The notes under the pieces: generated by a model | Databases searched by the model: none | The model's input: only the letters and a program-made list of their open reading frames with translations | Told to the model about the DNA's origin: nothing | Shown: piece by piece, positions 1 to 64,000 of the stretch | How the letters are laid out: each line of letters opens with the position of its first letter | How positions within the stretch are numbered: the first letter of the stretch is position 1 | From: Mycolicibacterium nivoides | GTDB taxonomy: Bacteria > Actinomycetota > Actinomycetes > Mycobacteriales > Mycobacteriaceae | Assembly (NCBI RefSeq): GCF_003855255.1 | Contig: NZ_CP034072.1 | Coordinates: forward strand, 2,007,238-2,071,237 | Direction of reading: 5' to 3' | DNA length: 64,000 nt | Program-made: the position numbers and the translations under genes

Positions 1-255
1 GCCCTCATGGGGCTGCGCCGCTTCATCTTCTAACAGCGGGCCGATCACCGTGATCTCCCGCTAGCGCACCGTAGGGAGCGCTGCAGCTCCGCCGGGAGTC
101 CTGCGCCAGTGCGAAAGTGCGCCGCAGCAGCGCGAGGTCGACATCACTCGGGGCGGGCTCGGCGTGAGCCTGCGCCACACCGACGGCCGTTGCCCCGGCC
201 GGCCCGGCCAATGCCCTGCCCCGAGCAACACCGTCCGCCGGTGCAGATTCGCCAT
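1..255 (-). pseudogene. decayed Tat-signal protein gene, 3' end outside window
   Basis: Reading the minus strand from an ATG at 255 gives MANLHRRTVLLGAG, the start of a twin-arginine signal. The frame then turns into low-sense sequence. Moving one base at about 214-216, within a G run, restores ALAGPAGATAVGVAQAHAEP, the hydrophobic core and cleavage region such a signal should have. This second frame stops at 23-25. A third frame near 1-60 reads REITVIGPLLEDEAAQPHEG and runs off the window edge. So at least one and perhaps two frameshifts separate pieces of what looks like one exported protein. No mature domain can be identified from the piece present. It could be a true pseudogene or a sequencing error in a homopolymer. 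Confidence 0.45.
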
Positions 256-406
256 GGTCGGGGATGCTATCGCCCAAAGACCGGGGTTGACCTCGGAATT
301 CGGCGCGTGGCCCTGGGATCGTGGGGCCACACGTTTGAATATCGACGAATATGGCAATTACTTCGAGCGACAGACCCATGGGGTTCCTACGTCGAACGGA
401 TTGACC

Positions 407-562
407 ATGATCGTGCTCGGCATCATTCTCTTGTTGATCGGCTACTTCGCCGGCATCTCGATCCTGTACACCATCGGCGGAATTCTCCTGGTGATCGGCA
501 TCATCCTGTGGATCCTCGGCGCCGTCGGGCGTCCGGTCGGCGGGCGAAAAGTCTGGTTCTAG
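407..562 (+). CDS. small two-helix membrane protein, DUF6131-like
   Basis: The 51-residue product consists almost entirely of two hydrophobic helices (about residues 2-19 and 21-40) joined by a short turn, ending in the basic tail GRPVGGRKVWF. This matches the small DUF6131-type membrane proteins that are frequent in mycobacteria and have no known function. The frame is open further upstream, but the hydrophobic protein starts cleanly at this ATG and the upstream part has no protein-like composition, so the short form is preferred. No strong ribosome binding site is visible. The next gene lies on the opposite strand and ends only a few bases away, so the two are convergent. Confidence 0.6.
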   Translation: MIVLGIILLLIGYFAGISILYTIGGILLVIGIILWILGAVGRPVGGRKVWF

Positions 563-565
563 CGC

Positions 566-1447
566 TCATTCCGCCAGAAACCGGCGGAGGTAGGCGGCCA
601 TCTCGTCAGGGGCGGTGTCCAGGGCGAAGTGGCCGCCGTCGACGATATGCACCTCGGCGTCGGGTAGATCTCGTTTGACGGCCTCGGTCTCGGCGATCAG
701 AAACGACGGATCGTACCTGCCCCACAACACCATTGCGGGCGGGCGATGCTCGCGGAGCCAGGCACCCCACGCGGGGTAGGACGCGACATTGGTCCGATAG
801 TCGTAGAACAACTCGACCTGGATGTCGCCCTGTTTCGGATCGATGAGGAATCGAAACTCGTCAGTCCACAGGTCAGGGTCGTAGCGCTGCGGGTTCGGGT
901 CGGAGCCGACATGGCGTTGCCGAGTTGCCTCCAGCGACAAGAAGTTCGCCCGCAATGCAGGCTCGTGGGCCGCTCGGTCAGCCCAGAACGCCCGCCGTGC
1001 ATCCCACAGGGGCCCGAGCGCGTCGGGATGCAGGGCGGCGTTCTGCACGATGAGGCTCTGCAATCGTTCCGGATGTTTGGTGACGATCCGCATACCCACC
1101 GGCGCACCGTAGTCCTGGAAGTACAGGTGATACTGCGCCAGACCGAGGTGCTCGGTGAACCGGTCGATGACCGTGGCTATGTGGTCGAAGGTGTAGTCGA
1201 ACGTTTCGGGATCGGGCCAGCCACTGTGGCCGAACCCGGGAAAGTCCGGCGCGATGAGTCGCAAGCGGTCGGACAGACGCGCGAACAGCGGATCGAACAT
1301 TCGCGATGACGACGGAAAGCCGTGCAGGAGAAGCAGTACCGGTGCATCGCTCGGGCCGGCCTCACGGTAGAAGATCGACACCCCGTCGACCTCAATGGTG
1401 CGGTAGGCGACCGGGTGGTTCGGCCGCACAGGGCTCGCGTCGGGCAT
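566..1447 (-). CDS. alpha/beta-fold hydrolase, haloalkane dehalogenase/epoxide hydrolase-like
   Basis: The 293-residue protein has the alpha/beta-hydrolase landmarks in order: oxyanion motif LLLLHGFPSSS near residue 42, a nucleophile elbow QDYGAP with Asp at about 112, an acid segment LWGRYDPSF, and the catalytic His in DGGHFALD near 273. An Asp rather than Ser nucleophile points to the haloalkane dehalogenase/epoxide hydrolase side of the superfamily, acting on a small hydrophobic substrate in the cytosol. The start at 1447 is chosen because AAGGAG lies six bases upstream; the frame is open 44 codons further, but that extension is Arg-rich and lacks an RBS. The substrate cannot be told from sequence. 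It is monocistronic and divergent from the metal-transport pair. Confidence 0.85.
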   Translation of the reverse strand: MPDASPVRPNHPVAYRTIEVDGVSIFYREAGPSDAPVLLLLHGFPSSSRMFDPLFARLSDRLRLIAPDFPGFGHSGWPDPETFDYTFDHIATVIDRFTEHLGLAQYHLYFQDYGAPVGMRIVTKHPERLQSLIVQNAALHPDALGPLWDARRAFWADRAAHEPALRANFLSLEATRQRHVGSDPNPQRYDPDLWTDEFRFLIDPKQGDIQVELFYDYRTNVASYPAWGAWLREHRPPAMVLWGRYDPSFLIAETEAVKRDLPDAEVHIVDGGHFALDTAPDEMAAYLRRFLAE

Positions 1448-1588
1448 GCAATGCTCCTTGTGAGGTCTGGTGACCCCTCCCCGATCATTAGCGGGGACGG
1501 CATCGCCCCATGCAACCCGGGAACGTCTAGTACTCACCGCGTCGGCGTTCATCACACAGCCCAGCGGTCTACCCGGCATGCTGATGGC

Positions 1589-2434
1589 GTGCTGTTACTC
1601 ACCCAAACCGTCGGGCGCGACGTCATCGACGACGGCGGGCGCGTTCTGGGCAGACTTGGCGATTTGACCGTTCGACTCGATGCAGACGATTTGGTCGTCG
1701 ACCGCATCCTCGTTCACGCTGGGCGCGGTCGTGGCCTGTTGCTGCCCTGGACGAGCGGCACGTCAATTCAACAACGCACAATCCGGCTCGCCTCGAGCGT
1801 CTCCGCGATGGCTCACGCCTCCGATGATTCCGCGTTGGAAGCTGACGAAATTCAGCTTGTACGCGATGTTCTCGACACCCAGGTCATCGATATCACCGGC
1901 CAGCGGCTTGCACGAGTCGCCGACGTGGTACTCGCGCGCCGACGTGACGGCCGCGTCCAACCTGTCGGTGTCGAAGTGGGATTCGGCGCAGTGCTGAGAA
2001 GGCTCGGCCTCGGGCAGCTCGTCTCTCGATTGGCGCCCGACACTGTGGCTTGGGCTGATGTCCACTTCACCTCCGACCGGGGACATGCCGTGCAGTTGGC
2101 CACGCCCCGCGCAGCGATGCATCTATTGGATGCGCGCGGCCTGGCCAACCTTGTCGCCCGTCTCGACACGGAATCTGCCACCGAGATCCTCACTGCCAAA
2201 GGGCCTGTGGTAGCAGCTGACGTGATCCGCGTCAGCCACCCTGTCACCGGCGAGCGGATGCTTCGAGCCATGACCGAATCGGCAGCGGCTGACGTCATCG
2301 AGGCCATGCCAGAGCGGCATCGAGCGCATTGGCGCGGGCGGCTGGCTCACCGATACACGCGGCACAATCGGCCGCTATTGCGGTCCCACGTATGGCCCCG
2401 CCGCCGCCACGAGGCAACGGACTCGCCGAGGTGA
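1589..2434 (+). CDS. PRC-barrel / MgtE N-terminal domain protein
   Basis: The protein, about 281 residues from a GTG start, has two PRC-barrel-like beta segments (roughly residues 5-55 and 85-130, each with a G-x-x-L-G-R or G-Q-R-L-A turn) followed by an alpha-helical repeat region resembling the MgtE intracellular N domain (about 150-255; AADVIEAMPERHRAHW is typical). In MgtE this domain senses Mg2+ and gates the channel. Here it has no channel of its own, but its stop codon overlaps the GTG of a downstream NRAMP-like transporter, so I infer a sensor or regulatory partner of that transporter. The start is uncertain: no good RBS is seen and the frame is open upstream to about 1322. Confidence 0.7.
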   Translation: MLLLTQTVGRDVIDDGGRVLGRLGDLTVRLDADDLVVDRILVHAGRGRGLLLPWTSGTSIQQRTIRLASSVSAMAHASDDSALEADEIQLVRDVLDTQVIDITGQRLARVADVVLARRRDGRVQPVGVEVGFGAVLRRLGLGQLVSRLAPDTVAWADVHFTSDRGHAVQLATPRAAMHLLDARGLANLVARLDTESATEILTAKGPVVAADVIRVSHPVTGERMLRAMTESAAADVIEAMPERHRAHWRGRLAHRYTRHNRPLLRSHVWPRRRHEATDSPR

Positions 2435-3657
2435 AGCGTCGGCTCACGCTTTCGGCGCTGCTGCTGGTCGTCGGACCGGGACTGCTTGCCGGCCTGTCCG
2501 ACGACGACCCCGCAGGCATCACTACCTACTCGGTGCTGGGAGCCAGCTACGGGTATCAGCTGCTGTGGGTCTTGCTGCTGTCCACGGTCGCGCTGGTGAT
2601 GTTCCACGGGCTGGCGGCACGCATGGGAGTCGTTACCGGACAAGGGTTGATCGGTCTGGTGCGTCAACGCTATGGCGTGCGTCTAGGCGCTGTCACACTA
2701 TTGGCGCTGGTAACCGCGAATGTCGGCACCATCAGCGCGGAGTTCGCTGGTGTGGCGGCAGGTTTTGAACTCTTTGGCATCGTCCGCTATGTCAGCGTTC
2801 CCGTGGCGGCGTTGGCGGTGTCAGTCCTCGTGCTGCGGGGCAGTTTTCATCGCGTCGAACGTGTGTTGTTGGTTCTGTCGACCGTGCTCCTGGCCTATGT
2901 CTTTTCCGGCATTCTCGCCAAGCCGGACTGGACCGATGCGGCCCACGGTCTGCTGGTACCCACGATGCCCTTCGACAGCCATGCGATAGCGATAGTCACC
3001 GCGACTGTCGGGACGACGCTCGCACCATGGGGTCTGTCGTTCATCCAGTCATACGCCGTGGACAAGAAGTTGCGCGCAGAAGACCTCAAACTCGAACGCG
3101 TCGATGTCATCATCGGTGCCCTGCTCACCGGAGTCATCGGGTTCTTCGTCGTCGTCGCGTGCGCTGCCACCCTGCATCGCAACGGACGGACCATCAGCGA
3201 TGCTGCCGATGCGTCAATCGCCTTGCAACCGTTGGCAGGCGACGCTGCCGCCACGCTATTCGCCGGGGGCCTCATCGGCGCAGCCCTGTTGGCCGCCTCG
3301 GTCTTGCCGCTGTCAACGGCATATTCAGTGTGCGAATACAGCGGCTTCGAAGCTGCCTTGGACGACGGGTACCGGCAGGCCAGAACGTTCTACCTCACCT
3401 TTGCCCTGGTGACTGCGCTGGGAGCGCTTGTCGTGGTGATCCCTGGGATTCCACTGGTGACCATCTTGGTCGCCACTCAGGTTCTCAACGCAGTGCTGCT
3501 CATCCCGCTGCTGTGCGTCATGATCGCCATTGGACGCGACGAAAACCTCATGGGCGAACTGAGATTGCGCCGAGGGAGCGTAATCGCATACTCGGTCGTT
3601 ACTGCCGTCGTCATTTCGTGTGTGGTAGCGCTTGGTGTGGTCGCCGTCCTGGGCTGA
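2431..3657 (+). CDS. NRAMP-family divalent metal transporter, atypical (NRMT-like)
   Basis: The 408-residue polytopic protein has about 11 helices and begins with the NRAMP-type TM1 pattern GPGLLAGLSDDDPAG. The two signature sites differ from classical Mn/Fe NRAMPs. In TM1 the usual DPGN is D26-P-A-G, losing the Asn ligand. In TM6 the usual MPHN is A198-P-W-G, losing the Met that gives transition-metal selectivity. Such losses are known in NRAMP-related Mg2+ transporters (NRMTs), so Mg2+ and/or Mn2+ is the likely cargo; this is inference. GTG 2431 overlaps the upstream stop (GTGA), suggesting coupled translation. ATG 2392 is an alternative start adding 13 residues. Its partner carries an MgtE-type regulatory domain, which supports a magnesium role. 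Confidence 0.85.
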   Translation: MKRRLTLSALLLVVGPGLLAGLSDDDPAGITTYSVLGASYGYQLLWVLLLSTVALVMFHGLAARMGVVTGQGLIGLVRQRYGVRLGAVTLLALVTANVGTISAEFAGVAAGFELFGIVRYVSVPVAALAVSVLVLRGSFHRVERVLLVLSTVLLAYVFSGILAKPDWTDAAHGLLVPTMPFDSHAIAIVTATVGTTLAPWGLSFIQSYAVDKKLRAEDLKLERVDVIIGALLTGVIGFFVVVACAATLHRNGRTISDAADASIALQPLAGDAAATLFAGGLIGAALLAASVLPLSTAYSVCEYSGFEAALDDGYRQARTFYLTFALVTALGALVVVIPGIPLVTILVATQVLNAVLLIPLLCVMIAIGRDENLMGELRLRRGSVIAYSVVTAVVISCVVALGVVAVLG

Positions 3658-3713
3658 TAGCGAGGCCAGCTGCTGCACCACACCTTTCGCTGAGCATCCC
3701 TCTAGGTTCCGAT

Positions 3714-4436
3714 CTACGAAATTATCGGTGGTGCATCGATCCGTGCGGAGATCTGCTTGACGATCTTGGCAGCCGAATCGGCCGGGTTGGCGCTGCAGGT
3801 ATTGACGTCGACCACGATGTTGTTGTTCGCGGTCAAAGCCCGACCGCATGCCCACCCGCCCGCCTGGGCGTTGGACTGGGTCGCCACAGTGCTCAGCACG
3901 CCGCCGTCGGTCGAGATGGGTCCCACGTCCCACAGAGTGCCGGTCTGCGTGTGGGTGTAGTGCTTGCACGCCGGCCACTGTTGCACCGAGGAGTTGTAGA
4001 AGGCCTTGGCCTGTTCGGCGTCCGCGAATCGAACCACAGCCTGCTTGGCGTAGTGGGCGAGGACGTCCGGCTCGCTCAGCGACACCTCTTGCTCGTCGGT
4101 GAATCCGCTGTCGGCATACACGGGCGCCTGCGCGGCACCGTCGACCGCGAGGCACTCACGGGGCGCCATCGTCCCGCTGTCATCGGACATTCGGGAGTCG
4201 GTGCCCGTGACAGTCATTCCCCCCGCGGCCATGGCCGCGTTGATCTGTTCGGGCGAAAGCAGCAATCGGGGCAGGGTTTTCTGCCTCAGCGGCGTCGGGG
4301 GAAACGACGTGATCATCGGAGTGGTCGGGGTATTCTCGGCCGCCTGGTGCGTTGACTGACCACAGCCCGCGGCAAGGGCGCAAGCAGCAGCAATGGTGAT
4401 CACGGTGGTCGCAGTGCGCATTCGTCGTTCCCCCAT
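3714..4436 (-). CDS. PknH sensor-domain-like lipoprotein
   Basis: The 240-residue protein starts with a basic n-region and hydrophobic segment ending in the lipobox ALAAGC (Cys near residue 25), so it should be exported and lipidated. The mature part looks like the extracellular sensor domain of the mycobacterial kinase PknH: Cys residues in RECLAV, WPACKHYT, GGWACGRA and VNTCSAN would form the two conserved disulfides, and an NNNIVVDV strand precedes the last Cys. Proteins such as LpqQ, LppH and LpqA share this fold. The ligand is unknown. The gene stands alone, convergent with the metal transporter and facing away from the toxin island. An internal start at MRTATT is also possible. Confidence 0.8.
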   Translation of the reverse strand: MGERRMRTATTVITIAAACALAAGCGQSTHQAAENTPTTPMITSFPPTPLRQKTLPRLLLSPEQINAAMAAGGMTVTGTDSRMSDDSGTMAPRECLAVDGAAQAPVYADSGFTDEQEVSLSEPDVLAHYAKQAVVRFADAEQAKAFYNSSVQQWPACKHYTHTQTGTLWDVGPISTDGGVLSTVATQSNAQAGGWACGRALTANNNIVVDVNTCSANPADSAAKIVKQISARIDAPPIIS

Positions 4437-4935
4437 TTCTGCGCCGCCACATCGAGCCAGGGTGGTGTCGACCCGTAATGGATATGTCCAGGGAAACAGC
4501 GAAGGCGTACTCAGCGCAGAACATTTGCCGTAAAGGTCAAAGACTTTCCGAAACCGTTATCGAAACACCATCAACCACGGGGTGGTCTTACGGTGCGGGC
4601 CGCGTCCGCCATGAGATCGCCTGCCAGCACGCAGCTCTGCATTCCCGCCCACATCGCACACGATGAACGATTGCGTCAGCCACGGAAGTTCCAGACATAG
4701 CAAACCATATCGATAAAACACAGCCAGTCCTTCAGCTCCGGAAACGATGTTGCTAGACGCCTACCGCCGTGACCCGGAGGCCGCTGCCCCCTTGACGGAA
4801 ATATTGACTCTCATCACGATAATTTCGCAGTAAGTACCTGGTAGTTGACGAGTCAATCACCGACAGCTTAGAGTCCCGAAACAGGATGGGCGCGCGTTAC
4901 TGGCTTCACTTATCGTTTGCTGATCGGGGGATCAC
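4437..4935. other. about 500 bp intergenic region at the toxin island border
   Basis: No convincing gene is seen. Short open frames here have no RBS or protein-like composition. The stretch from about 4680 to 4860 is clearly more AT-rich than its surroundings, which fits a promoter-rich or horizontally acquired border. The only element I can support is the promoter-like pair listed at 4845-4874, which overlaps a small palindrome, TTGACGAGTCAA. Confidence 0.5.
4845..4874 (+). promoter_or_regulatory. candidate sigma-A-type promoter for the toxin gene
   Basis: TTGACG at 4845-4850 and TAGAGT at 4869-4874 are separated by 18 bases, matching a mycobacterial housekeeping promoter. Transcription would begin about 55 bases before the toxin ATG. 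The -35 lies in a 12-base palindrome (TTGACGAGTCAA), a possible operator. This is read by eye; no start-site data are available. Confidence 0.45.
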
Positions 4936-7458
4936 ATGAGAGACAGTCGGAGCGATCTGTCCAATCAGGCAAATTTCCTTCATGGGGCCCAGCAAAGCCT
5001 CTGGCTGAGCTGGACTGCACGATGGCTCGCCATCTTGTGCGCGGTGGCGATTACGGTCAGCGGGCTGCACCTGATCGCACCCCCTCCGCAGCAGCCCGAG
5101 GATGGCGTGGCGGTGACAGCGGCATCGGCGGTCGAAGGGTTCGCCGATGGGGCAGTTGCCGCGTTCGGAGACTCGGCGGTGGGTACCGATCCGTTGCTGT
5201 CTCCGCAGCAGCGCCGTGCGGGGTTGCCCGCCGATCCGGGGGCGGGTCTGACCTCACCCACGGCGGCGGGCCCGGTGCAGGTCGTACTGCCCGGTGGCCT
5301 CGGTCCCGCTCAGCACAGCGCCGGTGGCCAAGTTGTCTACCCGAATGATGGTGCCGGATTTGACATGTTGGCCGAAAATACCGGCACTGGCACGCGCACC
5401 GTCGCGCGGATCAACGGCCCGGCCGGGCCGCGGATGGTGACCACCTTCGTGCGAACCCCCGCCGACACCGTGATGCTGGCCCACACCAACGGCTACCTCA
5501 CGATCAACCGGGCCACCCCGACCGCTGAGACCATCGGCATGTTCTCCCCAGCTGAAACCCGGGACTCCACCGGCGCTTTGGTACCGAGCTCGTATGTGGT
5601 CAAGCAGCTCGCCCCGCAGTTGTATGTGTTGGCCGAGATCTTCGACCCTCAACCGGGCACGACGTGGCCGGTGTATGTCGACCCGCCGCTGCACCTTTCC
5701 CGACCCGGCGGCGCCGCGCCGCCCGAAGGACTATTCGATTCGGTCACCAACGCGGTCAACTCGGTCGCGAACACGGTGACCGCGGCAGCCTCCACCGCGA
5801 TGTCGGCCACCGTCTCCGGAGCGAAAGCTGTCGGCACTTTCGTCAAAGAAAACCCGCTCGAATCGGCCATGCTCGTCGGCGGCGTCGCCCTGGCGCTGAC
5901 CGGCGTGGGCGGACCCGCCAGCGCGGCCATGATCGCCTCGGCCACAGTCAACCTGGCCAGCGCCGGTGTTGATATCGCCGCGGCCGCAATGCCCGACAAC
6001 CAAGCACTGGGCATAGCCTCTAACGTGCTCGGCGCCGCTTCCATGGTCACCCCGCAGGGCGCAACCAAAAAGGTCATCAAAGAAGGCGTCGAGCAAGCGG
6101 CCGAACAACTCGCCAAACACACCGATGACATCGTCGACGTCGCCAAAGCCGCACCCACCCCACCAGCACAACTCGCCGACGAGGTGGCGGCCGCCGCCGC
6201 GGCGAAACCGCCCACCCCGCCGGGGTTGTCGCCGAAGGCACCCAACGCGCCGCCGGCTGGGGCGAGAACAGCGGAAATACCCTGTGCGGGACAGTCGTTC
6301 AGCCCCGAAACGTTGGTGCTGTTGGCAGATGGCACCAGTCGCCCTATAGCCGAAGTCGATATCGGTGATCTGGTGTGGTCCACTGACCCTGCCACCGGCC
6401 GGTCGGGACCCCAAACGGTTCAGGCGGTGCTCGTCAATCACGACACCGATCTCCTCGACCTCACCATCGCCAACGCCGCCGGTGGCTCGTCGGTCATCAA
6501 CACCACCGAACGCCACCCGTTCTACAGCCCCAGTCGCGCGCAGAACCCGGTTCGCAGCCTGGCAGCCGCCGCCACACCGAGTCAGGCCAACGGACCCGGC
6601 TGGACCGACGCGGCGGATCTTCGATCCGGTGACGGCCTCTACACCCCCAACGGTGATGCCGCACAGGTCAAGTCAGCTACACCCGTGGACGGTGACGCCC
6701 ACATGTGGGACCTGACCATCGAGAACACCCACACCTTCTACATCGCCACCTCGACCGCACCGGTCCTTGTCCACAACTGCCCGATGCCGGCCGACTACGG
6801 CCCCAAGAGCCTGCCAGCCTGCACAAAACTCGATTGCGGACACACCACCGAGGTGCCGTCGGCTGTCTACAACGAAAACGTTGTTCCCGGTCACTACAAC
6901 CACAACCTTGACGCTATCGAGAACGGTCGCCCAGAGATCCTCACAAAAGGTGACCCTAAAGACACGGCTCAACGCCGTCGACAAGCAACCGGGCACCTAC
7001 CACCCGCAGGAGAGGGGAAGGTCAAACACGAATACCCCTATGCGTCATCGGAAGAGGGCGGTAAGGGCGCACACGTCACTTCACAGCTACGCAGCGAATC
7101 GGATATCGAGGGCGACTTGGTTCGCTCCCTCAATCGTGATCAGAAGGTGCGTCCTGGGGATCAGTTCACGACGACCTATCGGGGTACTGACGGGAAAACG
7201 CGCTGCCCAGAGTGCGCGAACAAGCAACGTTACAATCCGCAGGACGCGAGCCGTCAAGGCGTCATTCAACCCTCCGTTCGCCAGCAGGGTTCACAGGGCG
7301 GCACTCGCCAAGCTCAGAGCATGAAACAAACAAAGGCCAAATCCAACAAGAAGCCGGACCGCAAGAAGGTGAAGCAGAAACGCAAGCAGAAGCACCAAGA
7401 TAAGAAAAAGCAAAAGAACAAAAAGAGTAAACAGAACCACAACAAGCCAAAAGGGTAG
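4936..7458 (+). CDS. polymorphic toxin: membrane anchor, HINT domain, NucA/NucB-like DNase, Lys-rich tail
   Basis: The 840-residue protein is built like a polymorphic toxin. Residues 28-47 form one hydrophobic segment (signal or anchor). Residues 110-250 are a beta-rich domain ending WPVYVDPP, common in the N-termini of actinobacterial toxins. Residues 265-400 are Ala-rich helices. A HINT autoprocessing domain runs from Cys450 through the block TTERHPF (His527) to VHNC (Asn614-Cys615), so cleavage would free residues 615-840. The released part carries EYPYASSEEGG (699-709) and a GDQF segment, as in NucA/NucB DNases, plus CPEC (757-760), then a 45-residue Lys-rich tail. An immunity gene follows six bases later. 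GGGGGA precedes the ATG. The C-terminal third has lower GC, as expected for exchanged toxin tips. The secretion route is unknown. Confidence 0.8.
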   Translation: MRDSRSDLSNQANFLHGAQQSLWLSWTARWLAILCAVAITVSGLHLIAPPPQQPEDGVAVTAASAVEGFADGAVAAFGDSAVGTDPLLSPQQRRAGLPADPGAGLTSPTAAGPVQVVLPGGLGPAQHSAGGQVVYPNDGAGFDMLAENTGTGTRTVARINGPAGPRMVTTFVRTPADTVMLAHTNGYLTINRATPTAETIGMFSPAETRDSTGALVPSSYVVKQLAPQLYVLAEIFDPQPGTTWPVYVDPPLHLSRPGGAAPPEGLFDSVTNAVNSVANTVTAAASTAMSATVSGAKAVGTFVKENPLESAMLVGGVALALTGVGGPASAAMIASATVNLASAGVDIAAAAMPDNQALGIASNVLGAASMVTPQGATKKVIKEGVEQAAEQLAKHTDDIVDVAKAAPTPPAQLADEVAAAAAAKPPTPPGLSPKAPNAPPAGARTAEIPCAGQSFSPETLVLLADGTSRPIAEVDIGDLVWSTDPATGRSGPQTVQAVLVNHDTDLLDLTIANAAGGSSVINTTERHPFYSPSRAQNPVRSLAAAATPSQANGPGWTDAADLRSGDGLYTPNGDAAQVKSATPVDGDAHMWDLTIENTHTFYIATSTAPVLVHNCPMPADYGPKSLPACTKLDCGHTTEVPSAVYNENVVPGHYNHNLDAIENGRPEILTKGDPKDTAQRRRQATGHLPPAGEGKVKHEYPYASSEEGGKGAHVTSQLRSESDIEGDLVRSLNRDQKVRPGDQFTTTYRGTDGKTRCPECANKQRYNPQDASRQGVIQPSVRQQGSQGGTRQAQSMKQTKAKSNKKPDRKKVKQKRKQKHQDKKKQKNKKSKQNHNKPKG

Positions 7459-7463
7459 ACTTA

Positions 7464-7868
7464 ATGCCAGATCCGCAGAACTTGTTGATTCTAGAGACGG
7501 AAGTATTTCCCGACTACCACCGGGTCTACATCGAGGATTTCGACACTTCCGACGGTGCGGAGTCTGGCGAGTCGGCGTGCACTTCCACGGACCATTCTGT
7601 ACTGGTGAAGACCATAACCTCGGATGAAGCCATTGACAGCGGCACCGACATTCGCGTGAGGGTGTACAAGGGAACTTCCGAACAGTCTCTGGGTGAGCGC
7701 ATCTATTCGGGCGAATTGACTCTTGACAGTGGATATCTAGCGGTAGGAAATTCCGAGGATACTATCGCCAAGTGCCCTTTTGAGCTCGGTGAAACGATCC
7801 ACCTCCAGATCTTTGCGGACAGGCCGTCAGCAGCGCGCGAGGTCAACGTTCTGATAGATCCCAAATGA
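7464..7868 (+). CDS. probable immunity protein for the HINT/NucA-like toxin
   Basis: This 134-residue acidic, cytosolic protein (no signal or helix) starts six bases after the toxin stop, the usual place for a cognate immunity gene. It reads as a beta-rich single domain with a DYHRVYIEDFD segment near the start and a CPFELGETIHLQIF segment near the end. The spacing of these pieces recalls Nin/ComJ, the inhibitor of Bacillus NucA, which would agree with the NucA-like tip of the toxin. That resemblance is by eye only. Its lower GC than the flanking genes suggests it travelled with the toxin tip. The ATG has only a weak RBS and may be read by coupling to the toxin gene. Confidence 0.6.
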   Translation: MPDPQNLLILETEVFPDYHRVYIEDFDTSDGAESGESACTSTDHSVLVKTITSDEAIDSGTDIRVRVYKGTSEQSLGERIYSGELTLDSGYLAVGNSEDTIAKCPFELGETIHLQIFADRPSAAREVNVLIDPK

Positions 7869-7925
7869 TCATGGCCGGCTGGCCGTGCGCAGTTGGGCTG
7901 AAATACCCGTAGCTGGGAAGCCAGA

Positions 7926-8002
7926 TGGTGGGGCGGGCGGGGCTCGAACCCGCGACCTAGGGATTATGAGTCCCCAGCTCTGACCAACTGAGCTACCGCC
8001 CC
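7926..8002 (-). tRNA. tRNA with CAT anticodon (tRNA-Met elongator; Ile2 not excluded)
   Basis: The minus strand folds into a full cloverleaf: acceptor GGGGCGG/CCGCCCC, D-arm GCTC/GAGC, anticodon stem GGGGA/TCCCT around loop CTCATAA, T-arm GCGGG/CCCGC around TTCGAGC, discriminator A and an encoded CCA. The anticodon is CAT. The body lacks the initiator's mismatched first pair and three-GC anticodon stem, so it is the elongator tRNA-Met or, if the C is modified to lysidine, the tRNA-Ile for AUA. It sits at the right edge of the toxin island, a typical integration neighbourhood, but no direct repeat of the tRNA end is visible. Confidence 0.93.
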
Positions 8003-8096
8003 CGGCGCATCTGCGCGGCAATATGGTCGCACACGCCGCAGGCACAGACGCCAATCAGGGGCCGCAGGCAGGCTTGTCGCGGCTACGCTCACCCCC

Positions 8097-8477
8097 ATGA
8101 TCCGCTTTCTGCTGCGCATCGCGATCTTCCTGGGTTCATCGGCCATCGGCTTACTCGTCGCCGCGTGGCTGGTTCCCGGGGTCTCGGTGTCGGCATGGGG
8201 CTTCGTCACCGCGGTGGTGATCTTCGCCGTCGCACAGGCGATCCTGTCGCCGTTCTTCCTCAAGATGGCCAGCCGCTACGCGTCGGCGTTCCTGGGCGGA
8301 ATCGGGCTGGTCTCGACCCTGGTCGCGCTGATCCTGGCCTCGGTTCTCACCCACGGCCTCAGCATCCGCGGCATCGGCTCCTGGATCGCCGCCACCGTGG
8401 TGGTCTGGCTCGTCACGGCCGTGGCGACGGTGGTGTTGCCGGTGCTGTTCGTCAAGAAGAAGGTCGCCTCGAAGTAG
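8097..8477 (+). CDS. four-helix membrane protein, phage-holin-family-like
   Basis: The 126-residue protein is almost entirely hydrophobic, with four predicted helices (about 7-27, 34-55, 63-86 and 95-118), and ends in a Lys-rich cytosolic tail KKKVASK. Similar actinobacterial proteins are labelled phage holin family or DUF-type membrane proteins; a lytic role is not implied. The ATG has no Shine-Dalgarno, but a TACGCT -10-like box lies seven bases upstream, so a leaderless transcript is possible. The threonine aldolase gene starts 17 bases downstream on the same strand and could be cotranscribed. Confidence 0.7.
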   Translation: MIRFLLRIAIFLGSSAIGLLVAAWLVPGVSVSAWGFVTAVVIFAVAQAILSPFFLKMASRYASAFLGGIGLVSTLVALILASVLTHGLSIRGIGSWIAATVVVWLVTAVATVVLPVLFVKKKVASK

Positions 8478-8494
8478 CGCTCGTCGGTGGGATC

Positions 8495-9526
8495 ATGGCG
8501 GACGTGCCTTCTCACGCGTTCGCCTCGGACAATGCCGCGCCCGCACACCCGAAGGTGATCGACGCGATCGTCGCGGCCAACGACGGCGCCGTCGCGTCCT
8601 ACGGGAACGATCCCGTCACCCAGCGCGCGGCCGAGGCCATCAAGACGGCGTTCGACTCCCCCGGCGCCGAGGTGCTGTTCGCACTCACCGGCACGGCGGC
8701 CAACATCATCGCGCTCGCCACCGCGGTGCGGCCGTGGCAGGAGATCCTGTGCAGCGATATCGCGCACTCACTGGTTGACGAGGCCGGCGGACCGGTCCGG
8801 CTCTCCGGCGCCCCGGTGACGAAGCTGCCCAGTGACAACGGCCTGATCGACCCGGCCCTGCTCGATAGCCAGGTGGCACGCCGCGGGCCGGTTCACCACT
8901 CGCAGCCACGCATCGTCACCATCACCCAGTCCACCGAGAACGGCCGCGTCTGGGCCCCGCAAGCCATCAAGGACTTCATCGACCACGCCCACGATCTCGA
9001 TCTGCTCGTCCACATCGACGGCTCCCGCATCGGCAATGCGATTGCCGCGCTGGACATCTCTGCCCCGGCTGCCATCGCTGACGCCGACATCGTCACCGTC
9101 GGCGGTACCAAGAACGGCATGCTGATGGGCGACGCGATCCTGGTGCGCCGTCCCGAGTTGTTCGATGGAATTCAGTTCGTGCAGAAGCAGATTGGCCAGC
9201 TCGCCAGCAAGCAGCGTTTCATCGCGGCGCAGTTCGAGGCGATATTGAACGACGGGCTGTGGCTGCAGACGGCCGCCCACGCCAACCGGATGGCCACCCG
9301 GCTCAGTGCAGGCTTGCAGGCACTCGGCCTGACGCTGACCTGCCCCACGGAAGCCAACGAGATCTTCGTCGACCTCGACCCAACCGCCTACGCCGCGGTC
9401 TCGTCCGGCTACGCCGTCCACCGGCCCGACCCGCTGCGGTCCGCCGTGCGGTTCGTCTGTTCGTGGGCGACCACCGAGGCCGAAGTCGACGGCGTTCTAC
9501 GACTGTTGGCATCGAAAACGGTGTAG
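8495..9526 (+). CDS. low-specificity L-threonine aldolase
   Basis: This 343-residue protein is a fold-type I PLP enzyme of the threonine aldolase family, splitting L-threonine or allo-threonine into glycine and acetaldehyde in the cytosol. Visible landmarks are the cofactor pocket around ALTGTAANIIAL (residues 63-74), the strand LLVHIDGSRIGNA with the Asp that pairs with the PLP nitrogen (near 175), and the Schiff-base Lys206 in VGGTKNG. The length is normal for the family. The start at the ATG is supported by MADVPSHAFASDNAAPAHP, the usual N-terminus; the frame is open upstream only because it shadows the previous gene. Some members act on other beta-hydroxy amino acids. Confidence 0.88.
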   Translation: MADVPSHAFASDNAAPAHPKVIDAIVAANDGAVASYGNDPVTQRAAEAIKTAFDSPGAEVLFALTGTAANIIALATAVRPWQEILCSDIAHSLVDEAGGPVRLSGAPVTKLPSDNGLIDPALLDSQVARRGPVHHSQPRIVTITQSTENGRVWAPQAIKDFIDHAHDLDLLVHIDGSRIGNAIAALDISAPAAIADADIVTVGGTKNGMLMGDAILVRRPELFDGIQFVQKQIGQLASKQRFIAAQFEAILNDGLWLQTAAHANRMATRLSAGLQALGLTLTCPTEANEIFVDLDPTAYAAVSSGYAVHRPDPLRSAVRFVCSWATTEAEVDGVLRLLASKTV

Positions 9527-9556
9527 CGCCGAACCCTGGCGCGGGACCATGAAGCG

Positions 9557-10756
9557 ATGAAGGCGTCGCGCCTCATCGTCGCAACAGCACTGGCCATCGT
9601 GAGCTGTTCAGCCTCGGCGCCGGCGGCCCTCAAGTCCATCGACTCGGCCAATTTCCAGACGGTCGTGGAGAACGCCGCCGCCACGATGCGCGTACCGGGG
9701 GCACTGGTTCTGCTGCAAACCCCAAAGGGCACGTTCGTCGCCAAGGTTGGTACCACCGAACTGGGCACGACCTCGCCTCCACAACCCGATACCCACTTCC
9801 GGATCGCCTCCAACACCAAGACCATGACGGCCGCGTTGATCCTGCTGCTGGCCCAGGACGGCAAGGTCACGCTGGACGATCCGATCGCGGAGTATGTGCC
9901 CCGCGTCCCCGACGGCAACGCCATCACGCTGGCCGATCTGCTGACGATGCGCAGCGGGCTGTACTGCTACACGTTCGCACCGGAACTGTCGGCCCAACTC
10001 GACGCCGATCCGGCCAGGGCCTGGACCCCGGCACAGGTGCTGGCGATCGCGTTCGACCATCCGCCGAATGCGCCGCCGGGCACCGCCTATGAATATTGCA
10101 ACACCAACTACGCGCTGCTGGGCCTGGCGGCGGAGAAAGCCGGCGGCTCCCCGCTGGCCGAGCAGTTCGACCGCCGCTTGTTCGGCCCACTCGGGATGCA
10201 TGACACCACGCTGCCGGCGGCCGGCGACCCCTCCCTGCCCGAGCCGTACGCGCACGGGTACATGTACGGAAAGACTTTGTACGCGTTGGTCGATGAGCCC
10301 TATCCAGCCGATCTGGTGGCGGCAGCGCGGGCCGGGACGCTGCCGCCGATCGATTACACCCATCAGAATCCGTCGTATGCCACCGCGGCCGGCGGTGCCA
10401 TCTCCACCACCGACGACCTGGCGATCTGGATCCGGGCACTCGTCACCGGCGCCGTGTTCGACGGACAGTTCACCCAGCGATGGCGCGAGAGCCTGCGTCC
10501 CGAAGATCCGGACCACCCCGACGGCCAACAGTACGGCTACGGCATCAGCTATCAGCGGTTCGGCCCGCATGCGGCGATGTACTACCACGGCGGCGAACTT
10601 CCCGGATTCAACTCGTTCATCGGGTTCGACCCGGATAACGATGTGGCACTGGTCATCTGGACGAATCTGACGCTGTCGCCGGAAGGCAAGACCACGGCAA
10701 ACGCGCTGCTGCCCACTGTGCTCGACCAGGTTTACACCGGCCTGAACCTGGGCTAG
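9557..10756 (+). CDS. exported serine hydrolase, class C beta-lactamase/DD-peptidase-like
   Basis: The 399-residue protein has an N-terminal signal; VSCSAS near residue 17 could be a lipobox. It carries the penicillin-recognising motifs in order: S85-N-T-K88 (SxxK with the nucleophile), Y180-C-N (YxN), and HGGELPG near residue 345 in place of KTG. That set defines the esterase/beta-lactamase class C-like group, also including DD-carboxypeptidases and lipid esterases. It should act outside the membrane. Substrate is unknown, and resistance should not be assumed from the family. The gene ends four bases inside the convergent AhpD-like gene, so the two stop codons interlock. Confidence 0.85.
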   Translation: MKASRLIVATALAIVSCSASAPAALKSIDSANFQTVVENAAATMRVPGALVLLQTPKGTFVAKVGTTELGTTSPPQPDTHFRIASNTKTMTAALILLLAQDGKVTLDDPIAEYVPRVPDGNAITLADLLTMRSGLYCYTFAPELSAQLDADPARAWTPAQVLAIAFDHPPNAPPGTAYEYCNTNYALLGLAAEKAGGSPLAEQFDRRLFGPLGMHDTTLPAAGDPSLPEPYAHGYMYGKTLYALVDEPYPADLVAAARAGTLPPIDYTHQNPSYATAAGGAISTTDDLAIWIRALVTGAVFDGQFTQRWRESLRPEDPDHPDGQQYGYGISYQRFGPHAAMYYHGGELPGFNSFIGFDPDNDVALVIWTNLTLSPEGKTTANALLPTVLDQVYTGLNLG

Positions 10757-11583
10757 CTGTAGATCGGCTGCCCGTCGGCGCCCAGCCGGTACTCCTCGGT
10801 GCCCTCGTCGATGCGGGCGGCGTCGGCGCCCAGCGCCACGGCCACCTTGTTGCACGCGTTGCGCATGACATCGAGGGTCAGCTCGACCGCCTCTTCCTGC
10901 GAAAAGTGTTGACGTAGTTCCTCACCGGACACCTGGGCCGGGGTCCAGATGAGCGCGTCGACATAGCGCAGTGCGGCCTTGTGGCGATCGGACAGGTCGG
11001 AGTTCTCGAAGTCGTCTATGCCGTCATAGTCCGACTCGGTGGCACCGGCCTCCAGTGCCGCGGCCTCCCGCAGCGACTTGCACAGCCGGCAGTTGTGCTG
11101 GCGGGCCCCGCGCAGCCGCACGATCTCGGAGGTCACCGGGTCCAGTTCGCGCAGCCGGCCGACGGCCGGGACGAAGGTGTCCAGCACATAGTCCGCCGGG
11201 TTGGTGTCGTGGTCCCAGTCGACAGGGCCTGCGGGCCAGTCCACGCCCAGGGAGGACAGCCCGGCACGCATCCGCGGCACGAAATCGGCCACATAGATCA
11301 GCGTCGTCACCGTGAACACGTCTCGCCCGAGAAGATCAGCGAAGGCGGCCCGCTGCGCGGTGTTGATGCCCGTGACGTCGATGCTGAACTGCTCGGCGAA
11401 CTCGGTCACCATCGGGTCGACGGCGCCGCCGCGCGTCTCGGCAGGCAGGGGCGGCAACCCCAGCGTCGAGGCACACACTTCACGCACCGCGGCATTGATA
11501 TCGGCCAGCCGCGGTGGCGATACCGCGACCAGGCCCGTCAACTCACTGAGCACATCGGCAGACACACCGGCAGTATCCATCAA
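10753..11583 (-). CDS. AhpD/carboxymuconolactone decarboxylase-family protein
   Basis: The 276-residue all-helical protein has the AhpD-like motif RQHNCRLCKSLREA, with a CxxC pair placed as in peroxidase-related alkylhydroperoxidase D proteins. It is longer than single-domain AhpD; an N-terminal helical half (residues 1-120) precedes the CxxC half, and DRHKAALRYVDALI follows, as in CMD-family helices. A thiol redox or peroxide-detoxifying role is the family expectation. The product starts MMDTAG; the second Met is equally possible as the start. It lies head-to-tail with the downstream side of the AsnC regulator and could be cotranscribed with it, with about 20 bases between them. Confidence 0.8.
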   Translation of the reverse strand: MMDTAGVSADVLSELTGLVAVSPPRLADINAAVREVCASTLGLPPLPAETRGGAVDPMVTEFAEQFSIDVTGINTAQRAAFADLLGRDVFTVTTLIYVADFVPRMRAGLSSLGVDWPAGPVDWDHDTNPADYVLDTFVPAVGRLRELDPVTSEIVRLRGARQHNCRLCKSLREAAALEAGATESDYDGIDDFENSDLSDRHKAALRYVDALIWTPAQVSGEELRQHFSQEEAVELTLDVMRNACNKVAVALGADAARIDEGTEEYRLGADGQPIYS

Positions 11584-11602
11584 CAGGGGCGCCGTCGTGC
11601 GA

Positions 11603-12517
11603 TTACCTGGGCACCGATTCCAACACCTCCAAACCCGAGGCGTAACTCTCCTTGACCACGTCCAGGTGGACCCAGCTGTCGACGACGCCGACCCCGGGCA
11701 GCGCCCGGATGGCGTCGAGGATCTCGACCAACTGCGCAGCCGAAAACGCCCGCACGGTGGCCAGCAGATCGAACCGGCCGAGCGTGCGGGCCACGAAGAT
11801 GACCGACCGCATGCCCCGAAGTGCCGACACCACCTCGTCCCCGGCTCCGGTCAGCCGGATACCGAGCCCGAGCGCACTTTGACGGTCCTGCCCGGAATGG
11901 CGAACCACGGCACCGATGCGCACCACCTGCGACTCGACCAACCGCACCACCCGCCGTCGCGCTCCCGCGGGTGAAAGGCCCACCGTCGCGGCGAGATCCA
12001 CATAGGAAGCCCGCCCGTCGTCCTGCAGCGCGCGCAGCAGGGCCAGGTCCAGATCGTCGACCTCGACGCTGACGTCACCGACCGGTCCGACGACGTCGCG
12101 CAATACCTCGACGTAGGTGAGCGTGTCGACACCCACGACACCCGCCATCGCGCGCAACTCGGCGATCACACCGTCGATGTCTCGGATCGACCCGACCCGC
12201 ACCTCGGCGATCAACCCGTACGCACCGCTCGTCAGCGACAGGAACGCGACGTCGACGCGCTGGGCCAGACTCGCCGCGATCGGCGCAACCGGTCCGTCGA
12301 CCATCACGCTCACATGGGCCAGGGCTCCACGGCCGAGCACGGCGGGATGCACGACACCACGGATCACAACCTGCCCGCCGTCGATGAGGCGCTGGGTCCG
12401 GGCCGCCGCCGCCGATCGCGACAAGCCCACGCGCTGGGCGATATCGCGGTGAGTCAGCCGCCCATCACCTTCGAGCAGGCTGATGATCTCCTCGTCCACC
12501 TCGTCCATCGGGGCCAC
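11603..12517 (-). CDS. Lrp/AsnC regulator with two tandem units
   Basis: The 304-residue protein holds two AsnC-type units in tandem: helix-turn-helix 1 (residues 5-50, HRDIAQRVGLSRSAAAARTQRL) with a RAM-like ligand domain, then a second HTH (about 155-200, YVDLAATVGLSPAGARRRVVRL) with a second ligand domain. Most Lrp/AsnC proteins have one unit and about 150 residues, so this is a pseudo-dimer. It is divergent from the ureohydrolase-ThDP enzyme-symporter operon, and the family usually senses amino acids, so it probably controls that operon in response to arginine or a guanidino acid. The start may be at residue 4 (MDEVDEE). Confidence 0.85.
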   Translation of the reverse strand: MAPMDEVDEEIISLLEGDGRLTHRDIAQRVGLSRSAAAARTQRLIDGGQVVIRGVVHPAVLGRGALAHVSVMVDGPVAPIAASLAQRVDVAFLSLTSGAYGLIAEVRVGSIRDIDGVIAELRAMAGVVGVDTLTYVEVLRDVVGPVGDVSVEVDDLDLALLRALQDDGRASYVDLAATVGLSPAGARRRVVRLVESQVVRIGAVVRHSGQDRQSALGLGIRLTGAGDEVVSALRGMRSVIFVARTLGRFDLLATVRAFSAAQLVEILDAIRALPGVGVVDSWVHLDVVKESYASGLEVLESVPR

Positions 12518-12580
12518 CGCCTGAAAATCGGTCGAAAAATTTTCCTCACAAATCTACCGGCAAAACGATCGCTGAGGCGT

Positions 12581-12600
12581 TCAGAAGACGCTCCTTCTGA
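12581..12600. promoter_or_regulatory. inverted repeat, candidate operator of the tandem AsnC regulator
   Basis: TCAGAAG and CTTCTGA form perfect 7-base arms around a 6-base centre in the AT-rich divergent region between regulator and ureohydrolase operon, 64 bases upstream of the regulator start. Size and location fit an Lrp/AsnC operator, but the centre is not the usual AT-rich type, so the assignment is tentative. Confidence 0.4.
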
Positions 12601-12780
12601 TCTAAATGACGCGTGCTGCAGGCATATCAAAATTATCCACGCGTGAGTCACGATCGAATCGATTGCATGCTCTGATCTGCGGGTTTACCGTAACGCACAT
12701 CACATTCACTTCGGGCAATGTGTCATCGCCACGAGTGACGACACACCTGAACGCGCCCCAACCGCAGAGGAAGTGACAGC

Positions 12781-13740
12781 ATGACCGCCCCGATCGGCCC
12801 CGTCGACGCATCGAAGATCCCGCGCTTCGCCGGCCCGGCCACCTTCGCCCGCCTGCCTCGTCTCGACCAGGTGACCAAGGCCTCCCAGAAGGCAGACGTT
12901 GTCGTCGTCGGAATTCCTTTCGATTCCGGCGTCTCCTACCGGCCGGGCGCCCGGTTCGGCCCCACCCACGTGCGCGAGTCCTCACGCCTGCTGCGCCCCT
13001 ACAACCCCGCGATGGACGTGTCTCCGTTCGAGCTCATCCAGGTCGCCGATGCCGGTGATATCGCGGTGAACCCCTTCAACATTCACGAGGCCATCGAGAC
13101 CATCGAGGGTGCGGCCCGTGACCTCACCTCCGACGGCACCAAGCTGGTGACCATCGGCGGTGACCACACCATCGCGCTGCCCTTGCTGCGCGCGGCCGCC
13201 GCCAAGCACGGCCCCGTCGCGCTGGTGCATTTCGATGCCCACCTGGACACCTGGGACACCTACTTCGGCGCCGAGTACACCCACGGCACACCGTTCCGCC
13301 GCGCCGTCGAAGAAGGCATCCTCGACACCGAGGCACTGTCACACGTCGGCACCCGCGGGCCGTTGTACGGCAAGAAGGATCTTGAGGACGACCGCCGCTT
13401 CGGGTTCGGCATCGTCACCTCGTCCGACGTGTACTACCAGGGCGTGCGCGAAGTTGTCGACAAACTCCGGCAGCGGCTCGGGAACCGACCCGTCTACGTG
13501 TCGATCGACATCGACGTGCTCGACCCGGCCCACGCCCCCGGCACCGGCACACCCGAGGCCGGCGGCATGACGAGCCGCGAGCTGCTGGAGATCCTGCGCG
13601 GTTTCCGCGGGCTGAACCTGGTGGGCGCCGACGTCGTGGAGGTCGCCCCGGCCTACGACCATGCCGAGATCACCGGCATCGCCGCGTCACACGTCGCCTA
13701 TGACCTGGTGTCCCTGCTGGCCTTGGGGCCCGATGCGTAA
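12781..13740 (+). CDS. speB: agmatinase/guanidinobutyrase-family ureohydrolase
   Basis: The 319-residue protein is a binuclear Mn2+ ureohydrolase, releasing urea from a guanidino compound. All metal ligands are present: GGDHT (His129), FDAHLD (Asp152, His154, Asp156) and [10 protein letters not shown] (Asp243, Asp245). The set is of the agmatinase type rather than arginase. A partner ThDP decarboxylase-like gene and a solute symporter follow, so 4-guanidinobutyrate is as likely a substrate as agmatine; putrescine genes are absent. GAGGAAGTG precedes the ATG. The stop overlaps the next start by eight bases, implying cotranslation. The symbol follows family usage and does not prove the substrate. 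Confidence 0.88.
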
Positions 13741-15337
13741 CGGCGGCGACCTCGTCGTCGAAACCCTTACCGCGCTGGGTGTCTCGCATGTGTTCGGCAT
13801 CCCCGGCCAGAACGCGCTGGGCCTGTTCGACGCCATCCGGCGCAGTGACCTGACGTTCGTCAGCTCCCGGGTGGAGAACAACTCCGCGTTCGGCGCCGAC
13901 GGGTACAGCAGGGTCACCGGCGAGGTCGGCGTGCTGTTCCTGTCCACCGGCCCCGGTGCGTTGACCGCGCTGGGCGCGCTGCAGGAGGCTTACGCCACCG
14001 GGGTGCCGGTGCTCGTGATCGCCAGCCAGGTACCGCGATCGGGCATGGGCCTGCGCCGCGGCATGCTGCACCAACTCGATGATCAGAAGGCCAGCGCGGT
14101 CAACGTCACCAAAAGCGTCGCGACGGTGCGCCACGCCGCCGAGATTCCCAGTCTGATCGCCGACGCCTACGCGTTGGCCCGCTCGGCTCCCGCCGGGCCG
14201 ACCTGGGTGGAGATCCCGCAGGACGTCCTGCTGGAGCCGACGGCGGTGCCGCCGGTGGCCGCGCTCGATGTGGCACCGACGCAACGTACCCCGCGGTCCG
14301 AGTTGATCCTGGAAGCCGCGGCACTGCTGAATTCCGCGCAGCGACCGGTCATCTTGGCCGGCGGCGGTGTCCGCCGGTCCGCCGGAGGATCCGAAGCGTT
14401 GGTGGAGCTGGCCGAAAAGCTCGGTGCCCCCGTGGTTTCCACGGTCGGCGGCAAGGGCGCCATCGCCTTCGACCACCCGCTGTCGGCTGCCTCGTGGATC
14501 GAGGACCGCTACACCACCGAGATGCTGGAGGACGCTGACGTACTGGTAGCCGTCGGCACCGCGATGGGTGAGGTCACCAGCAACTACTTCACATTCGCCC
14601 CGCACGGCCGTCTCATCCACATCGACGCCGAGGCGCGCGTACTGGAGGCCAACCACCCCGCCCTGGCCATCCACGCAGACGCCGCGCAGGCCATGCGTGC
14701 GCTGGCCGATCAGGTTGAGTCGCGCGACAACTCGGCGGGCGCCGCCCAGGCCGCGGAGTTGCGAAAGGCTGTGCAGGACAGGCTTGCCGGGCAGGACGTG
14801 GCCACCGAACTGCAGCTGATGGCCGACCTTCGGGCCGCGGTGCCCTCGGGCACCCACACCTTCTGGGACATGACGATCGCCGGCTACTGGGCCTGGTCGG
14901 TGTGGGACCCGCAAGACGGTGGGTTCCATTCCGCCCAGGGCGCAGGCGGTTTGGGTTTCGCGTTTCCGGCCGCGCTCGCCGCGGCGATCGCCACCGGCCG
15001 GCGTACCTTCGCGGTGTCCGGTGACGGCGGGGGCATGTACTCGATCGCCGAACTGGCCACCGCCCGTCAGCACGACGCCAACGTCACCTGGCTGATCGTC
15101 GACGACGGCGGCTACGGCATCCTGCGCGAGTACATGACCGCCGAGTTCGGTACCGCGACCGCCACTGAACTGGCCCGGCCCGACTTCGCCCGACTCGCAG
15201 CCAGTTTCGGGATACCAGCGCACACCGCCACGCCCGACAACGTCGGCGAGATCGTGGCCGCCACATTCGACACCGACGGTCCGGCGGTGGTTGTCCTGCC
15301 CGCAGTGCTGAAGATGTTCGCTCCCACTCACCTCTGA
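13733..15337 (+). CDS. ThDP-dependent decarboxylase-like enzyme (possible 2-ketoarginine decarboxylase)
   Basis: The 534-residue protein has the three domains of ThDP enzymes such as benzoylformate decarboxylase and acetolactate synthase: N-terminal pyrimidine-binding domain with the activating Glu48 (SSRVENNS), a central domain with ILAGGGV, and a C-terminal pyrophosphate domain with G430-D-G. The usual NN of the metal motif reads DDGGYG. In Pseudomonas the arginine transaminase route uses a ThDP 2-ketoarginine decarboxylase (AruI) upstream of guanidinobutyrase, and the neighbour here is a ureohydrolase, so that job is inferred. The ATG at 13733 overlaps the previous stop. Without that context it would only be called a benzoylformate-decarboxylase-like protein. 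Confidence 0.8.
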
Positions 15338-15353
15338 CCGAAGGATTGACATC

Positions 15354-16829
15354 GTGGGTAAACCAGTCGATATCGCGATCGTCGTGATCTATCTCCTCGC
15401 GATGCTCGCCTTCGGGTTCTGGGGCAAGTCCCGGACCAAGGACTCCGCGGACTTCCTGGTCGCGGGCCGACGCCTCGGGCCCACGTTGTACACGGGCACC
15501 ATGGCGGCCGTCGTACTCGGCGGCGCCTCGACCGTCGGCGGCGTGGGCCTGGGCTATAAGTGGGGAGTTTCCGGCATGTGGCTGGTGGTGGCGATCGCCA
15601 TCGGCCTGCTGGCCCTGAGCCTGTTCTTCGCCGGACCCATTCAGCGCCTTCGCGTCTACACCGTCGCGCAGATGCTGAGCCTGCGCTACGGAGTCGACGC
15701 GACGTCGGCCTCCGGGCTGGTCATGGCCGCCTACACGCTGATGCTGTCGGTCACCTCGACCATCGCCTACGCGACGGTGTTCAACGTGCTGTTCGGCACG
15801 GGCCGAACGCTTTCGGTGATCATCGGCGGCGTGGTCGTCATGCTGTACTCGTCGATCGGCGGCATGTGGTCCATCACCCTGACCGACATGGTTCAGTTCG
15901 TCCTCAAGACGATCGGCGTGTTCTTCCTGCTGCTGCCGTTCACCTGGCACCGGGCCGGCGGCTTCGACGGCATCCGGGAACGCGCCGGTGATGCGGTGTT
16001 CGACCTGACCGCGATCGGCACCGACACCATCATCACGTTCTTCGTGGTCTACAGCTTCGGAATGCTGATCGGACAGGACATCTGGCAGCGGGTGTTCACC
16101 GCACGCTCCCCCCAGGTCGCCCGATGGGGCGGAACGACGGCTGCGCTCTACTGCGTGCTCTACGGAATCGCCGGGGCGTTGATCGGCCTGGCCGCATCGA
16201 CCTTCATGCCCGACGTCAAGGCCAAGGACGACGTGTACGCCCAGATCGCGGAAGCGATCCTGCCCGTGGGGATCAGCGGCATCGTGCTCGCCGCGGCCGT
16301 CGCCGCGATGATGTCGACCGCATCGGGCGCGCTGATCGCGACCGCCACGGTGGCCCGCACCGACATAAAGCCGCTGTTGCTGCGCCTGATGGGCCGCAGC
16401 CCGGCCGAGGCCGAAAACCCGGAGGTGGACGTGCATTCCGACCGCCGGTACGTCGCGGTGCTCGGCATCGTCGTCATCATCATCGCCGCACTGCTCAACG
16501 ACGTGGTCGGTGCGCTGACCATCGCCTACGACATCCTCGTCGGCGGCTTGCTGGTGCCGATCCTCGGCGGGTTCCTGTGGAAGCGGGCCACCGGTGCCGG
16601 TGCGTTGGCGGCGATGGCGGTCGGAACGCTCGTCACGCTGGGCACCATGGCGGTCGTCGGGGACGTGCTGGCCAACGAGCCCATCTACTACGGCCTGGTG
16701 TCCAGCCTGATCACCTACATCGTTGTCAGCCTGGCGACTCCCCGCACGTCCACCGAAGTACTGCAGGTGTGGGACGACCGACTGGCCGGGCGCGACACCG
16801 CCGAGGTCGACGAGGTGGCCGCTACCTAG
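15354..16829 (+). CDS. sodium/solute symporter (SSS family)
   Basis: The 491-residue membrane protein has about 13 helices and the SSS pattern: an early DFLVAGRRLGP segment, the GGASTVGGVGLGYKWG stretch, and Na+-site Ser/Thr-rich helix AAMMSTASGALIATATV near residues 310-330. It imports an organic solute with Na+. It is the last gene of the operon with the ureohydrolase and ThDP enzyme, 16 bases after the latter, so it probably takes up the pathway substrate (arginine, agmatine or guanidinobutyrate). The start is GTG with AAGGAT seven bases upstream. Its end overlaps the convergent YwaF-like gene by eight bases. Confidence 0.88.
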   Translation: MGKPVDIAIVVIYLLAMLAFGFWGKSRTKDSADFLVAGRRLGPTLYTGTMAAVVLGGASTVGGVGLGYKWGVSGMWLVVAIAIGLLALSLFFAGPIQRLRVYTVAQMLSLRYGVDATSASGLVMAAYTLMLSVTSTIAYATVFNVLFGTGRTLSVIIGGVVVMLYSSIGGMWSITLTDMVQFVLKTIGVFFLLLPFTWHRAGGFDGIRERAGDAVFDLTAIGTDTIITFFVVYSFGMLIGQDIWQRVFTARSPQVARWGGTTAALYCVLYGIAGALIGLAASTFMPDVKAKDDVYAQIAEAILPVGISGIVLAAAVAAMMSTASGALIATATVARTDIKPLLLRLMGRSPAEAENPEVDVHSDRRYVAVLGIVVIIIAALLNDVVGALTIAYDILVGGLLVPILGGFLWKRATGAGALAAMAVGTLVTLGTMAVVGDVLANEPIYYGLVSSLITYIVVSLATPRTSTEVLQVWDDRLAGRDTAEVDEVAAT

Positions 16830-17508
16830 CCTCGCGCCGTTCCCACGGCCAGGTCATGAGCGCCCACACCACAGCCACCAACGCACTGGCCACCAGGACG
16901 TAGACGGGCCACGGACCCATCAGATCGAGAAGCGACGCGGTGGCGGGTCTGGCGTTGAGGAACCCATAGTTGGTATCCGCGATTCTGTTGAACGTCATGG
17001 TGACTCCGGCCCACACCACCGTCACCACGACCACGAACCGGTAGTCACGCCAATGCGGGCGCATGCCGCGACCCCAGGTCAGATAGATCGCCGTCCAGAC
17101 CACGAGCAGATGGATCGACCAGAACGCCAGGAACTCGTAGTGCGGGAAATCCGGGCTCTTGAGGACCGGTGAGATCAGCGCCTGCGTGCTCAGTACCAGA
17201 CCCCAGTAATACGTGAGCACGAATGCCCAGTGCCGCTGCGACCACAGCGCGTAGGCGCCGACGACAGTCGCCAGATCGGTCAAGCGCAATGGCACAGACC
17301 GTTCGATGGACGGCGGGATGAGCGTGTAGACGAGCATCGCGACGTAGATCGCGGCCGTCAGTGCACCGAGGATGCGGCCGAACACCCGGGAATGGTGTTC
17401 GGTCTGACGGCGGCCGAGCCAGACCACCAGCACAGCCCCGACGACAAACACGGCGATGGCGGTCCAGTGCGACGGACCGTAGGCCGTGAATTGCCGTCCC
17501 GACAGCAC
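16822..17508 (-). CDS. TIGR02206/YwaF-family integral membrane protein
   Basis: The 228-residue protein has six or seven predicted helices. It carries the family patterns PLRLTDLATVVGAYAL early on, and DTNYGFLNARP followed by LMGPWPVY near the C-terminus. These identify the YwaF/TIGR02206 family of unknown function, present in many Gram-positive bacteria. No catalytic residues are evident. It is followed on the same strand by nothing and preceded closely by tldE (16 bases between them), so it may be the last gene of a tldD-tldE-ywaF-like run. Confidence 0.8.
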   Translation of the reverse strand: MLSGRQFTAYGPSHWTAIAVFVVGAVLVVWLGRRQTEHHSRVFGRILGALTAAIYVAMLVYTLIPPSIERSVPLRLTDLATVVGAYALWSQRHWAFVLTYYWGLVLSTQALISPVLKSPDFPHYEFLAFWSIHLLVVWTAIYLTWGRGMRPHWRDYRFVVVVTVVWAGVTMTFNRIADTNYGFLNARPATASLLDLMGPWPVYVLVASALVAVVWALMTWPWERREAR

Positions 17509-17523
17509 ATCGGCCTCCCTAGC

Positions 17524-18885
17524 TCATTGCGCTTGACTCACCGAGGACATGTGGAAATCCGGGATCCGCAGGGTCGGCATCGACGCGCGGGTGGCCCAGT
17601 CACCCCACTCGCGTGGCAGGGTGACCTCGCTGATGCCGGCCTCCGTTGCGCGCCGCAAGAGGTCCAGCGGGCTCTCGTTGAACCGGAAGTTGTTCACCGC
17701 GGCGCTCACCTCGCCGTCCTCGACCAGGTAGACGCCGTCCCGGGTGAGCCCGGTGAGCAGCAGCACGGTCGGGTCGACCTCGCGGATGTACCACAGCGTG
17801 GTCAACAGCAGGCCGCGTTCCGTGCCGGCGATCATATCTGCCAATTCTGTTGTGCCACCGGTCATCAGCAGATTGTCGGCGGGCACCGCGACCGGTGTGC
17901 CGTATTCGGCGGCCACCGCCCGCGGATAAGCCAGCGCGTTGACCACCCCGTCGCGGATCCAGTCCACCCGGCCGATGTCCATCCCGTTGTCGAAGATCGA
18001 CACGCGCTCCGAGGAACTCGGCACGGCAACGAACGGTTGGCAGGCCAATGACTGCGCGAACGGGTCCGAATACAGCGTCAGGCCCAGATCGGTGAGCTTC
18101 TCCCCCACCCGGGTCCCGCCCGGCGCCGACAGCGCGCTGCGCCCTTCCTGCGCCCCGCGGCCGTCCATCGCCCAGGTCAGGTAGATCATCATGTCGGCCA
18201 CGGTCGAGGGCGGCATGAGCGTCTCGTAGCGGCCGGCCGGCAACTCGACGGTCCGCTTCGCCCACCCCAGCTTCAGCGACAGCTCGTCCAGCATCGAATC
18301 TACCTGCACGTCAACGAAATCCGGGGTGCTCACCCCCGCCCAGACACTCGCCCCGTCCCGCTTGGCGTTGATCTCCACCGATCCGGTCGGCTGGGTGTAG
18401 CGACGGCGCAGCCCGGTCGACGTCGCCAGGAACGTCGTCTCCATGACATGGCGCGCATATCCGTAGAGCTGGTCGGAACCGGCGAACCCCTTGGCCAGGT
18501 CTTCGGCGATGCCGGTGAACACCTGCGCACCGGTGCCCACCACCGGCGCATCCCAGTCGGCCGGCATTCCTGCGCCCGGTAACGGCGGTGCGGCATCCCG
18601 GGCCTCGGGTGAGGCCGCCGCGGCGCGCTGGGCGGTGGCCACCAGGTCCGGGATCACCACCGGATCCACTTCGGTGGAGCGCACCGATCCGACATGCGCC
18701 GCGTCGCCGCGGCGCACGATCGAGATCACCGTGATGGTCCGGCCGACCGTCTCACCGTTGGTGGTCATCGAGTTACCGGCCCACCGCAGCGATGTATCGG
18801 CCCGCTCGGTGACCAACACAATCGTCTCTGTGCCCGGATCTGCTGCGGCCAAGGCGATGTCGACGACCTGCTGTGCGCCGATCAT
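17524..18885 (-). CDS. tldE: TldE/PmbA-family subunit of the TldD/TldE protease
   Basis: The 453-residue protein aligns with the modulator-of-gyrase/PmbA family. It has no HExxxH, as expected for the non-catalytic TldE partner. The middle holds the family's Gly-Arg-rich segments, with GLTRDGVYLVEDGEVSAAVNNFRFNES near the C-terminus (each half is characteristic). TldD and TldE form a metalloprotease complex acting on unfolded peptides or on modified peptide precursors. The ATG overlaps the tldD stop as ATGA, so the two are translationally coupled. The equivalent pair in M. tuberculosis (Rv2314c/Rv2315c) also sits beside uspABC. Confidence 0.88.
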   Translation of the reverse strand: MIGAQQVVDIALAAADPGTETIVLVTERADTSLRWAGNSMTTNGETVGRTITVISIVRRGDAAHVGSVRSTEVDPVVIPDLVATAQRAAAASPEARDAAPPLPGAGMPADWDAPVVGTGAQVFTGIAEDLAKGFAGSDQLYGYARHVMETTFLATSTGLRRRYTQPTGSVEINAKRDGASVWAGVSTPDFVDVQVDSMLDELSLKLGWAKRTVELPAGRYETLMPPSTVADMMIYLTWAMDGRGAQEGRSALSAPGGTRVGEKLTDLGLTLYSDPFAQSLACQPFVAVPSSSERVSIFDNGMDIGRVDWIRDGVVNALAYPRAVAAEYGTPVAVPADNLLMTGGTTELADMIAGTERGLLLTTLWYIREVDPTVLLLTGLTRDGVYLVEDGEVSAAVNNFRFNESPLDLLRRATEAGISEVTLPREWGDWATRASMPTLRIPDFHMSSVSQAQ

Positions 18886-20399
18886 CGGCCGCCCTCCGTC
18901 CGGGTGTTCAGTACGTTGATGCCGCGGAACAGGGCGCTCGGGCAGCCGTGGCTGACCGGGGCCACCTGCCCGGGCTGGGCCTTGCCGCAGTTGAACGCAC
19001 CACCCAGGCGCCAGGTCGACGGTCCACCGACAGCCTCCATCGCACCCCAGAAATCGGTCGTGGTGGCCTGGTACGCCACGTCGCGCAGCTGCCCGTCGAG
19101 TCGGCCGTCGCGAATCCGGTAGAACCGCTGGCCGGTGAACTGGAAGTTGTACCGCTGCATGTCGATTGACCAGGACTTGTCGCCCACGACGTAGATGCCG
19201 TCCGACACGCGTGAGATCAGATCCTGCGTGCTGAGATCTTCCGGCCCCGGCTGCAGCGACACATTGGCCATCCGCTGGATTGGGACATGGTGTGGCGAGT
19301 CGGCATATGAGCAGCCATTGGAACGGGCCTGCCCGAGGCGGGGAGCGAACACCCGGTCCAGCTGATAGCCGACGAAGACGCCGTCGCGCACCAGGTCCCA
19401 GCTCTGCGCCCGCACCCCCTCGTCATCGAAACCGACGGTGGCCAAGCCGAATTCCACGGTGCGGTCCGCCGTCACGTTCATCACGGGCGAGCCGTAGCGC
19501 ATGGTGCCGAGCTTGTCCGGAGTGGCGAACGACGTCCCGGCGTAGGCCGCCTCGTAACCGATCGCCCGATCGTATTCGGTGGCGTGACCGATCGATTCGT
19601 GAATCGTCAGCCACAGATTGGACGGGTCGATGACCAGGTCGGTGGGGCCCGCGACAACGGAGGGCGCCTTGGTCTTCTCGGCGAGCAGTGTCGGCAGCTC
19701 GGCCAGCTCAGAAGTCCAGTCCCACACGTCGTCGCCGGCCAATGCTTCCCAGCCCCGCGCCGTCGGTGGGACCAGCGTGCGCATGGTCTCGAACGACCCG
19801 GCAGCGGAGTCGACGGCGACCGCCTCCATCGTCGGCATCACCCGCACCCGCTGCTGGGTGATCGAGGATCCGAACGTATCGGCGTAGAAGGTCTGCTCCT
19901 TGACCGCATGCACTCCCGCCGACACATGGTCCACACCGTCGGCCGCCAGCAACCGGCCGGAGTATTCGCCGAGCAGCGCGATCTTGTCGGCAACGGGGAC
20001 GACGAACGGGTCGACACCGTAATCGGACACCCAGGTCACATCGGTGTAGACCGGTTCGCCGGCCAACTCGATGCGTTCGGCGTTCAACGGAGCGAGCGTC
20101 GTGGCCACCTGCACAGCGCGGCGGGCCGTCTCGGCTGCCACCTCGGGCGCCAGTTCGGCATGGGAGGCGAATCCCCACGCGCCGTCGACGATCACCCGCA
20201 CCGCCAGGCCCACCTCGCGGTTGACCACAGACATCTCCAACTCGCCGTCGCGCAATTGAATGATCTCGGTGGTGATGCGGTGAATCCGCAGATCGGCATA
20301 GCTGGCGCCGGCGGCGGCGGCCGCGGACAGTGCCGCGTCAGCCAACTCGAACCGGGGCAGCTCCAGGAAGTCGGCGTCCACGCGTCGTTGAGCTGTCAC
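18882..20399 (-). CDS. tldD: TldD-family metalloprotease subunit
   Basis: The 505-residue protein has the zinc site H267-E-S-I-G-H272 in the segment TIHESIGHATEYDR, typical of the catalytic TldD subunit. The C-terminal half carries the ANVSLQPG and DGIYVVGDKSWSID segments of the family. It would form a heterodimer with TldE encoded right after it. The assigned start is GTG; an AGGAG lies too close to it to be ideal, so a later GTG at 20381 (VDADFLEL) is also possible. No RiPP precursor is visible in the window, so a general peptide-degrading role is more likely than peptide maturation. Confidence 0.9.
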   Translation of the reverse strand: MTAQRRVDADFLELPRFELADAALSAAAAAGASYADLRIHRITTEIIQLRDGELEMSVVNREVGLAVRVIVDGAWGFASHAELAPEVAAETARRAVQVATTLAPLNAERIELAGEPVYTDVTWVSDYGVDPFVVPVADKIALLGEYSGRLLAADGVDHVSAGVHAVKEQTFYADTFGSSITQQRVRVMPTMEAVAVDSAAGSFETMRTLVPPTARGWEALAGDDVWDWTSELAELPTLLAEKTKAPSVVAGPTDLVIDPSNLWLTIHESIGHATEYDRAIGYEAAYAGTSFATPDKLGTMRYGSPVMNVTADRTVEFGLATVGFDDEGVRAQSWDLVRDGVFVGYQLDRVFAPRLGQARSNGCSYADSPHHVPIQRMANVSLQPGPEDLSTQDLISRVSDGIYVVGDKSWSIDMQRYNFQFTGQRFYRIRDGRLDGQLRDVAYQATTTDFWGAMEAVGGPSTWRLGGAFNCGKAQPGQVAPVSHGCPSALFRGINVLNTRTEGGR

Positions 20400-20434
20400 G
20401 CTCCTACGGTAGCGGCGCTGCGGGGTGACTTGGT

Positions 20435-20989
20435 TCAGGTGGGAGCAACGCGGCGCAGCCAGGCTTCGACGTCGCGGTGGCGTGTGAAGCGGACGATGTG
20501 CAGATGGGGCGCCTGCGATGCCAGCGCAGGGACGGTGTCGCGGAGCTTGTTTCGGGTGCGGAAACCCCAGCGCAAGATGTGGTCACGGTCGGTGAAGATC
20601 GTGCGCAGCGGCGGTTCGATGTTGCCGTTCCACAACTCGAGGCGGCCGAGACGTCGGCGAAGGGTGCGACGCGTCAACTGACGCAGGGCCACCGGGGTCG
20701 GCAGGTCCAGCCACAGCAGGGTGTCCGCGCGCGTCACGATCTGGCTGCGCACGGCGCGGTACTGCCATTCGATCACCCAGGAATCGCCCGCGATGAACTG
20801 CTCGACATCGCTGATGAACGTGGGTCGGGGTTCCCACCCGGGTCCGTGATAGAGACTGTCGATCTCGACGTACGGCAGGTCCAACTGGTGCGACAGTCGC
20901 GTCGCAAGAGTCGTCTTGCCCGACCCCGTCACCCCGGCGACGGCGATGCGCCGCGGCTCCCAGGTCACTGGATCTTGAGCCGTCAACAC
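20435..20989 (-). CDS. P-loop small-molecule kinase-like protein
   Basis: The 184-residue protein opens with a Walker A loop, GVTGSGKTT (residues 19-27), followed by LPYVEIDSLYHGPGW, the substrate-binding pattern of adenylate-kinase-like topology modulation proteins (FlaR type). An Arg-rich lid, RRTLRRRLGRLELWNG, follows around residue 120. These point to a nucleotide- or small-molecule-phosphorylating enzyme rather than an ABC ATPase. The substrate is unknown. The start codon is unclear: GTG 20989 and nearby TTG or GTG codons are all usable. It is transcribed towards tldD and may share its promoter. Confidence 0.7.
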   Translation of the reverse strand: MLTAQDPVTWEPRRIAVAGVTGSGKTTLATRLSHQLDLPYVEIDSLYHGPGWEPRPTFISDVEQFIAGDSWVIEWQYRAVRSQIVTRADTLLWLDLPTPVALRQLTRRTLRRRLGRLELWNGNIEPPLRTIFTDRDHILRWGFRTRNKLRDTVPALASQAPHLHIVRFTRHRDVEAWLRRVAPT

Positions 20990-21022
20990 CCGACCGATCG
21001 TAGCGAGGCCTAACGTGAGGAC

Positions 21023-22690
21023 ATGGCAGAGCTCAGCAGGCGGACAGTCCTAGGTGGTGCGGCAGTGGCCGCCGGCGCGGCCGCGGTCGGATTCGGCGGC
21101 TACGAACTGCTGGGCAGGCGCGGCCCGGGCCCCGCCGGCCAGCCCAACATCCTCGTCGTCATCGTCGACCAGATGCGGGCCCCGCAATGGTTCCCCGATA
21201 CCCAGCAGCTCGGCGCGTTGTTGCCGAGCCTCGACCGGCTCCGCGCCCGTAGCACCTCGTTCGGCGCGCACTACAGCGCGTCGAACATGTGCACGCCGTC
21301 GCGCGGGGTGCTGACCACCGGGCTGTACTCCCATCAGACCGGCTGCCTGTATACCGGCGAAGGCCCCACCGAGTCGACGCTGGCTGCCCGGTTCCCGACG
21401 TGGGGGACGATGCTGCGCGACGCCGGCTACCGCACCTGGTGGTGGGGCAAGTGGCACCTGGGCAGCGTGGCCGACAACACGCCCGACGGCCTGGACGTCC
21501 ACGGCTTCTCCGGCGGCACCTACCCGTCCCCCAACGGCGCACCGAACCAGGGCCTGCAGCAAGACCCGTCGATCGTCGACCAGTTCGCCGGGTGGTTCGA
21601 CGCCCACGCGAACGAGGGCCCCTGGTGCACCACGGTGTCCCTGGTCAACCCGCATGACATCTGCTGGTGGCCGAAAAATCCTCTGCCAGAAGATGTTCCG
21701 CACCGGTTCAGCGCGAAGCCGGTCAACTTCGAGACTGCGGACGACCTGCGCCGCCGCGGCAAGCCACAGTTGCAGATCGACTACATGAACTTCATGTCGC
21801 CGCTGATGACCGGCGCGATGGACTACACCGGGCCCGAGTCAGCCGCGCAGTGGGCGCGGTGCCTCGACATGTACCTGTGGCTGCATCAGCAGGTGGACAC
21901 CCAGATCGGCCGGGTACTCGACATCCTGGCGGCGCGCCCGGACATCGACGACAACACCGTCGTCGTGTTCACCTCCGACCACGGCGAGTACGCCGGGTCG
22001 CACGGCCTGCGCGGCAAGGGCGCCGCGGTCTACGAGGAGAGCATCCGGGTGCCGCTCTACATCCGCGACCCATCGGGTCACCTGACACCCGGGCCCGGCG
22101 ACACCCGCACCCAGCTGACTTCCAGCGCCGACCTGGCGCCGCTCTTGCTGACCATCGCGCACGGCGGGACGGACTGGCGGTCCGACTCCCGGTACTCCTA
22201 CCTGGCGAGCCGCACCGACATCGCCCGGATCGCCGCCGATGCGGCGGCACCGGGACGGGCGTGGGTCGCGCACGCCACCGACGACATGTCGGTGGAGGAG
22301 ATGGCCGCCTTGATGAAATCCCCACTGGCAAAGAAGTTCTTCGGCACGGACGGCCCACCCACCGAGATCCCGACGTCGGCACCCAGCCACATCGTGGCCG
22401 TGCGAACCCAGGACGCCAAGCTCGGCATGTACACGTACTGGAAGCCCGGCAGCATGGACATCGACACCTCACGGCCCATCCAGCACGAGTTGTACGACTA
22501 TGCAACCGATTCCGGCATTCACGAACTCGACAACCAAGCCGGCCGCAGTGCCAAGCAGGCCGACTTGCAGGCACTTCTCGACCACGAGGTGCTGCCCGAA
22601 CTGCGGGCCCCGCTGCCCGAGTTTCTCGATGAGGCACAGGAGCAGGGGCTGGCGAACATGAAGGAACTCGCCACGTTGCGCGGAGGCTGA
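21023..22690 (+). CDS. Tat-exported sulfatase-family hydrolase
   Basis: The 555-residue protein begins with a twin-arginine signal (SRRTVLGGAAVAAG, residues 5-18). The mature part has the alkaline-phosphatase-superfamily start NILVVIVDQMRAP, with the metal Asp49, and the sulfatase signature C90-T-P-S-R94, in which the Cys is oxidised to formylglycine. VVVFTSDHGEYAGSHG gives the second metal site near residue 320. It should cleave sulfate esters (or act as a related choline-sulfatase or phosphonate hydrolase) outside the membrane. A formylglycine-generating enzyme is required and is not in this window. The ATG is 34 bases from the divergent kinase start. Confidence 0.88.
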   Translation: MAELSRRTVLGGAAVAAGAAAVGFGGYELLGRRGPGPAGQPNILVVIVDQMRAPQWFPDTQQLGALLPSLDRLRARSTSFGAHYSASNMCTPSRGVLTTGLYSHQTGCLYTGEGPTESTLAARFPTWGTMLRDAGYRTWWWGKWHLGSVADNTPDGLDVHGFSGGTYPSPNGAPNQGLQQDPSIVDQFAGWFDAHANEGPWCTTVSLVNPHDICWWPKNPLPEDVPHRFSAKPVNFETADDLRRRGKPQLQIDYMNFMSPLMTGAMDYTGPESAAQWARCLDMYLWLHQQVDTQIGRVLDILAARPDIDDNTVVVFTSDHGEYAGSHGLRGKGAAVYEESIRVPLYIRDPSGHLTPGPGDTRTQLTSSADLAPLLLTIAHGGTDWRSDSRYSYLASRTDIARIAADAAAPGRAWVAHATDDMSVEEMAALMKSPLAKKFFGTDGPPTEIPTSAPSHIVAVRTQDAKLGMYTYWKPGSMDIDTSRPIQHELYDYATDSGIHELDNQAGRSAKQADLQALLDHEVLPELRAPLPEFLDEAQEQGLANMKELATLRGG

Positions 22691-22775
22691 ACCCGGTAGC
22701 TGAAACCGCTTCCCGGCGGCGCCTGACGTACTAGCGTCCTTCCGACGGTCGTTGGTTCGCTAGGAGGATGGCGTC

Positions 22776-23762
22776 ATGCGCGTGTTGGTCACCGGCGGTA
22801 CCGGATTTGTGGGTGGATGGACCGCGAAAGCGATTGCCGACGCCGGTCATTCCGTCCGATTTCTGGTGCGCAATCCGGACCGGCTGCACACCAGCGTCGC
22901 CAAGCTCGGGGTCGACGTCTCCGACCATGCGGTCGGCGACATCACCGACCGCGACTCGGTCATGCGTGCGCTTGAGGGTTGCGACGCCGTCCTGCACAGC
23001 GCGGCACTGGTCGCCACCGATCCGAGCCAGACCGCGCAGATGATGAGCACCAACATGGACGGTGCGCGGAACGTTCTGGGCGGCGCCGCAGAACTCGGCC
23101 TCGATCCGATCATCCACGTATCGAGTATCACCGCCCTGTTCAACCCCGATGTGGAGACGCTGGAAGCGGACCTGCCGGTGTTCGGCGGCACCGACGGCTA
23201 CGGACGGTCCAAGGCGCAGGTCGAGATCTACGCCCGCGGAATGCAGGATGCCGGTGCGCCGGTGAACATCACCTATCCCGGTATGGTCATGGGCCCGCCG
23301 GTCGGCAACCAGTTCGGCGAAGCCGGCGAGGGTGTCGCCGCCGCACTGCAACTCGGCGCGATCCCCGGTCGCAGTGCGGCCTGGACCATCGTCGACGGTC
23401 GTGACCTGGCCGCCCTGCACGTCGCGCTGCTCGAACCGGGCCGCGGGCCCCGCCGCTATATGGCGGGCGGACACCGCATTCCGGTGGACCAACTCGCCAA
23501 ACTGCTCACCGAGGTCGGCGACAAGACCATGTTCGCCGTCCCGGTTCCCGACACCGTGCTGCGGATCGCCGGACAGGTACTCGACCGGATGGGCCCCTTC
23601 CTGCCGTTCCAGACACCGTTCACCGAGGCCGGGATGCAGTACTACACGCAGATGCCGGCGTCCGACGACTCACCGAGTGAACGGGACTTCGGCATCACCT
23701 ACCGCGATCCGCGAATCACGCTGGCCGACACCGTCGCCGGCTTCCGAGACCTCAACAGCTGA
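22776..23762 (+). CDS. extended SDR: NAD-dependent epimerase/dehydratase
   Basis: The 328-residue protein has the Rossmann motif GGTGFVGG (residues 7-14), an NAD-binding Arg in FLVRNPDRL, and the catalytic Tyr142-Gly-Arg-Ser-Lys146. This makes it an extended short-chain dehydrogenase/reductase acting on an NDP-sugar, steroid or similar substrate. The overall pattern (VTGGTGFVGGWTAKAIADAGH) is shared with mycobacterial dihydroflavonol-reductase-like and 3-beta-HSD-like proteins. The exact substrate is open. The AGGAGG at 22763 gives a strong RBS for the ATG. A strong hairpin follows the stop. Confidence 0.85.
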   Translation: MRVLVTGGTGFVGGWTAKAIADAGHSVRFLVRNPDRLHTSVAKLGVDVSDHAVGDITDRDSVMRALEGCDAVLHSAALVATDPSQTAQMMSTNMDGARNVLGGAAELGLDPIIHVSSITALFNPDVETLEADLPVFGGTDGYGRSKAQVEIYARGMQDAGAPVNITYPGMVMGPPVGNQFGEAGEGVAAALQLGAIPGRSAAWTIVDGRDLAALHVALLEPGRGPRRYMAGGHRIPVDQLAKLLTEVGDKTMFAVPVPDTVLRIAGQVLDRMGPFLPFQTPFTEAGMQYYTQMPASDDSPSERDFGITYRDPRITLADTVAGFRDLNS

Positions 23763-23763
23763 C

Positions 23764-23799
23764 GGCCGGAAGCGGTCCCCCGAGGACCTGCTTCCGGCC
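23764..23799. terminator. hairpin terminator between convergent genes
   Basis: GGCCGGAAGC (23764-23773) pairs perfectly with GCTTCCGGCC (23790-23799), and inside it GGTCC pairs with GGACC around the loop CCCGA, with one bulged T. It starts just after the epimerase stop and precedes the end of the convergent cutinase gene, so it can serve both. There is no U-tract, as is common in mycobacteria. Confidence 0.7.
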
Positions 23800-23821
23800 G
23801 CCGGCCGTTGTTCAGTTGGTG

Positions 23822-24604
23822 TCAGTTCTCGCCGACCTGGCCTGCCGTCTGCACCACCGGCGCCGAGGGTGCCGCACCCCCGAGCTGGCGGGCCGCGAAA
23901 TCAGCTGCCTGGATTGCCATCCCGTTGTCCTTGTAGGAGCTGTGGGCGGCGCGGTTCAGACCCCCGGGGAAGCAGATGGGGTCGCCCGGTGCACACAGCT
24001 GGATGGTCTTGGCCGCGTACGACGGGCCGATGGCGATCGGCGGGGCGCTGCGGTCGGCCAGGCCCAGAATCCACTCGTCGGGCGTTCCGAACAGAGCCAC
24101 AGCCGCGACGTGCGAGGCGATCGATGCCGGCATCGGGCCACTGATACCGGCGGGCAGGACGAACCCGGCGGGCACGCTGCCGGCGGTGGTGTAACCGGCC
24201 ACCGCGGCTCCCTGCGAGTAACCGCCCAACACGATCTTGGTCGCCGGGCAGGTCGCCGCGATCGACTGGATCCGATTGCTTGCGTCGGCGACGCCGTCGG
24301 CCGCCTGGCCGAAGTCCAGCGATGCCGGATAGTTCACTCCGTACACGTCGACCGTCTTGCCGGGCAGATCGGCGCTGAGCGCGTCGACGAACGCCTGCCC
24401 GGTGGCGCCCACGCCGGGTGCCTCGTTGGTCCCGCGGGCGAACACCACCTCGACGTCCGCACACCCGTCGGCGGCATTGGCCGAGGCAATCGGGCCCGCC
24501 AGCGAGCCGAGCACCATGGCGGCCAGCGCGAAGACTGTGAAGATCGTGGACTGTGCCACCTTGCTGATCGAAGCGCCCGTGCGGGCTCGCTGCGGTGTAT
24601 TCAT
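23822..24604 (-). CDS. secreted cutinase-family serine esterase
   Basis: The 260-residue protein has a signal peptide cleaved after about SANA (residue 44). The mature part is a cutinase: nucleophile GGYSQGA (Ser130), acid in CAPGDPIC (Asp208, between disulfide Cys204 and Cys211), and catalytic His221 in AAHSSY. Cys48 and Cys119 would form the other disulfide. Mycobacterial cutinase-like (Culp) proteins are extracellular lipases or esterases, some active on cell-envelope lipids. The C-terminal 30 residues are a Pro/Ala-rich tail. It is monocistronic and convergent with the epimerase gene. Confidence 0.9.
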   Translation of the reverse strand: MNTPQRARTGASISKVAQSTIFTVFALAAMVLGSLAGPIASANAADGCADVEVVFARGTNEAPGVGATGQAFVDALSADLPGKTVDVYGVNYPASLDFGQAADGVADASNRIQSIAATCPATKIVLGGYSQGAAVAGYTTAGSVPAGFVLPAGISGPMPASIASHVAAVALFGTPDEWILGLADRSAPPIAIGPSYAAKTIQLCAPGDPICFPGGLNRAAHSSYKDNGMAIQAADFAARQLGGAAPSAPVVQTAGQVGEN

Positions 24605-24806
24605 GAGATTCTCCCCCAGTCCCTGTTTGCTGCGATTACCTGCTACAAGCGCGAGGCAGCGAATTCGATTCCGGAGGAGTCAAGTGATCTACGTCATCTG
24701 AGCAAATCGCGCGCGCCGGGATTGCACGACGGCATTCCGGCGTTGAGGGTGGGCGCTCGGGTGCCCGGCGTGGCGTCCGAAGGTCACGAACCGCTTTAAT
24801 GGCTCG

Positions 24807-25679
24807 ATGGCCACCTCGCGTGTCCGCACCACCGCCCTGGGGTACGCGCTTGTCGCCCCCAGCCTGTTCGGCGTCGTCACCTTCCTGTTACTGCCCATGC
24901 TGGTGGTGATCTGGCTGAGCCTGCAACGGTGGGACCTGCTCGGCCCGATCGAGTATGTGGGACTGGACAATTGGACGTCGGTGCTCACCGATTCGTCGTT
25001 TGCTCGGTCTCTGGCGATCACACTGCTGTTCGTACTGCTGGTGGTGCCGACCCAAACCGTACTGGGACTGATCGCGGCATCGCTGCTGGCCCGAGATCTC
25101 CCCGGCACCGGCTTTTTCCGCACCGTGTACGTATTGCCGTGGATCTGCGCGCCGCTCGCCATCGCGGTGTTGTGGAAATGGATCCTGGCGCCCACGGACG
25201 GAGCGCTGAGCACTGTGCTGGGCCGGCAGGTGGACTGGCTCACCGACCCGGGGCTGGCGCTGCCGGTGGTGTCGGCGGTCGTGGTGTGGACCAACGTCGG
25301 CTACGTGACGCTGTTCTTCCTGGCAGGCATCCTCAACATCCCGGCCGACGTCCACAACGCCGCCCGCACCGACGGCGCCACCGACTGGCAGCGGTTCCGT
25401 CACATCACCCTGCCGATGCTGCGCCCGACCACGTTCTTCGTCCTTGTCACCGGAATTGTCAGCGCCGCGCAGGTATTCGACACCGTGTACGCGCTGACCG
25501 CGGGCGGGCCCCAAGGGCGCACCGACCTGGTGGCCCACCGGATCTATGCCGAGGCGTTCGGTGCGGCCGCGGTGGGTCGCGCTTCCGTGATGGCCATCGT
25601 GCTGTTCGTCATCCTCGTCGGCATCACGCTCCTCCAGCACGTCTACTTCCGCCGCAGGATCAGCTATGACCTCACGTAA
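24807..25679 (+). CDS. uspA: sugar ABC transporter permease UspA
   Basis: The 290-residue protein has six helices and the cytoplasmic EAA-like loop AARTDGATDWQRFRHITLPML (quoted in part here as AARTDGATDW), which docks the ATPase. This is a MalF-type permease. Together with the next two genes, it matches the order of M. tuberculosis uspA-uspB-uspC (Rv2316-Rv2318), an importer for amino sugars or related glycans, beside the same tldD/tldE neighbours. No ATPase gene is present in the operon, so a shared sugar ATPase must be borrowed. The stop overlaps the next start by 14 bases. Confidence 0.88.
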   Translation: MATSRVRTTALGYALVAPSLFGVVTFLLLPMLVVIWLSLQRWDLLGPIEYVGLDNWTSVLTDSSFARSLAITLLFVLLVVPTQTVLGLIAASLLARDLPGTGFFRTVYVLPWICAPLAIAVLWKWILAPTDGALSTVLGRQVDWLTDPGLALPVVSAVVVWTNVGYVTLFFLAGILNIPADVHNAARTDGATDWQRFRHITLPMLRPTTFFVLVTGIVSAAQVFDTVYALTAGGPQGRTDLVAHRIYAEAFGAAAVGRASVMAIVLFVILVGITLLQHVYFRRRISYDLT

Positions 25680-26478
25680 CGCACTGATCTACGTGGGGCT
25701 GCTCCTCGGCGCGGTGATCACGCTGCTGCCCTTCGGCCTCGGGTTGCTCACCTCGTTCACCTCGGCCGAGCAGTTCGCCACCGATCCTCCGCTGTCACTA
25801 CCCGCGCCGCCGACGTTGGAGAACTACGTCGGGCTGTCGGAAGCCGGGTTCGGACGCGCCATCGTGGTGACGGCCTTGATGACCGCCGTCATCCTGCTGG
25901 GCCAACTGGTGTTCTCGGTGCTGGCCGCCTATGCCTTTGCCCGGCTGCGGTTTCCCGGCCGCGACGCGTTGTTCTGGGTCTACATCGCCACGCTGATGGT
26001 GCCTGCGACGGTGACTGTCGTTCCGCTGTACCTGATGATGGCCGAAGCCGGGTTGCGCAACACCTTCTGGGCACTGGTGCTGCCGTTCATGTTCGGCTCG
26101 CCGTACGCGATCTTCCTGTTGCGTGAGTACTTTCGGTCCATTCCCGGCGATCTGATCAATGCGGCCCGCCTCGACGGCGCCCACACGCTGGACGTGATCA
26201 CCCATGTGGTGGTGCCGGCCAGCCGGCCGATCCTCGTGACCCTGGCGTTGATCACCGTGGTGAGCCAGTGGAACAACTTCCTGTGGCCGTTGGTGATCAC
26301 GAGCGGCAGCAAGTGGCAGGTGCTCACGGTCGCGACGGCTGGGCTGCAGACGCAATACAACGCGCAGTGGACGCTGGTGATGGCGGCGACCACGGTGGCG
26401 ATCGTCCCGCTGATCGTGTTGTTCATCGCGTTCTCGCGCAACATCGTCCGTTCGATCGTCGTGACGGGGATCAAATGA
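25666..26478 (+). CDS. uspB: sugar ABC transporter permease UspB (UspE)
   Basis: The 270-residue MalG-type permease has six helices and the EAA loop INAARLDGAHTLDVITHVVV near residue 165. The N-terminus MTSRNALIYVGLLLGAVITLLP is a signal-anchor helix. It would pair with UspA to form the channel of an amino-sugar importer in the plasma membrane. Its start lies within the 3' end of uspA and its stop overlaps the uspC ATG as ATGA, so the three genes are tightly coupled. Confidence 0.88.
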   Translation: MTSRNALIYVGLLLGAVITLLPFGLGLLTSFTSAEQFATDPPLSLPAPPTLENYVGLSEAGFGRAIVVTALMTAVILLGQLVFSVLAAYAFARLRFPGRDALFWVYIATLMVPATVTVVPLYLMMAEAGLRNTFWALVLPFMFGSPYAIFLLREYFRSIPGDLINAARLDGAHTLDVITHVVVPASRPILVTLALITVVSQWNNFLWPLVITSGSKWQVLTVATAGLQTQYNAQWTLVMAATTVAIVPLIVLFIAFSRNIVRSIVVTGIK

Positions 26479-27800
26479 GGCGCTCCACCGTCCTGGCCGC
26501 GGGACTGGCACTGACCATGGCCGTCCTGCTCGTCTTCGCCGTGCTGCTGGGCCGCACCACCGAACCCGAAGGGCGCACCGTGGTCACCGTGCGCCTGTGG
26601 GACCCGCAGGTCGCGGCGGCCTACCGGGAGTCCTTCGCGGAGTTCAACCAGGAACACCCCGACATCGAGGTGCGGGTCAACACCGTCGCCTATTCGGCGT
26701 ACTTCGACAGTCTGCGCACCGATGTGGCCGGCGGGAGTGCCGATGACATCTTCTGGCTGTCCAATGCGTACCTCGCCGGTTATGCCGACAACGGCCGACT
26801 GCTCGACATCGGACAGACATTGGGCGCCAACGCCGCCCGGGCCTGGGAACCCTCGGTGGTCAACCAGTTCACCCGAAACGACGCGCTGTGGGCGGTTCCG
26901 CAACTGACCGACGCCGGTATCGCGGTGTACTTCAACGCCGACCTGCTCGACGCGGCGGGAGTGGACCTCGCCGAACTGACCACGCTGCGATGGTCGAACG
27001 GTCCCGACGACACCCTGCGGTCGCTGGCGGCCAGGCTGACCGTGGACGAGCAGGGCCGTTCGGCGGGCACCGACGGTTTCGACGTCGGCCGCATCCGGCA
27101 GTGGGGCTACAACGCCGCCAACGATCTTCAGGGCATCTACCTCAACTACATCGGCTCTGCGGGCGGCATCTTCACCATCGGCGACCGCTTCGCCTTCGAC
27201 AACCCGCAGGCTGTCGAGGCGTTCACCTATCTGGTTCGGCTGATCAACGACGATCACGTCGCGCCGCCGGCCTCGGCCACCAACAACAACGGCGACTTCT
27301 CCCGCAACACCTTCCTGCAGGGCCGCATGGCTCTGTTCCAGTCCGGTACCTACAACCTGGCCGCCATTGCCAACCAGGCCCGGTTCCGTTGGGGTGTGGC
27401 GATGCTGCCGGCCGGGCCCAAGGGCCAAGTCAGTGTCACCAATGGCATTGCCGCAGCGGCGAACTCAGCGACCCGTCACCCCGATGCGGTGCGCGAGGTG
27501 CTGTCCTGGATGGGCAGCAAGCGCGGCAACGAATACCTGGGTGTCAAAGGGGCCGCCATCCCGGCCGTGTTGCGGGCCCAGCCGGTGTACCGCAACTACT
27601 GGAAATCGCGTGGAGTCGATGTCAGCCCCTTCTTCCTGGTACTGCACGGGCCTCGCATCCCGGCGCCGGGAGCCGCCGGGTTCCCGGCCGGATACCAGGC
27701 CCTCAAGCCGTATTTCGACGAGATGTTCCTGGGCCGCGGTGATGTCGAGCAGTCGCTGGCCGACGCCCAGTGGGCGGCCAATTCCGCAGCAGCCCGCTGA
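26475..27800 (+). CDS. uspC: sugar-binding protein UspC of the UspABC importer
   Basis: The 441-residue protein starts with an N-terminal hydrophobic helix (residues 8-28) with no lipobox Cys, so it is probably membrane-tethered by an uncleaved anchor. The rest is a cluster-type periplasmic solute-binding domain: TVRLWDPQVAAAYRESFAEFNQEHPDIEV-type start (in pieces TVRLWDPQ and EFNQEHPDIEV), DIFWLSNAYLAGYADNG, and NTFLQGRMALFQSGTYNL. It captures the ligand for UspA/UspB. M. tuberculosis UspC binds amino sugars and trehalose-related fragments. The start is set by the ATGA overlap with uspB; its length matches the M. tuberculosis protein closely. Confidence 0.9.
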   Translation: MRRSTVLAAGLALTMAVLLVFAVLLGRTTEPEGRTVVTVRLWDPQVAAAYRESFAEFNQEHPDIEVRVNTVAYSAYFDSLRTDVAGGSADDIFWLSNAYLAGYADNGRLLDIGQTLGANAARAWEPSVVNQFTRNDALWAVPQLTDAGIAVYFNADLLDAAGVDLAELTTLRWSNGPDDTLRSLAARLTVDEQGRSAGTDGFDVGRIRQWGYNAANDLQGIYLNYIGSAGGIFTIGDRFAFDNPQAVEAFTYLVRLINDDHVAPPASATNNNGDFSRNTFLQGRMALFQSGTYNLAAIANQARFRWGVAMLPAGPKGQVSVTNGIAAAANSATRHPDAVREVLSWMGSKRGNEYLGVKGAAIPAVLRAQPVYRNYWKSRGVDVSPFFLVLHGPRIPAPGAAGFPAGYQALKPYFDEMFLGRGDVEQSLADAQWAANSAAAR

Positions 27801-27853
27801 GCGTGCGCGAATTACCGGCCCCTGACCTCCGGCACGTCGCTTACATTGGGCTG

Positions 27854-28849
27854 ATGCCCCAGCACACCAGTGCATCCCGCCGCCACCGCATGACGGTGGC
27901 ACTGTTTACCGCGGCCTTGTTGGCTGCCGCGCCGGCCTGCGCGGCCGGGCACTCCCCCAATTCCTCGGCACCGGCGGCACCTCAGAGCGATGCCGGATTC
28001 GCCCCCGCGGCCCCGGTACCCGAAGCCGGCCCGGGGATGAAGAACGCGCCGATACCCGCCGAGGTCAAGCGCGACATCGTCAAGACCGCATCGATGTCGA
28101 TCACCGCGGGCCACCCGGCAGCGGTAGCGGACAGGGCCGTATCGCTGGCCACCGATGCCGGCGGCCGCGTGGACAGCCGCTCCGAGGATGCCGGCTCCAG
28201 TTCCGGCCGCGCACACATCTCCCTGGCGCTGCGGGTCCCGGCCGCCAAACTCGAAGGCACCCTCGACGAGTTCAAGAAGCTCGGCACCGTCCAGACCGTC
28301 GAGGTCCGCGCCGACGACGTGACCTCGCAGCGCGTCGATCTCGACGCCCGCATCAAGGCACTACAGACCTCGGTGGACCGGCTGCTGGGAATCATGCGGG
28401 ACGCCAAGGATCCCGAGGCCCTGATCCAGGCCGAGAACGCGTTGTCACAGCGCCAGGCGGACCTCGACAGCCTGCGCGCGCAGCGTACCCAGCTCGGTGA
28501 CCAGATCGACTACAGCACGGTCAATCTCGATATCACCGCCGAGCAGATCGGCGGCCCCGCCCCGCAGTATCGGGGGTTCTGGGGTCAAGTCGAACGCGGC
28601 TGGCACGGCCTGGTCTCGATGGCATCGGGAGCCGTGATGTTGTTCGGCCTGCTGCTGCCGTGGCTGGCGGCCGTGGTCATCGCGGCAGTGATCGTCGTGG
28701 CCGTCGTCCGGCTGACCAGGTCGCGTCCCCGGCAGACGTCAGCGGCGGGGCAGGCTGGTGGGCAGGACGGTCAGCTCCAGGGCCAGGGCGGTGCCACAGA
28801 CGAGAACGAGGATGGCGAAGGCGATCCAGTCCCGCGACCGGGGTCGTGA
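27854..28849 (+). CDS. DUF4349 putative lipoprotein with C-terminal membrane helix
   Basis: The protein is about 331 residues. Its N-terminus ([20 protein letters not shown]) looks like a lipoprotein signal with Cys in APAC. A DUF4349 domain follows: [20 protein letters not shown], then a coiled-coil stretch (about residues 165-215, [19 protein letters not shown]), and a C-terminal helix [19 protein letters not shown]. The last 35 residues, Gly/Gln/Asp-rich, are encoded antisense to the end of the ECF T gene. DUF4349 proteins are envelope proteins of unknown function. Start is ATG 27854 or 27890 (MTVAL). Confidence 0.75.
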
Positions 28850-29581
28850 CGGTGCCGCCGAGATCTGGCCTGCCCCACCGCGCGCGGTGATCGCATCGCC
28901 CATCTCGTCGCCGCGGCGCAACGCCACGGTGACGGCGGCGGCCAGCAGATCCACCAGATTGGACACCCGTTGTTTGCGCCGGGCCCGGAACGTCTCGGCC
29001 GGTTCGACGGGGCGCAACCGATGCGCCGCATACAACGTGCGGAACTCGTCGATCAGCATCGGGAAAGCCCGCAGTGCCAACGCGATCGTCACCGCCCAGT
29101 CGTGCACGGGGACGCGAAACAGCCGTAGCGGGCGGCCCAAAGTGGCCACCGCAGGAGCGACGTCGGCGACATTCGTCGTCCAGGAAACCAGCGCACCCAG
29201 GCCCAACAGCACGATCGCCAGTGCGGTGACGCGCAGGTAGTTGAGCAGCCCGCCCAGACCGACCTGCATCGACCCGATGTCGATCACCGGGGAACCGCCG
29301 GCCAGTGCCGCGAGCGCCCCGCCCAACACCACCAGGATCCACAGAAAGAACGGAATCGACGGCAGCACGCCACGCGGAATGTGCGCCAGCCGCGCTGTCA
29401 CCAGAATCAGCACCGCTACTGCCGCAATCGGCACCCATCCGGGATAGAAGGTCAGCAGGAGGCCGATGCCGGCGACGGCGAGCAGTTTTGTGCCTGCCCA
29501 CAACCGGTGGATGACGGTGTCGCCGGGGACCGGGCGCAACAGCACAACGGGCTTGCGCTGTCCTCGCGTCGGCGCGGTCAT
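28739..29581 (-). CDS. ECF transporter T component (energy-coupling transmembrane protein)
   Basis: The 280-residue protein has about five helices, and cytoplasmic coupling helices with [19 protein letters not shown] and the ARG-type motif ITARGGAG near the C-terminus, which dock the ECF ATPases. It is the scaffold of a group II or CbiQ/BioN-like ECF vitamin or metal importer. It is overlapped at its start by the ATPase gene (ATGA). The pair matches M. tuberculosis Rv2325c/Rv2326c. Its 3' end overlaps the convergent DUF4349 gene by 111 bases. Substrate unknown. Confidence 0.85.
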
Positions 29582-31623
29582 CGGGTACCTCCGGCAGCTG
29601 TCGGGGCGAGGGCGAGTTCACCGTGATGCAGGTGCAGCGTGCGCGGGCACAGGCCCTCCAGGCCGGTGAAATCGTGCGAGATGACGACGACGGTCAGCCC
29701 GTTGTTGTGCCGCAGATCCTCAAGCAACCGCAGCAGTCCCCGTTGGCTGGCCGCGTCGAGTCCGGCCAGCGGCTCGTCGAGGATCAGCGCCCGCGGCGAC
29801 CGGGCCAGCAGCCCGGCCAGGACGACGCGGCGCATCTGCCCGCCCGAGAGTTGGTCGATGCGGCGCTGCGCCAGTGCCGCGTCCAATCCGACCATCTCCA
29901 GGGCACCCGCGATGCGGTCGTCCTCGTGCGCCGAGAAGCCTGCGGCCGAGGCGATTTCACGTCCCACGGTGCTGCGCATCAACTGCAGCCGGGCGGCCTG
30001 GAACGAGATCGCCACCGAGCCCACCTGCTGTGCCACCGGTACCCCGTCGAGCAGGCACGCGCCGTAGGTGGGAACCGTCAGCCCGGCCATGATCCAGGCC
30101 AGGGTCGATTTACCCGAACCGTTCAGGCCGTGCACCAGGACCCCGTCACCTTCGTTGACGGTGAACGTGATGTCACGCAAAGCCGTTTTCGCCCAGGGGG
30201 TTCCGCTGGCGTATTCGTGTCCGACGCCGGTCAGCTCCAGCACCGGCGCACTGCTGCCAGCGACGGGCGCGGCCGCGACGGGTACCGCGGAGGTCTGCAC
30301 CATGTCGGTGTTGTCGGCGGTGCCGCCGTTGCCGCTGAGCTTCACCGTGCGGTCGGCCGAATCCGCCTCGTCGTTGTAGTGCGTGATGTGCACCAGCGAC
30401 ATCTGGTGATGCTCGGTCAGCCCGGACAACACGTTCATCAAGGTGTCGCGACCCCGTTGATCCACCATGCTGGTGACCTCGTCGGCGATCAGCAACGAGG
30501 GTTCGCGGGCCAGCGCCCCGGCGACCGCCAATCGCTGCAGTTCCCCACCGGACAATCCCCCGGTGTCACGCTCGGCCAGGCCGTCGAGCCCCACTTCGGC
30601 CAGGAGTCGCTCCACATCGGCGGTCGCGCCGACGGGCAGACCCCACACCACGTCGTCGGCCACCCGGCTCCCCAGTACCTGGCTTTCCGGATGCTGCATC
30701 ACCACTGCCGTGCCGCCGATGCGGCCCAGCCCCACGGCGCCGGCACGTTCGATGCTGCCCGAAGTGGGTTGGCGTCCGGCCAGCATGAGCATGAGAGTGG
30801 TCTTGCCCGAGCCATTCGGGCCGGTCACCGCGACGTGCTCGCCGGGCTGCAACTCCATCGACACCGGGCCCAGCGCGTCGCGCTCGACTCCCGGGTAGCG
30901 GAACCGTACATCGGTCAGCCGGGCCGGGACCGGAGCGATCGCCGCCCCGTCCTCCTCGCCGTCGGCGTCGAGCTTGTGGACGTCGGGGACCCCGAGCAAC
31001 CGGGCCAGGATCCGCGAGAGCGCCCACCAGCCGATCATGCTGACCGAGGTGATGCTGGTGATGCCGAGGAACAGCATCAGCACGGGCCAGTAGTCCAGCA
31101 TCGTCGCGAAGATGGTCCTGATCGGTTCGGCCGCCACGTCGACCACCGGAATGCGCTCGAGCACCTTGGCGATCCCTTCGATGCCCGCGCTGAGTGAGTC
31201 GAAGATCAGGCTGCGCAGCCTCGTCAGCACGGTCAGCGCCGCGATGATCGCGGATCCGAACAGCGCCCCGGCCACGATGGCGGCACAGAACGCCGTGCCG
31301 GTGCCACGGCCACGGCGCTTGACCACGCCGGTCAGCCCGCCGATGTAGGCGCAGTCGACGACGGTCATCGCTCCGCCCATGCCTGCGATCAGGAAGGCGA
31401 TCGTGCCGGCGGCGACGGTGGCGGCCAGCAGCACCCGCAGCCGGTAGCGGTAGGCCAGCAGCCCCATCGGCACCGTTCCCAGCACCGAGAGGCCGGCCGC
31501 GAACGGCACCACCACGGCGATGATCGCGGTGGCCGCACAGAGCGCCGCCATCACCGAAGCCTGGGCAAGCTCGCCGGGGGTGAGGCCGCGCCGAGGCGTC
31601 GTCGCCGGGGGTTTCGCGGTCAT
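29578..31623 (-). CDS. ECF transporter fusion: S-like membrane domain plus two ABC ATPases
   Basis: The 681-residue protein joins an N-terminal membrane domain (residues 18-215, six or seven helices, substrate-binding-subunit-like) to two ABC ATPase domains. Walker A motifs are GPNGSGKTT (about 268) and GLNGSGKST (about 498). Signatures are LSGGELQRL and LSGGQMRRV. So the S, A1 and A2 functions of an ECF importer sit in one chain, with T encoded next. Both ATPases look intact. The cargo (vitamin, metal or precursor) is not readable. No riboswitch is visible upstream. A MarR gene starts 97 bases away in the other direction. Confidence 0.88.
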
Positions 31624-31698
31624 CGTTCGATTCTGCCAGCCGCGATCGCGGCCGTCGGGGGCCCGTCATGTGACCGATAGCACGCGGGCCGACTAGAC

Positions 31699-31717
31699 TA
31701 CATAGCAAATCTATGTA
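31699..31717. promoter_or_regulatory. MarR-type operator palindrome
   Basis: TACATAG and CTATGTA form perfect 7-base arms around CAAAT, three bases before the MarR start codon. It sits where a repressor would block the MarR-MFS promoter and possibly the divergent ECF gene. A TAGACT -10-like box lies at 31694-31699, overlapping the left arm. Confidence 0.7.
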
Positions 31718-31720
31718 AAT

Positions 31721-32206
31721 ATGGTGGGCATGCCGACCCCGACCGAGGATGTAACGGTAACCGACGAAACCGCGCTGGGCGCCGACCTGCTGTCGGTCGT
31801 CGCCCGGTTGAACCGGCTGGCCACCCAACGCGCCCGGCTACCGCTGCCCTGGGCCCAGGCCCGGCTGCTGTCCACGATCGAGGACCAGGGCGAGGCGCGC
31901 ATCTCCGACCTGGCCTATCTCGATCACTGCTCGCAGCCGACCATGACCACCCAGGTTCGCCGCCTCGAAGACGCCCACCTGGTGTCACGCACCACCGATC
32001 CCGGCGATGCCCGCGCGGTGCTGATCCGGATCACCGAGCAGGGCCGGCGGACCCTGGATCAGGCCAGGGCGGATCGCGCCGCCGCGATCAACCCCCGCCT
32101 TGAGCGGCTCAGCGCCGAGGAGCGCCAGACATTGGCGGCCTCCGTCGACATCATTCGACGGTTGCTCACCGATGTCGCCGAGCATCCGCTCGCTCACGAA
32201 AACTAG
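31721..32206 (+). CDS. MarR-family transcriptional regulator
   Basis: The 161-residue protein has the MarR winged helix-turn-helix: ISDLAYLDHCSQPTMTTQVRRLEDAHLV (recognition helix SQPTMTTQVRRLE) followed by the wing RTTDPGDARAVLIRITEQGRR with its conserved D-x-R-x-x-x-I/L-T pattern. Terminal helices form the dimer interface. It is directly followed by an MFS transporter (19 bases), and a perfect palindrome lies upstream, so an autorepressor of an efflux system is the obvious reading. The same place in M. tuberculosis holds Rv2327. Starting at the second Met (residue 4) is possible. Confidence 0.88.
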   Translation: MVGMPTPTEDVTVTDETALGADLLSVVARLNRLATQRARLPLPWAQARLLSTIEDQGEARISDLAYLDHCSQPTMTTQVRRLEDAHLVSRTTDPGDARAVLIRITEQGRRTLDQARADRAAAINPRLERLSAEERQTLAASVDIIRRLLTDVAEHPLAHEN

Positions 32207-32224
32207 ATAGGAGTCACCGCCCTG

Positions 32225-33436
32225 ATGTGGCGTCAACCCAAGGCCGTATGGGCCGTCGCTTTCGCCTCCGTCGTCGCCTTCATGGGCATCGGACTGGTCG
32301 ATCCCATCCTCAAACCGATCGCCGACAACCTCGACGCCTCGCCCTCGCAGGTGTCGTTGCTGTTCACCAGCTACATGGCGGTGATGGGTGTGGCGATGCT
32401 GGTCACGGGTGTGGTGTCCAGCCGGATCGGCCCCAAGCGCACGCTGCTGCTCGGCCTGGTGATCATCATCGCCGGCGCCGGCCTGGCCGGGATGAGCGAC
32501 ACCGTGATGCAGATCGTGGGCTGGCGCGCACTGTGGGGCCTGGGCAACGCCCTGTTCATCGCCACGGCGCTGGCCACCATCGTCAACTCCGCGAAAGGCT
32601 CTGTGGCGCAAGCCATCATCCTCTATGAGGCGGCGCTGGGCCTGGGTATCGCGATCGGCCCGCTGGTCGGCGGCGTGCTCGGTTCGATCTCTTGGCGCGG
32701 CCCGTTCTTCGGCGTCTCGGCGCTGATGGCCTTCGCCCTGGTGATCACGGCATTCCTGTTGCCGGCCACCCCGCGCGCCGAACGTGCCACCACGCTTGCC
32801 GATCCGTTCCGGGCGCTGCGCCACCGCGGACTACTCGGCGTCGCGATCACCGCCCTGCTCTACAACTTCGGTTTCTTCACCCTGCTGGCCTTCACCCCCT
32901 TCCCGCTGGACATGACCGCCCATCAGATCGGGCTGATCTTCTTCGGCTGGGGCCTGGCGTTGGCGTTCACCTCCGTGGTGGTCGCCCCGCGCCTGCAACA
33001 CCGCTTCGGCACGGTGCGGGTGCTGATCCTCAACCTGCTCGCCTTCACGACGGTGCTGGCCGCGATGGCCGTGTGGACCGAATCCAAGACCGTCCTGGCA
33101 TCGGGTGTGGTGATCGCCGGCCTGTTCATCGGCATCAACAACACGCTCATCACCGAGACCGTGATGAAGGCGGCCCCGGTCGAGCGCGGCGTAGCGTCGG
33201 CGGCCTACAGCTTCCTGCGCTTCGGCGGCGCCGCGATCGCGCCGTGGCTGGCCGGGGTGCTCGGCGAGCAGGTCAGCGTGCACCTGCCCTACTGGGTGGG
33301 CGCGGCCGCGGTGCTGGCCGGCGCCGGTGTGCTGGCTCTGACGCGACCGCACCTGACCGGAATCGACGTCGAGGAGTCCGAGCTCGACGAGCTGACCGAC
33401 GAGGCCACCGCGGTCACCGTCGGCAGCGACACCTAG
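32225..33436 (+). CDS. MFS efflux transporter
   Basis: The 403-residue protein has 12 predicted helices and the drug:H+ antiporter pattern: loop 2-3 SRIGPKRTLLLG (motif A-like) and GLGIAIGPLVGGVLG (motif C, the exporter signature). It lies 19 bases behind the MarR gene with TAGGAG in front, so it is likely derepressed by the MarR ligand to expel a toxic compound. The Asp/Glu-rich C-terminal tail is cytosolic. Substrate is unknown. Confidence 0.88.
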   Translation: MWRQPKAVWAVAFASVVAFMGIGLVDPILKPIADNLDASPSQVSLLFTSYMAVMGVAMLVTGVVSSRIGPKRTLLLGLVIIIAGAGLAGMSDTVMQIVGWRALWGLGNALFIATALATIVNSAKGSVAQAIILYEAALGLGIAIGPLVGGVLGSISWRGPFFGVSALMAFALVITAFLLPATPRAERATTLADPFRALRHRGLLGVAITALLYNFGFFTLLAFTPFPLDMTAHQIGLIFFGWGLALAFTSVVVAPRLQHRFGTVRVLILNLLAFTTVLAAMAVWTESKTVLASGVVIAGLFIGINNTLITETVMKAAPVERGVASAAYSFLRFGGAAIAPWLAGVLGEQVSVHLPYWVGAAAVLAGAGVLALTRPHLTGIDVEESELDELTDEATAVTVGSDT

Positions 33437-33483
33437 CCGCCGGCGGGCGAATCCCGCCCCGAGCGCCGGCCACGCTCCCCACA

Positions 33484-34170
33484 ATGGGTGACATGTCGCA
33501 ACAGTTCGACGGCGAGGCCCGGTTGTCGTGGGTTCTGGCCGGACTGGCCGGCGTGCTGGGGGCAGCCGCGTTCACCCATTCGGCGGGGTACTTCGTAACC
33601 TTCATGACCGGCAATACCGAGCGGGCGTTCCTCGGGCTCTTCCAGGGTGAGGAGTGGCTGGCGATCGGGGCCGCACTGCTGTTGCTCTCCTTCGTCGGCG
33701 GGGTGGTGATCGCATCGTTGTGCCGTCGTCACCTCTGGGTGAATCACCCCCATGGCGCGACCGTGCTGACGACGCTTGCGCTGGTGGTGTCCACCGTGGT
33801 CGACCTCATCGAGCGCGGCTGGACGGCCCGCGATGTTCCGTACGTCCCAATCCTGTTCGTGGCCTTCGGTATCGGCGCATTGAACACGTCGTTCGTCAAG
33901 GATGGCGAGGTGTCGATCCCGCTGAGTTACGTGACCGGCACTCTGGTCAAGCTCGGCCAGGGCATCGAACGCCACATCAGCGGAGGCCAACTCAGCGATT
34001 GGCTGGGCTATTTCCTGCTCTGGGCCGGTTTCGCCGGCGGAGCCGTCATCGGTGGCTTCATCAGCGTGGTGGTGAGCGGTTCGCAGATGCTGCTGGTGGC
34101 CACCGTCGTCTGTGCGATCACCGCGGCGTACACGTATTTCTACTTCGATCGTCACGCGTTGTTGAAATAG
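33484..34170 (+). CDS. DUF1275/YoaK-family membrane protein
   Basis: The 228-residue protein has six helices with the DUF1275 patterns AAFTHSAGYFVTFMTGNTE near the start and the internal repeat LNTSFVKDGEVSIPLSYVTGTLVKLGQGI (each written here only as landmarks ALNTSF and YVTGTLVK). Members are found across bacteria with no assigned function. It is transcribed in the same direction as the MFS gene with about 50 bases between them. A start at the inner Met (MSQQFDG) is equally plausible. Confidence 0.85.
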   Translation: MGDMSQQFDGEARLSWVLAGLAGVLGAAAFTHSAGYFVTFMTGNTERAFLGLFQGEEWLAIGAALLLLSFVGGVVIASLCRRHLWVNHPHGATVLTTLALVVSTVVDLIERGWTARDVPYVPILFVAFGIGALNTSFVKDGEVSIPLSYVTGTLVKLGQGIERHISGGQLSDWLGYFLLWAGFAGGAVIGGFISVVVSGSQMLLVATVVCAITAAYTYFYFDRHALLK

Positions 34171-34211
34171 CGCGCGGAGTCGGCCCGCTGTTCTTTGGCC
34201 CGCTCGCCGCG

Positions 34212-34260
34212 ATTGACGTGAGGGTCGTGATTCGGCGAGATTCACGACCCTCACGTCAAT
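34212..34260. terminator. perfect 19-bp inverted repeat between convergent genes
   Basis: ATTGACGTGAGGGTCGTGA (34212-34230) is followed after an 11-base loop by its exact complement (34242-34260). It lies between the stops of the DUF1275 gene and the convergent phytase-like gene. Length and position fit a bidirectional terminator; the perfection and length of the arms also fit a mobile intergenic repeat unit. Confidence 0.7.
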
Positions 34261-34279
34261 CTCGACGCGCCACACCCGC

Positions 34280-35341
34280 CTACAACGCGAACAACAGGAA
34301 CTGCGTCACCTGGGTCGGCGAGAAATTGTCGTCGCTGACCGCGATCACCGACTGCCGACCGTCGGCCAGCTTGGGCCCCAACGTGATTCCCTCGATGTTG
34401 TCCAGAGGTGTCAGACCTGGCGTGGTGGTCAGATCAGCCAGCAGCGTCTTGGTCATCTCTGTGGAGCCCTCGACGACGTCGGCCCGGTAGATGCGCACCG
34501 CGACGTGCGTGCCGTAACCACGCTCGATCACCAGAAAGCTGCTGTCGTCGAGCGCGACCAGATCCGACAACCCGTTGTCCCCACGCGGCCCGGCGCTGAC
34601 CGGGTCCAACGGATAGGTGTACTGGCCGTCGACCGCCCCGGACTCCGCGTCGAAGCGGACGACGCGGGTGCGCGCACCGTGCTGCTCATCCGGTGGCGGA
34701 CCGTCGTCGTAGCCGGGGCCCTCCATCGCCGCCCAGAGATACCGCCCATCCGGTGTGAGCGTGAGCCCTTCCAGCGTGCTGTTGCGTCGCGGACCGTGTT
34801 CGGCGGCCGACATCCGAAACCCGTCGGGAAGGGCGAACCCGCCGATGAAGCTGCCGTCGAGGCCTGCGGTCCGCACCCACGGGTCCAGCAGGATCGGCGC
34901 ACCCGGCCCCTCGACCCGCCGCTCCCCCTCGCTGGTCCAGTACAACCGCTGTCTGCGCGCATCGAAGGCGATGGCCTCGGGGTCGGGCGGCACCACCGGT
35001 GGCTGTGCATCGATGTTCAACGGGCCGAACGGCTGTGCGTCACGGTCCAGCAACGGACGGGTGGCGACGAACTCGACGTCACCGATACCGTTGTCCAACA
35101 GCGTGATCCGCGCGGTGTAGAACCGTGCGGGGCCTTTGGCGGAGCGGTCGTCGCTGATGACGTAGTACAGGTCGGCGGCCTGGTCATAGCTGATTCCCGA
35201 CAATCCGCCGATCACCGTGCCGTCCAGCACCGCGCCGGAAGGCACCTGTCGCTGGCCGAGGTAGTCCAGTTGCGGCGTGGCGTGCGCCGGACCACATGCC
35301 GACAGCACCAGGGCGCCGGCCAACAGGATTCGACGCAGCAT
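34280..35341 (-). CDS. esterase-like-phytase domain lipoprotein
   Basis: The 353-residue protein has a lipoprotein signal ending in LVLSAC. The mature part is a beta-propeller of the esterase-like activity of phytase family: GGLSGISYDQAADLYYVISDD, DPEAIAFDARRQRLYWTSEG, EGLTLTPDGRYLWAAMEGPG and NIEGITLGP recur as blade motifs (each under twenty residues in the conserved core). These proteins are exported and may hydrolyse phosphate esters, but activity is rarely proven. Its ATG shares one base with the stop of the VIT1-like gene upstream (TGATG), so the two are coupled. Confidence 0.85.
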   Translation of the reverse strand: MLRRILLAGALVLSACGPAHATPQLDYLGQRQVPSGAVLDGTVIGGLSGISYDQAADLYYVISDDRSAKGPARFYTARITLLDNGIGDVEFVATRPLLDRDAQPFGPLNIDAQPPVVPPDPEAIAFDARRQRLYWTSEGERRVEGPGAPILLDPWVRTAGLDGSFIGGFALPDGFRMSAAEHGPRRNSTLEGLTLTPDGRYLWAAMEGPGYDDGPPPDEQHGARTRVVRFDAESGAVDGQYTYPLDPVSAGPRGDNGLSDLVALDDSSFLVIERGYGTHVAVRIYRADVVEGSTEMTKTLLADLTTTPGLTPLDNIEGITLGPKLADGRQSVIAVSDDNFSPTQVTQFLLFAL

Positions 35342-36075
35342 CAGGTGATGACGGCGCCGACCAGGATGCCGGCGGCATAGGTGGCCGCGATCGCGACCGC
35401 CCCGAACAGCAGTTGCCGCAGCCCCGCGATGGCCACCGGCTTGCGGGTGAACGTCGCCGCCACCCCGCCGGCGATCAACAGACCCACCCCGCCGCAGGCC
35501 AGCCCGGCCCACAACGACTCGAAGCCGAGCAGATACGGGATGAGCGGGATGATCGCGCCGATCGCGAACAACACGAACGACGAGCCGCCGGCTATCCACG
35601 GCGACGGCTTCTCCGTCGGGTGGACTCCCAGTTCCTGCACGAGATGAAAGTTCAGGGCCCGGTGCTCGTCGCGGTGGATCTCCTCGCTCGCCTTCACCGC
35701 GGTTTCGGGCGTCATCCCCATCTCTTGGAGCATGGCCACCAGTTCGGCCTGCTCGGCCTCGGGGTACTTGCGGAACGACCTGCGCTCGACCTTGACCTCG
35801 GAATCGACCTGCTCGTTGGCGGTGGTCACCGAGGTGTATTCGCCCAGCGCCATCGAGAAGGCGCCGGCCAGCAGGCCGGCCACGCCACTGAGCACCACGG
35901 TCTGGGCCGAGGCGCTGGCCCCGACACCGGCGATCAACGCGGTGTTGCTGACCAGACCGTCCATGGCCCCGAAGGTCGCCGCGCGTAGCCACCCGCCCGT
36001 CACATCCGCATGCCTGTGATGACTCACATGGGGCAAGCCGGTGGGAGACAGTGACTTACCGACCGAGTCCGGCAT
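35341..36075 (-). CDS. VIT1/CCC1-family iron/manganese transporter
   Basis: The 244-residue protein has five helices with the VIT1/CCC1 patterns TFGAMDGLVSNTALIAGVG (helix 1) and AGAFSMALGEYTSVTTANEQ (helix 2), a hydrophilic Glu-rich linker (ERRSFRKYPEAEQAELVAM) that forms the metal-binding region, and three C-terminal helices. It would remove excess Fe2+ or Mn2+ from the cytosol. The start at 36075 begins MPDSVGK; the frame is open upstream but with no protein-like sequence. The phytase-like lipoprotein is cotranslated behind it. Confidence 0.85.
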   Translation of the reverse strand: MPDSVGKSLSPTGLPHVSHHRHADVTGGWLRAATFGAMDGLVSNTALIAGVGASASAQTVVLSGVAGLLAGAFSMALGEYTSVTTANEQVDSEVKVERRSFRKYPEAEQAELVAMLQEMGMTPETAVKASEEIHRDEHRALNFHLVQELGVHPTEKPSPWIAGGSSFVLFAIGAIIPLIPYLLGFESLWAGLACGGVGLLIAGGVAATFTRKPVAIAGLRQLLFGAVAIAATYAAGILVGAVIT

Positions 36076-36184
36076 GCCGCCAGTCTTTCGCGGCGAGGTC
36101 GAGGTTGTCCAGGAAGGCTTGCCTTCCTGAACAGATCCAGGGGCAACCGTCGTATAACCACCGCCACACGCGTTACCGTCGGAT

Positions 36185-38107
36185 ATGACCTCCACTGCCG
36201 AGCATCTGCGAAACACGCTGGACGGCCGTTGGCGCGACGTCAAGAACGCCATGCGGACCACGCTGTCGGACGAGATCTTCCGACCGCACTACACCCCCAA
36301 TACAGTGATCGCCCGGGCCAAGGTGACCGAGCAACTCAAGATCATGGCGGCGGCCGGGGCTGCCGAAGATGGGTTCCGCAAGGAGCACGGCGGCAACGGC
36401 GACGTCGGCGCAGCCATCACCCAGATCGAGATGCTGGCCATGAGCGACCTGTCCCTGATGGTCAAGGCCGGGGTGCAGTGGGGCCTGTTCGGCGGAGCCA
36501 TCGAGAACCTGGGCACCGAACGCCACCACAAGGCCTATGTGCGCCGGCTGATCGACCTGGACGTGCTGGGCTGTTTCGCGATGACCGAAACCGGCCACGG
36601 CAGCGACGTGCAATCCCTGGAGACCACCGCGACCTACGATGCGGCGACCCAGGAATTCGTCATTCACTCCCCAACCCCCACCGCGCGCAAGGACTATATC
36701 GGCGGCGCCGCCGAGACTGCCAGAGTTGCAGCGGTTTTCGCACAGCTGATCACCCCGGACGGTGAAGGCCACGGGGTGCACTGTTTGGTGGTGCCGATCC
36801 GTGACGACATGGGCAACGACATGCCCGGGGTGACGACGTCGGACTGCCACTACAAGGGCGGCCTACCTGGCGTCGACAACGGCCGCATCGTGTTCGACCA
36901 CGTACGGGTTCCGCGGGAGAACCTGCTGAACCGCTACGCCGATGTCGCGCCCGACGGCACGTACACCTCACCGATCGAGAACCCGGGGCGCCGGTTCTTC
37001 ACGATGCTGGGGACCCTGATCCGCGGCCGGGTCACCGTCGGCGGCAGCGCCGCGGCGGCGGCGCGGGTGGCACTGGACATCGCCACCCGATACGCGCTGG
37101 AACGCAGGCAGTTCGAAGCCCCGAAGAGCACCGAGGAAGTCCTCATCATGGACTACCTGGTGCACCAGCGCCGGCTGCTGCCGCTGATCGCCAAGTCCTA
37201 CGCGCTGCAGTTCGCCCAGAACGAGCTGGTGGCCAAATGCCATGAGTTGCAGACCTCCGACGATCCCGACGCCGAGGAGCAGCGCGAACTGGAAGCCCGC
37301 GCGGCGGGCCTGAAAGCCGCCAACACCTGGCACGCCAGCCGCGCCATCCAGGAGGCTCGCGAAGCCTGCGGCGGCGCAGGCTATCTCGCCGAGAACCGGC
37401 TGATCGCCCTGCGCGCCGACACCGACGTGTTCACCACCTTCGAGGGCGACAACCATGTGCTCACCCAACTGGTGGCCAAGGAGCTGCTCACCGCCTACGC
37501 CGACGACATCAAGGGCATGAGCCCGGTCGAATGGGTCCGGTTCGCGGCCAACTACGCCGGCGAGCGCGTACTCAAACGCACTGCCGCGGAGACCATCATC
37601 CAGACCGTCCTGGATGCCCGTCAGGACAACGAGGAGGAAGGCAGCCTGTTCAACCGCGGCACCCAGGTCAAGATGTTCGAGGACCGCGAGGAGTACATCC
37701 TGGCCTCGGTGGCGCGGCGGCTGCAGGGCAAGGCCAAGGAGATGTCGGCCTTCGACGCGTTCAACGCCGTGCAGGACCACGTGCTGCATGCCGCTCAGGC
37801 GCACATCGACCGGGTCGTCCTGGAAGCGTTCGTCGCCGGGATCGACGCCTGCGAGGACGACACCGCCCGCGAACTCCTCAACAATGTCTGCGATCTGTAC
37901 GCGCTGTCGGTGATCGAGGGCGACAAGGCCTGGTTCATCGAACACCGCTACCTGTCCACCGAACGTGCCAAGGCCGTGACACGCGGGATCAACGAACGAT
38001 GCCGCTCACTGCGCCCGCACGTCGAAACGCTCGTCGACGGGTTCGGTATCCCCGAGCAGTTGCGCTACGCGGCGATGCTCGACCCCGCCGAGCTGGTCAA
38101 CGGCTGA
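36185..38107 (+). CDS. acyl-CoA dehydrogenase/acyl-CoA oxidase-like flavoprotein (FadE-type)
   Basis: The 640-residue protein is longer than common acyl-CoA dehydrogenases. It has the N-terminal helical domain, the FAD motif CFAMTETGHGSDV (about 140), a second half with RYALERRQFE and GGAGYLAENR, the catalytic Glu420 in FEGDNH, and a C-terminal extra domain of acyl-CoA oxidase type (about 480-640). It would oxidise an acyl-CoA at C2-C3 with FAD. Whether electrons pass to O2 or to ETF cannot be judged. No other beta-oxidation gene is adjacent. It is divergent from the VIT1 gene by 109 bases. Confidence 0.85.
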   Translation: MTSTAEHLRNTLDGRWRDVKNAMRTTLSDEIFRPHYTPNTVIARAKVTEQLKIMAAAGAAEDGFRKEHGGNGDVGAAITQIEMLAMSDLSLMVKAGVQWGLFGGAIENLGTERHHKAYVRRLIDLDVLGCFAMTETGHGSDVQSLETTATYDAATQEFVIHSPTPTARKDYIGGAAETARVAAVFAQLITPDGEGHGVHCLVVPIRDDMGNDMPGVTTSDCHYKGGLPGVDNGRIVFDHVRVPRENLLNRYADVAPDGTYTSPIENPGRRFFTMLGTLIRGRVTVGGSAAAAARVALDIATRYALERRQFEAPKSTEEVLIMDYLVHQRRLLPLIAKSYALQFAQNELVAKCHELQTSDDPDAEEQRELEARAAGLKAANTWHASRAIQEAREACGGAGYLAENRLIALRADTDVFTTFEGDNHVLTQLVAKELLTAYADDIKGMSPVEWVRFAANYAGERVLKRTAAETIIQTVLDARQDNEEEGSLFNRGTQVKMFEDREEYILASVARRLQGKAKEMSAFDAFNAVQDHVLHAAQAHIDRVVLEAFVAGIDACEDDTARELLNNVCDLYALSVIEGDKAWFIEHRYLSTERAKAVTRGINERCRSLRPHVETLVDGFGIPEQLRYAAMLDPAELVNG

Positions 38108-38113
38108 GGCGCC

Positions 38114-38605
38114 TCATGGCTTCGGAATCGGGTCGACGGCAACCAGTTTGCCGTCGTCCCCGATCCGGAACCGAACGGTGGCGATTCCGGTAGGCGACTT
38201 GGGTGAGTCGTGGCCCTGCTGCCACTGGTAGTTCACCACCACGCTGTCGTCGGCGTTGGTGACCACGTTGATGTAGGGCCGCGGCTCCGGGGTGGCCGGG
38301 CCGATGGGGGTCTGCCGGTCGAAGAACAGCAGCTGCCCGACGCTGTTGGGATCGGGGTTGGTCTGGCCCACCTGCACCCAGTACAGCCGGCAGTTGCTGG
38401 TGTGCCCGGTGCCGATCTGGGTCCATTCCTTGCCTGCTGCGGGTGCGGGCAGTTTGGCGATCTGATCGGCGACCGTGTCGGCGCTGGGGCCGTCCGACGG
38501 CGCGCAGGTATCGGGCTTCGGCGGCGGCGCGGACGACGGACTCCAGCCGCAACCAACCGCGAGGAAACCGACGAAGGCGACGATGGCGATCAGCCGTGGG
38601 TGCAC
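38114..38605 (-). CDS. LppP/LprE-family lipoprotein
   Basis: The 163-residue protein has a lipoprotein signal with lipobox FLAVGC. The mature part carries CAPSDGPSADTVADQIAKLP, then TSNCRLYWVQVGQ and GPATPEPRPYINVV, the conserved pattern of the LppP/LprE family of mycobacterial envelope lipoproteins. Two Cys (about 34 and 74) may form a disulfide. Function is unknown. It is convergent with the acyl-CoA dehydrogenase gene, with six bases between stops. Confidence 0.8.
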   Translation of the reverse strand: MHPRLIAIVAFVGFLAVGCGWSPSSAPPPKPDTCAPSDGPSADTVADQIAKLPAPAAGKEWTQIGTGHTSNCRLYWVQVGQTNPDPNSVGQLLFFDRQTPIGPATPEPRPYINVVTNADDSVVVNYQWQQGHDSPKSPTGIATVRFRIGDDGKLVAVDPIPKP

Positions 38606-38753
38606 TCCCCAAGGGTAGCCAATCAGACCGGCTCAGCGAGTGGGCTGACGGCGGCGCGTCGATAGGTGACACTGTTGGCGATCTGACTCACGATCCGTAT
38701 CGCGATCGGTCAAAGGACCACCGCGTGCGACCACTGACCCCAAGGAGACACTG

Positions 38754-39068
38754 ATGGCTTGGTTCCTCGCCATGGAAGGCCCCGCCAACAAGGCCGTGCT
38801 GTACCAACTGCAGGAATCAGTCAACGTCCAACAGATCGCCGAGGAGATGGCCAGCGCGGCCACCCTCGACCGCGCGGTCCCCGTCCCCGCCGTACTGGCG
38901 AACAACCGGCAACAGGTGACGGTGTACGTGCGGCCTGCGGCTTGGGGCGTGTGGACGTTCTACCAACTGTCCGAAGAGGAGCGGAAAGCTCTCGCGTCGG
39001 CGTCCAATCCACTGGTGGAGGCGCTTACCCAGGCGGCCCGTCAGGCCCAGACCCGACCCCAATCCTAG
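38754..39068 (+). CDS. conserved mycobacterial protein of unknown function
   Basis: The 104-residue soluble protein (MAWFLAMEGPANKAVLYQLQ) has a mixed alpha/beta look: a central strand RQQVTVYVRPAAWGVWTFYQL followed by a C-terminal helix rich in Ala and Gln. I do not recognise a named family. AAGGAG five bases before the ATG supports the start. It stands alone between a lipoprotein gene and the tRNA-Asn gene. Confidence 0.7.
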   Translation: MAWFLAMEGPANKAVLYQLQESVNVQQIAEEMASAATLDRAVPVPAVLANNRQQVTVYVRPAAWGVWTFYQLSEEERKALASASNPLVEALTQAARQAQTRPQS

Positions 39069-39090
39069 GGACTGAGGTTTGGAGAACTTG

Positions 39091-39163
39091 CTCCCCCGAT
39101 TGGACTCGAACCAATAACCGCCCGATTAACAGTCGGGAGCTCTGCCAATTGAGCTACAGGGGA
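39091..39163 (-). tRNA. tRNA-Asn (GTT)
   Basis: The minus strand folds as a 73-base cloverleaf: acceptor TCCCCTG/CGGGGGA with one G-T pair, D-arm GCTC/GAGC, anticodon loop CTGTTAA giving GTT, T-loop TTCGAGT, and discriminator G. The CCA end is not encoded. A tRNA-Asn gene near dnaG also occurs in M. tuberculosis. Confidence 0.95.
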
Positions 39164-39305
39164 CTACCTTCCGCGGAAGCTCCGCGGCCGAGCGTTGACT
39201 CTAGCGTACGGACCGCCGCCGCCGCCAACTCGCTCCCAGACGGGCGCGTCGGGGCGGCGGTGAGGCAGGATGGAGCACAACACCTGTCGTCTGGGAGGGA
39301 ACGCT

Positions 39306-39569
39306 GTGATCCGCTATGCCGCCGTGATCGCCGTCGGCTACGTGCTGGGCGCCAAGGCCGGGCGACGCCGCTATGAGCAGATCGCCAGTACCTATCGTGC
39401 GGTGACCGCCAATCCGGCCACCAAAGCGGTGATCGACGCCGGACGACGCAAGATCGCCAAGCAGGTGTCACCGGACCCGCAGTTCCTCACGCTGACCCCC
39501 ATAGACGCAGAAACGTCGGTGTACTCCACCAAGGAGTCCACCGACGCGTCAGCGAAACGTAGCCGGTAG
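39306..39569 (+). CDS. small conserved protein (Rv2342-like)
   Basis: The 87-residue product begins with a hydrophobic helix (VIRYAAVIAVGYVLGAKAG) followed by a basic region GRRRYEQIASTYRAV and a polar C-terminal half. Size, shape and its place directly before dnaG match M. tuberculosis Rv2342. The GTG start is supported by GGGAGGGA seven bases upstream; an upstream ATG at 39270 has none. Probably membrane-associated. Function is unknown. Confidence 0.75.
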   Translation: MIRYAAVIAVGYVLGAKAGRRRYEQIASTYRAVTANPATKAVIDAGRRKIAKQVSPDPQFLTLTPIDAETSVYSTKESTDASAKRSR

Positions 39570-39572
39570 GGG

Positions 39573-39866
39573 CTAGCCGATCCCCTGGTTGATCGACGTG
39601 CCCGGCAGCAGCGGGCCGGTCACCACACCGTTCTGCCCGACGCCGACCCACGGCGTGCCCACGTTGGCGGGCATCCCGTTGGAGTAGGACAGGCACTTGC
39701 CGTCCTCCTTGTTCCCGAACCAGGCCAGGCAGGCCGGCTGGGCCGAGACCTCGGGGCCGGAGGTGGAGGTTGCGAGGAACGCCGGGGCAGCCGCGGCCGC
39801 CCCTGCGACCAGCGCGAATGCGCCGACTGCAACGTAACGCCGCGTCTGCGTGCTGAACAGTGTCAC
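39573..39866 (-). CDS. small secreted mycobacterial protein
   Basis: The 97-residue protein has a signal peptide (RRYVAVGAFALVAGAAAAAPAF, about residues 9-30) and a short mature part with two Cys (PACLAWFG and GKCLSYSNG) that probably form a disulfide. It ends GPLLPGTSINQGIG. This is the pattern of small secreted proteins of unknown function common in mycobacteria. GTG 39866 is chosen because AAAGAGG lies eight bases upstream. It is convergent with the Rv2342-like gene. Confidence 0.7.
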   Translation of the reverse strand: MTLFSTQTRRYVAVGAFALVAGAAAAAPAFLATSTSGPEVSAQPACLAWFGNKEDGKCLSYSNGMPANVGTPWVGVGQNGVVTGPLLPGTSINQGIG

Positions 39867-39927
39867 CGGGATTGCCTCTTTCGCGTGTAGGGGCCCGACT
39901 GCGCTCACCCTATCGCGATGTGGGTGA

Positions 39928-41838
39928 TCACGCAGTCAGGTCGTCGCCGCTGGCCTGTTCGAGCAGGCTGCGTCGGTAGGACTCCATGGCCACAAGGTCA
40001 CCGAACAGAGCGTGATATTCGTCTCCCTGCTCCACCGGCGACATACGTTGCAGCTTGGACTTCACCTCGGCGATCTGGCGGCCCACCCAGACTTCCTGCA
40101 GGCGGGCCAGCACGCTGCTGATGTAGCGCGGCAGGTGCTCGTCGTCCTCGACGTTGATGGCCTCGACGCCCAGCTCGTTGACCAGGCCGGCCGCCGCGGG
40201 CGATGTGGTCTGCTCGCGGACGGCCTCGATCCACTGCGCCCCGGATTTGCCCGAAGCCACGCCGCCCGCCGCCTCGATCGCCGACCGCACCGCGGCGTAC
40301 CCGGTGTGGGTGAAGCTCTCGACGGTCAGCGAGTCGAACACCGGTCCGGCGATCGCCGGATACTGCAGAGCGGCCTTGAGCGCCTCGCGCTGCGGCCACA
40401 GCGTCGGATCGGTGGGATCGGGGCGGCCGATGTGTTCCGGTACCGGGGTCTGCCTGTGTCTTGCCTGTTGCCGGGCGGGCTGACGCCGCGAGTCCTTGCG
40501 GCCGCCACTGGCGTCCTCCCGCACCCGCCCGATCACCTGGGCGACGTTGTCCCAGCCGACCCAGCCGGCCAGCTGCCTGGCGTACTCGTCGCGCAGGGTC
40601 CGGTCCTTGATGCGGGCCGCGATCGGCACGCAGCGCCGCAGCGCCGCCACCCGGCCCTCGGCGCTGTCCAGGTCATGTTCGGCCAGTGCGCTGCGAATCA
40701 CGAACTCGAACAACGGAGTTCGCCGCGCCACCAGGTCGCGCACCGCGCCGTCGCCGGAGCGCAACCGAAGATCGCACGGATCCATCCCGTCGGGGGCCAC
40801 CGCCACGAACGACTGCCCGGACAGGTTCTGCTCGCCCTCGAACGCCTTCACCGCGGCAGCCTGGCCGGCGGCGTCACCGTCGAACACGTAGATCAACTCG
40901 CCACGGAAGAAGCTGTCGTCCATCATCAGCCGGCGCAGCATCGACAGGTGCTGCTCACCGAACGCGGTGCCACACGACGCCACCGCGGTGGTCACCCCGG
41001 CCATGTGCATGGCCATCACATCGGTGTAGCCCTCGACGACGACGGCCTGATGCCCCTTGGCGATGTCACGTTTGGCGCGGTCCAGCCCGAAGAGCACCTG
41101 CGACTTCTTGTACAGCACGGTCTCGGGGGTGTTGACGTACTTGGCCTGGTTCTGGTCGTCGTCGAACAACCGGCGCGCGCCGAAGCCGATGGTCTCGCCC
41201 GAGGACACCCGGATGGGCCAGAGCAACCGGCGATGGAACCGGTCCATCGGCCCGTGCTTGCCCTCCCGGCTCAGCCCGGCCGCCTCCAGCTCCTTGAACT
41301 CGAAACCCAAGCGCCGCAAGTGCTTTGTCAGCGTGTCCCACCCCGACGGCGCGAAGCCGCATCCGAACTGGGCAGCCGCGGCGGCGTCGAAATTGCGCTC
41401 GGTGAGGTACTTGCGCGCCTCGGCGGCTTCGTCTGAGGCCAAAGCCTCGGCGTAGAACTCCTGGGCCGCGGCGTTGGCGGCCAGCAGCCTGCTGCGGCTG
41501 CCCCGGTCGCGCTGGACGTTGGTGGTCGACGCGCCGGTGTAGGTGACGGTGTAGCCGACCTTGTCGGCCAACAACTCGACCGCCTCGACGAACGTGACGT
41601 GCTCGATCTTCTGGATGAAGGCGTACACGTCGCCGCCCTCGCCACAGCCGAAGCAATGGAAGTGACCGTGGTTCGGCCGCACGTGGAACGACGGGGACTT
41701 CTCGTCGTGGAACGGGCAAAGGCCCTTCATCGAGTCGGCCCCGGCCCGCCTCAGCTGGACGTAGTCGCCGACGACATCTTCGATCCGGACCTTTTCACGG
41801 ATGGCCGCGATATCGCGATCTGAAATCCGGCCGGCCAC
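39928..41838 (-). CDS. dnaG: DNA primase
   Basis: The 636-residue protein has all DnaG parts: the N-terminal CHC2 zinc ribbon (CPFHDEKSPSFHV, then HCFGCGEGGDV), the TOPRIM catalytic core with VVVEGYTDVMAMH and YVFDGDAAGQAA carrying the acidic metal ligands, and a C-terminal helicase-binding domain (about 450-636). It makes RNA primers at replication forks. The start is GTG. A gene order of Rv2342-like, dnaG and dgt is shared with M. tuberculosis. Confidence 0.97.
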   Translation of the reverse strand: MAGRISDRDIAAIREKVRIEDVVGDYVQLRRAGADSMKGLCPFHDEKSPSFHVRPNHGHFHCFGCGEGGDVYAFIQKIEHVTFVEAVELLADKVGYTVTYTGASTTNVQRDRGSRSRLLAANAAAQEFYAEALASDEAAEARKYLTERNFDAAAAAQFGCGFAPSGWDTLTKHLRRLGFEFKELEAAGLSREGKHGPMDRFHRRLLWPIRVSSGETIGFGARRLFDDDQNQAKYVNTPETVLYKKSQVLFGLDRAKRDIAKGHQAVVVEGYTDVMAMHMAGVTTAVASCGTAFGEQHLSMLRRLMMDDSFFRGELIYVFDGDAAGQAAAVKAFEGEQNLSGQSFVAVAPDGMDPCDLRLRSGDGAVRDLVARRTPLFEFVIRSALAEHDLDSAEGRVAALRRCVPIAARIKDRTLRDEYARQLAGWVGWDNVAQVIGRVREDASGGRKDSRRQPARQQARHRQTPVPEHIGRPDPTDPTLWPQREALKAALQYPAIAGPVFDSLTVESFTHTGYAAVRSAIEAAGGVASGKSGAQWIEAVREQTTSPAAAGLVNELGVEAINVEDDEHLPRYISSVLARLQEVWVGRQIAEVKSKLQRMSPVEQGDEYHALFGDLVAMESYRRSLLEQASGDDLTA

Positions 41839-41911
41839 CGGCCTAGTCTATGCGTGCCCGGAGGCGGCGTTGAGCGGGTTCGCCGCCACCTGGGGAAGGA
41901 TGTGAACTGCG

Positions 41912-42751
41912 GTGACAAAACTCCCACCCGACTGGATCGAACGCGACGACCGCCGGGTCGCCTTCACCGCCTACGGGCCCGACTCCGGGATGCCGGTGCT
42001 GTTCATCGCCGGTGCAGGATGCGGCCGGCTGATGAGGTTCGGCGAACAGCACCTGGAGAACCACCACGTGCGGTTGATCTCGGTGGACCGGCCCGGGATC
42101 GGTGCGTCTGGTCCCGACCCGGACAAGACTTTCGACAGTGTCGCCGCGGACTTGGCCGCGGTGATCGATACCGTCGCGGGCGTCCCGGTGCCGGTTGTCG
42201 CCAACTCTCAGGGCGCACCGTTCGCGCTCGCCCTGGCCGAGACCGGGCGGATCGACGGACTGGTGCTGGTATCGCCGATCGATGATCTCGGCTATCCGCC
42301 GGTGACCGCGCTGTTGACCCCGCCACACCGCGAATTCGTGACGGCGATCGCCGCCGATCCGGACGGCGCCGAGCACGATCTCTCCGGCTACACCGCTACC
42401 GCACTCTTCGACATGATCATGACCGACTATCCGGTATCCGACCGCGTCGTCTACGACGATCCCGGCTTTCGCACCATGTTGCGGGCGGCCCTTGTCGACG
42501 GATTCGCCCAGGGGCCGGCCGGATACGCCCGCGACACCGTGCTGGCGACTACACCGTGGCCGGCGCATCTGCTGACTCCCGCCACCGATGTGCAGTTGTT
42601 GTTCGGCAGCGACGACACCGTGCACTCCCCCGATCTCGGCATCACCCTGGCCGGCCGGATACCCGGAGCCAGTCGAACCGTCGTCGACGGTGTGGGCGGC
42701 GCGTTGCTGTGGGCGTACCCCGATCTGGTGCTGCGCCGGTTGAGAACCTAG
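41912..42751 (+). CDS. alpha/beta-hydrolase
   Basis: The 279-residue protein has the alpha/beta-hydrolase order: a loop [12 protein letters not shown] after strand 3 (the HG of classical members is missing), [11 protein letters not shown], a nucleophile elbow VVANSQGAP (Ser about 97), and a C-terminal acid in [10 protein letters not shown]. The catalytic His is not obvious in the last segment, so it may be an atypical or non-hydrolytic member. The start is GTG. It is inserted between the divergent dnaG gene and the convergent dgt gene; its stop overlaps dgt by four bases. Confidence 0.75.
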
Positions 42752-44031
42752 TCGGACATCGGCCTGGGCGAGCGTGCCTCGTGCACTCGCTCCAGCCGGC
42801 TCTCGGTGTAGGACGCAATCTGGTCGACCACCACGCGCAGCCGGGCGCCGTCGTCGGCCGCGAGGTCGAACTCGGGCGCGAACTGTGGGTCCAGACTGCC
42901 CGGCGCCTGCGCCCACAATGCGAGGGCCACTTCGTGGATGAGCGTGCGCTGATCGGCCTGGATCTGCAGGTGCCGGTGGTCGGACATGATGAACTGCAGC
43001 GCCAGCATCTTGAGCAGCACCACCTCGGCGCGGACCAGCGGCGGGACGGTCAGGTCGGCATCAAAACGACGTAGCACCGCTCCGCGATCCCCGGCGACCG
43101 CCCGGGTCTGGGTGATCGCCGCATTGGCAAAGCGGCCGACGAGTTCACTGGTCAGGGTCTTCAGCGCCACCGAGGACGCCAGGGTGCCGTCGTACTTCCC
43201 TACTGCGGCCACCACCGGAACATGTGACAGCCGCTCGGCGGCGGCCAGCAGGTCGTCGTGACTGACCGTGGGAAAGGACCTGGCGCCCAGATCCGCCAGC
43301 GAGGCGGCGGCATCGGGATCGCCGAGCACCCGCAGGTCGATGCGTCCGGAGATGACGCCGTCCTCGACGTCGTGCACCGAATAGGCGACGTCGTCGGCCC
43401 AGTCCATCACCTGGGCCTCCAGGCACGGCCGCTCGGCGGGTGCGCCGGCTCGCACCCAGGCGGCGGCATCGGCGTCGTCGTCGTAGAAGCCGTACTTCTT
43501 GCGGGTGCCGAAGCTGGGCCATGGATACTTGGCGACCGCGTCCAGTGCGGCCCGGGTCAGGTTGAGCCCGGCCGAACGCCCCTCGGCATCAAGGACTTTG
43601 GGCTCCAGTCGGGTGAGGATCCGGAAGTTCTGCGCGTTGCCCTCGAACCCGCCGAACGGTTTGGCGATCTCGTCGAGGGCACGCTCGCCGTTGTGCCCGT
43701 AGGGCGGGTGGCCGATGTCGTGGGCCAAGCCGGCCAGGTCGACCAGGTCGGGATCGCAGCCGAGCCCGATCGCCATGCCGCGTCCGATCTGGGCCACCTC
43801 AAGTGAATGGGTGAGCCGGGTGCGCGGGGTGTCACCGTGCCGCGGACCGACCACCTGGGTCTTGTCGGCTAGCCGCCGCAGCGCCGCGCTGTGCAGCACG
43901 CGGGCCCGGTCGCGGGCGAAGGCGGTCCGGTGCTCGGAGTCGGTCCCGGGCAGCGCAGCACCCTTGGGCGCCTCGACCACCAGACGTTGCCGGTCGAAGT
44001 CGCTGTAGCAGGCCTGCGTATCCCCGTTCAC
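42748..44031 (-). CDS. dgt: dGTP triphosphohydrolase-like protein (HD domain)
   Basis: The 427-residue protein has the HD-domain metal site: [15 protein letters not shown] (first His), [17 protein letters not shown] (His-Asp plus following His) and [17 protein letters not shown] (C-terminal Asp). This is the dGTPase family, which cuts dNTPs to nucleoside and triphosphate and so trims dNTP pools. In M. tuberculosis it is Rv2344c. The start is GTG. Because the family includes other dNTPases, substrate preference is not certain. Confidence 0.92.
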
Positions 44032-44090
44032 CGACGCACAGTCTGCCAGGAAGCGACGCTGAGACCCCGCAGCGCACTAGATTGACGGTC

Positions 44091-46106
44091 ATGCGTATCG
44101 CCCGTGTGCTGTCCATGCTGCTCGCGATCCTGATTGCCGGACTGCTGGTCGCCCCCGGCGCGGCCGCCGAACCGCCGTTGCGGCTGGCCACCCAACTGAC
44201 CGACAACTCCGGGGCGCTCTCGGCGGCCCAGCGCGGCAACCTCCAGCGCGCGATCGACAGACTCTACGAGGATCGCCACATCAAGCTGTGGGTGATCTTC
44301 ACCGAGGATTTCTCCGGGCAGGGCCAGGCGGCCTGGGCCCAGAAGACCATGCAGCTGAGCGATTTCGGTGACGACGACGCGCTGCTCGCCGTCGCCACGG
44401 TAGACCGGGCGTTCGCCTTCCAGGTGCCCTCCACCGTCACCACCTCGGCCCGCGCCGATGACATCCGGCGCGACAGCATCACCCCGGCCCTTCGCCGTGA
44501 CGACTGGGCCGGCGCGGCGATCGCAGCAGCCAACGGGCTGAACTCCGAACCCGAATCCCCCGCCGCGCCCGGCATCTCGTGGCCGGGCGTGCTGATCGCC
44601 CTCGGGGTGGTGCTGGTTCTGGTCGGTCTGCTGTGGTGGTGGTCGCGCCGTCGCCGGACCAAGCGCCGCCACGCCGAGTTCGAGGCCGCCAAGCGGGTCG
44701 ATCCGACAGACGCCAACGCATTGGCCGCGGTGCCGCTGGAGGCGCTCGACCAGCTGTCTCGCTCGATCGTGGTCGACGTCGACAATGCCGTGCGCACCAG
44801 TGAGGCCGAGCTCGAACTGGCTGTCGAGGAGTTCGGGGCCAAGCGCACCGAGCCGTTCACCGCGGCCCTGGCGAACGCGAAAACCGCCCTGGCCCAAGCC
44901 TTCACCGTACGCCAGACCCTCGATGACGACGTGCCCGAGACGCCGCTGCAACAGCGGGAGATGCTGACCCGGGTGGTGGTGTCGGCAGCCACGGCCGACC
45001 GTGAGCTCGACGCCCAGAGCCAGGCGTTCGAGCAGCTGCGCGATCTGGTGATCAACGCCCCGACGCGGCTGGACGCCATGACCCAGCAGATGGTCGACCT
45101 GACCGCCCGCATCGACCCATCCCGGCAGACCCTGGAAAACTTGCACACCCAGTTCGACGCGGCCGCTCTGACTTCGGTGGCGACGAATGTGGACACCGCC
45201 AAAGAGCGGCTGGCGTTCGCCGATCGCAGCATCACCTCGGCCCGCAGCCTGGTATCCCGGCCGGCCACCGACCAGACCGCACTGGTGGACGCGGTGCGCT
45301 CGGCCGAGTCAGCCCTGGATCAGACCCGCACCCTGCTCGACGCAGTGGACAGCGCGGCCTCCGATATCAATCGGGCACTGGCCGACCTGCCCGCGGCCAT
45401 CACCGATATTCAGGCCGGTATCGACCAGGCGAATTCTCTACTGGGGCAACCCGGTACGCCGCAGGCCGACAAACTCGGTGCGGCCCGTGACGCCGCGAAG
45501 AAGGCTGCCGACGATGCGACGGCCAACGGGAAGGCCGACCCGCTGGGCACGTTCACCCGGCTGACCAAGGCCGACGCCCAACTCGATCAGCTGCTGGCCG
45601 GCGTGCACGAACAGCAGGAAGCTGCCGAGCGGCTGGCCCGGGCGCTGGAGCAGGCCCTGTTCACCGCCCAGTCCCGGATCAAGGCCGTGTCGGACTTCAT
45701 CGAGACGCGGCGCGGCAGCATCGGACCGGAGGCCCGCACCCGGCTGGCCGAGGCGCAACGGCAGCTTCAGGCCGCCGAAGCCAAGCGGGCCGGCAATCCC
45801 AACGAAGCGGTGGCGCACGCCAACGGGGCCTCGACGCTGGCCGCCCAGGCGCAGGGCCTGGCCAATGATGACGTGCGGGCCGCGCAACGGTCGTACACGA
45901 CGCAGTACGGCGGCGGGGGCGGCTCCGATATGGGCGCCGTACTCGGCGGCATCCTCATCGGCAACGTCCTGCGCGGCGGCGGCGGTTTCGGTGGCGGCTT
46001 CGGCGGAGGGTACGGGGGCGGCCGCGGCATGGGGCGCCCGACGTCCTATGGCGGCGCGTCACATTCGTCGGGCCGCAGCTACGGCGGCGGTGGCGGTCGC
46101 TTCTGA
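44091..46106 (+). CDS. TPM-domain membrane protein (Rv2345-like)
   Basis: The roughly 670-residue protein has a signal peptide (residues 8-25), a TPM domain (about 35-150, containing TDNSGALSAAQRGNLQRAID), one membrane helix (WPGVLIALGVVLVLVGLLWWW near 165-185), a long cytosolic coiled-coil region rich in Ala, Gln and Asp (190-610), and a Gly-rich C-terminus GGGGFGGGFGGGYGGG. TPM proteins are linked to membrane and photosystem assembly elsewhere; here the function is unknown. ATG 44091 is preferred over TTG 44082. The Gly-rich tail resembles those of SGXG-type membrane proteins. Confidence 0.85.
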   Translation: MRIARVLSMLLAILIAGLLVAPGAAAEPPLRLATQLTDNSGALSAAQRGNLQRAIDRLYEDRHIKLWVIFTEDFSGQGQAAWAQKTMQLSDFGDDDALLAVATVDRAFAFQVPSTVTTSARADDIRRDSITPALRRDDWAGAAIAAANGLNSEPESPAAPGISWPGVLIALGVVLVLVGLLWWWSRRRRTKRRHAEFEAAKRVDPTDANALAAVPLEALDQLSRSIVVDVDNAVRTSEAELELAVEEFGAKRTEPFTAALANAKTALAQAFTVRQTLDDDVPETPLQQREMLTRVVVSAATADRELDAQSQAFEQLRDLVINAPTRLDAMTQQMVDLTARIDPSRQTLENLHTQFDAAALTSVATNVDTAKERLAFADRSITSARSLVSRPATDQTALVDAVRSAESALDQTRTLLDAVDSAASDINRALADLPAAITDIQAGIDQANSLLGQPGTPQADKLGAARDAAKKAADDATANGKADPLGTFTRLTKADAQLDQLLAGVHEQQEAAERLARALEQALFTAQSRIKAVSDFIETRRGSIGPEARTRLAEAQRQLQAAEAKRAGNPNEAVAHANGASTLAAQAQGLANDDVRAAQRSYTTQYGGGGGSDMGAVLGGILIGNVLRGGGGFGGGFGGGYGGGRGMGRPTSYGGASHSSGRSYGGGGGRF

Positions 46107-46120
46107 TTCAGCTCTTCGCG

Positions 46121-46171
46121 CGAGCAATGTCCCCCAATCCGTGGTTTCGGGGGGACATTCACGTCTGCTCG
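46121..46171. repeat. intergenic hairpin repeat, copy 1
   Basis: AATGTCCCCC (46126-46135) pairs perfectly with GGGGGACATT (46150-46159), and the outer CGAGCA (46121-46126) pairs with TGCTCG (46166-46171). The right arm contains an extra ACGTC that the left arm lacks. The same sequence pattern returns at 50106-50161. It lies between the convergent TPM and HxlR genes and may end both transcripts. Confidence 0.65.
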
Positions 46172-46184
46172 GCTTGATCGGGAG

Positions 46185-46637
46185 CTAACCGGCGTAGTTC
46201 TCCGTGAGGGTGACATTGCCCTTGGGCACCCAGGTACCGTCGCCGCGGCGGAATCCGATCCGGGCGAGCTCCCCGGTATCGGTGTCGATGAAGCGGTAGC
46301 CGGTGCCGTGCGGCCGCGCCAAATGCTTGTGGCCCCATTGCCCCATCGCCGCCAGCACGGGCACCAGATCTCGGCCGGCATCGGTCAGAACATAGCGGCT
46401 ACGGGTGCGATCGCCCGGCTCCCGGTAGTCGACGGCCTCGAGGATGCCGGCCGCCACCAGTTCGGACAGGCGCGCGCTGAGCACATCGGAAGCCACCCCC
46501 AGGTGCTGGCGGAACTCGGAGAACCGCGACCGGCCCAGCAGCGCCTCCCGAATGATCAGGATGGCCCACCGCTGCCCCAATACCGACATGGTGCGGGCGA
46601 TCGGGCAGGCGTCGTCAGTCCACGGATCCGTGCGCAT
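46185..46637 (-). CDS. HxlR-family transcriptional regulator
   Basis: The 150-residue protein has the HxlR features: a conserved Cys near the start (DDACPIARTM, Cys11), the winged helix (RSRFSEFRQHLGVASDVLSARLSELVAAGIL, recognition part VASDVLSARLSEL) and the wing RTRSRYVLTDAGRDL. Many HxlR proteins sense aldehydes, quinones or other electrophiles through this Cys. The start is ATG 46637: TATGAT at 46644-46649 on the minus strand would then place the RNA start at or next to the ATG. It is divergent from an SDR-ADH-DUF302-ADH operon, the likely target. Confidence 0.88.
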   Translation of the reverse strand: MRTDPWTDDACPIARTMSVLGQRWAILIIREALLGRSRFSEFRQHLGVASDVLSARLSELVAAGILEAVDYREPGDRTRSRYVLTDAGRDLVPVLAAMGQWGHKHLARPHGTGYRFIDTDTGELARIGFRRGDGTWVPKGNVTLTENYAG

Positions 46638-46650
46638 CCTCACATCATAG

Positions 46651-46673
46651 CTGGGTTGGCAATCCAAACCCAG
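46651..46673. promoter_or_regulatory. candidate HxlR operator
   Basis: CTGGGTT (46651-46657) and AACCCAG (46667-46673) are perfect 7-base arms with a partly symmetric 9-base centre. The palindrome lies just upstream of the regulator's -10-like TATGAT and about 210 bases from the divergent operon start, so autoregulation is the safest inference. Confidence 0.55.
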
Positions 46674-46882
46674 CCTGATAACTTGGCGAAGGTGACAGTG
46701 AGACCGTCAGCAGAGTTGGCCGTCGCCACCAGACGCACGCCGCGTTCTCAACTAGCGGAGCGGAAACCCCTGGCGAGGGCCGGGCGGGCATCACAGCGCC
46801 CGTGGGTGGCCGATAGTCGGTCTCGTGATCGCATCTCAATTCGTACGTGCTCGGATGAGCCACGGAATCAAAGGAGATCGAC

Positions 46883-47566
46883 ATGACAGCAACGGCAACC
46901 CCGGTCGAAGGTGCGACGGCACTGGTGACCGGCGGGCAGCAGGGCCTGGGCAAAGCTATCGTCGACGCGTTGCTGGAAGCCGGTGCGGCCAAGGTGTACT
47001 CCACCAGTCGCCGCCCCGGAACCGCGACTGACCCCCGAATCGCGGTGGTGGAAGCCGATGTCACCGATGGAGATTCGGTGCGACGGCTGGTCGAGATCGC
47101 CGGTGACGCCACCATTGTGGTGAACAACGCCGGAGTGCTCGGCGGCCAGTCGTTGCTACACGACGACGTTGAAGATATCCGTGCGGTGCTCGAGACCAAC
47201 CTGTTCGGCGCGCTGCGCGTCACTCAGGCTTTCGCACCCAAACTGGCCGGCCGCAGCGGCACCATCGTCAACATCGCGTCCGTACTGTCATGGCTGCCCG
47301 GCTTTGGCTCCTACGGAGTGTCGAAGGCCGCCCTGTGGTCGGCGACCAACTCGCTGCGCCTGGAACTGCGCGAACAAGGCACCAACGTGATCGGGGCGTA
47401 CCTCGGCTACACCGACACTTCCATGATCGCCGACCTCGACGTACCCAAGAACGACCCCGCTGACGTCGCACGCCAGATCGTCGACGGAATCATCTCCGGT
47501 GCGCCCGAAGTACTCGCCGACGACCTCACCCGTCAGGTGCACGCACCCTTGTTCGCGGCCTCGTAG
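46883..47566 (+). CDS. classical short-chain dehydrogenase/reductase
   Basis: The 227-residue protein has the SDR cofactor motif TGGQQGLG (residues 16-23), NNAG, the catalytic Ser in NIASVLSW and YGVSK. It is at the short end for the family, with a C-terminal half lacking a long lid. NADP(H) is likely, as STSRRP follows strand 2. It begins a tightly packed operon with two alcohol dehydrogenases and a DUF302 protein. AAAGGAGATCGAC precedes the ATG. Confidence 0.85.
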   Translation: MTATATPVEGATALVTGGQQGLGKAIVDALLEAGAAKVYSTSRRPGTATDPRIAVVEADVTDGDSVRRLVEIAGDATIVVNNAGVLGGQSLLHDDVEDIRAVLETNLFGALRVTQAFAPKLAGRSGTIVNIASVLSWLPGFGSYGVSKAALWSATNSLRLELREQGTNVIGAYLGYTDTSMIADLDVPKNDPADVARQIVDGIISGAPEVLADDLTRQVHAPLFAAS

Positions 47567-47578
47567 GAGAACTCCGTC

Positions 47579-48598
47579 ATGTCGACGTATCGGGCCTATC
47601 AAGTGACGGGCCAACGCAATTTCGAGCTGGTCGAACGCCAGCTGGTCCCGCCCGAGCCCGGCCAGGTGCGGATCCGGACGCTCACCTGCGGCGTGTGCCA
47701 CAGTGACGTCCTCGCGGTTGAGGGCCAACGACCCGATCCGCAGCAGCCCATCGTCCCTGGCCATGAGATCGTCGGGATCATCGATGCGGTTGGTGACGGG
47801 GTGGGCAACTGGGCTGTGGGCGACCGAGTCGGATTGGGATTCCTCGGCGGACAGTGCAATTCGTGCGACTTCTGTCGGCGCGGCGACTTCGTCAACTGCA
47901 CCGATCAACCGCTGCCGGGCACCAGCACGGACGGCGGATACGCGGAGATCGTCTACGCCCGCGCCACCGGACTGGTACGCGTCCCCGACGGACTCGATGC
48001 CTCGGTGGCTGCCCCCCTGCTCTGCGCGGGTGTCACGGTGTTCAATGCGCTTCGCGGGACCTCAGCCCAGCCTGATGCGCTGGTCGCGGTGCAGGGCCTG
48101 GGCGGCCTGGGCCACCTGGGTGTGCAATACGCCAAGAAGCTCGGGTACCGGGTTGCAGCGATCGCACGCGGATCGGAAAAGGCCGCACTGGCAACCACTC
48201 TCGGTGCCGACCACTATATCGACAGTGCGGCTGATGATCCAGGTGCAGCGCTGACCGCCCTGGGGGGTGCGACCGCCATCGTCGCGACCGCGGCCAGCGG
48301 CGCCTCCATGAGTCCGCTCGTGGCCGGTCTGCGTCCGCGTGGTCAACTGGTCGTCGTCGGTGCCGCCCCGGATCCCATCGAGGTCAACACCGCTGACTTG
48401 ATCTTCGGCGGGCGCAGCATCGTCGGCAGCCTGACCGGCTCGGCGGCCGACAACGAGGACAATCTCGCTTTCAGCATGGACAACGGCATCGCCCCGATGG
48501 TCGAAGCGATGCCGTTCGAGGATGCACCGAAGGCCTTTGACCACATGATGTCCGGTCACGCGCGGTTCCGGGTGGTCCTGGAGATCGGAGCCCGATGA
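47579..48598 (+). CDS. zinc-dependent alcohol dehydrogenase
   Basis: The 339-residue MDR protein has the catalytic zinc site (GVCHSD with Cys40, GHE with His62 and Glu63) and the four structural-zinc Cys (93, 96, 99, 107), and an NAD(P) fold with GLGGLGHLGVQYA. It is close to AdhP-type enzymes oxidising primary alcohols or reducing aldehydes. Its position 12 bases behind the SDR gene and its stop overlapping the DUF302 gene (ATGA) imply a common job, perhaps handling of reactive aldehydes. Confidence 0.88.
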   Translation: MSTYRAYQVTGQRNFELVERQLVPPEPGQVRIRTLTCGVCHSDVLAVEGQRPDPQQPIVPGHEIVGIIDAVGDGVGNWAVGDRVGLGFLGGQCNSCDFCRRGDFVNCTDQPLPGTSTDGGYAEIVYARATGLVRVPDGLDASVAAPLLCAGVTVFNALRGTSAQPDALVAVQGLGGLGHLGVQYAKKLGYRVAAIARGSEKAALATTLGADHYIDSAADDPGAALTALGGATAIVATAASGASMSPLVAGLRPRGQLVVVGAAPDPIEVNTADLIFGGRSIVGSLTGSAADNEDNLAFSMDNGIAPMVEAMPFEDAPKAFDHMMSGHARFRVVLEIGAR

Positions 48599-49104
48599 GT
48601 ACCACCGTCGAGCATCCGAACCGGCGGCTGTTGATCAGCCTGCCCGACGACTACGAGCAAGCCCGTACCCGGTACGAAGCTCTCGTTCCCGCAGTCGACA
48701 TGGCGGCCTTCGCGGCGACATCGACCTGGGACGAAGTGTTGGCCGAGGCGAAAGCTCAGGCCCCTCACGGGTTCCTGCGCTACTTCCGCATCGACATCGC
48801 CCCGACGATGCTCGGATCGGCGGCAACCTGGCCTGCCACCCAATACCTGATGGGCAATCACACGATCGCCGAACGCATGTATCGCCACGATCCCGGCATC
48901 ATGCTGCACGCACCGCTGCGCACCCTGCTCTACGAAAGCCCCGACGGCACCGTGTTCGCCGTCGATCAGCCCAGCCTGCTGTTCGCCAGCTATGACAAAC
49001 CCGAAATCGCATCCGTCGGAATGGAACTCGACGCGCTGTTGGCAACACTGATCGGCCTGCTGGGCGGCGACATCCCCGAGGAACTGCAAGGACACCAGGC
49101 ATGA
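48595..49104 (+). CDS. DUF302-domain protein
   Basis: The 169-residue protein matches the DUF302 (TT1751-like) fold: YLMGNHTIAERMYRHDPGIM, then APLRTLLYESPDGTVFAVDQP and the strand SLLFASYDKPEIASVG, ending with a helix of the ELD..L type. DUF302 proteins bind unknown ligands and often sit with redox genes. It is translationally coupled at both ends (ATGA overlaps with both alcohol dehydrogenase genes). Confidence 0.8.
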   Translation: MSTTVEHPNRRLLISLPDDYEQARTRYEALVPAVDMAAFAATSTWDEVLAEAKAQAPHGFLRYFRIDIAPTMLGSAATWPATQYLMGNHTIAERMYRHDPGIMLHAPLRTLLYESPDGTVFAVDQPSLLFASYDKPEIASVGMELDALLATLIGLLGGDIPEELQGHQA

Positions 49105-50099
49105 CGACCATGTCCGCGATCGGCTCGTTCAACGCTCTGCCGGTCGATGACCCGCAGGCGTTGCAGGACATCACCGCCGACGTTCCCGAGCTACGTCCGC
49201 ACGATGTGCTGGTGCGGGTTTTGGCGGTCTCGGTCAACCCCGTCGACATCAAACGCCGTGCCGGACTTTCGGCTTCGGCTACCCCGACCATCCTCGGCTA
49301 CGACGCAGCCGGTGTCGTCGAGGCAGTCGGCCCGGAGGTGGCCACTCTCGCCGTCGGCGACGAGGTCTGGTATGCCGGCGATATCAGCCGGCCCGGCACC
49401 AACGCTGAATTCCACGCCGTCGACGAGCGCATCGCCGCCCGCAAGCCGCAGTCGCTGTCGTTCGCGGACGCCGCAGCGCTACCGCTGACCACCATCACGG
49501 CGTGGGAGACACTGTTCGAGCGTTTCGCCTTGACCGCCGGCTCGACCGGTGACCTGCTGGTGCTCGGCGCAGCCGGCGGCGTCGGGTCCATCATGATCCA
49601 ACTGGCGAAAACACTCACCAAGACCCGCGTCATCGCGACCGCGAGCCGCGAACCCTCCCGCACCTGGGCGACCAATCTGGGTGCCGACGTGGTCATCAAC
49701 CACCACAATCTGCGTGACGAGGCACTCGCGACCGCACCGGACGGAATCGACTACCTGTTCTCCCCCCACTCGGCGGGCAACGTCGACACCTACGCCGAAA
49801 TCATGCGGCCATTCGGCCACATCACCGCAATCGACGAGCCACCGGGGCTGGACCTGGTCGCCCTGAAAGAGAAGAGCATCGCCTGGCACTGGGAACTGAT
49901 GTTCACCCGGTCGTTGTTCGGCTTCGACATGAGCTACCAGCAGGAGTTGCTCACGCGCACAGCACAGCTGGTGGACGACGGGAAGCTGCGCAGCACCGTC
50001 ACCAAGACCATCGCCAGTTTCGACGCCGAGGGGCTACGGCAGGCCCACCGCGATGTGGAGTCGGGCCGCATGGTGGGGAAGGTTGTCGTCACCCGTTAG
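49101..50099 (+). CDS. zinc-type alcohol dehydrogenase-like / quinone oxidoreductase-family protein
   Basis: The 332-residue protein belongs to the MDR superfamily without the zinc-ligand Cys set. It has VSVNPVDIKRRAG and GYDAAGVVEAVG (quinone-oxidoreductase pattern) and the cofactor loop LVLGAAGGVGSIMIQLAK. This corresponds to the TIGR02817-type family. It would reduce quinones or conjugated carbonyls with NADPH. It ends the HxlR-linked operon; a strong hairpin follows. Confidence 0.85.
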   Translation: MTTMSAIGSFNALPVDDPQALQDITADVPELRPHDVLVRVLAVSVNPVDIKRRAGLSASATPTILGYDAAGVVEAVGPEVATLAVGDEVWYAGDISRPGTNAEFHAVDERIAARKPQSLSFADAAALPLTTITAWETLFERFALTAGSTGDLLVLGAAGGVGSIMIQLAKTLTKTRVIATASREPSRTWATNLGADVVINHHNLRDEALATAPDGIDYLFSPHSAGNVDTYAEIMRPFGHITAIDEPPGLDLVALKEKSIAWHWELMFTRSLFGFDMSYQQELLTRTAQLVDDGKLRSTVTKTIASFDAEGLRQAHRDVESGRMVGKVVVTR

Positions 50100-50105
50100 C
50101 AGCGC

Positions 50106-50161
50106 GAGCAGACGCGAAGGTGCCCAAAACCGATGGTTTAGGGGCACATTCGCGTCTGCTC
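50106..50161. repeat. intergenic hairpin repeat, copy 2
   Basis: The left arm (50106-50125) GAGCAGACGCGAAGGTGCCC and the right arm (50142-50161) GGGCACATTCGCGTCTGCTC pair with one mismatch around a 16-base loop. The arms share the GAGCA...GACGYGAA...TGTSCCC pattern of the hairpin at 46121-46171. It lies between convergent adh and glyS genes. Confidence 0.7.
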
Positions 50162-50173
50162 AGCGGGAAAGGG

Positions 50174-51559
50174 TCAAGCCCCCTTGAGCCGTACGGCCAG
50201 GTAATCCGACACCTTGTCCAGCGCGATGCGCTCCTGGGTCATGGCGTCGCGCTCACGGATGGTGACCGCGTTGTCCTCCAGGGTGTCGAAATCGACTGTC
50301 ACGCAATACGGCGTGCCGATCTCGTCCTGGCGACGGTAGCGCCGGCCGATCGCGCCGGCGTCATCGAACTCGACGTTCCAGTACTTCCGGAGCTCGGCGG
50401 CCAGATCTCGGGCCTTGGGCGACAGGTCGGCGTTGCGCGACAACGGCAGCACCGCGGCCTTGACCGGGGCCAGCCGCGGGTCGAGCTTGAGTACGGTGCG
50501 CTTGTCCACGCCGCCCTTGGCGTTGGGAGCCTCGTCCTCGGTGTAGGAGTCGACCAGGAACGCCATCAGCGAGCGGGTCAGGCCGGCCGCCGGCTCGATC
50601 ACGTAGGGCACGTAGCGGGTGTCGGTGCCCTGGTCGTAGAACGACAGGTCGGCACCGGAATGCTTTGAGTGCGTGGACAAGTCGAAGTTCGTGCGGTTGG
50701 CGATGCCCTCCAGCTCACCCCACGGGTTGCCGGCGAAACCGAACTTGTACTCGATGTCGACCGTGCCGTCGGAATAGTGCGACAACTTCTCCTTGGGGTG
50801 GTCGTAGAGGCGCAGGTTGTCCCGGTTGATGCCGAGGTCGACGTACCACTGCAGCCGGGTCTCGATCCAGTACTTGTGCCACTCACCCGCCGTCGAGGGC
50901 TCGACGAAGAATTCCATCTCCATCTGCTCGAACTCGCGGGTGCGGAAGATGAAGTTGCCCGGCGTGATCTCGTTGCGGAAGCTCTTGCCGATCTGGCCGA
51001 TGCCGAACGGCGGCTTCTTGCGCGCGGTGGTGACCACGTTCGCGAAGTTCACGAAGATGCCCTGGGCCGTCTCCGGACGCAGGTAGTGCAGCCCCTCCTC
51101 GGACTCGATCGGGCCGAGGTAGGTCTTGAGCATCATGTTGAAGTCGCGCGGCTCGGTCCACTGACCCTTGGTGCCGCAGTCAGGGCAGACGATCTCGTCC
51201 ATCGGCACCGAATCCGGGTCCTCGAGACCCTTCTTCAACGCGTACGCCTCCTGCATGTGGTCCTGCCGGTGCCGCTTGTGGCAGTTCAGGCACTCCACCA
51301 GCGGGTCGTTGAAGACGTCGACGTGGCCGGAGGCCACCCACACCTGGCGCGGCAGAATGATCGCGCTGTCCAGGCCGACGACGTCGTCGCGTCCGGTGAC
51401 CATGGACTTCCACCACTGGCGCTTGATGTTCTCCTTGAGCTCGACACCGAGCGGGCCGTAATCCCACGCGGACTTGGTGCCGCCGTAGATCTCACCGGAC
51501 TGGAAGACCAGGCCACGGCGTTTCGCCAGGTTCGCAACGGTATCGATGATGGATGCCAC
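50174..51559 (-). CDS. glyS: glycine--tRNA ligase
   Basis: The 461-residue protein is a eukaryote/archaea-type single-chain class II glycyl-tRNA synthetase. The N-terminus ([26 protein letters not shown] in pieces such as SGEIYGG and WDYGPLG), two CxxC pairs ([16 protein letters not shown]) of the insertion, motif 2 ([21 protein letters not shown], core FRNEITPG) and motif 3 ([10 protein letters not shown]) are present, then an anticodon-binding domain. It is essential. The start is GTG. It is divergent from smtB-zur across 97 bases. Confidence 0.96.
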
Positions 51560-51620
51560 GGTGCATCAGCGTAGCGACCAGCGTGCCGCCAGCGATAATC
51601 CGCCGCGACCGCGGGAGCGT

Positions 51621-51648
51621 TTGACATGCGATATCGCGCATGTATTCT
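51621..51648 (+). promoter_or_regulatory. smtB-zur promoter, likely leaderless
   Basis: A consensus -35 TTGACA (51621-51626) and a -10 TATTCT (51643-51648) are 16 bases apart. The -10 ends eight bases before the smtB ATG, so RNA would start on or beside the A of ATG, giving a leaderless message; no Shine-Dalgarno is present. Confidence 0.7.
51624..51643. promoter_or_regulatory. candidate SmtB operator
   Basis: ACATGCG and CGCATGT are perfect 7-base arms around ATATCG. The palindrome fills the space between the -35 and -10 of the smtB promoter, so SmtB bound here would block RNA polymerase. This is the expected place for an ArsR/SmtB autorepressor site, with release on Zn2+ binding. Confidence 0.65.
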
Positions 51649-51656
51649 GACCCGTA

Positions 51657-52025
51657 ATGGAAACGATTTCCAATATCACGGTAAATCAACACGACGACGC
51701 TCGCGAGCACAAAGCCGCCCCGGCATCGGAGATGCCGTCGCGTGAGGTCCTCGACACCGCAGGCGAGCTGCTGCGTGCGCTGGCCGCGCCACTGCGGATC
51801 GCCATCGTCCTGCAGCTGCAACAGTCCCAGCGCTGCGTCCACGAATTGGTCGACGCACTCGCCGTGCCGCAGCCGCTGGTGAGCCAGCACCTGCGGATTC
51901 TCAAACAGGCCGGGGTGGTGGCCAGCGAACGCGCGGGACGTGAGGTCCTTTATCGCCTCGTCGACCATCACCTGGCCCACATCGTCGCCGACGCGGTCGC
52001 GCACGCCAGCGAGGAACAGCGGTGA
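51657..52025 (+). CDS. smtB: zinc-sensing ArsR-family repressor SmtB
   Basis: The 122-residue protein has an ArsR-type winged helix (CVHELVDALAVPQPLVSQHL) and the alpha5 zinc site D-x-H-x10-H-x2-E complete as Asp103, His105, His116 and Glu119. It dissociates from DNA when Zn2+ binds. Its gene overlaps zur (ATGA-like GTGA) in the mycobacterial arrangement Rv2358-Rv2359, where SmtB represses zur at low zinc. The Cys60 alpha3 site Cys is present but isolated. The start codon coincides with a probable leaderless RNA start. Confidence 0.93.
   Translation: METISNITVNQHDDAREHKAAPASEMPSREVLDTAGELLRALAAPLRIAIVLQLQQSQRCVHELVDALAVPQPLVSQHLRILKQAGVVASERAGREVLYRLVDHHLAHIVADAVAHASEEQR
51658..51672. promoter_or_regulatory. 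Zur-box-like palindrome over the smtB start codon
   Basis: TGGAAACGATTTCCA has perfect 6-base arms (TGGAAA/TTTCCA) and begins at the second base of the smtB ATG. Actinobacterial Zur boxes have the core TGAAAATSATTTTCA, from which this differs symmetrically in each arm. It may let Zur regulate its own operon. Because it also encodes residues 1-5, chance is possible. Confidence 0.35.
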
Positions 52026-52420
52026 CGGGGGCGGTCCGGTCCACCAGGCAGCGCGCGGCCATCGCCGACCTGCTCAACGAAACCGAGGGATTCCGCTCAG
52101 CTCAGGAGCTGCACGACGAGCTACGCCGCCGCGGCCAGGGCATCGGCCTGACCACGGTGTACCGCACCCTGCAGGCCATGGCCACCACCGGCAGCGTCGA
52201 CACGTTGCGCACCGACACGGGCGAGTCGGTCTACCGGCGTTGCTCGGACGACCATCACCACCACCTGGTGTGCCGGGCGTGCGGCGCGACCGTCGAGATT
52301 TCCGGTGGCCAGGTCGAAGCCTGGGCCGCTGACGTGGCCCGCGAGCACGGTTTTTCCGACGTCAGCCACACCATCGAGATCTTCGGGATGTGCCGCGGCT
52401 GCGGCGACGGGGTCCAGTAG
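52022..52420 (+). CDS. zur: zinc uptake regulator Zur (FurB)
   Basis: The 132-residue Fur-family protein has a winged helix (RSAQELHDELRRRGQGIGLTTVYRTLQAM, recognition GLTTVYRTL), the regulatory motif DDHHHHLVC (His78-81), and two CxxC pairs (Cys84/Cys87 and Cys124/Cys127) for structural zinc. With zinc it represses uptake and zinc-free ribosomal protein genes. Its GTG overlaps the smtB stop (GTGA), so SmtB and Zur form one zinc switch. It is M. tuberculosis FurB (Rv2359). Confidence 0.94.
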   Translation: MTGAVRSTRQRAAIADLLNETEGFRSAQELHDELRRRGQGIGLTTVYRTLQAMATTGSVDTLRTDTGESVYRRCSDDHHHHLVCRACGATVEISGGQVEAWAADVAREHGFSDVSHTIEIFGMCRGCGDGVQ

Positions 52421-52438
52421 GCAGGGCGGACTCGACGC

Positions 52439-52798
52439 TCAACCCGACAGGACGCGGTAACCCAGCGTGTAACCGATGCTCCCGGGCACCCCGTTGACGG
52501 GGATATCGAGGAACTTCTCGTTGGGTTTGTTGATGTCGACGGCCTCGATGATCTGATCGCCGAGTGCTTGGTTGGCCGGCCCGGTGAGGCCGATGTGGAT
52601 CTGCGTATCGCTGGTGAATCCCACGAACATCTGGTTGTCGAACTCGAAGAGGTTTCGCTCGAGTTCGCCGTTCGGCTCCAGCTGCACGGTGGTTCGCAGG
52701 AAACGGTCGCCGTTGGGGAGGAACACCACGAAGTTCACCTGCTTGGGAAATTGCAACGGCCCGGTCAGGTCCATCAGCTTGAGAAGCGGAAACGCCAT
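52439..52798 (-). CDS. protein of unknown function
   Basis: The 119-residue product (MAFPLLKLMDLTGPLQFPKQ) is beta-rich with no signal or helix; strands NFVVFLPNGDRFLRTTV and NQMFVGFTSDTQIHIGL suggest a small soluble domain ending in GSIGYTLGYRVLSG. I recognise no family. The start at 52798 is preferred over an upstream Met at 52819 because GGGGG lies seven bases before it. It sits between the zur end and the Nudix gene; zur and it are convergent. Confidence 0.6.
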   Translation of the reverse strand: MAFPLLKLMDLTGPLQFPKQVNFVVFLPNGDRFLRTTVQLEPNGELERNLFEFDNQMFVGFTSDTQIHIGLTGPANQALGDQIIEAVDINKPNEKFLDIPVNGVPGSIGYTLGYRVLSG

Positions 52799-52956
52799 TT
52801 CAAAACCCCCTGTTGGCATTGAGTAGATGCGTCACCGATCCTTCAGCCCTCAGAACGTCCACGGCGTGCGTAGTCGACTACCTGACTTTGCACCGGCGGG
52901 TGCTGAGAACGAAAGCGCCCGCCCTACAGGGGTTCTCCGACTTGAACGCGACGGAT

Positions 52957-53394
52957 TCAGACCCGGTCGCGCGCCAGGGCCAGCACGGTGTCACGGGTCA
53001 GCGGGGCGAGCTCGATGTCCCCGGGCGCATTGAGGTCGATCCAGGTCATCTCGGCGATCTCGGCCTGCGGCTGCGGCTCGCCGTCCAGGCTCACCAGGTA
53101 GAGCCACGCATCGACGCAGTGGCCGGGTTCATTGGCTGCCGGCGCACTGTGGCGGCCGAGCTCTTCGGCTTCGGGCAGCGCGAATCCGACCCCGAGTTCC
53201 TCGCGGACCTCCCGGGCCAGGGCCTCGATCGGCTTCTCCCCCGGTTCGATCTTCCCGCCCGGCTGCATGAATGCCGTCGTGCCGCCCTTGCGGACCACCA
53301 GCAGCCGCTCACGCTCGTCGAGCACCACTGCGGCGACGATGCGGATGACGCGGTCACCTCGGCTCCTCGCGCGAGCGTTCGTCGGCGGAGTCAC
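52957..53394 (-). CDS. Nudix hydrolase
   Basis: The 145-residue protein holds a complete Nudix box from Gly46 to Gly68 (GGKIEPG, then REVREELG) that binds Mg2+ and cuts nucleoside-diphosphate compounds. A KGGTTAFMQP segment precedes it. It may clean the nucleotide pool (MutT-like) or act on other NDP-X; the sequence does not settle which. Its start overlaps the Rv2360c-like stop, making it the last gene of the uppS-side operon. Confidence 0.9.
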   Translation of the reverse strand: MTPPTNARARSRGDRVIRIVAAVVLDERERLLVVRKGGTTAFMQPGGKIEPGEKPIEALAREVREELGVGFALPEAEELGRHSAPAANEPGHCVDAWLYLVSLDGEPQPQAEIAEMTWIDLNAPGDIELAPLTRDTVLALARDRV

Positions 53395-53837
53395 GACATC
53401 AGGTCCCGGCGGACATCGGCGCCGGTGGCCAGAACCATGAGAATCAGCGTGCGCAGCGCGTCGTCGGTGAGCCCGGCCGCCGGGAAGTTGTAGCGCAGCA
53501 TCACGTCGGCGACCTTCTTGGCCGGCCGCTTGCGCGCAGCGCCCTTGGGTGTCGCGCCGTTGGTCGGTGTCTCGACCAATTTCTCCACCAACACCACCGT
53601 GCCCAGCATGGTCTTGCTGGCATGGTCGGACACCCGTTCGCGAATCTTGTTGTTCAGGGGCAGATCCCAGGCCAGCGGCTGGGTCAGCGAGACCATCTCC
53701 AGGTCCTCGGCGATGGCCACCACCCGCACCGAGGCCACCGAACCGTCGACGGTCACCGTCAACGCGCCGTCCTCTTCCTCGACGACGGACATCACCTCGC
53801 CGAGCGCCGAGGACAGCCGCTGCAGGAGGCCGGGCAT
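53391..53837 (-). CDS. conserved protein, Rv2360c-like
   Basis: The 148-residue protein (MPGLLQRLSSALGEVMSVVE) has a short N-terminal alpha/beta domain with strand DGSVASVRVVAIAEDLEMVSL and a Lys/Arg/Pro-rich linker GAARKRPAKKV before a C-terminal helical part. Size, order and context match M. tuberculosis Rv2360c, of unknown function. ATG 53837 lies just past the uppS stop and has AGGG upstream; a TTG at 53852 would overlap uppS. Confidence 0.75.
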   Translation of the reverse strand: MPGLLQRLSSALGEVMSVVEEEDGALTVTVDGSVASVRVVAIAEDLEMVSLTQPLAWDLPLNNKIRERVSDHASKTMLGTVVLVEKLVETPTNGATPKGAARKRPAKKVADVMLRYNFPAAGLTDDALRTLILMVLATGADVRRDLMS

Positions 53838-53838
53838 G

Positions 53839-54732
53839 TCAGGCCCTGCCAAATCGACGGTTGCGGTTCACGTACTCCTCGCACGCCGCCCACAGGTCGC
53901 GCCGGTCGTAATCCGGCCACAGCTTGTCCTGGAACACGAACTCGGCGTAGGCCGACTGCCACAGCAGGAAGTTGCTGGCCCGCTGCTCCCCCGACGTCCG
54001 GATGAACAGGTCCACATCGGGGATGTCGGGACGGTGCAGATGTTTGGCGAAGGACGCCTCGCTGATCCGGCCCGGGTTGATCTTGCCCTCGGCGGCTTCG
54101 GCGGCCAGCGCCTGTGCGGCCTCGACGATCTCGGTGCGCCCGCCGTAGTTCACGCAGTAGTTGACCGTGATGACGTCGTTGCCGACCGTCATCTCCTCGG
54201 CGATGTCGAACTCCTTGATGACGCTGCGCCACATCCTGGGCCGCGACCCGACCCAGCGCATGTTCACGCCCATGGCGTTCAGGTTCTCCCGGCGGCGGCG
54301 CACCACCTCCCGGTTGAAGCCCATCAGGAACCGGACCTCTTCGGTGCTGCGCTTCCAGTTCTCGGTGGAGAACGCGTAGACGCTGAGGTGTTTGATGCCC
54401 AGTTCGATGGCGCCGCAGGTGATGTCGATCAGCACCGCCTCGCCCATCTTGTGTCCCTCGGTGCGGCCCAGACCACGCTGGGTGGCCCAGCGACCGTTGC
54501 CGTCCATCACGACGGCGACGTGATTGGGCACCTGGTCGGCTGGGATCCGGGGCGCGACCGCCTTGGACGTGTGCTGGGGCGGGCGGGCGAAGCGGCCGTT
54601 GGTGCCGGCCGGAATCTCCGGGAAGACGACGGGCCAGGTCGAGGTGTCCGGGAAGACCGGATAGTCCTCAGGCGCCGGGGGCAGCTGTGGGTAGGTCGAC
54701 TTGCCCCGCTTCCCGTCCTTCGTCAATGCCAT
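53839..54732 (-). CDS. uppS: decaprenyl diphosphate synthase
   Basis: The 297-residue protein is a cis-prenyltransferase: [17 protein letters not shown] includes the catalytic Asp77 and the FPP site (residues 71-87). [21 protein letters not shown] and [24 protein letters not shown] segments follow (cores [10 protein letters not shown]). It makes the decaprenyl phosphate carrier for peptidoglycan, arabinogalactan and LAM. It matches M. tuberculosis Rv2361c, which has the same N-terminal extension of about 70 residues. Its start is inside the recO 3' end (65-base overlap). Confidence 0.94.
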
Positions 54733-55522
54733 GGCCCATATCCTGCCTGACCAGCGTCGAGCGCTGTTCGGCGACTGTCCGATCGATGCGGTACACCCGC
54801 TCGACCAGAGGCAATGTCCGCAGCTGGCGCTCCAGGTGCCACTGCAGATGCGCTGCGATCAGCCCACTGGCCTGGCTGCGATGCCCCGATGAGGAGGCCT
54901 CGGCGTACTCCCAGTCACCTTCGTGCAGCGCCGACATCAGCTCCAATACGGGCTGCGGCGGGGTACTGGATCCGCTGGGCCGGCAGTGCACGCAGACACT
55001 GCCTCCGACGGCGACGTGGAATGCCCGGTGGGGACCCGGCGCGGCGCAGCGGGCGCACTCGGTCAGCGCCGGCGCCCACCCGGCGATCGTCATCGCCCGC
55101 AGCAGGTAGGAATCCAGCACCAGCTCACGGGCCCGGCGCCCGTCGGCGATGGCCCGCAGCGCGGCCACTGTGAGCCGGTGCAGGTCGGGCATCGGTGCCC
55201 GCTCCTCGCCGGCCAGCCGCTCGGCGGTCTCCAACATCGCGCACGCACTGGTGTAGCGGCCGTAGTCACTGACGATGTCGGCGGCGAACGCGTCGATGGC
55301 CTGCACCTGGGTGACGATGTCGAGGTTGCGTCCCGGATGCAGCTGCACGTCGATGTGGGCAAACGGCTCCAGCCGCGCGCCGAACTTGCTGCGGGTACGC
55401 CGGACCCCCTTGGCCACCGCGCGCACCAAACCATGGTCGCGGGTGAGCAGGGTGACAATCCGGTCGGCCTCGCCGAGCTTGTGCTGGCGCAGCACCACCG
55501 CCCGGTCCCGGTACAGCCGCAT
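54668..55522 (-). CDS. recO: DNA repair protein RecO
   Basis: The 284-residue protein has an N-terminal OB fold ([20 protein letters not shown]), a helical core and a zinc ribbon with CARCAAPG and CVHCRPSG. It loads RecA at gaps with RecR. It overlaps uppS by 65 bases, so its last 21 residues share DNA with the uppS start. The start is ATG 55522. Order recO-uppS as in M. tuberculosis Rv2362c-Rv2361c. Confidence 0.92.
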
Positions 55523-55585
55523 CGTGACAGTGTCGCACCATGGCCGGACAGGTTCCGTTATGCACCGCCGATATTCTCGAAAGTG

Positions 55586-57073
55586 ATGGCCAAATCTGCG
55601 ACTTCCGACCCGAGCTCCTCCCGATTTCCCACCCTGACCAACCAGCTCTACCAACTTGCCAGCGGTGCAGTCACTTCTGACGAACTGGTACGTCAGTCCT
55701 TGCATGCCATCACCGCGAGCCAGTCCACCCTCAACGCGTTCCGCGTCGTACTGACCGAGCAGGCGCTGGCCGACGCCGCCAAGGCCGACACGGCTCGCGC
55801 GGCCGGCAAACAACTCCCGCTGCTGGGAATCCCGATCGCGGTCAAGGACGATGTCGACGTCGCCGGGGTGCCCACCCGGTTCGGCACCGACGGCTCCACC
55901 CGCGTCGCCTCCGCTGACGCCGAAGTGGTGCGCCGCCTGAAGGCCGCCGGCGCGGTGATCGTCGGCAAGACCAACACCTGCGAACTCGGGCAGTGGCCGT
56001 TCACCGGCGGTCCGGGCTTCGGGCACACTCGTAACCCCTGGTCACGCAAGCACAGCCCGGGTGGGTCCTCGGGTGGCAGCGCCGCGGCCGTCGCCGCAGG
56101 CCTGGTGACCGCGGCCATCGGATCCGACGGTGCGGGCAGCGTCCGCATCCCCGCGGCGTGGACGCACCTGGTCGGCATCAAGCCGCAGCGCGGACGCATC
56201 TCCACCTGGCCGCTGCCCGAGGCATTCAACGGCATCACGGTCAACGGAGTGCTGGCCCGCACCGTCACCGATGCGGCCCTGGTGCTCGACGCCGCATCGG
56301 GTAACGCCGAGGGCGATCTCCACAAGCCGGCACCGATCCAAGCCGCCGAACATGTTGCCCGCGCGCCCGGACCGCTACGGGTGGCCATGTCGACGAAGTT
56401 CCCCTTCACCGGTTTCCCTGCCACGCTGCACCCCGAGATCCGCGACGCGCTGCAGGGCATGGCCGATCAACTCGGGCAGCTGGGTCACACCGTGGTGGCC
56501 AAAGACCCCAACTACAGCCTGCGGATGTCATGGGACTTCCTGGCCCGCTCCACCGCGGGCCTGCTGGACTGGACCGACCGGCTCGGCGACGTGTCCTATG
56601 ACGAACGAACTCTGGCCAACATGAGGATCGGTCGGCTGTTGTCCCAGCACATCCTCCGCAAAGCCCGGGCACACGAGGCCGCCGTACAGCGGCGGATGTC
56701 CTGGATCTTCAACCTCGTCGACGTCATCATCGCGCCGACCACCGCCCAACCTCCGCCGCTCACACACGAATTCGACCGGCGCGGGTGGTCTGCCACCGAA
56801 CGCAGCTCGATCGCCGCCTGCCCGGTGACCTGGCCGTGGAACCTGCTGGGCTGGCCATCGATCAATGTGCCCGCCGGCTTCACCTCTGGCGGGCTGCCGA
56901 TCGGCATCCAGCTGATGGGGCCGGCCGACAGTGAGCCACTGCTGATCTCACTGGCCGCCGAGTTGGAGGCGATCACCGGTTGGGCAGCCAAGCAACCCGA
57001 GGTCTGGTGGAATACCCCGTCGCAGACCGACGCGTCACAGGCCGCCGCCGCGATCAACTCGCTTGACGGGTAG
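55586..57073 (+). CDS. amiA2: amidase (AmiA2-like)
   Basis: The 495-residue amidase-signature enzyme has the Ser-cisSer-Lys triad: Lys87 (AVKDDVD), the cis-Ser in PGGSSGGSA (161-162) and the nucleophile Ser185 in GAGSVRIPA. It hydrolyses an amide or acts in amidotransfer. The ATG at 55586 is chosen because the protein starts there (MAKSATSDPSS); the long open frame upstream is antisense to recO. It is M. tuberculosis AmiA2 (Rv2363) by order: recO / amiA2 / era. Confidence 0.9.
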   Translation: MAKSATSDPSSSRFPTLTNQLYQLASGAVTSDELVRQSLHAITASQSTLNAFRVVLTEQALADAAKADTARAAGKQLPLLGIPIAVKDDVDVAGVPTRFGTDGSTRVASADAEVVRRLKAAGAVIVGKTNTCELGQWPFTGGPGFGHTRNPWSRKHSPGGSSGGSAAAVAAGLVTAAIGSDGAGSVRIPAAWTHLVGIKPQRGRISTWPLPEAFNGITVNGVLARTVTDAALVLDAASGNAEGDLHKPAPIQAAEHVARAPGPLRVAMSTKFPFTGFPATLHPEIRDALQGMADQLGQLGHTVVAKDPNYSLRMSWDFLARSTAGLLDWTDRLGDVSYDERTLANMRIGRLLSQHILRKARAHEAAVQRRMSWIFNLVDVIIAPTTAQPPPLTHEFDRRGWSATERSSIAACPVTWPWNLLGWPSINVPAGFTSGGLPIGIQLMGPADSEPLLISLAAELEAITGWAAKQPEVWWNTPSQTDASQAAAAINSLDG

Positions 57074-57133
57074 GACGGAAGAGCTGGTCACACCTGGCAG
57101 GAAGCCGTCGAATCGCTTTGAAAATTGCCGCAA

Positions 57134-57160
57134 TTGACGCCTGCCACTCGTTGCTACGCT
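57134..57160 (+). promoter_or_regulatory. possible promoter of the esp-like cassette
   Basis: TTGACG (57134-57139) and TACGCT (57155-57160) are 15 bases apart, slightly short for a sigma-A promoter. Nothing better is visible in the 188 bases between amiA2 and the cassette. Confidence 0.3.
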
Positions 57161-57220
57161 CGAATCCACGGCGTGGGGGCCGCGAACAAATTGTTCAAGC
57201 TGTCGGGAGGGTCAAGAGGC

Positions 57221-57265
57221 GTGCACACTGATGCATCCATGGGCGATACGCGGGCCTCTGAATGA
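57221..57265 (+). CDS. 14-codon leader ORF before the espA-like gene
   Basis: A GTG with GGGAGGG about nine bases upstream opens a 14-codon frame (VHTDASMGDTRASE). Its TGA overlaps the ATG of the espA-like gene as ATGA. The espA-like ATG itself has no good RBS, so the leader may deliver ribosomes by termination-reinitiation. Whether it encodes a functional peptide is unknown. Confidence 0.4.
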   Translation: MHTDASMGDTRASE

Positions 57266-58578
57266 CGGGGTCATCGTCATCGGAAGGTGAGGGCACCAGA
57301 GCGCCCAGCAAGGGACCCAGCAAGTCCGGCATAGCGTCTACCGCCTGGAGCACCTACGGCAACCTCAAGAAACTCATGGAAGGCGATCCGCAGGGCGCGG
57401 TCGGCTTGTTCGGCGACGCCGGCAAATGGGCGCAGGCGCTCGCCCCCGCCGCGACCGCCACACCGGTGATCAAAGGCGGCTTGTGGACCCTGACGGCAGT
57501 CAGCGTCACCATGGGCGAGGGAAGCCCGGACGGTGGCGGCGACTTCAGCGACGGCGCCAAACTGTTCCAGTCCAACGGGAAGAGCCTCGAAGGCGCCTAC
57601 CCCACCGAGACGTGGTCCGGTTCAGCTTCTGACGCCTATATGTCGCAGAACTCGCACCAGATCCAGCGTGCGACAACCATGCTGGCAGCCGACAACGACA
57701 TCGTTCGGATCCTGTCTACCCAGGCGGGCCAGGTGGACCAGGCCCGCAGGGAAGTCGACTGGGCGTCAAAAGGTTTGGCCGCAATGATTCCGGTGGCGCT
57801 GGCGTTGGAAGCCACCGTGCTGGGAGCTCCGGAGTCGATTGCACTCCAGGTCGCTGCGGTGGCTGTAGCTCTCACAGCCGCCGGTCTCACGGCAAACAAT
57901 CTGCGCAACTACGCGCAAGACAATGCCGCCCAGATACGGGAAGCCACGACCAAGTACCGCGAAGCGGGCGCGGTGAGCCCGTCAGGGACAGGTTCGCCTA
58001 CCTCACCATCCGGCTCGGGCGGCGGCAACGGCCCCGGGTCCGGGTCCGGAAAACCGAACAATCCGTCCGGACAGGACACTCCTGGTACCCAGAGCGAACC
58101 GGCAGGTAACGGAAGTTCGGGTAGCCAGACCAGGGGCGGCGGTTCAGGTGCCGGCGGCGGATCGAGTGCCGGCGCCGGCGGCGGCTCCCGGAGCGGTGGC
58201 GGATCGGGCAGTGGGAGCGGTGGCGGAGCTGCGGCATCGATGCCGAGCACGACCGGCATGTCCAGCGGGGCCGCAAATGCCGCGAGCAGTGGCGCCGGGA
58301 TGGGCGGCATGCCATCGCTACCTCAAATGGGTGGCGGTTCCGGTGGCGGTGGCGCCGGAACGCTCGGCAGTCTCGCGGGCGCCGCCGGCCAGATCGTCGA
58401 CACCGTCATGCAGGCAGTGGAGCAGTCCGATCAGCAAGACCCGAACACGCAGAATGGCGGCCAGCCCGGTGCGGCGGCAGGTGGCGAATCGCAGGCCGGT
58501 CGCGCACCGATCAATGTATCGGTTGGCGCCGACACCGCGAACCATGCTGCGCCGCAGCGCCTCACAACCGAACTGTAA
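57262..58578 (+). CDS. EspA/EspE-like ESX secretion-associated protein
   Basis: The 438-residue protein has an EspA-like layout: N-terminal leader, a helix-turn with W118-S-G in ETWSGSASDAYMSQNSHQIQ (matching EspA's WLG helical hairpin), a helix of small and hydrophobic residues (180-215, MIPVALALEATVLGA) and a long Gly/Ser/Pro-rich disordered tail (240-400). It opens a cassette followed by EspC-like and EspD-like genes in the same order as espA-espC-espD. Function would be ESX-dependent secretion or support of ESX-1; substrates are unverified. It lacks a strong RBS; see the leader ORF. Confidence 0.75.
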   Translation: MTGSSSSEGEGTRAPSKGPSKSGIASTAWSTYGNLKKLMEGDPQGAVGLFGDAGKWAQALAPAATATPVIKGGLWTLTAVSVTMGEGSPDGGGDFSDGAKLFQSNGKSLEGAYPTETWSGSASDAYMSQNSHQIQRATTMLAADNDIVRILSTQAGQVDQARREVDWASKGLAAMIPVALALEATVLGAPESIALQVAAVAVALTAAGLTANNLRNYAQDNAAQIREATTKYREAGAVSPSGTGSPTSPSGSGGGNGPGSGSGKPNNPSGQDTPGTQSEPAGNGSSGSQTRGGGSGAGGGSSAGAGGGSRSGGGSGSGSGGGAAASMPSTTGMSSGAANAASSGAGMGGMPSLPQMGGGSGGGGAGTLGSLAGAAGQIVDTVMQAVEQSDQQDPNTQNGGQPGAAAGGESQAGRAPINVSVGADTANHAAPQRLTTEL

Positions 58579-58596
58579 CCGCGAAAGGAGCACTTC

Positions 58597-58911
58597 TTGT
58601 CTGACGAATTGAACGTTCTCACTTCGGATCTCCGAGACATGTCGACCACGCATGACGCGGCCGCGGCCGGATTCTCCGCGGCGGGCGATACGACGTCGTA
58701 TGTGGAATGGAAGGTGCTGGCAACGCATGGTCCGATCTGTTGGTCGTCGCAGCAAGCCTTGTGCGAAGCGAACGAGGCCCGCAAATCCGCATCCGAGGCG
58801 ATGATGAAGAAGTCCAACGAACTGGCCGGAAACCTGACCACGGCGGCCTCGCAGTACGACCAGACCGACGCACAAGAATCCGGCAACCTCGGCCGCACCA
58901 TGCACTCCTGA
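58597..58911 (+). CDS. EspC-like ESX secretion-associated protein
   Basis: The 104-residue helical-hairpin protein has an EspC-like core: THGPIC (residues 43-48; EspC has THGPYC) and the ESX export signal YDQTD (87-91), a YxxxD motif, after the second helix. The start is TTG, decided by AAAGGAG seven bases upstream. It sits 18 bases behind the espA-like gene and probably pairs with it for export, as EspC does with EspA. Cys48 and Cys56 are present in the hairpin. Confidence 0.82.
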   Translation: MSDELNVLTSDLRDMSTTHDAAAAGFSAAGDTTSYVEWKVLATHGPICWSSQQALCEANEARKSASEAMMKKSNELAGNLTTAASQYDQTDAQESGNLGRTMHS

Positions 58912-58915
58912 TCAC

Positions 58916-59482
58916 ATGACCGATCACACCTGGGACGATGACGGTCCCGAAGACGAACAGTTCCCGAGCGACCTCGATGCGCTGGGTTTCGACGACCACC
59001 AACACGGCCATGACGACCACGAAGACGACTGGTCCGGGCTCGACGGGTTCACTGCCGACGAAGCCCCGAGCGAGAGCTTCAGCGACCCAACGGGTGATGC
59101 GCCTGCGCCGACGATGCCCGGGGACGATGACTCAGACGATGAGTCGTCGGGGCCGGTCACGTTCGGGATCACCAACCCGGCCGGGACGATCACGGCGCAA
59201 GCCACCATCTCGGGTGCGATCAATCGGATCGAGTTGTCCTCGGCCACAACCTCGATGACCGAATCGGACCTTGCGCGCGACATCATGTCCACCGCCAAGC
59301 TGGCCAACATCCAGGCCCGGGCAATTCAACGCGCGATGGTGCAGAGCCTGCTCATGCATCAGGGCATGGACCAGGACGTGGCCGCGCAGTTCATCGACGA
59401 CATCAGCGATCTACCCACACCGGCACAGTCCGAGGCTGCCCAAGCCGAGGCAATGGCAGAGTATCTGCGAAGCGGACGTTGA
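58916..59482 (+). CDS. EspD-like protein (YbaB/EbfC-like fold)
   Basis: The 188-residue protein has an acidic, His-rich N-terminal 70 residues (DDHQHGHDDHEDD) followed by a domain with VTFGITNPAGTITAQATISG and INRIELSSATTSMTESDLARDIM (cores ITNPAGTI and SMTESDLA), closely patterned on EspD of M. tuberculosis (FTVTNPPRTV, WMSESQLA). In M. tuberculosis EspD stabilises EspA/EspC. The gene is four bases behind the espC-like gene. The His/Asp run could bind metal. Confidence 0.8.
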   Translation: MTDHTWDDDGPEDEQFPSDLDALGFDDHQHGHDDHEDDWSGLDGFTADEAPSESFSDPTGDAPAPTMPGDDDSDDESSGPVTFGITNPAGTITAQATISGAINRIELSSATTSMTESDLARDIMSTAKLANIQARAIQRAMVQSLLMHQGMDQDVAAQFIDDISDLPTPAQSEAAQAEAMAEYLRSGR

Positions 59483-59548
59483 CCGTCAGCAGTTCGTCGG
59501 CCAGTTAGGATTTCGCAGGCTATCGAATAGGGCAAGGGGAATGCCGCA

Positions 59549-59929
59549 ATGAGCTATCCGGATCCGTACCACCCCCAACAGCAACCTCCGCCGGGGCAAT
59601 ATCCGCCCGCCCCGCCTGGATCCCATGGATTCGGTTATCCGTCCAACGTGTCACCCAACGGTGGTTACCCGCCCGCTCAGCCCTACGGCGCCCAGCCACA
59701 ACCCCCGTATTATCCGCCTCCGCCTGTCCCCCCGCAGCCAGAGGCCGAGCGAGACAACGGCAACTCGCGGGGTTGGCGGATGATGGACGCGCTGTTGGTT
59801 CTCGCCAGCGGCTCCGGGGAACGTGGCGGTACCGCACGCGACCGTGTCAAGACCCAGCTGATTATCTTCGGCGTCGCTATGCTCGGGTTCGCGATTCTGA
59901 TGCTAGTTGTCGTGTTGATCGGCAAATAG
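59549..59929 (+). CDS. proline-rich protein with one C-terminal membrane helix
   Basis: The 126-residue protein has a Pro/Tyr/Gln-rich cytosolic N-terminal half (PHQQ-type repeats of QPP and YPP), a hydrophilic middle (SGERGGTARDRVKTQ) and one C-terminal membrane helix IIFGVAMLGFAILMLVVVLI. Tail-anchored topology is likely. AAGGGGA eight bases before the ATG supports the start. It is 66 bases behind the espD-like gene and convergent with era, so it seems to be the fourth cassette gene. I know no family for it. Confidence 0.7.
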   Translation: MSYPDPYHPQQQPPPGQYPPAPPGSHGFGYPSNVSPNGGYPPAQPYGAQPQPPYYPPPPVPPQPEAERDNGNSRGWRMMDALLVLASGSGERGGTARDRVKTQLIIFGVAMLGFAILMLVVVLIGK

Positions 59930-59951
59930 CGAGTCACAAACGCTGGGTCAG

Positions 59952-60851
59952 TCAGAAGCCCAGCCGGCCGAGCTGCTTGGGATCGCGCTGCCAGTTCTTG
60001 GCGATCTTGACCCGAAGGTCGAGATAAACCTTTGTGCCGAGCAGCTTTTCGATCTGGGTGCGGGCGGCGGTGCCGACCTCACGCAGCCGGGCGCCGCCCT
60101 TACCGATCACGATGCCCTTCTGGCTGTCGCGCTCGACGTACAGGATGGCGTGCACATCGATGAGATCGTCACGTCCCTCACGCTCTTCGACCTCTTCGAT
60201 GACCACAGCCAGTGAATGCGGCAGTTCGTCGCGCACACCTTCCAGGGCAGCCTCGCGGATGAGCTCGGCCATCAGTACTTCCTCGGGCTCATCAGTGAGC
60301 TCGCCGTCGGGGTAATACGCAGGCCCCGGTGGCAGTTTCGAGACGAGGACTTCGGTGAGAACGTCGAGTTGCTCGTTGGCGGTGGCCGAGACCGGCACGA
60401 TGTCGGCATCGGGTCCCAGGAGTTCGCTGACGGCCATCAGTTGTTCGGCGACCCGGTCCTTGGGCACCTTGTCGATCTTGGTGACGACAGCGATCAGCGT
60501 GGTCTTGGGCGCGACCGCGCGGATCTGCTGATAGATCCAGCGGTCACCGGGACCGATGCGCTCATCGGCGGGGATGCACAGACCGATCACGTCCACCTCG
60601 GAGTAGGTGTCCTTGACCAGGTCGTTGAGCCGCTGCCCGAGCAGGGTGCGCGGACGGTGCAGCCCCGGGGTGTCGACCAGGATGATCTGGAAGTCCTCAC
60701 GATGCACGATGCCGCGGATGGTGTGCCGGGTGGTCTGCGGCCGGTTCGAGGTGATCGCGACCTTCTGACCCACCAGCGCGTTGGTCAGCGTCGACTTGCC
60801 GGTGTTGGGCCGGCCGACGAAACAGACGAAGCCGGAACGGAACTCAGTCAT
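59952..60851 (-). CDS. era: GTPase Era
   Basis: The 299-residue protein has the GTPase domain (G1 GRPNTGKST at 13-21, DTPG, TKID) followed by a C-terminal KH domain (GKGGARLREVG). It binds 16S rRNA and assists 30S assembly. It is the end of the phoH-ybeY-CNNM-cdd-era run, as in Rv2368c-Rv2364c. AGGGGAG precedes the ATG. It is convergent with the esp-like cassette. Confidence 0.96.
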   Translation of the reverse strand: MTEFRSGFVCFVGRPNTGKSTLTNALVGQKVAITSNRPQTTRHTIRGIVHREDFQIILVDTPGLHRPRTLLGQRLNDLVKDTYSEVDVIGLCIPADERIGPGDRWIYQQIRAVAPKTTLIAVVTKIDKVPKDRVAEQLMAVSELLGPDADIVPVSATANEQLDVLTEVLVSKLPPGPAYYPDGELTDEPEEVLMAELIREAALEGVRDELPHSLAVVIEEVEEREGRDDLIDVHAILYVERDSQKGIVIGKGGARLREVGTAARTQIEKLLGTKVYLDLRVKIAKNWQRDPKQLGRLGF

Positions 60852-60867
60852 CGTTCTCCCCTATCAC

Positions 60868-60925
60868 CGAAACTGCGGTGAGATCGCAATCTGCACCAGA
60901 AACGCGATCTGTGCGCAGTCTCGGC
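60868..60925. repeat. imperfect inverted repeat between era and the cdd-like gene
   Basis: A 23-base left arm around 60868-60890 and a right arm around 60903-60925 are complementary at about 17 positions. The core is AGATCGC/GCGATCT. It lies in the only sizeable gap of the phoH-era run, 16-30 bases before the era ATG. Confidence 0.45.
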
Positions 60926-60929
60926 GGTG

Positions 60930-61247
60930 TCACAGCGGTTTTCCCGCCCGATCGGTGACGATCACCGCGGCATCGGCGGACAGTTCCCGCACCGCCGCGA
61001 CGCCCGCGTCATCAGCGGCACCGCCCACCAGCACCGCGGCCTCGAGGCCGGTGGCACCGCTGGACACCGCGGCCGCCACCGCCGCTTGCAACGCAGTCAG
61101 CTGCAGCGCCGCCAGGGTCACCGGGGCGCCGGCATAGGTACGACCGTCCTGGTCGCGCACCGCCGCACCCGCGGGCGCCTCGGCGCGGCCCATCGCGCCG
61201 CGGGCCAGCACCACGAGCTTGTTGTCTTCTGCGTCGAGCTCAGTCAT
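60930..61247 (-). CDS. cytidine-deaminase-like protein (Rv2365c-like)
   Basis: The 105-residue protein aligns with the C-terminal part of cytidine deaminases ([13 protein letters not shown]) but lacks the zinc motifs HAE and PCxxC, so it is unlikely to deaminate. It matches Rv2365c in order. The start at 61247 ([11 protein letters not shown]) overlaps the CNNM stop by eight bases; an upstream frame extension has no merit. Possibly structural or regulatory. Confidence 0.7.
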
Positions 61248-62541
61248 CGGTATCTCGGGTCTCCTGTTTCTCAGATTCAGCCGGGCTGACCAGAATTGTG
61301 CCGATCCGCACTCGTCCACGATGGTCGGAATCCCCCTCGGCGCGCAGCCTCAGGCCGTCCCACGTGACTTCGGCGCCGGGCAGCGGCACCCGGCCCAATT
61401 CGAAGGCCACCAAGCCGCCGACAGTGTCCACGTCGAGATCCTCGTCGAACTCCATTTCGTAGAGTTCGCAGAGGTCTTCGATCGGCAGCCGTGCCGACAC
61501 CCGGTACTGACGGTCACCGAGGTCTTCGACCGGAACCACCTCGCCGGCGTCGTACTCGTCGACGATCTCGCCGACGATCTCCTCCAGCACGTCCTCGATC
61601 GTGACCAGGCCGGCGATCGCGCCGTACTCGTCGACGAGCAGGGCCATGTGGTTGCGGTCGCGCTGCATCTCGTTGAGCAGTTCGTCGAGTGGTTTGGAGT
61701 CCGGGACGAACACCGCCGGGCGCATCACCTGCGCGACGTTGGTGTCACGGCCGCCGTTGGTCGAGTAATAGGTCTGCTGGACAAGGTCTTTCAGGTAGAC
61801 CACGCCGACGATGTCGTCGACGTTCTCCCCGATCACCGGGATGCGGGAATGTCCGCTGCGCACCGCCAGTGACGTCGCTTGGCCTGCCGATTTGTCACTT
61901 TCGATCCACACCATCTCGGTGCGCGGCACCATGACCTCGCGGGCCGGGGTATCGCCGAGCTCGAACACCGACTGGATCATCCGGCGTTCCTCGTCGGCCA
62001 CCACACCGCGCTGCTGGGCCAGGTCGACGACTTCACGCAGCTCGATCTCGGAGGCGAACGGTCCGTTGCGGAAGCCGCGGCCGGGAGTCAGCGCGTTACC
62101 GATCAACACCAGCAGCCGGCTGATCGGGGTGAGCAACACCGAGATCGCCTGCAGCGGAAGCGCCGAGATCAGCGCGATGGAGTAGGCGTTCTGCCTGCCG
62201 ACCGTGCGCGGCCCGACGCCGATGGCGACGAAGCTCGTCACCACCATGATCGCGGCCGAGGCAACCAGACCCCAACTGACACCCAGGTGCCCGTCGAGGA
62301 AGGACACGAGGAGGACCGTCGCGCTGATCTCGCAGGTGATCCGCAGCAGCACAACAAGATTGATATAGCGGGGCCGTTCGGCGACCACCCGGCTGAGCCG
62401 TGCGGCGCCGGGACGTTCGTCGCGGACGAGCTCTTCGATCCGCGCGATCGAGACCGTGGACAGTGCGGCGTCGATGGCCGCGAACAGGCCGCCGAACCCG
62501 ACCAGCACCACGGCGCCGAGCAGCGGGAGTATGCCACTCAC
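61240..62541 (-). CDS. CNNM/CorC-family transporter with CBS domains
   Basis: The 433-residue protein has a DUF21 membrane domain (residues 1-170, four helices), a pair of CBS domains (about 205-325; [35 protein letters not shown] in pieces), and a C-terminal CorC_HlyC domain. This group is linked to Mg2+ or Co2+ efflux and to sodium-driven transport; the hemolysin label is historical. Order matches Rv2366c. It overlaps ybeY by four bases. Confidence 0.9.
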
Positions 62542-63092
62542 TGATTGTCGCCGTAGTTGAAATCACTGAAGTATCGGGACTTGTCCAGCAGGCGCTGATC
62601 TTTCTGGCTCTGCCGGTCGGCGTGATAGGCCTCGACCTGATCAGCCACCCACTCCTCGAGGAGCTGACGCTGCAGCGCGAACATCTCCTTTTCCTCGTCC
62701 GGCTCGGCATGGTCGTAGCCGAGCAGATGCAGCACCCCGTGCACGGTCAGCAGGGCCAGCTCCTGACCGAGCGAGTGCCCGGCCTTGGTCGCCTGCTGCT
62801 CGGCGAATTCCGGGCACAACACGATGTCGCCGAGCATGGACGGACCCGGCTCAGGTGAGTCCGGTCGGCCTCCCGGCTCCAGCTCGTCCATCGGGAAGCT
62901 CATCACGTCGGTGGGCCCCGGCAGGTCCATCCACCGCATGTGCAGGTCGGCCATCGCGGCACTGTCCAACAGCACCATCGACAACTCGGCCGCCGGGTGC
63001 ACGTCCATCTTGGCGATGACGAAGCGCGCGACGCTGATCAGTTCGTCCTCGGAGACGTCGATGCCCGACTCGTTGGATACCTCGATGCTCAT
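62538..63092 (-). CDS. ybeY: endoribonuclease YbeY
   Basis: The 184-residue protein has the zinc site H118-GVL-H122-LLGYD-H128. It matures 16S rRNA and is involved in ribosome quality control. The N-terminal [14 protein letters not shown] and the core DVMSFPMDE segments are typical. It is preceded by phoH (ATGA overlap) and followed by the CNNM gene, the usual phoH-ybeY-CNNM-era order. Confidence 0.95.
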
Positions 63093-64000
63093 CGGCGGGG
63101 CCGCCCGTTCGGCGAACGGCGTTGGGCACGGTTGAGCAGGGCGGGCTCCTCATGCCGGGCGTAGGCGTCAACGATCTCGGACACCAGGCGGTGGCGGACC
63201 ACGTCGGCACTGGTGAGTTCGGCGAAATGGATGTCGTCGATACCGTCGAGGATGTGCATCGCCGCGCGCAGGCCCGAGGTGTTGCCACCGGGCAGGTCGA
63301 CCTGCGTAATGTCGCCGGTGACAACGACTTTGGATCCGAACCCGAGACGGGTCAGGAACATCTTCATCTGTTCGGCGGTGGTGTTCTGCGCCTCGTCGAG
63401 GATGATGAATGCGTCATTCAACGTCCGGCCGCGCATGTACGCCAGCGGCGCGACCTCGATCACCCCGGCGCTCATCAGTTTTGGAATGAGCTCAGGGTCC
63501 ATCATGTCGTGCAGTGCGTCATACAGCGGCCGAAGGTATGGGTCGATCTTCTCGCTCAACGTGCCGGGCAGGAAACCAAGGCGCTCACCGGCTTCCACCG
63601 CGGGGCGGGTCAGGATGATCCGGCTGACCTGCTTGGTCTGCAGGGCGCTGACCGCCTTGGCCATCGCCAGGTACGTCTTGCCGGTACCGGCCGGGCCGAT
63701 GCCGAACACGACGGTGTGCGCATCGATGGCGTCGACATAGCGCTTCTGGTTGAGCGTCTTGGGCCGGATGGTCTTGCCGCGGCGGCTCAGGATGTCGAGC
63801 GTCAGCACCTCGGCCGGCGACTCGTCTTCGGTGCCGGTGAGGATCGCGACGCTGTGCCGCGCAGCCTCGGGCGTCACCGCCTGTCCACTGGAGGCGACGG
63901 CGATCAGCTCGGCAACCACACGTTCGGCCAATGCCACGTCGGCCGGCTCGCCGGTGAAGGTGATCTCGTTGCCGCGGGCGTGAATGTCAGCGGTCAGAAG
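63089..64000 (-). CDS. phoH: PhoH-like ATPase, 5' end beyond window
   Basis: The visible part has the P-loop [11 protein letters not shown], Walker [11 protein letters not shown] and [11 protein letters not shown] of the PhoH family, a helicase-like ATPase tied to RNA handling. The frame continues to the window edge ([19 protein letters not shown]), so the N-terminal part of about 50-60 residues is missing. An apparent GTG start at 63937 is internal. Order phoH-ybeY-CNNM-cdd-like-era matches Rv2368c-Rv2364c. Confidence 0.93.

What the first reader, a model, noticed from the sequence alone, without database searches (positions are those of the whole stretch)
57221..59929. espA-espC-espD-like cassette inserted between amiA2 and era
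Seen: an EspA-like protein with WSG hairpin, an EspC-like protein with THGPIC and a YDQTD export signal, and an EspD-like protein, in the M. tuberculosis order espA-espC-espD, but in the conserved recO-amiA2-era neighbourhood (Rv2363-Rv2364c in M. tuberculosis). It appears to be an accessory ESX-1 substrate set.
Basis: partly seen in the sequence, partly recalled or inferred. Interest (0 to 1): 0.8.

Follow-up and report, generated by a model that had tools for sequence, protein, structure and literature searches.

The report
Off-site espACD-like secretion gene cassette
Some fast-growing mycobacteria carry, away from their main type VII secretion locus, a compact three-gene set that looks like a pair of secreted proteins plus their helper; it is a real, distinct branch of a known gene family, and it may serve the ESX-1 secretion system.

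Summary
Window 57262-59482 encodes an EspA/EspE-family protein (PF18879), an EspC-family protein (PF10824) and an EspD/EspH-like protein with a predicted YbaB-like fold, in the order espA-espC-espD, between convergent amiA2 and era. Two corrections: 57221 opens a 14-codon leader ORF overlapping the espA start, present at 9 of 9 loci with the cassette at this site; the fourth ORF, 59549-59929, is a separate neighbour. In a 396-genome genus sample 19 genomes have the espA-like gene. With M. senegalense added, 9 of 20 have it between amiA2 and era, 11 of 20 some 4 kb away between phoH and rsmE. The 10 such sets put in a tree form one branch (97.7/100), apart from the window genome's ESX-1-locus copies and 15 sets of three other genomes. 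ESX-1-class EccCb1 is present in 17 of 19; one exception has an ESX-1 deletion, the other another ESX cluster there. Most likely: an EspA-EspC-type substrate pair plus chaperone, exported by ESX-1; export is inferred. An espACD-resembling operon in M. fortuitum is in print (PMC8217490). New member of a known kind.

The parts
57205..57211 (+). Shine-Dalgarno-like gggaggg in front of the leader ORF
   Evidence: Present at 9 of 9 loci with the cassette between amiA2 and era, 8-9 nt before the GTG
57221..57265 (+). Leader ORF of 14 codons (GTG...TGA); its TGA overlaps the espA ATG
   Evidence: Length 14 codons in 9 of 9 site-A loci; pooled pN/pS 0.68, weak for selection on the peptide; no conserved counterpart in the 6 of 11 site-B loci that could be read
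57262..58578 (+). EspA/EspE-like protein, 438 aa; helical N-terminal domain with WSG, Gly/Ser-rich tail
   Evidence: PF18879 E=2.2e-20; 22-row alignment
58597..58911 (+). EspC/EspF-like protein, 104 aa, TTG start; THGPIC turn and YDQTD (YxxxD) signal
   Evidence: PF10824 E=7e-24; HG and YxxxD in 24 of 24 rows of relatives
58916..59482 (+). EspD/EspH-like protein, 188 aa; acidic, low-confidence N-terminus, YbaB-like C-terminal half
   Evidence: Matches own EspH-like gene E=4.2e-12; model with 10-residue pLDDT means of 87-97 over residues 81-188; Foldseek YbaB 1j8b prob 1.00, TMt 0.64, E=0.028
59549..59929 (+). Separate neighbour (ORF4): Pro-rich N-terminus and one hydrophobic C-terminal stretch, 126 aa; not part of the cassette
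   Evidence: No Pfam or NCBIfam hit; found at the amiA2-era junction without the cassette in G021, G049, G350
55592..57073 (+). amiA2 (amidase), upstream flank
   Evidence: PF01425 E=3.1e-115; gene name recalled
59952..60851 (-). era (GTPase), convergent downstream flank
   Evidence: MMR_HSR1 and KH_2 domains; gene name recalled

Best explanation
A three-gene Esp substrate-chaperone cassette of the espACD / espEF-espH kind. The EspA-like protein (WSG turn) and the EspC-like protein (HG turn, YxxxD signal) pair in the cytosol. The EspD-like protein, with a YbaB-like fold, stabilises the pair before export. The pair is exported through ESX-1, whose genes lie elsewhere in the same chromosome (contig position 6.57 Mb against 2.06 Mb). 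EspA translation is probably coupled to a 14-codon leader ORF. Shown here: homology, motifs, order, open reading frames, conserved locus, distinct branch, leader ORF. Inferred: pairing, chaperoning, export by ESX-1, coupling.
For: PF18879 and PF10824 above cut-off; EspD-like match to the own EspH-like gene and YbaB-like fold. Passages of PMC6107294: EspH binds EspE, EspD stabilises EspA/EspC, and the authors propose YbaB-like EspH/EspD as dedicated chaperones. WxG in 22 of 22, YxxxD in 24 of 24. Gene gaps of 18 and 4 bp. The own genome has an ESX-1 locus with espE, F, G, H, eccA, B, Ca, Cb, esxB, esxA and espI-like genes (names by position and recall) and an EccD. 17 of 19 cassette genomes have ESX-1-class EccCb1, one of them (G335) as a fragment. 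In the 297-genome sample 11 of 13 cassette genomes against 139 of 284 others have it (Fisher p=0.011, not corrected for kinship). EspA-family matches as a whole go with ESX-1: 140 of 160 genomes with such a match have it, 10 of 137 without. Pairwise dN/dS of the three genes in the phoH-rsmE clade is 0.03-0.34.
Against: No secretion, interaction or expression data. G149 and G204 keep open cassette genes without ESX-1. 20 of 160 genomes with an EspA-family match lack ESX-1-class EccCb1, though some assemblies are incomplete and that search scored only four candidates per genome. Foldseek E-values for the EspD-like model are weak (best 0.022, a mitoribosomal protein; YbaB 0.028; none below 0.001). 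The EspA fold prediction failed (pLDDT 36.9).
Confidence: 0.75

Rival explanations
1. The cassette encodes a substrate pair of another ESX system (ESX-3, ESX-4 or a further cluster with two EccD genes), not of ESX-1.
For: G149 and G204 keep open cassette genes without ESX-1. Both share with the window genome (near 4.28 Mb) a further ESX cluster: each of its two EccD genes forms a 100/100 clade of just these three genomes. Of the 10 distinct genomes (G000, G149, G204, G341, G350) have a second EccC at E below 1e-118; that the G341 and G350 ones belong to the same cluster was not tested.
Against: 17 of 19 cassette genomes have ESX-1, whereas 5 of the 10 genomes lack such a second EccC. G149 lost ESX-1 by a deletion that left a 59-aa espG1 stub 91.5% identical to its relative, so the loss looks recent.
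Confidence: 0.12
2. In the mucogenicum-like clade the cassette has taken over the role of EspE-EspF for ESX-1 instead of being accessory (not exclusive of the best explanation).
For: The one ESX-1 locus of that clade read here (G206) has EspG1, EspH, EccA, EccB, EccCa, EccCb, PPE, EsxB, EsxA and EspI matches but no EspE/EspF-type gene. PMC6917791 (passages) reports espE and espF missing in that clade and says espC appears to be missing; an M. mucogenicum EspC-family protein of this kind is on record (P0074, 66%).
Against: G206 and G223 each have one further EspA-like match (30 and 32%). EspH is kept at the ESX-1 locus. Only one locus was read; that G206 belongs to the M. mucogenicum clade is inferred from EspC identity. 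It does not apply to the window genome, which has its own EspE- and EspF-like genes.
Confidence: 0.3
3. A decaying duplicate without function.
For: Several paralogous sets exist in the genome.
Against: Open reading frames and conserved motifs; dN/dS well below 1 (phoH-rsmE clade only); leader ORF in 9 of 9 site-A loci.
Confidence: 0.04

Closest known systems
espACD operon (M. tuberculosis, M. marinum; from papers and recall)
   Same: Gene order, protein families, YxxxD signal, YbaB-like third gene, place away from the ESX-1 locus
   Different: Neighbourhood between amiA2 and era, or phoH and rsmE; separate branch from the sets of three presumed slow growers; leader ORF in front of espA at site A. 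No direct comparison with M. tuberculosis proteins was made.
espE-espF-espG1-espH of the ESX-1 locus
   Same: EspA/E, EspC/F and EspD/H types
   Different: No espG between the genes; the own genome's EspE-, EspF- and EspH-like proteins are 33, 35 and 32% identical to the cassette's
espACD-resembling distal operon of M. fortuitum and strain TNTM28 (PMC8217490, passages)
   Same: Three genes in espACD order; middle gene a reciprocal best hit of EspC; other two without significant orthology
   Different: Its neighbourhood is not given in the passages seen, so it may be this cassette, the phoH-rsmE one, or another set
YbaB/EbfC family
   Same: Fold of the C-terminal half of the EspD-like protein
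   Different: Long acidic N-terminus; no Pfam hit of the window protein to that family; its relatives in the own genome hit it only below cut-off

Membership tests
EspA/EspE family (PF18879) | Profile match above gathering score | tested here: met
   73.2 bits against 27
EspA/EspE family (PF18879) | WxG turn | tested here: met
   W118 and G120 invariant in 22 of 22
EspC family (PF10824) | Profile match above gathering score and YxxxD/E signal | tested here: met
   84.6 bits against 23.5; YDQTD in the window, YxxxD in 24 of 24 rows of relatives
EspD/EspH chaperones | Sequence relation to EspH/EspD | tested here: met
   Own EspH-like gene in the ESX-1 locus E=4.2e-12, 32%
EspD/EspH chaperones | YbaB-like fold | tested here: met
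   pLDDT means 87-97 over residues 81-188; YbaB and YbaB-like structures with prob 0.87-1.00, but E only 0.028-0.50
EspD/EspH chaperones | Stabilises its substrate pair | not testable with these tools
   Needs an experiment
espACD operon of M. tuberculosis type | Order espA-espC-espD on one strand with short gaps | tested here: met
   Gaps 18 and 4 bp
espACD operon of M. tuberculosis type | Orthology of all three genes | tested here: inconclusive
ESX-1 substrates | Occurs with ESX-1 | tested here: inconclusive
   17 of 19 with, 2 of 19 without
ESX-1 substrates | Export lost without ESX-1 | not testable with these tools
   Needs a secretome

The most novel reading that the evidence does not exclude
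A third, long-lived Esp module of fast growers, held at one of two fixed chromosomal sites a few kilobases apart, that supplies ESX-1 with a substrate pair and in the mucogenicum-like clade has replaced EspE-EspF altogether; at the amiA2-era site its first gene is translated by coupling to a 14-codon leader.
Probability: 0.25. Interest if true: 0.6.

Novelty: new member of a known kind. Interest (0 to 1): 0.42.

Why it matters
If ESX-1 can draw on exchangeable substrate-chaperone cassettes placed elsewhere in the chromosome, gene lists based on the M. tuberculosis layout miss them. One paper (PMC6917791, passages) says espC appears to be missing from the M. mucogenicum clade, while an EspC-family protein close to this one is on record for M. 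mucogenicum (P0074). G149, with an ESX-1 deletion and open cassette genes, makes the question 'which machine exports this pair' directly testable.

Tried and rejected
Rejected: ORF4 as a fourth cassette gene. Rejected: 57221 as the espA start; it is in another frame and opens the leader ORF. Not kept: that the tandem second cassette of G204 and the G049/G350 cassettes are one lineage; support is weak (EspA 46, EspC 59; 65.2/76 for a different arrangement). The promoter scan found no sigma-70-like site between 56900 and 60100; a TA[CG]GCT hexamer upstream in 9 of 9 rows (by eye) is not claimed as a promoter.

Failed or faulty: EspA structure prediction, pLDDT 36.9. The EccD trees (minus-strand loci not turned; three rows, L051, L073 and L081, were wrong reading frames) are replaced. 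In some searches the EspD row of the first G204 cassette is the second cassette's EspD; no statement rests on it. In one search the G049 EspA row was out of frame; one search replaces it. In one search several EspD rows are partial (from the BLAST match start on). PDB sequence searches of the three proteins gave nothing better than E=0.029, 0.44 and no match at E<=1. NCBIfam gave nothing above cut-off for four proteins.
Full report
WHAT IS THERE. Four ORFs follow one another on the + strand between amiA2 (55592-57073) and the convergent era (59952-60851, - strand). Three belong together: 57262-58578 (438 aa, PF18879 EspA_EspE, E=2.2e-20), 58597-58911 (104 aa, PF10824 EspC, E=7e-24) and 58916-59482 (188 aa, no Pfam family above cut-off). 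The gaps are 18 and 4 bp, with an aaaggag in front of the TTG start of the second gene. The third protein matches the own genome's EspH-like gene in the ESX-1 locus (E=4.2e-12), the espD-like gene close to that locus (E=4.0e-8) and a lone gene at 5.61 Mb (E=1.1e-13). Its 34-row alignment gave a model with 10-residue pLDDT means of 87-97 over residues 81-188; residues 10-74 are below 50. Foldseek's best hits are a mitoribosomal protein (E=0.022) and YbaB of H. influenzae (1j8b, prob 1.00, TM 0.64 by target length, E=0.028), with E. coli YbaB, HP0035 and Rv3716c further down; no E-value is below 0.001. The EspA model failed.

PARALOGUES IN THE SAME GENOME. The genome (6,905,961 bases, one contig) has other EspA-like matches at 6567481, 5424847 and 6584814 and weaker ones at 3771091 and 4117401; EspC-like matches at 6567153, 6584105 and 5425494 and a weak one at 6573284; EspD-like matches at 5613044, 6582681 and 6566522. 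The ESX-1 locus runs from an espE-like gene at 6584442-6586130 through espF, espG, espH, eccA, eccB, eccCa, eccCb, PE, PPE, esxB and esxA to an espI-like gene (names by position and recall), followed by an EccD. A second espA-C-D-like set lies at 6566498-6568422 behind that EccD, with EspB (PF21856, PF18625) and a YbaB-family gene further on.

WHERE IT OCCURS. A search of 396 genomes of the genus with the EspA N-terminal domain at E<=1e-35 gave 19 genomes. M. senegalense, found by name, adds one. Between amiA2 and era (site A): the window genome, G273, G119, G177, G341, G124, G141, G193 and M. senegalense, 9 of 20; the eight others are 75-82% identical to the window in the EspA domain. Between phoH and rsmE (site B): G334, G206, G223, G382, G335, G149, G157, G204, G325, G350 and G049, 11 of 20, 45-53% identical. 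All three genes were seen in 19 of 20; the contig of G335 ends at the espA-like gene. Equal contig lengths link several to names: G273 M. septicum, G177 M. peregrinum, G141 M. porcinum, G341 sp. DL99, G193 sp. GA-1841, G119 sp. CBMA 247, G149 sp. CBMA 226, G382 sp. lyk4-40-TYG-92, G325 sp. OTB74. G204 has two cassettes in tandem at site B. Of 12 cassette-free genomes looked at, chosen mostly for a close EccCb1, 6 have the amiA2 match ending within about 170 bp of era, 1 (G021) has ORF4 alone there and 5 hold other ORFs, so site A is a variable spot. In the window genome site B holds a 259-aa proline-rich ORF instead.

ORF4. This proline-rich protein with one hydrophobic stretch stands at site A without the cassette in G021, G049 and G350, and lies beyond hrcA in G149, G334 and G382. 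It is a neighbour, not a part.

RELATIONSHIP. In a tree of joined EspA, EspC and EspD proteins of 28 sets, the 10 site-A and site-B sets included (3 of 9 site-A genomes, 6 of 11 site-B genomes, G204 with both its sets) form one branch (97.7/100); the site-A sets are sister to the mucogenicum-like site-B sets (99.9/100), and the G049/G350 sets lie outside these (corrected). The 15 sets of G235, G237 and G277 and the own ESX-1-locus sets fall elsewhere. That those three genomes are slow growers is presumed, not checked. In the species tree of four flanking proteins G049 and G350 fall with the site-A genomes, split 100/100 from the other site-B genomes, so the cassette history is not simply that of the species: loss of paralogues or transfer is needed. 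G235, G237 and G277 carry three, two and five further complete espA-C-D sets by the local profiles, so such cassettes are a repeatedly multiplied kind.

LINK TO ESX-1. Among 297 genomes, EspA-family matches (160) and ESX-1-class EccCb1 (150) coincide in 140, with 20 and 10 on one side only (lists taken; those searches scored nine and four candidates per genome, so some matches may be missed). For the cassette: 11 of 13 in that sample, Fisher p=0.011 without correction for kinship; with the six further genomes it is 17 of 19, one of them (G335) by an 86% fragment. M. senegalense was not tested. The two exceptions were read. G149: whiB6, a regulator gene and a 434-aa ORF are followed by a 59-aa stub of espG1 and then ptsH (name recalled), so the rest of ESX-1 is deleted within one contig. 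G204: beside whiB6 lies another ESX cluster (EccB 32%, EccA 40% to the own ESX-1 proteins). Neither has an EccD in the ESX-1 clade, which holds seven other cassette genomes and is split 100/100 from the rest. Both share a further ESX cluster with the window genome (two EccD clades, 100/100 each), which speaks for the rival reading. In both the cassette genes are open and pairwise dN/dS is of the same order as in relatives with ESX-1 (EspA 0.11-0.29 for pairs with G149 or G204; 0.03-0.34 over all pairs and genes); this cannot separate the time after the loss.

MUCOGENICUM-LIKE CLADE. P0074 (M. mucogenicum) and P0072 (M. aubagnense) are EspC proteins 66 and 65% identical to the window's, like most site-B copies (61-68% without G049 and G350). 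That these genomes belong to one clade is inferred from this. Passages of PMC6917791 report that clade to lack espE and espF, to have espA and espD paralogues, and say that espC appears to be missing. The ESX-1 locus of G206, read here, has an EspH but no EspA/E- or EspC/F-type gene (the one weak EspC-profile hit is the EsxB gene). The cassette may therefore supply that pair, though G206 has one more EspA-like match elsewhere.

LEADER ORF. At 9 of 9 site-A loci a gggaggg is followed after 8-9 nt by a GTG-started ORF of exactly 14 codons whose TGA overlaps the espA start (ATGA or GTGA); the pattern occurs once in the whole window, both strands. In the window the 20 nt before the espA start show no Shine-Dalgarno sequence by eye; the GA-1841 locus has an aggga there. 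Pooled pN/pS is 0.68. At site B the espA start region could be read in 6 of 11 loci (G334, G206, G223, G382, G149, G325) and no conserved counterpart was seen, only an unrelated 17-codon ORF in G223.

LITERATURE. PMC8217490 (passages) already reports a distal three-gene operon resembling espACD in strain TNTM28 and M. fortuitum, not in M. abscessus or M. smegmatis, with an EspC orthologue; its neighbourhood is not told in the passages. PMC6107294 (passages) proposes EspH and EspD as YbaB-like chaperones. PMC13203967 (passages) says that EspC and EspF interact with EccA. The listings of eight searches show no title or abstract start about a cassette between amiA2 and era or phoH and rsmE; papers of most subscription journals are not held, and the full texts of the other listed papers were not read.

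Noticed in passing
57221-57265: 14-codon leader ORF overlapping the espA start, present at 9 of 9 site-A loci.
   Followed up: partly
L151 6756-10397 (G149, contig length of Mycolicibacterium sp. CBMA 226): ESX-1 locus deleted between a 59-aa espG1 stub and a ptsH-like gene.
   Followed up: partly
L153/L154 (G204): Another ESX cluster sits beside whiB6 where G206 has ESX-1.
   Followed up: no
own genome, about 4.28 Mb (L049, L051): A further ESX cluster with two EccD genes, shared with G149 and G204; the genome has six EccD matches over cut-off.
   Followed up: partly
L034 3538-5460, L043 6435-8357: phoH match broken at residue 171/172 by about 1.1 kb in two genomes, intein-like.
   Followed up: no
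L016 16498-18422: A second espA-C-D-like set beside the own ESX-1 eccD gene.
   Followed up: partly
L119-L143 (G235, G237, G277): Several espA-C-D-like sets per genome in three unnamed 6.1-6.5 Mb genomes.
   Followed up: partly
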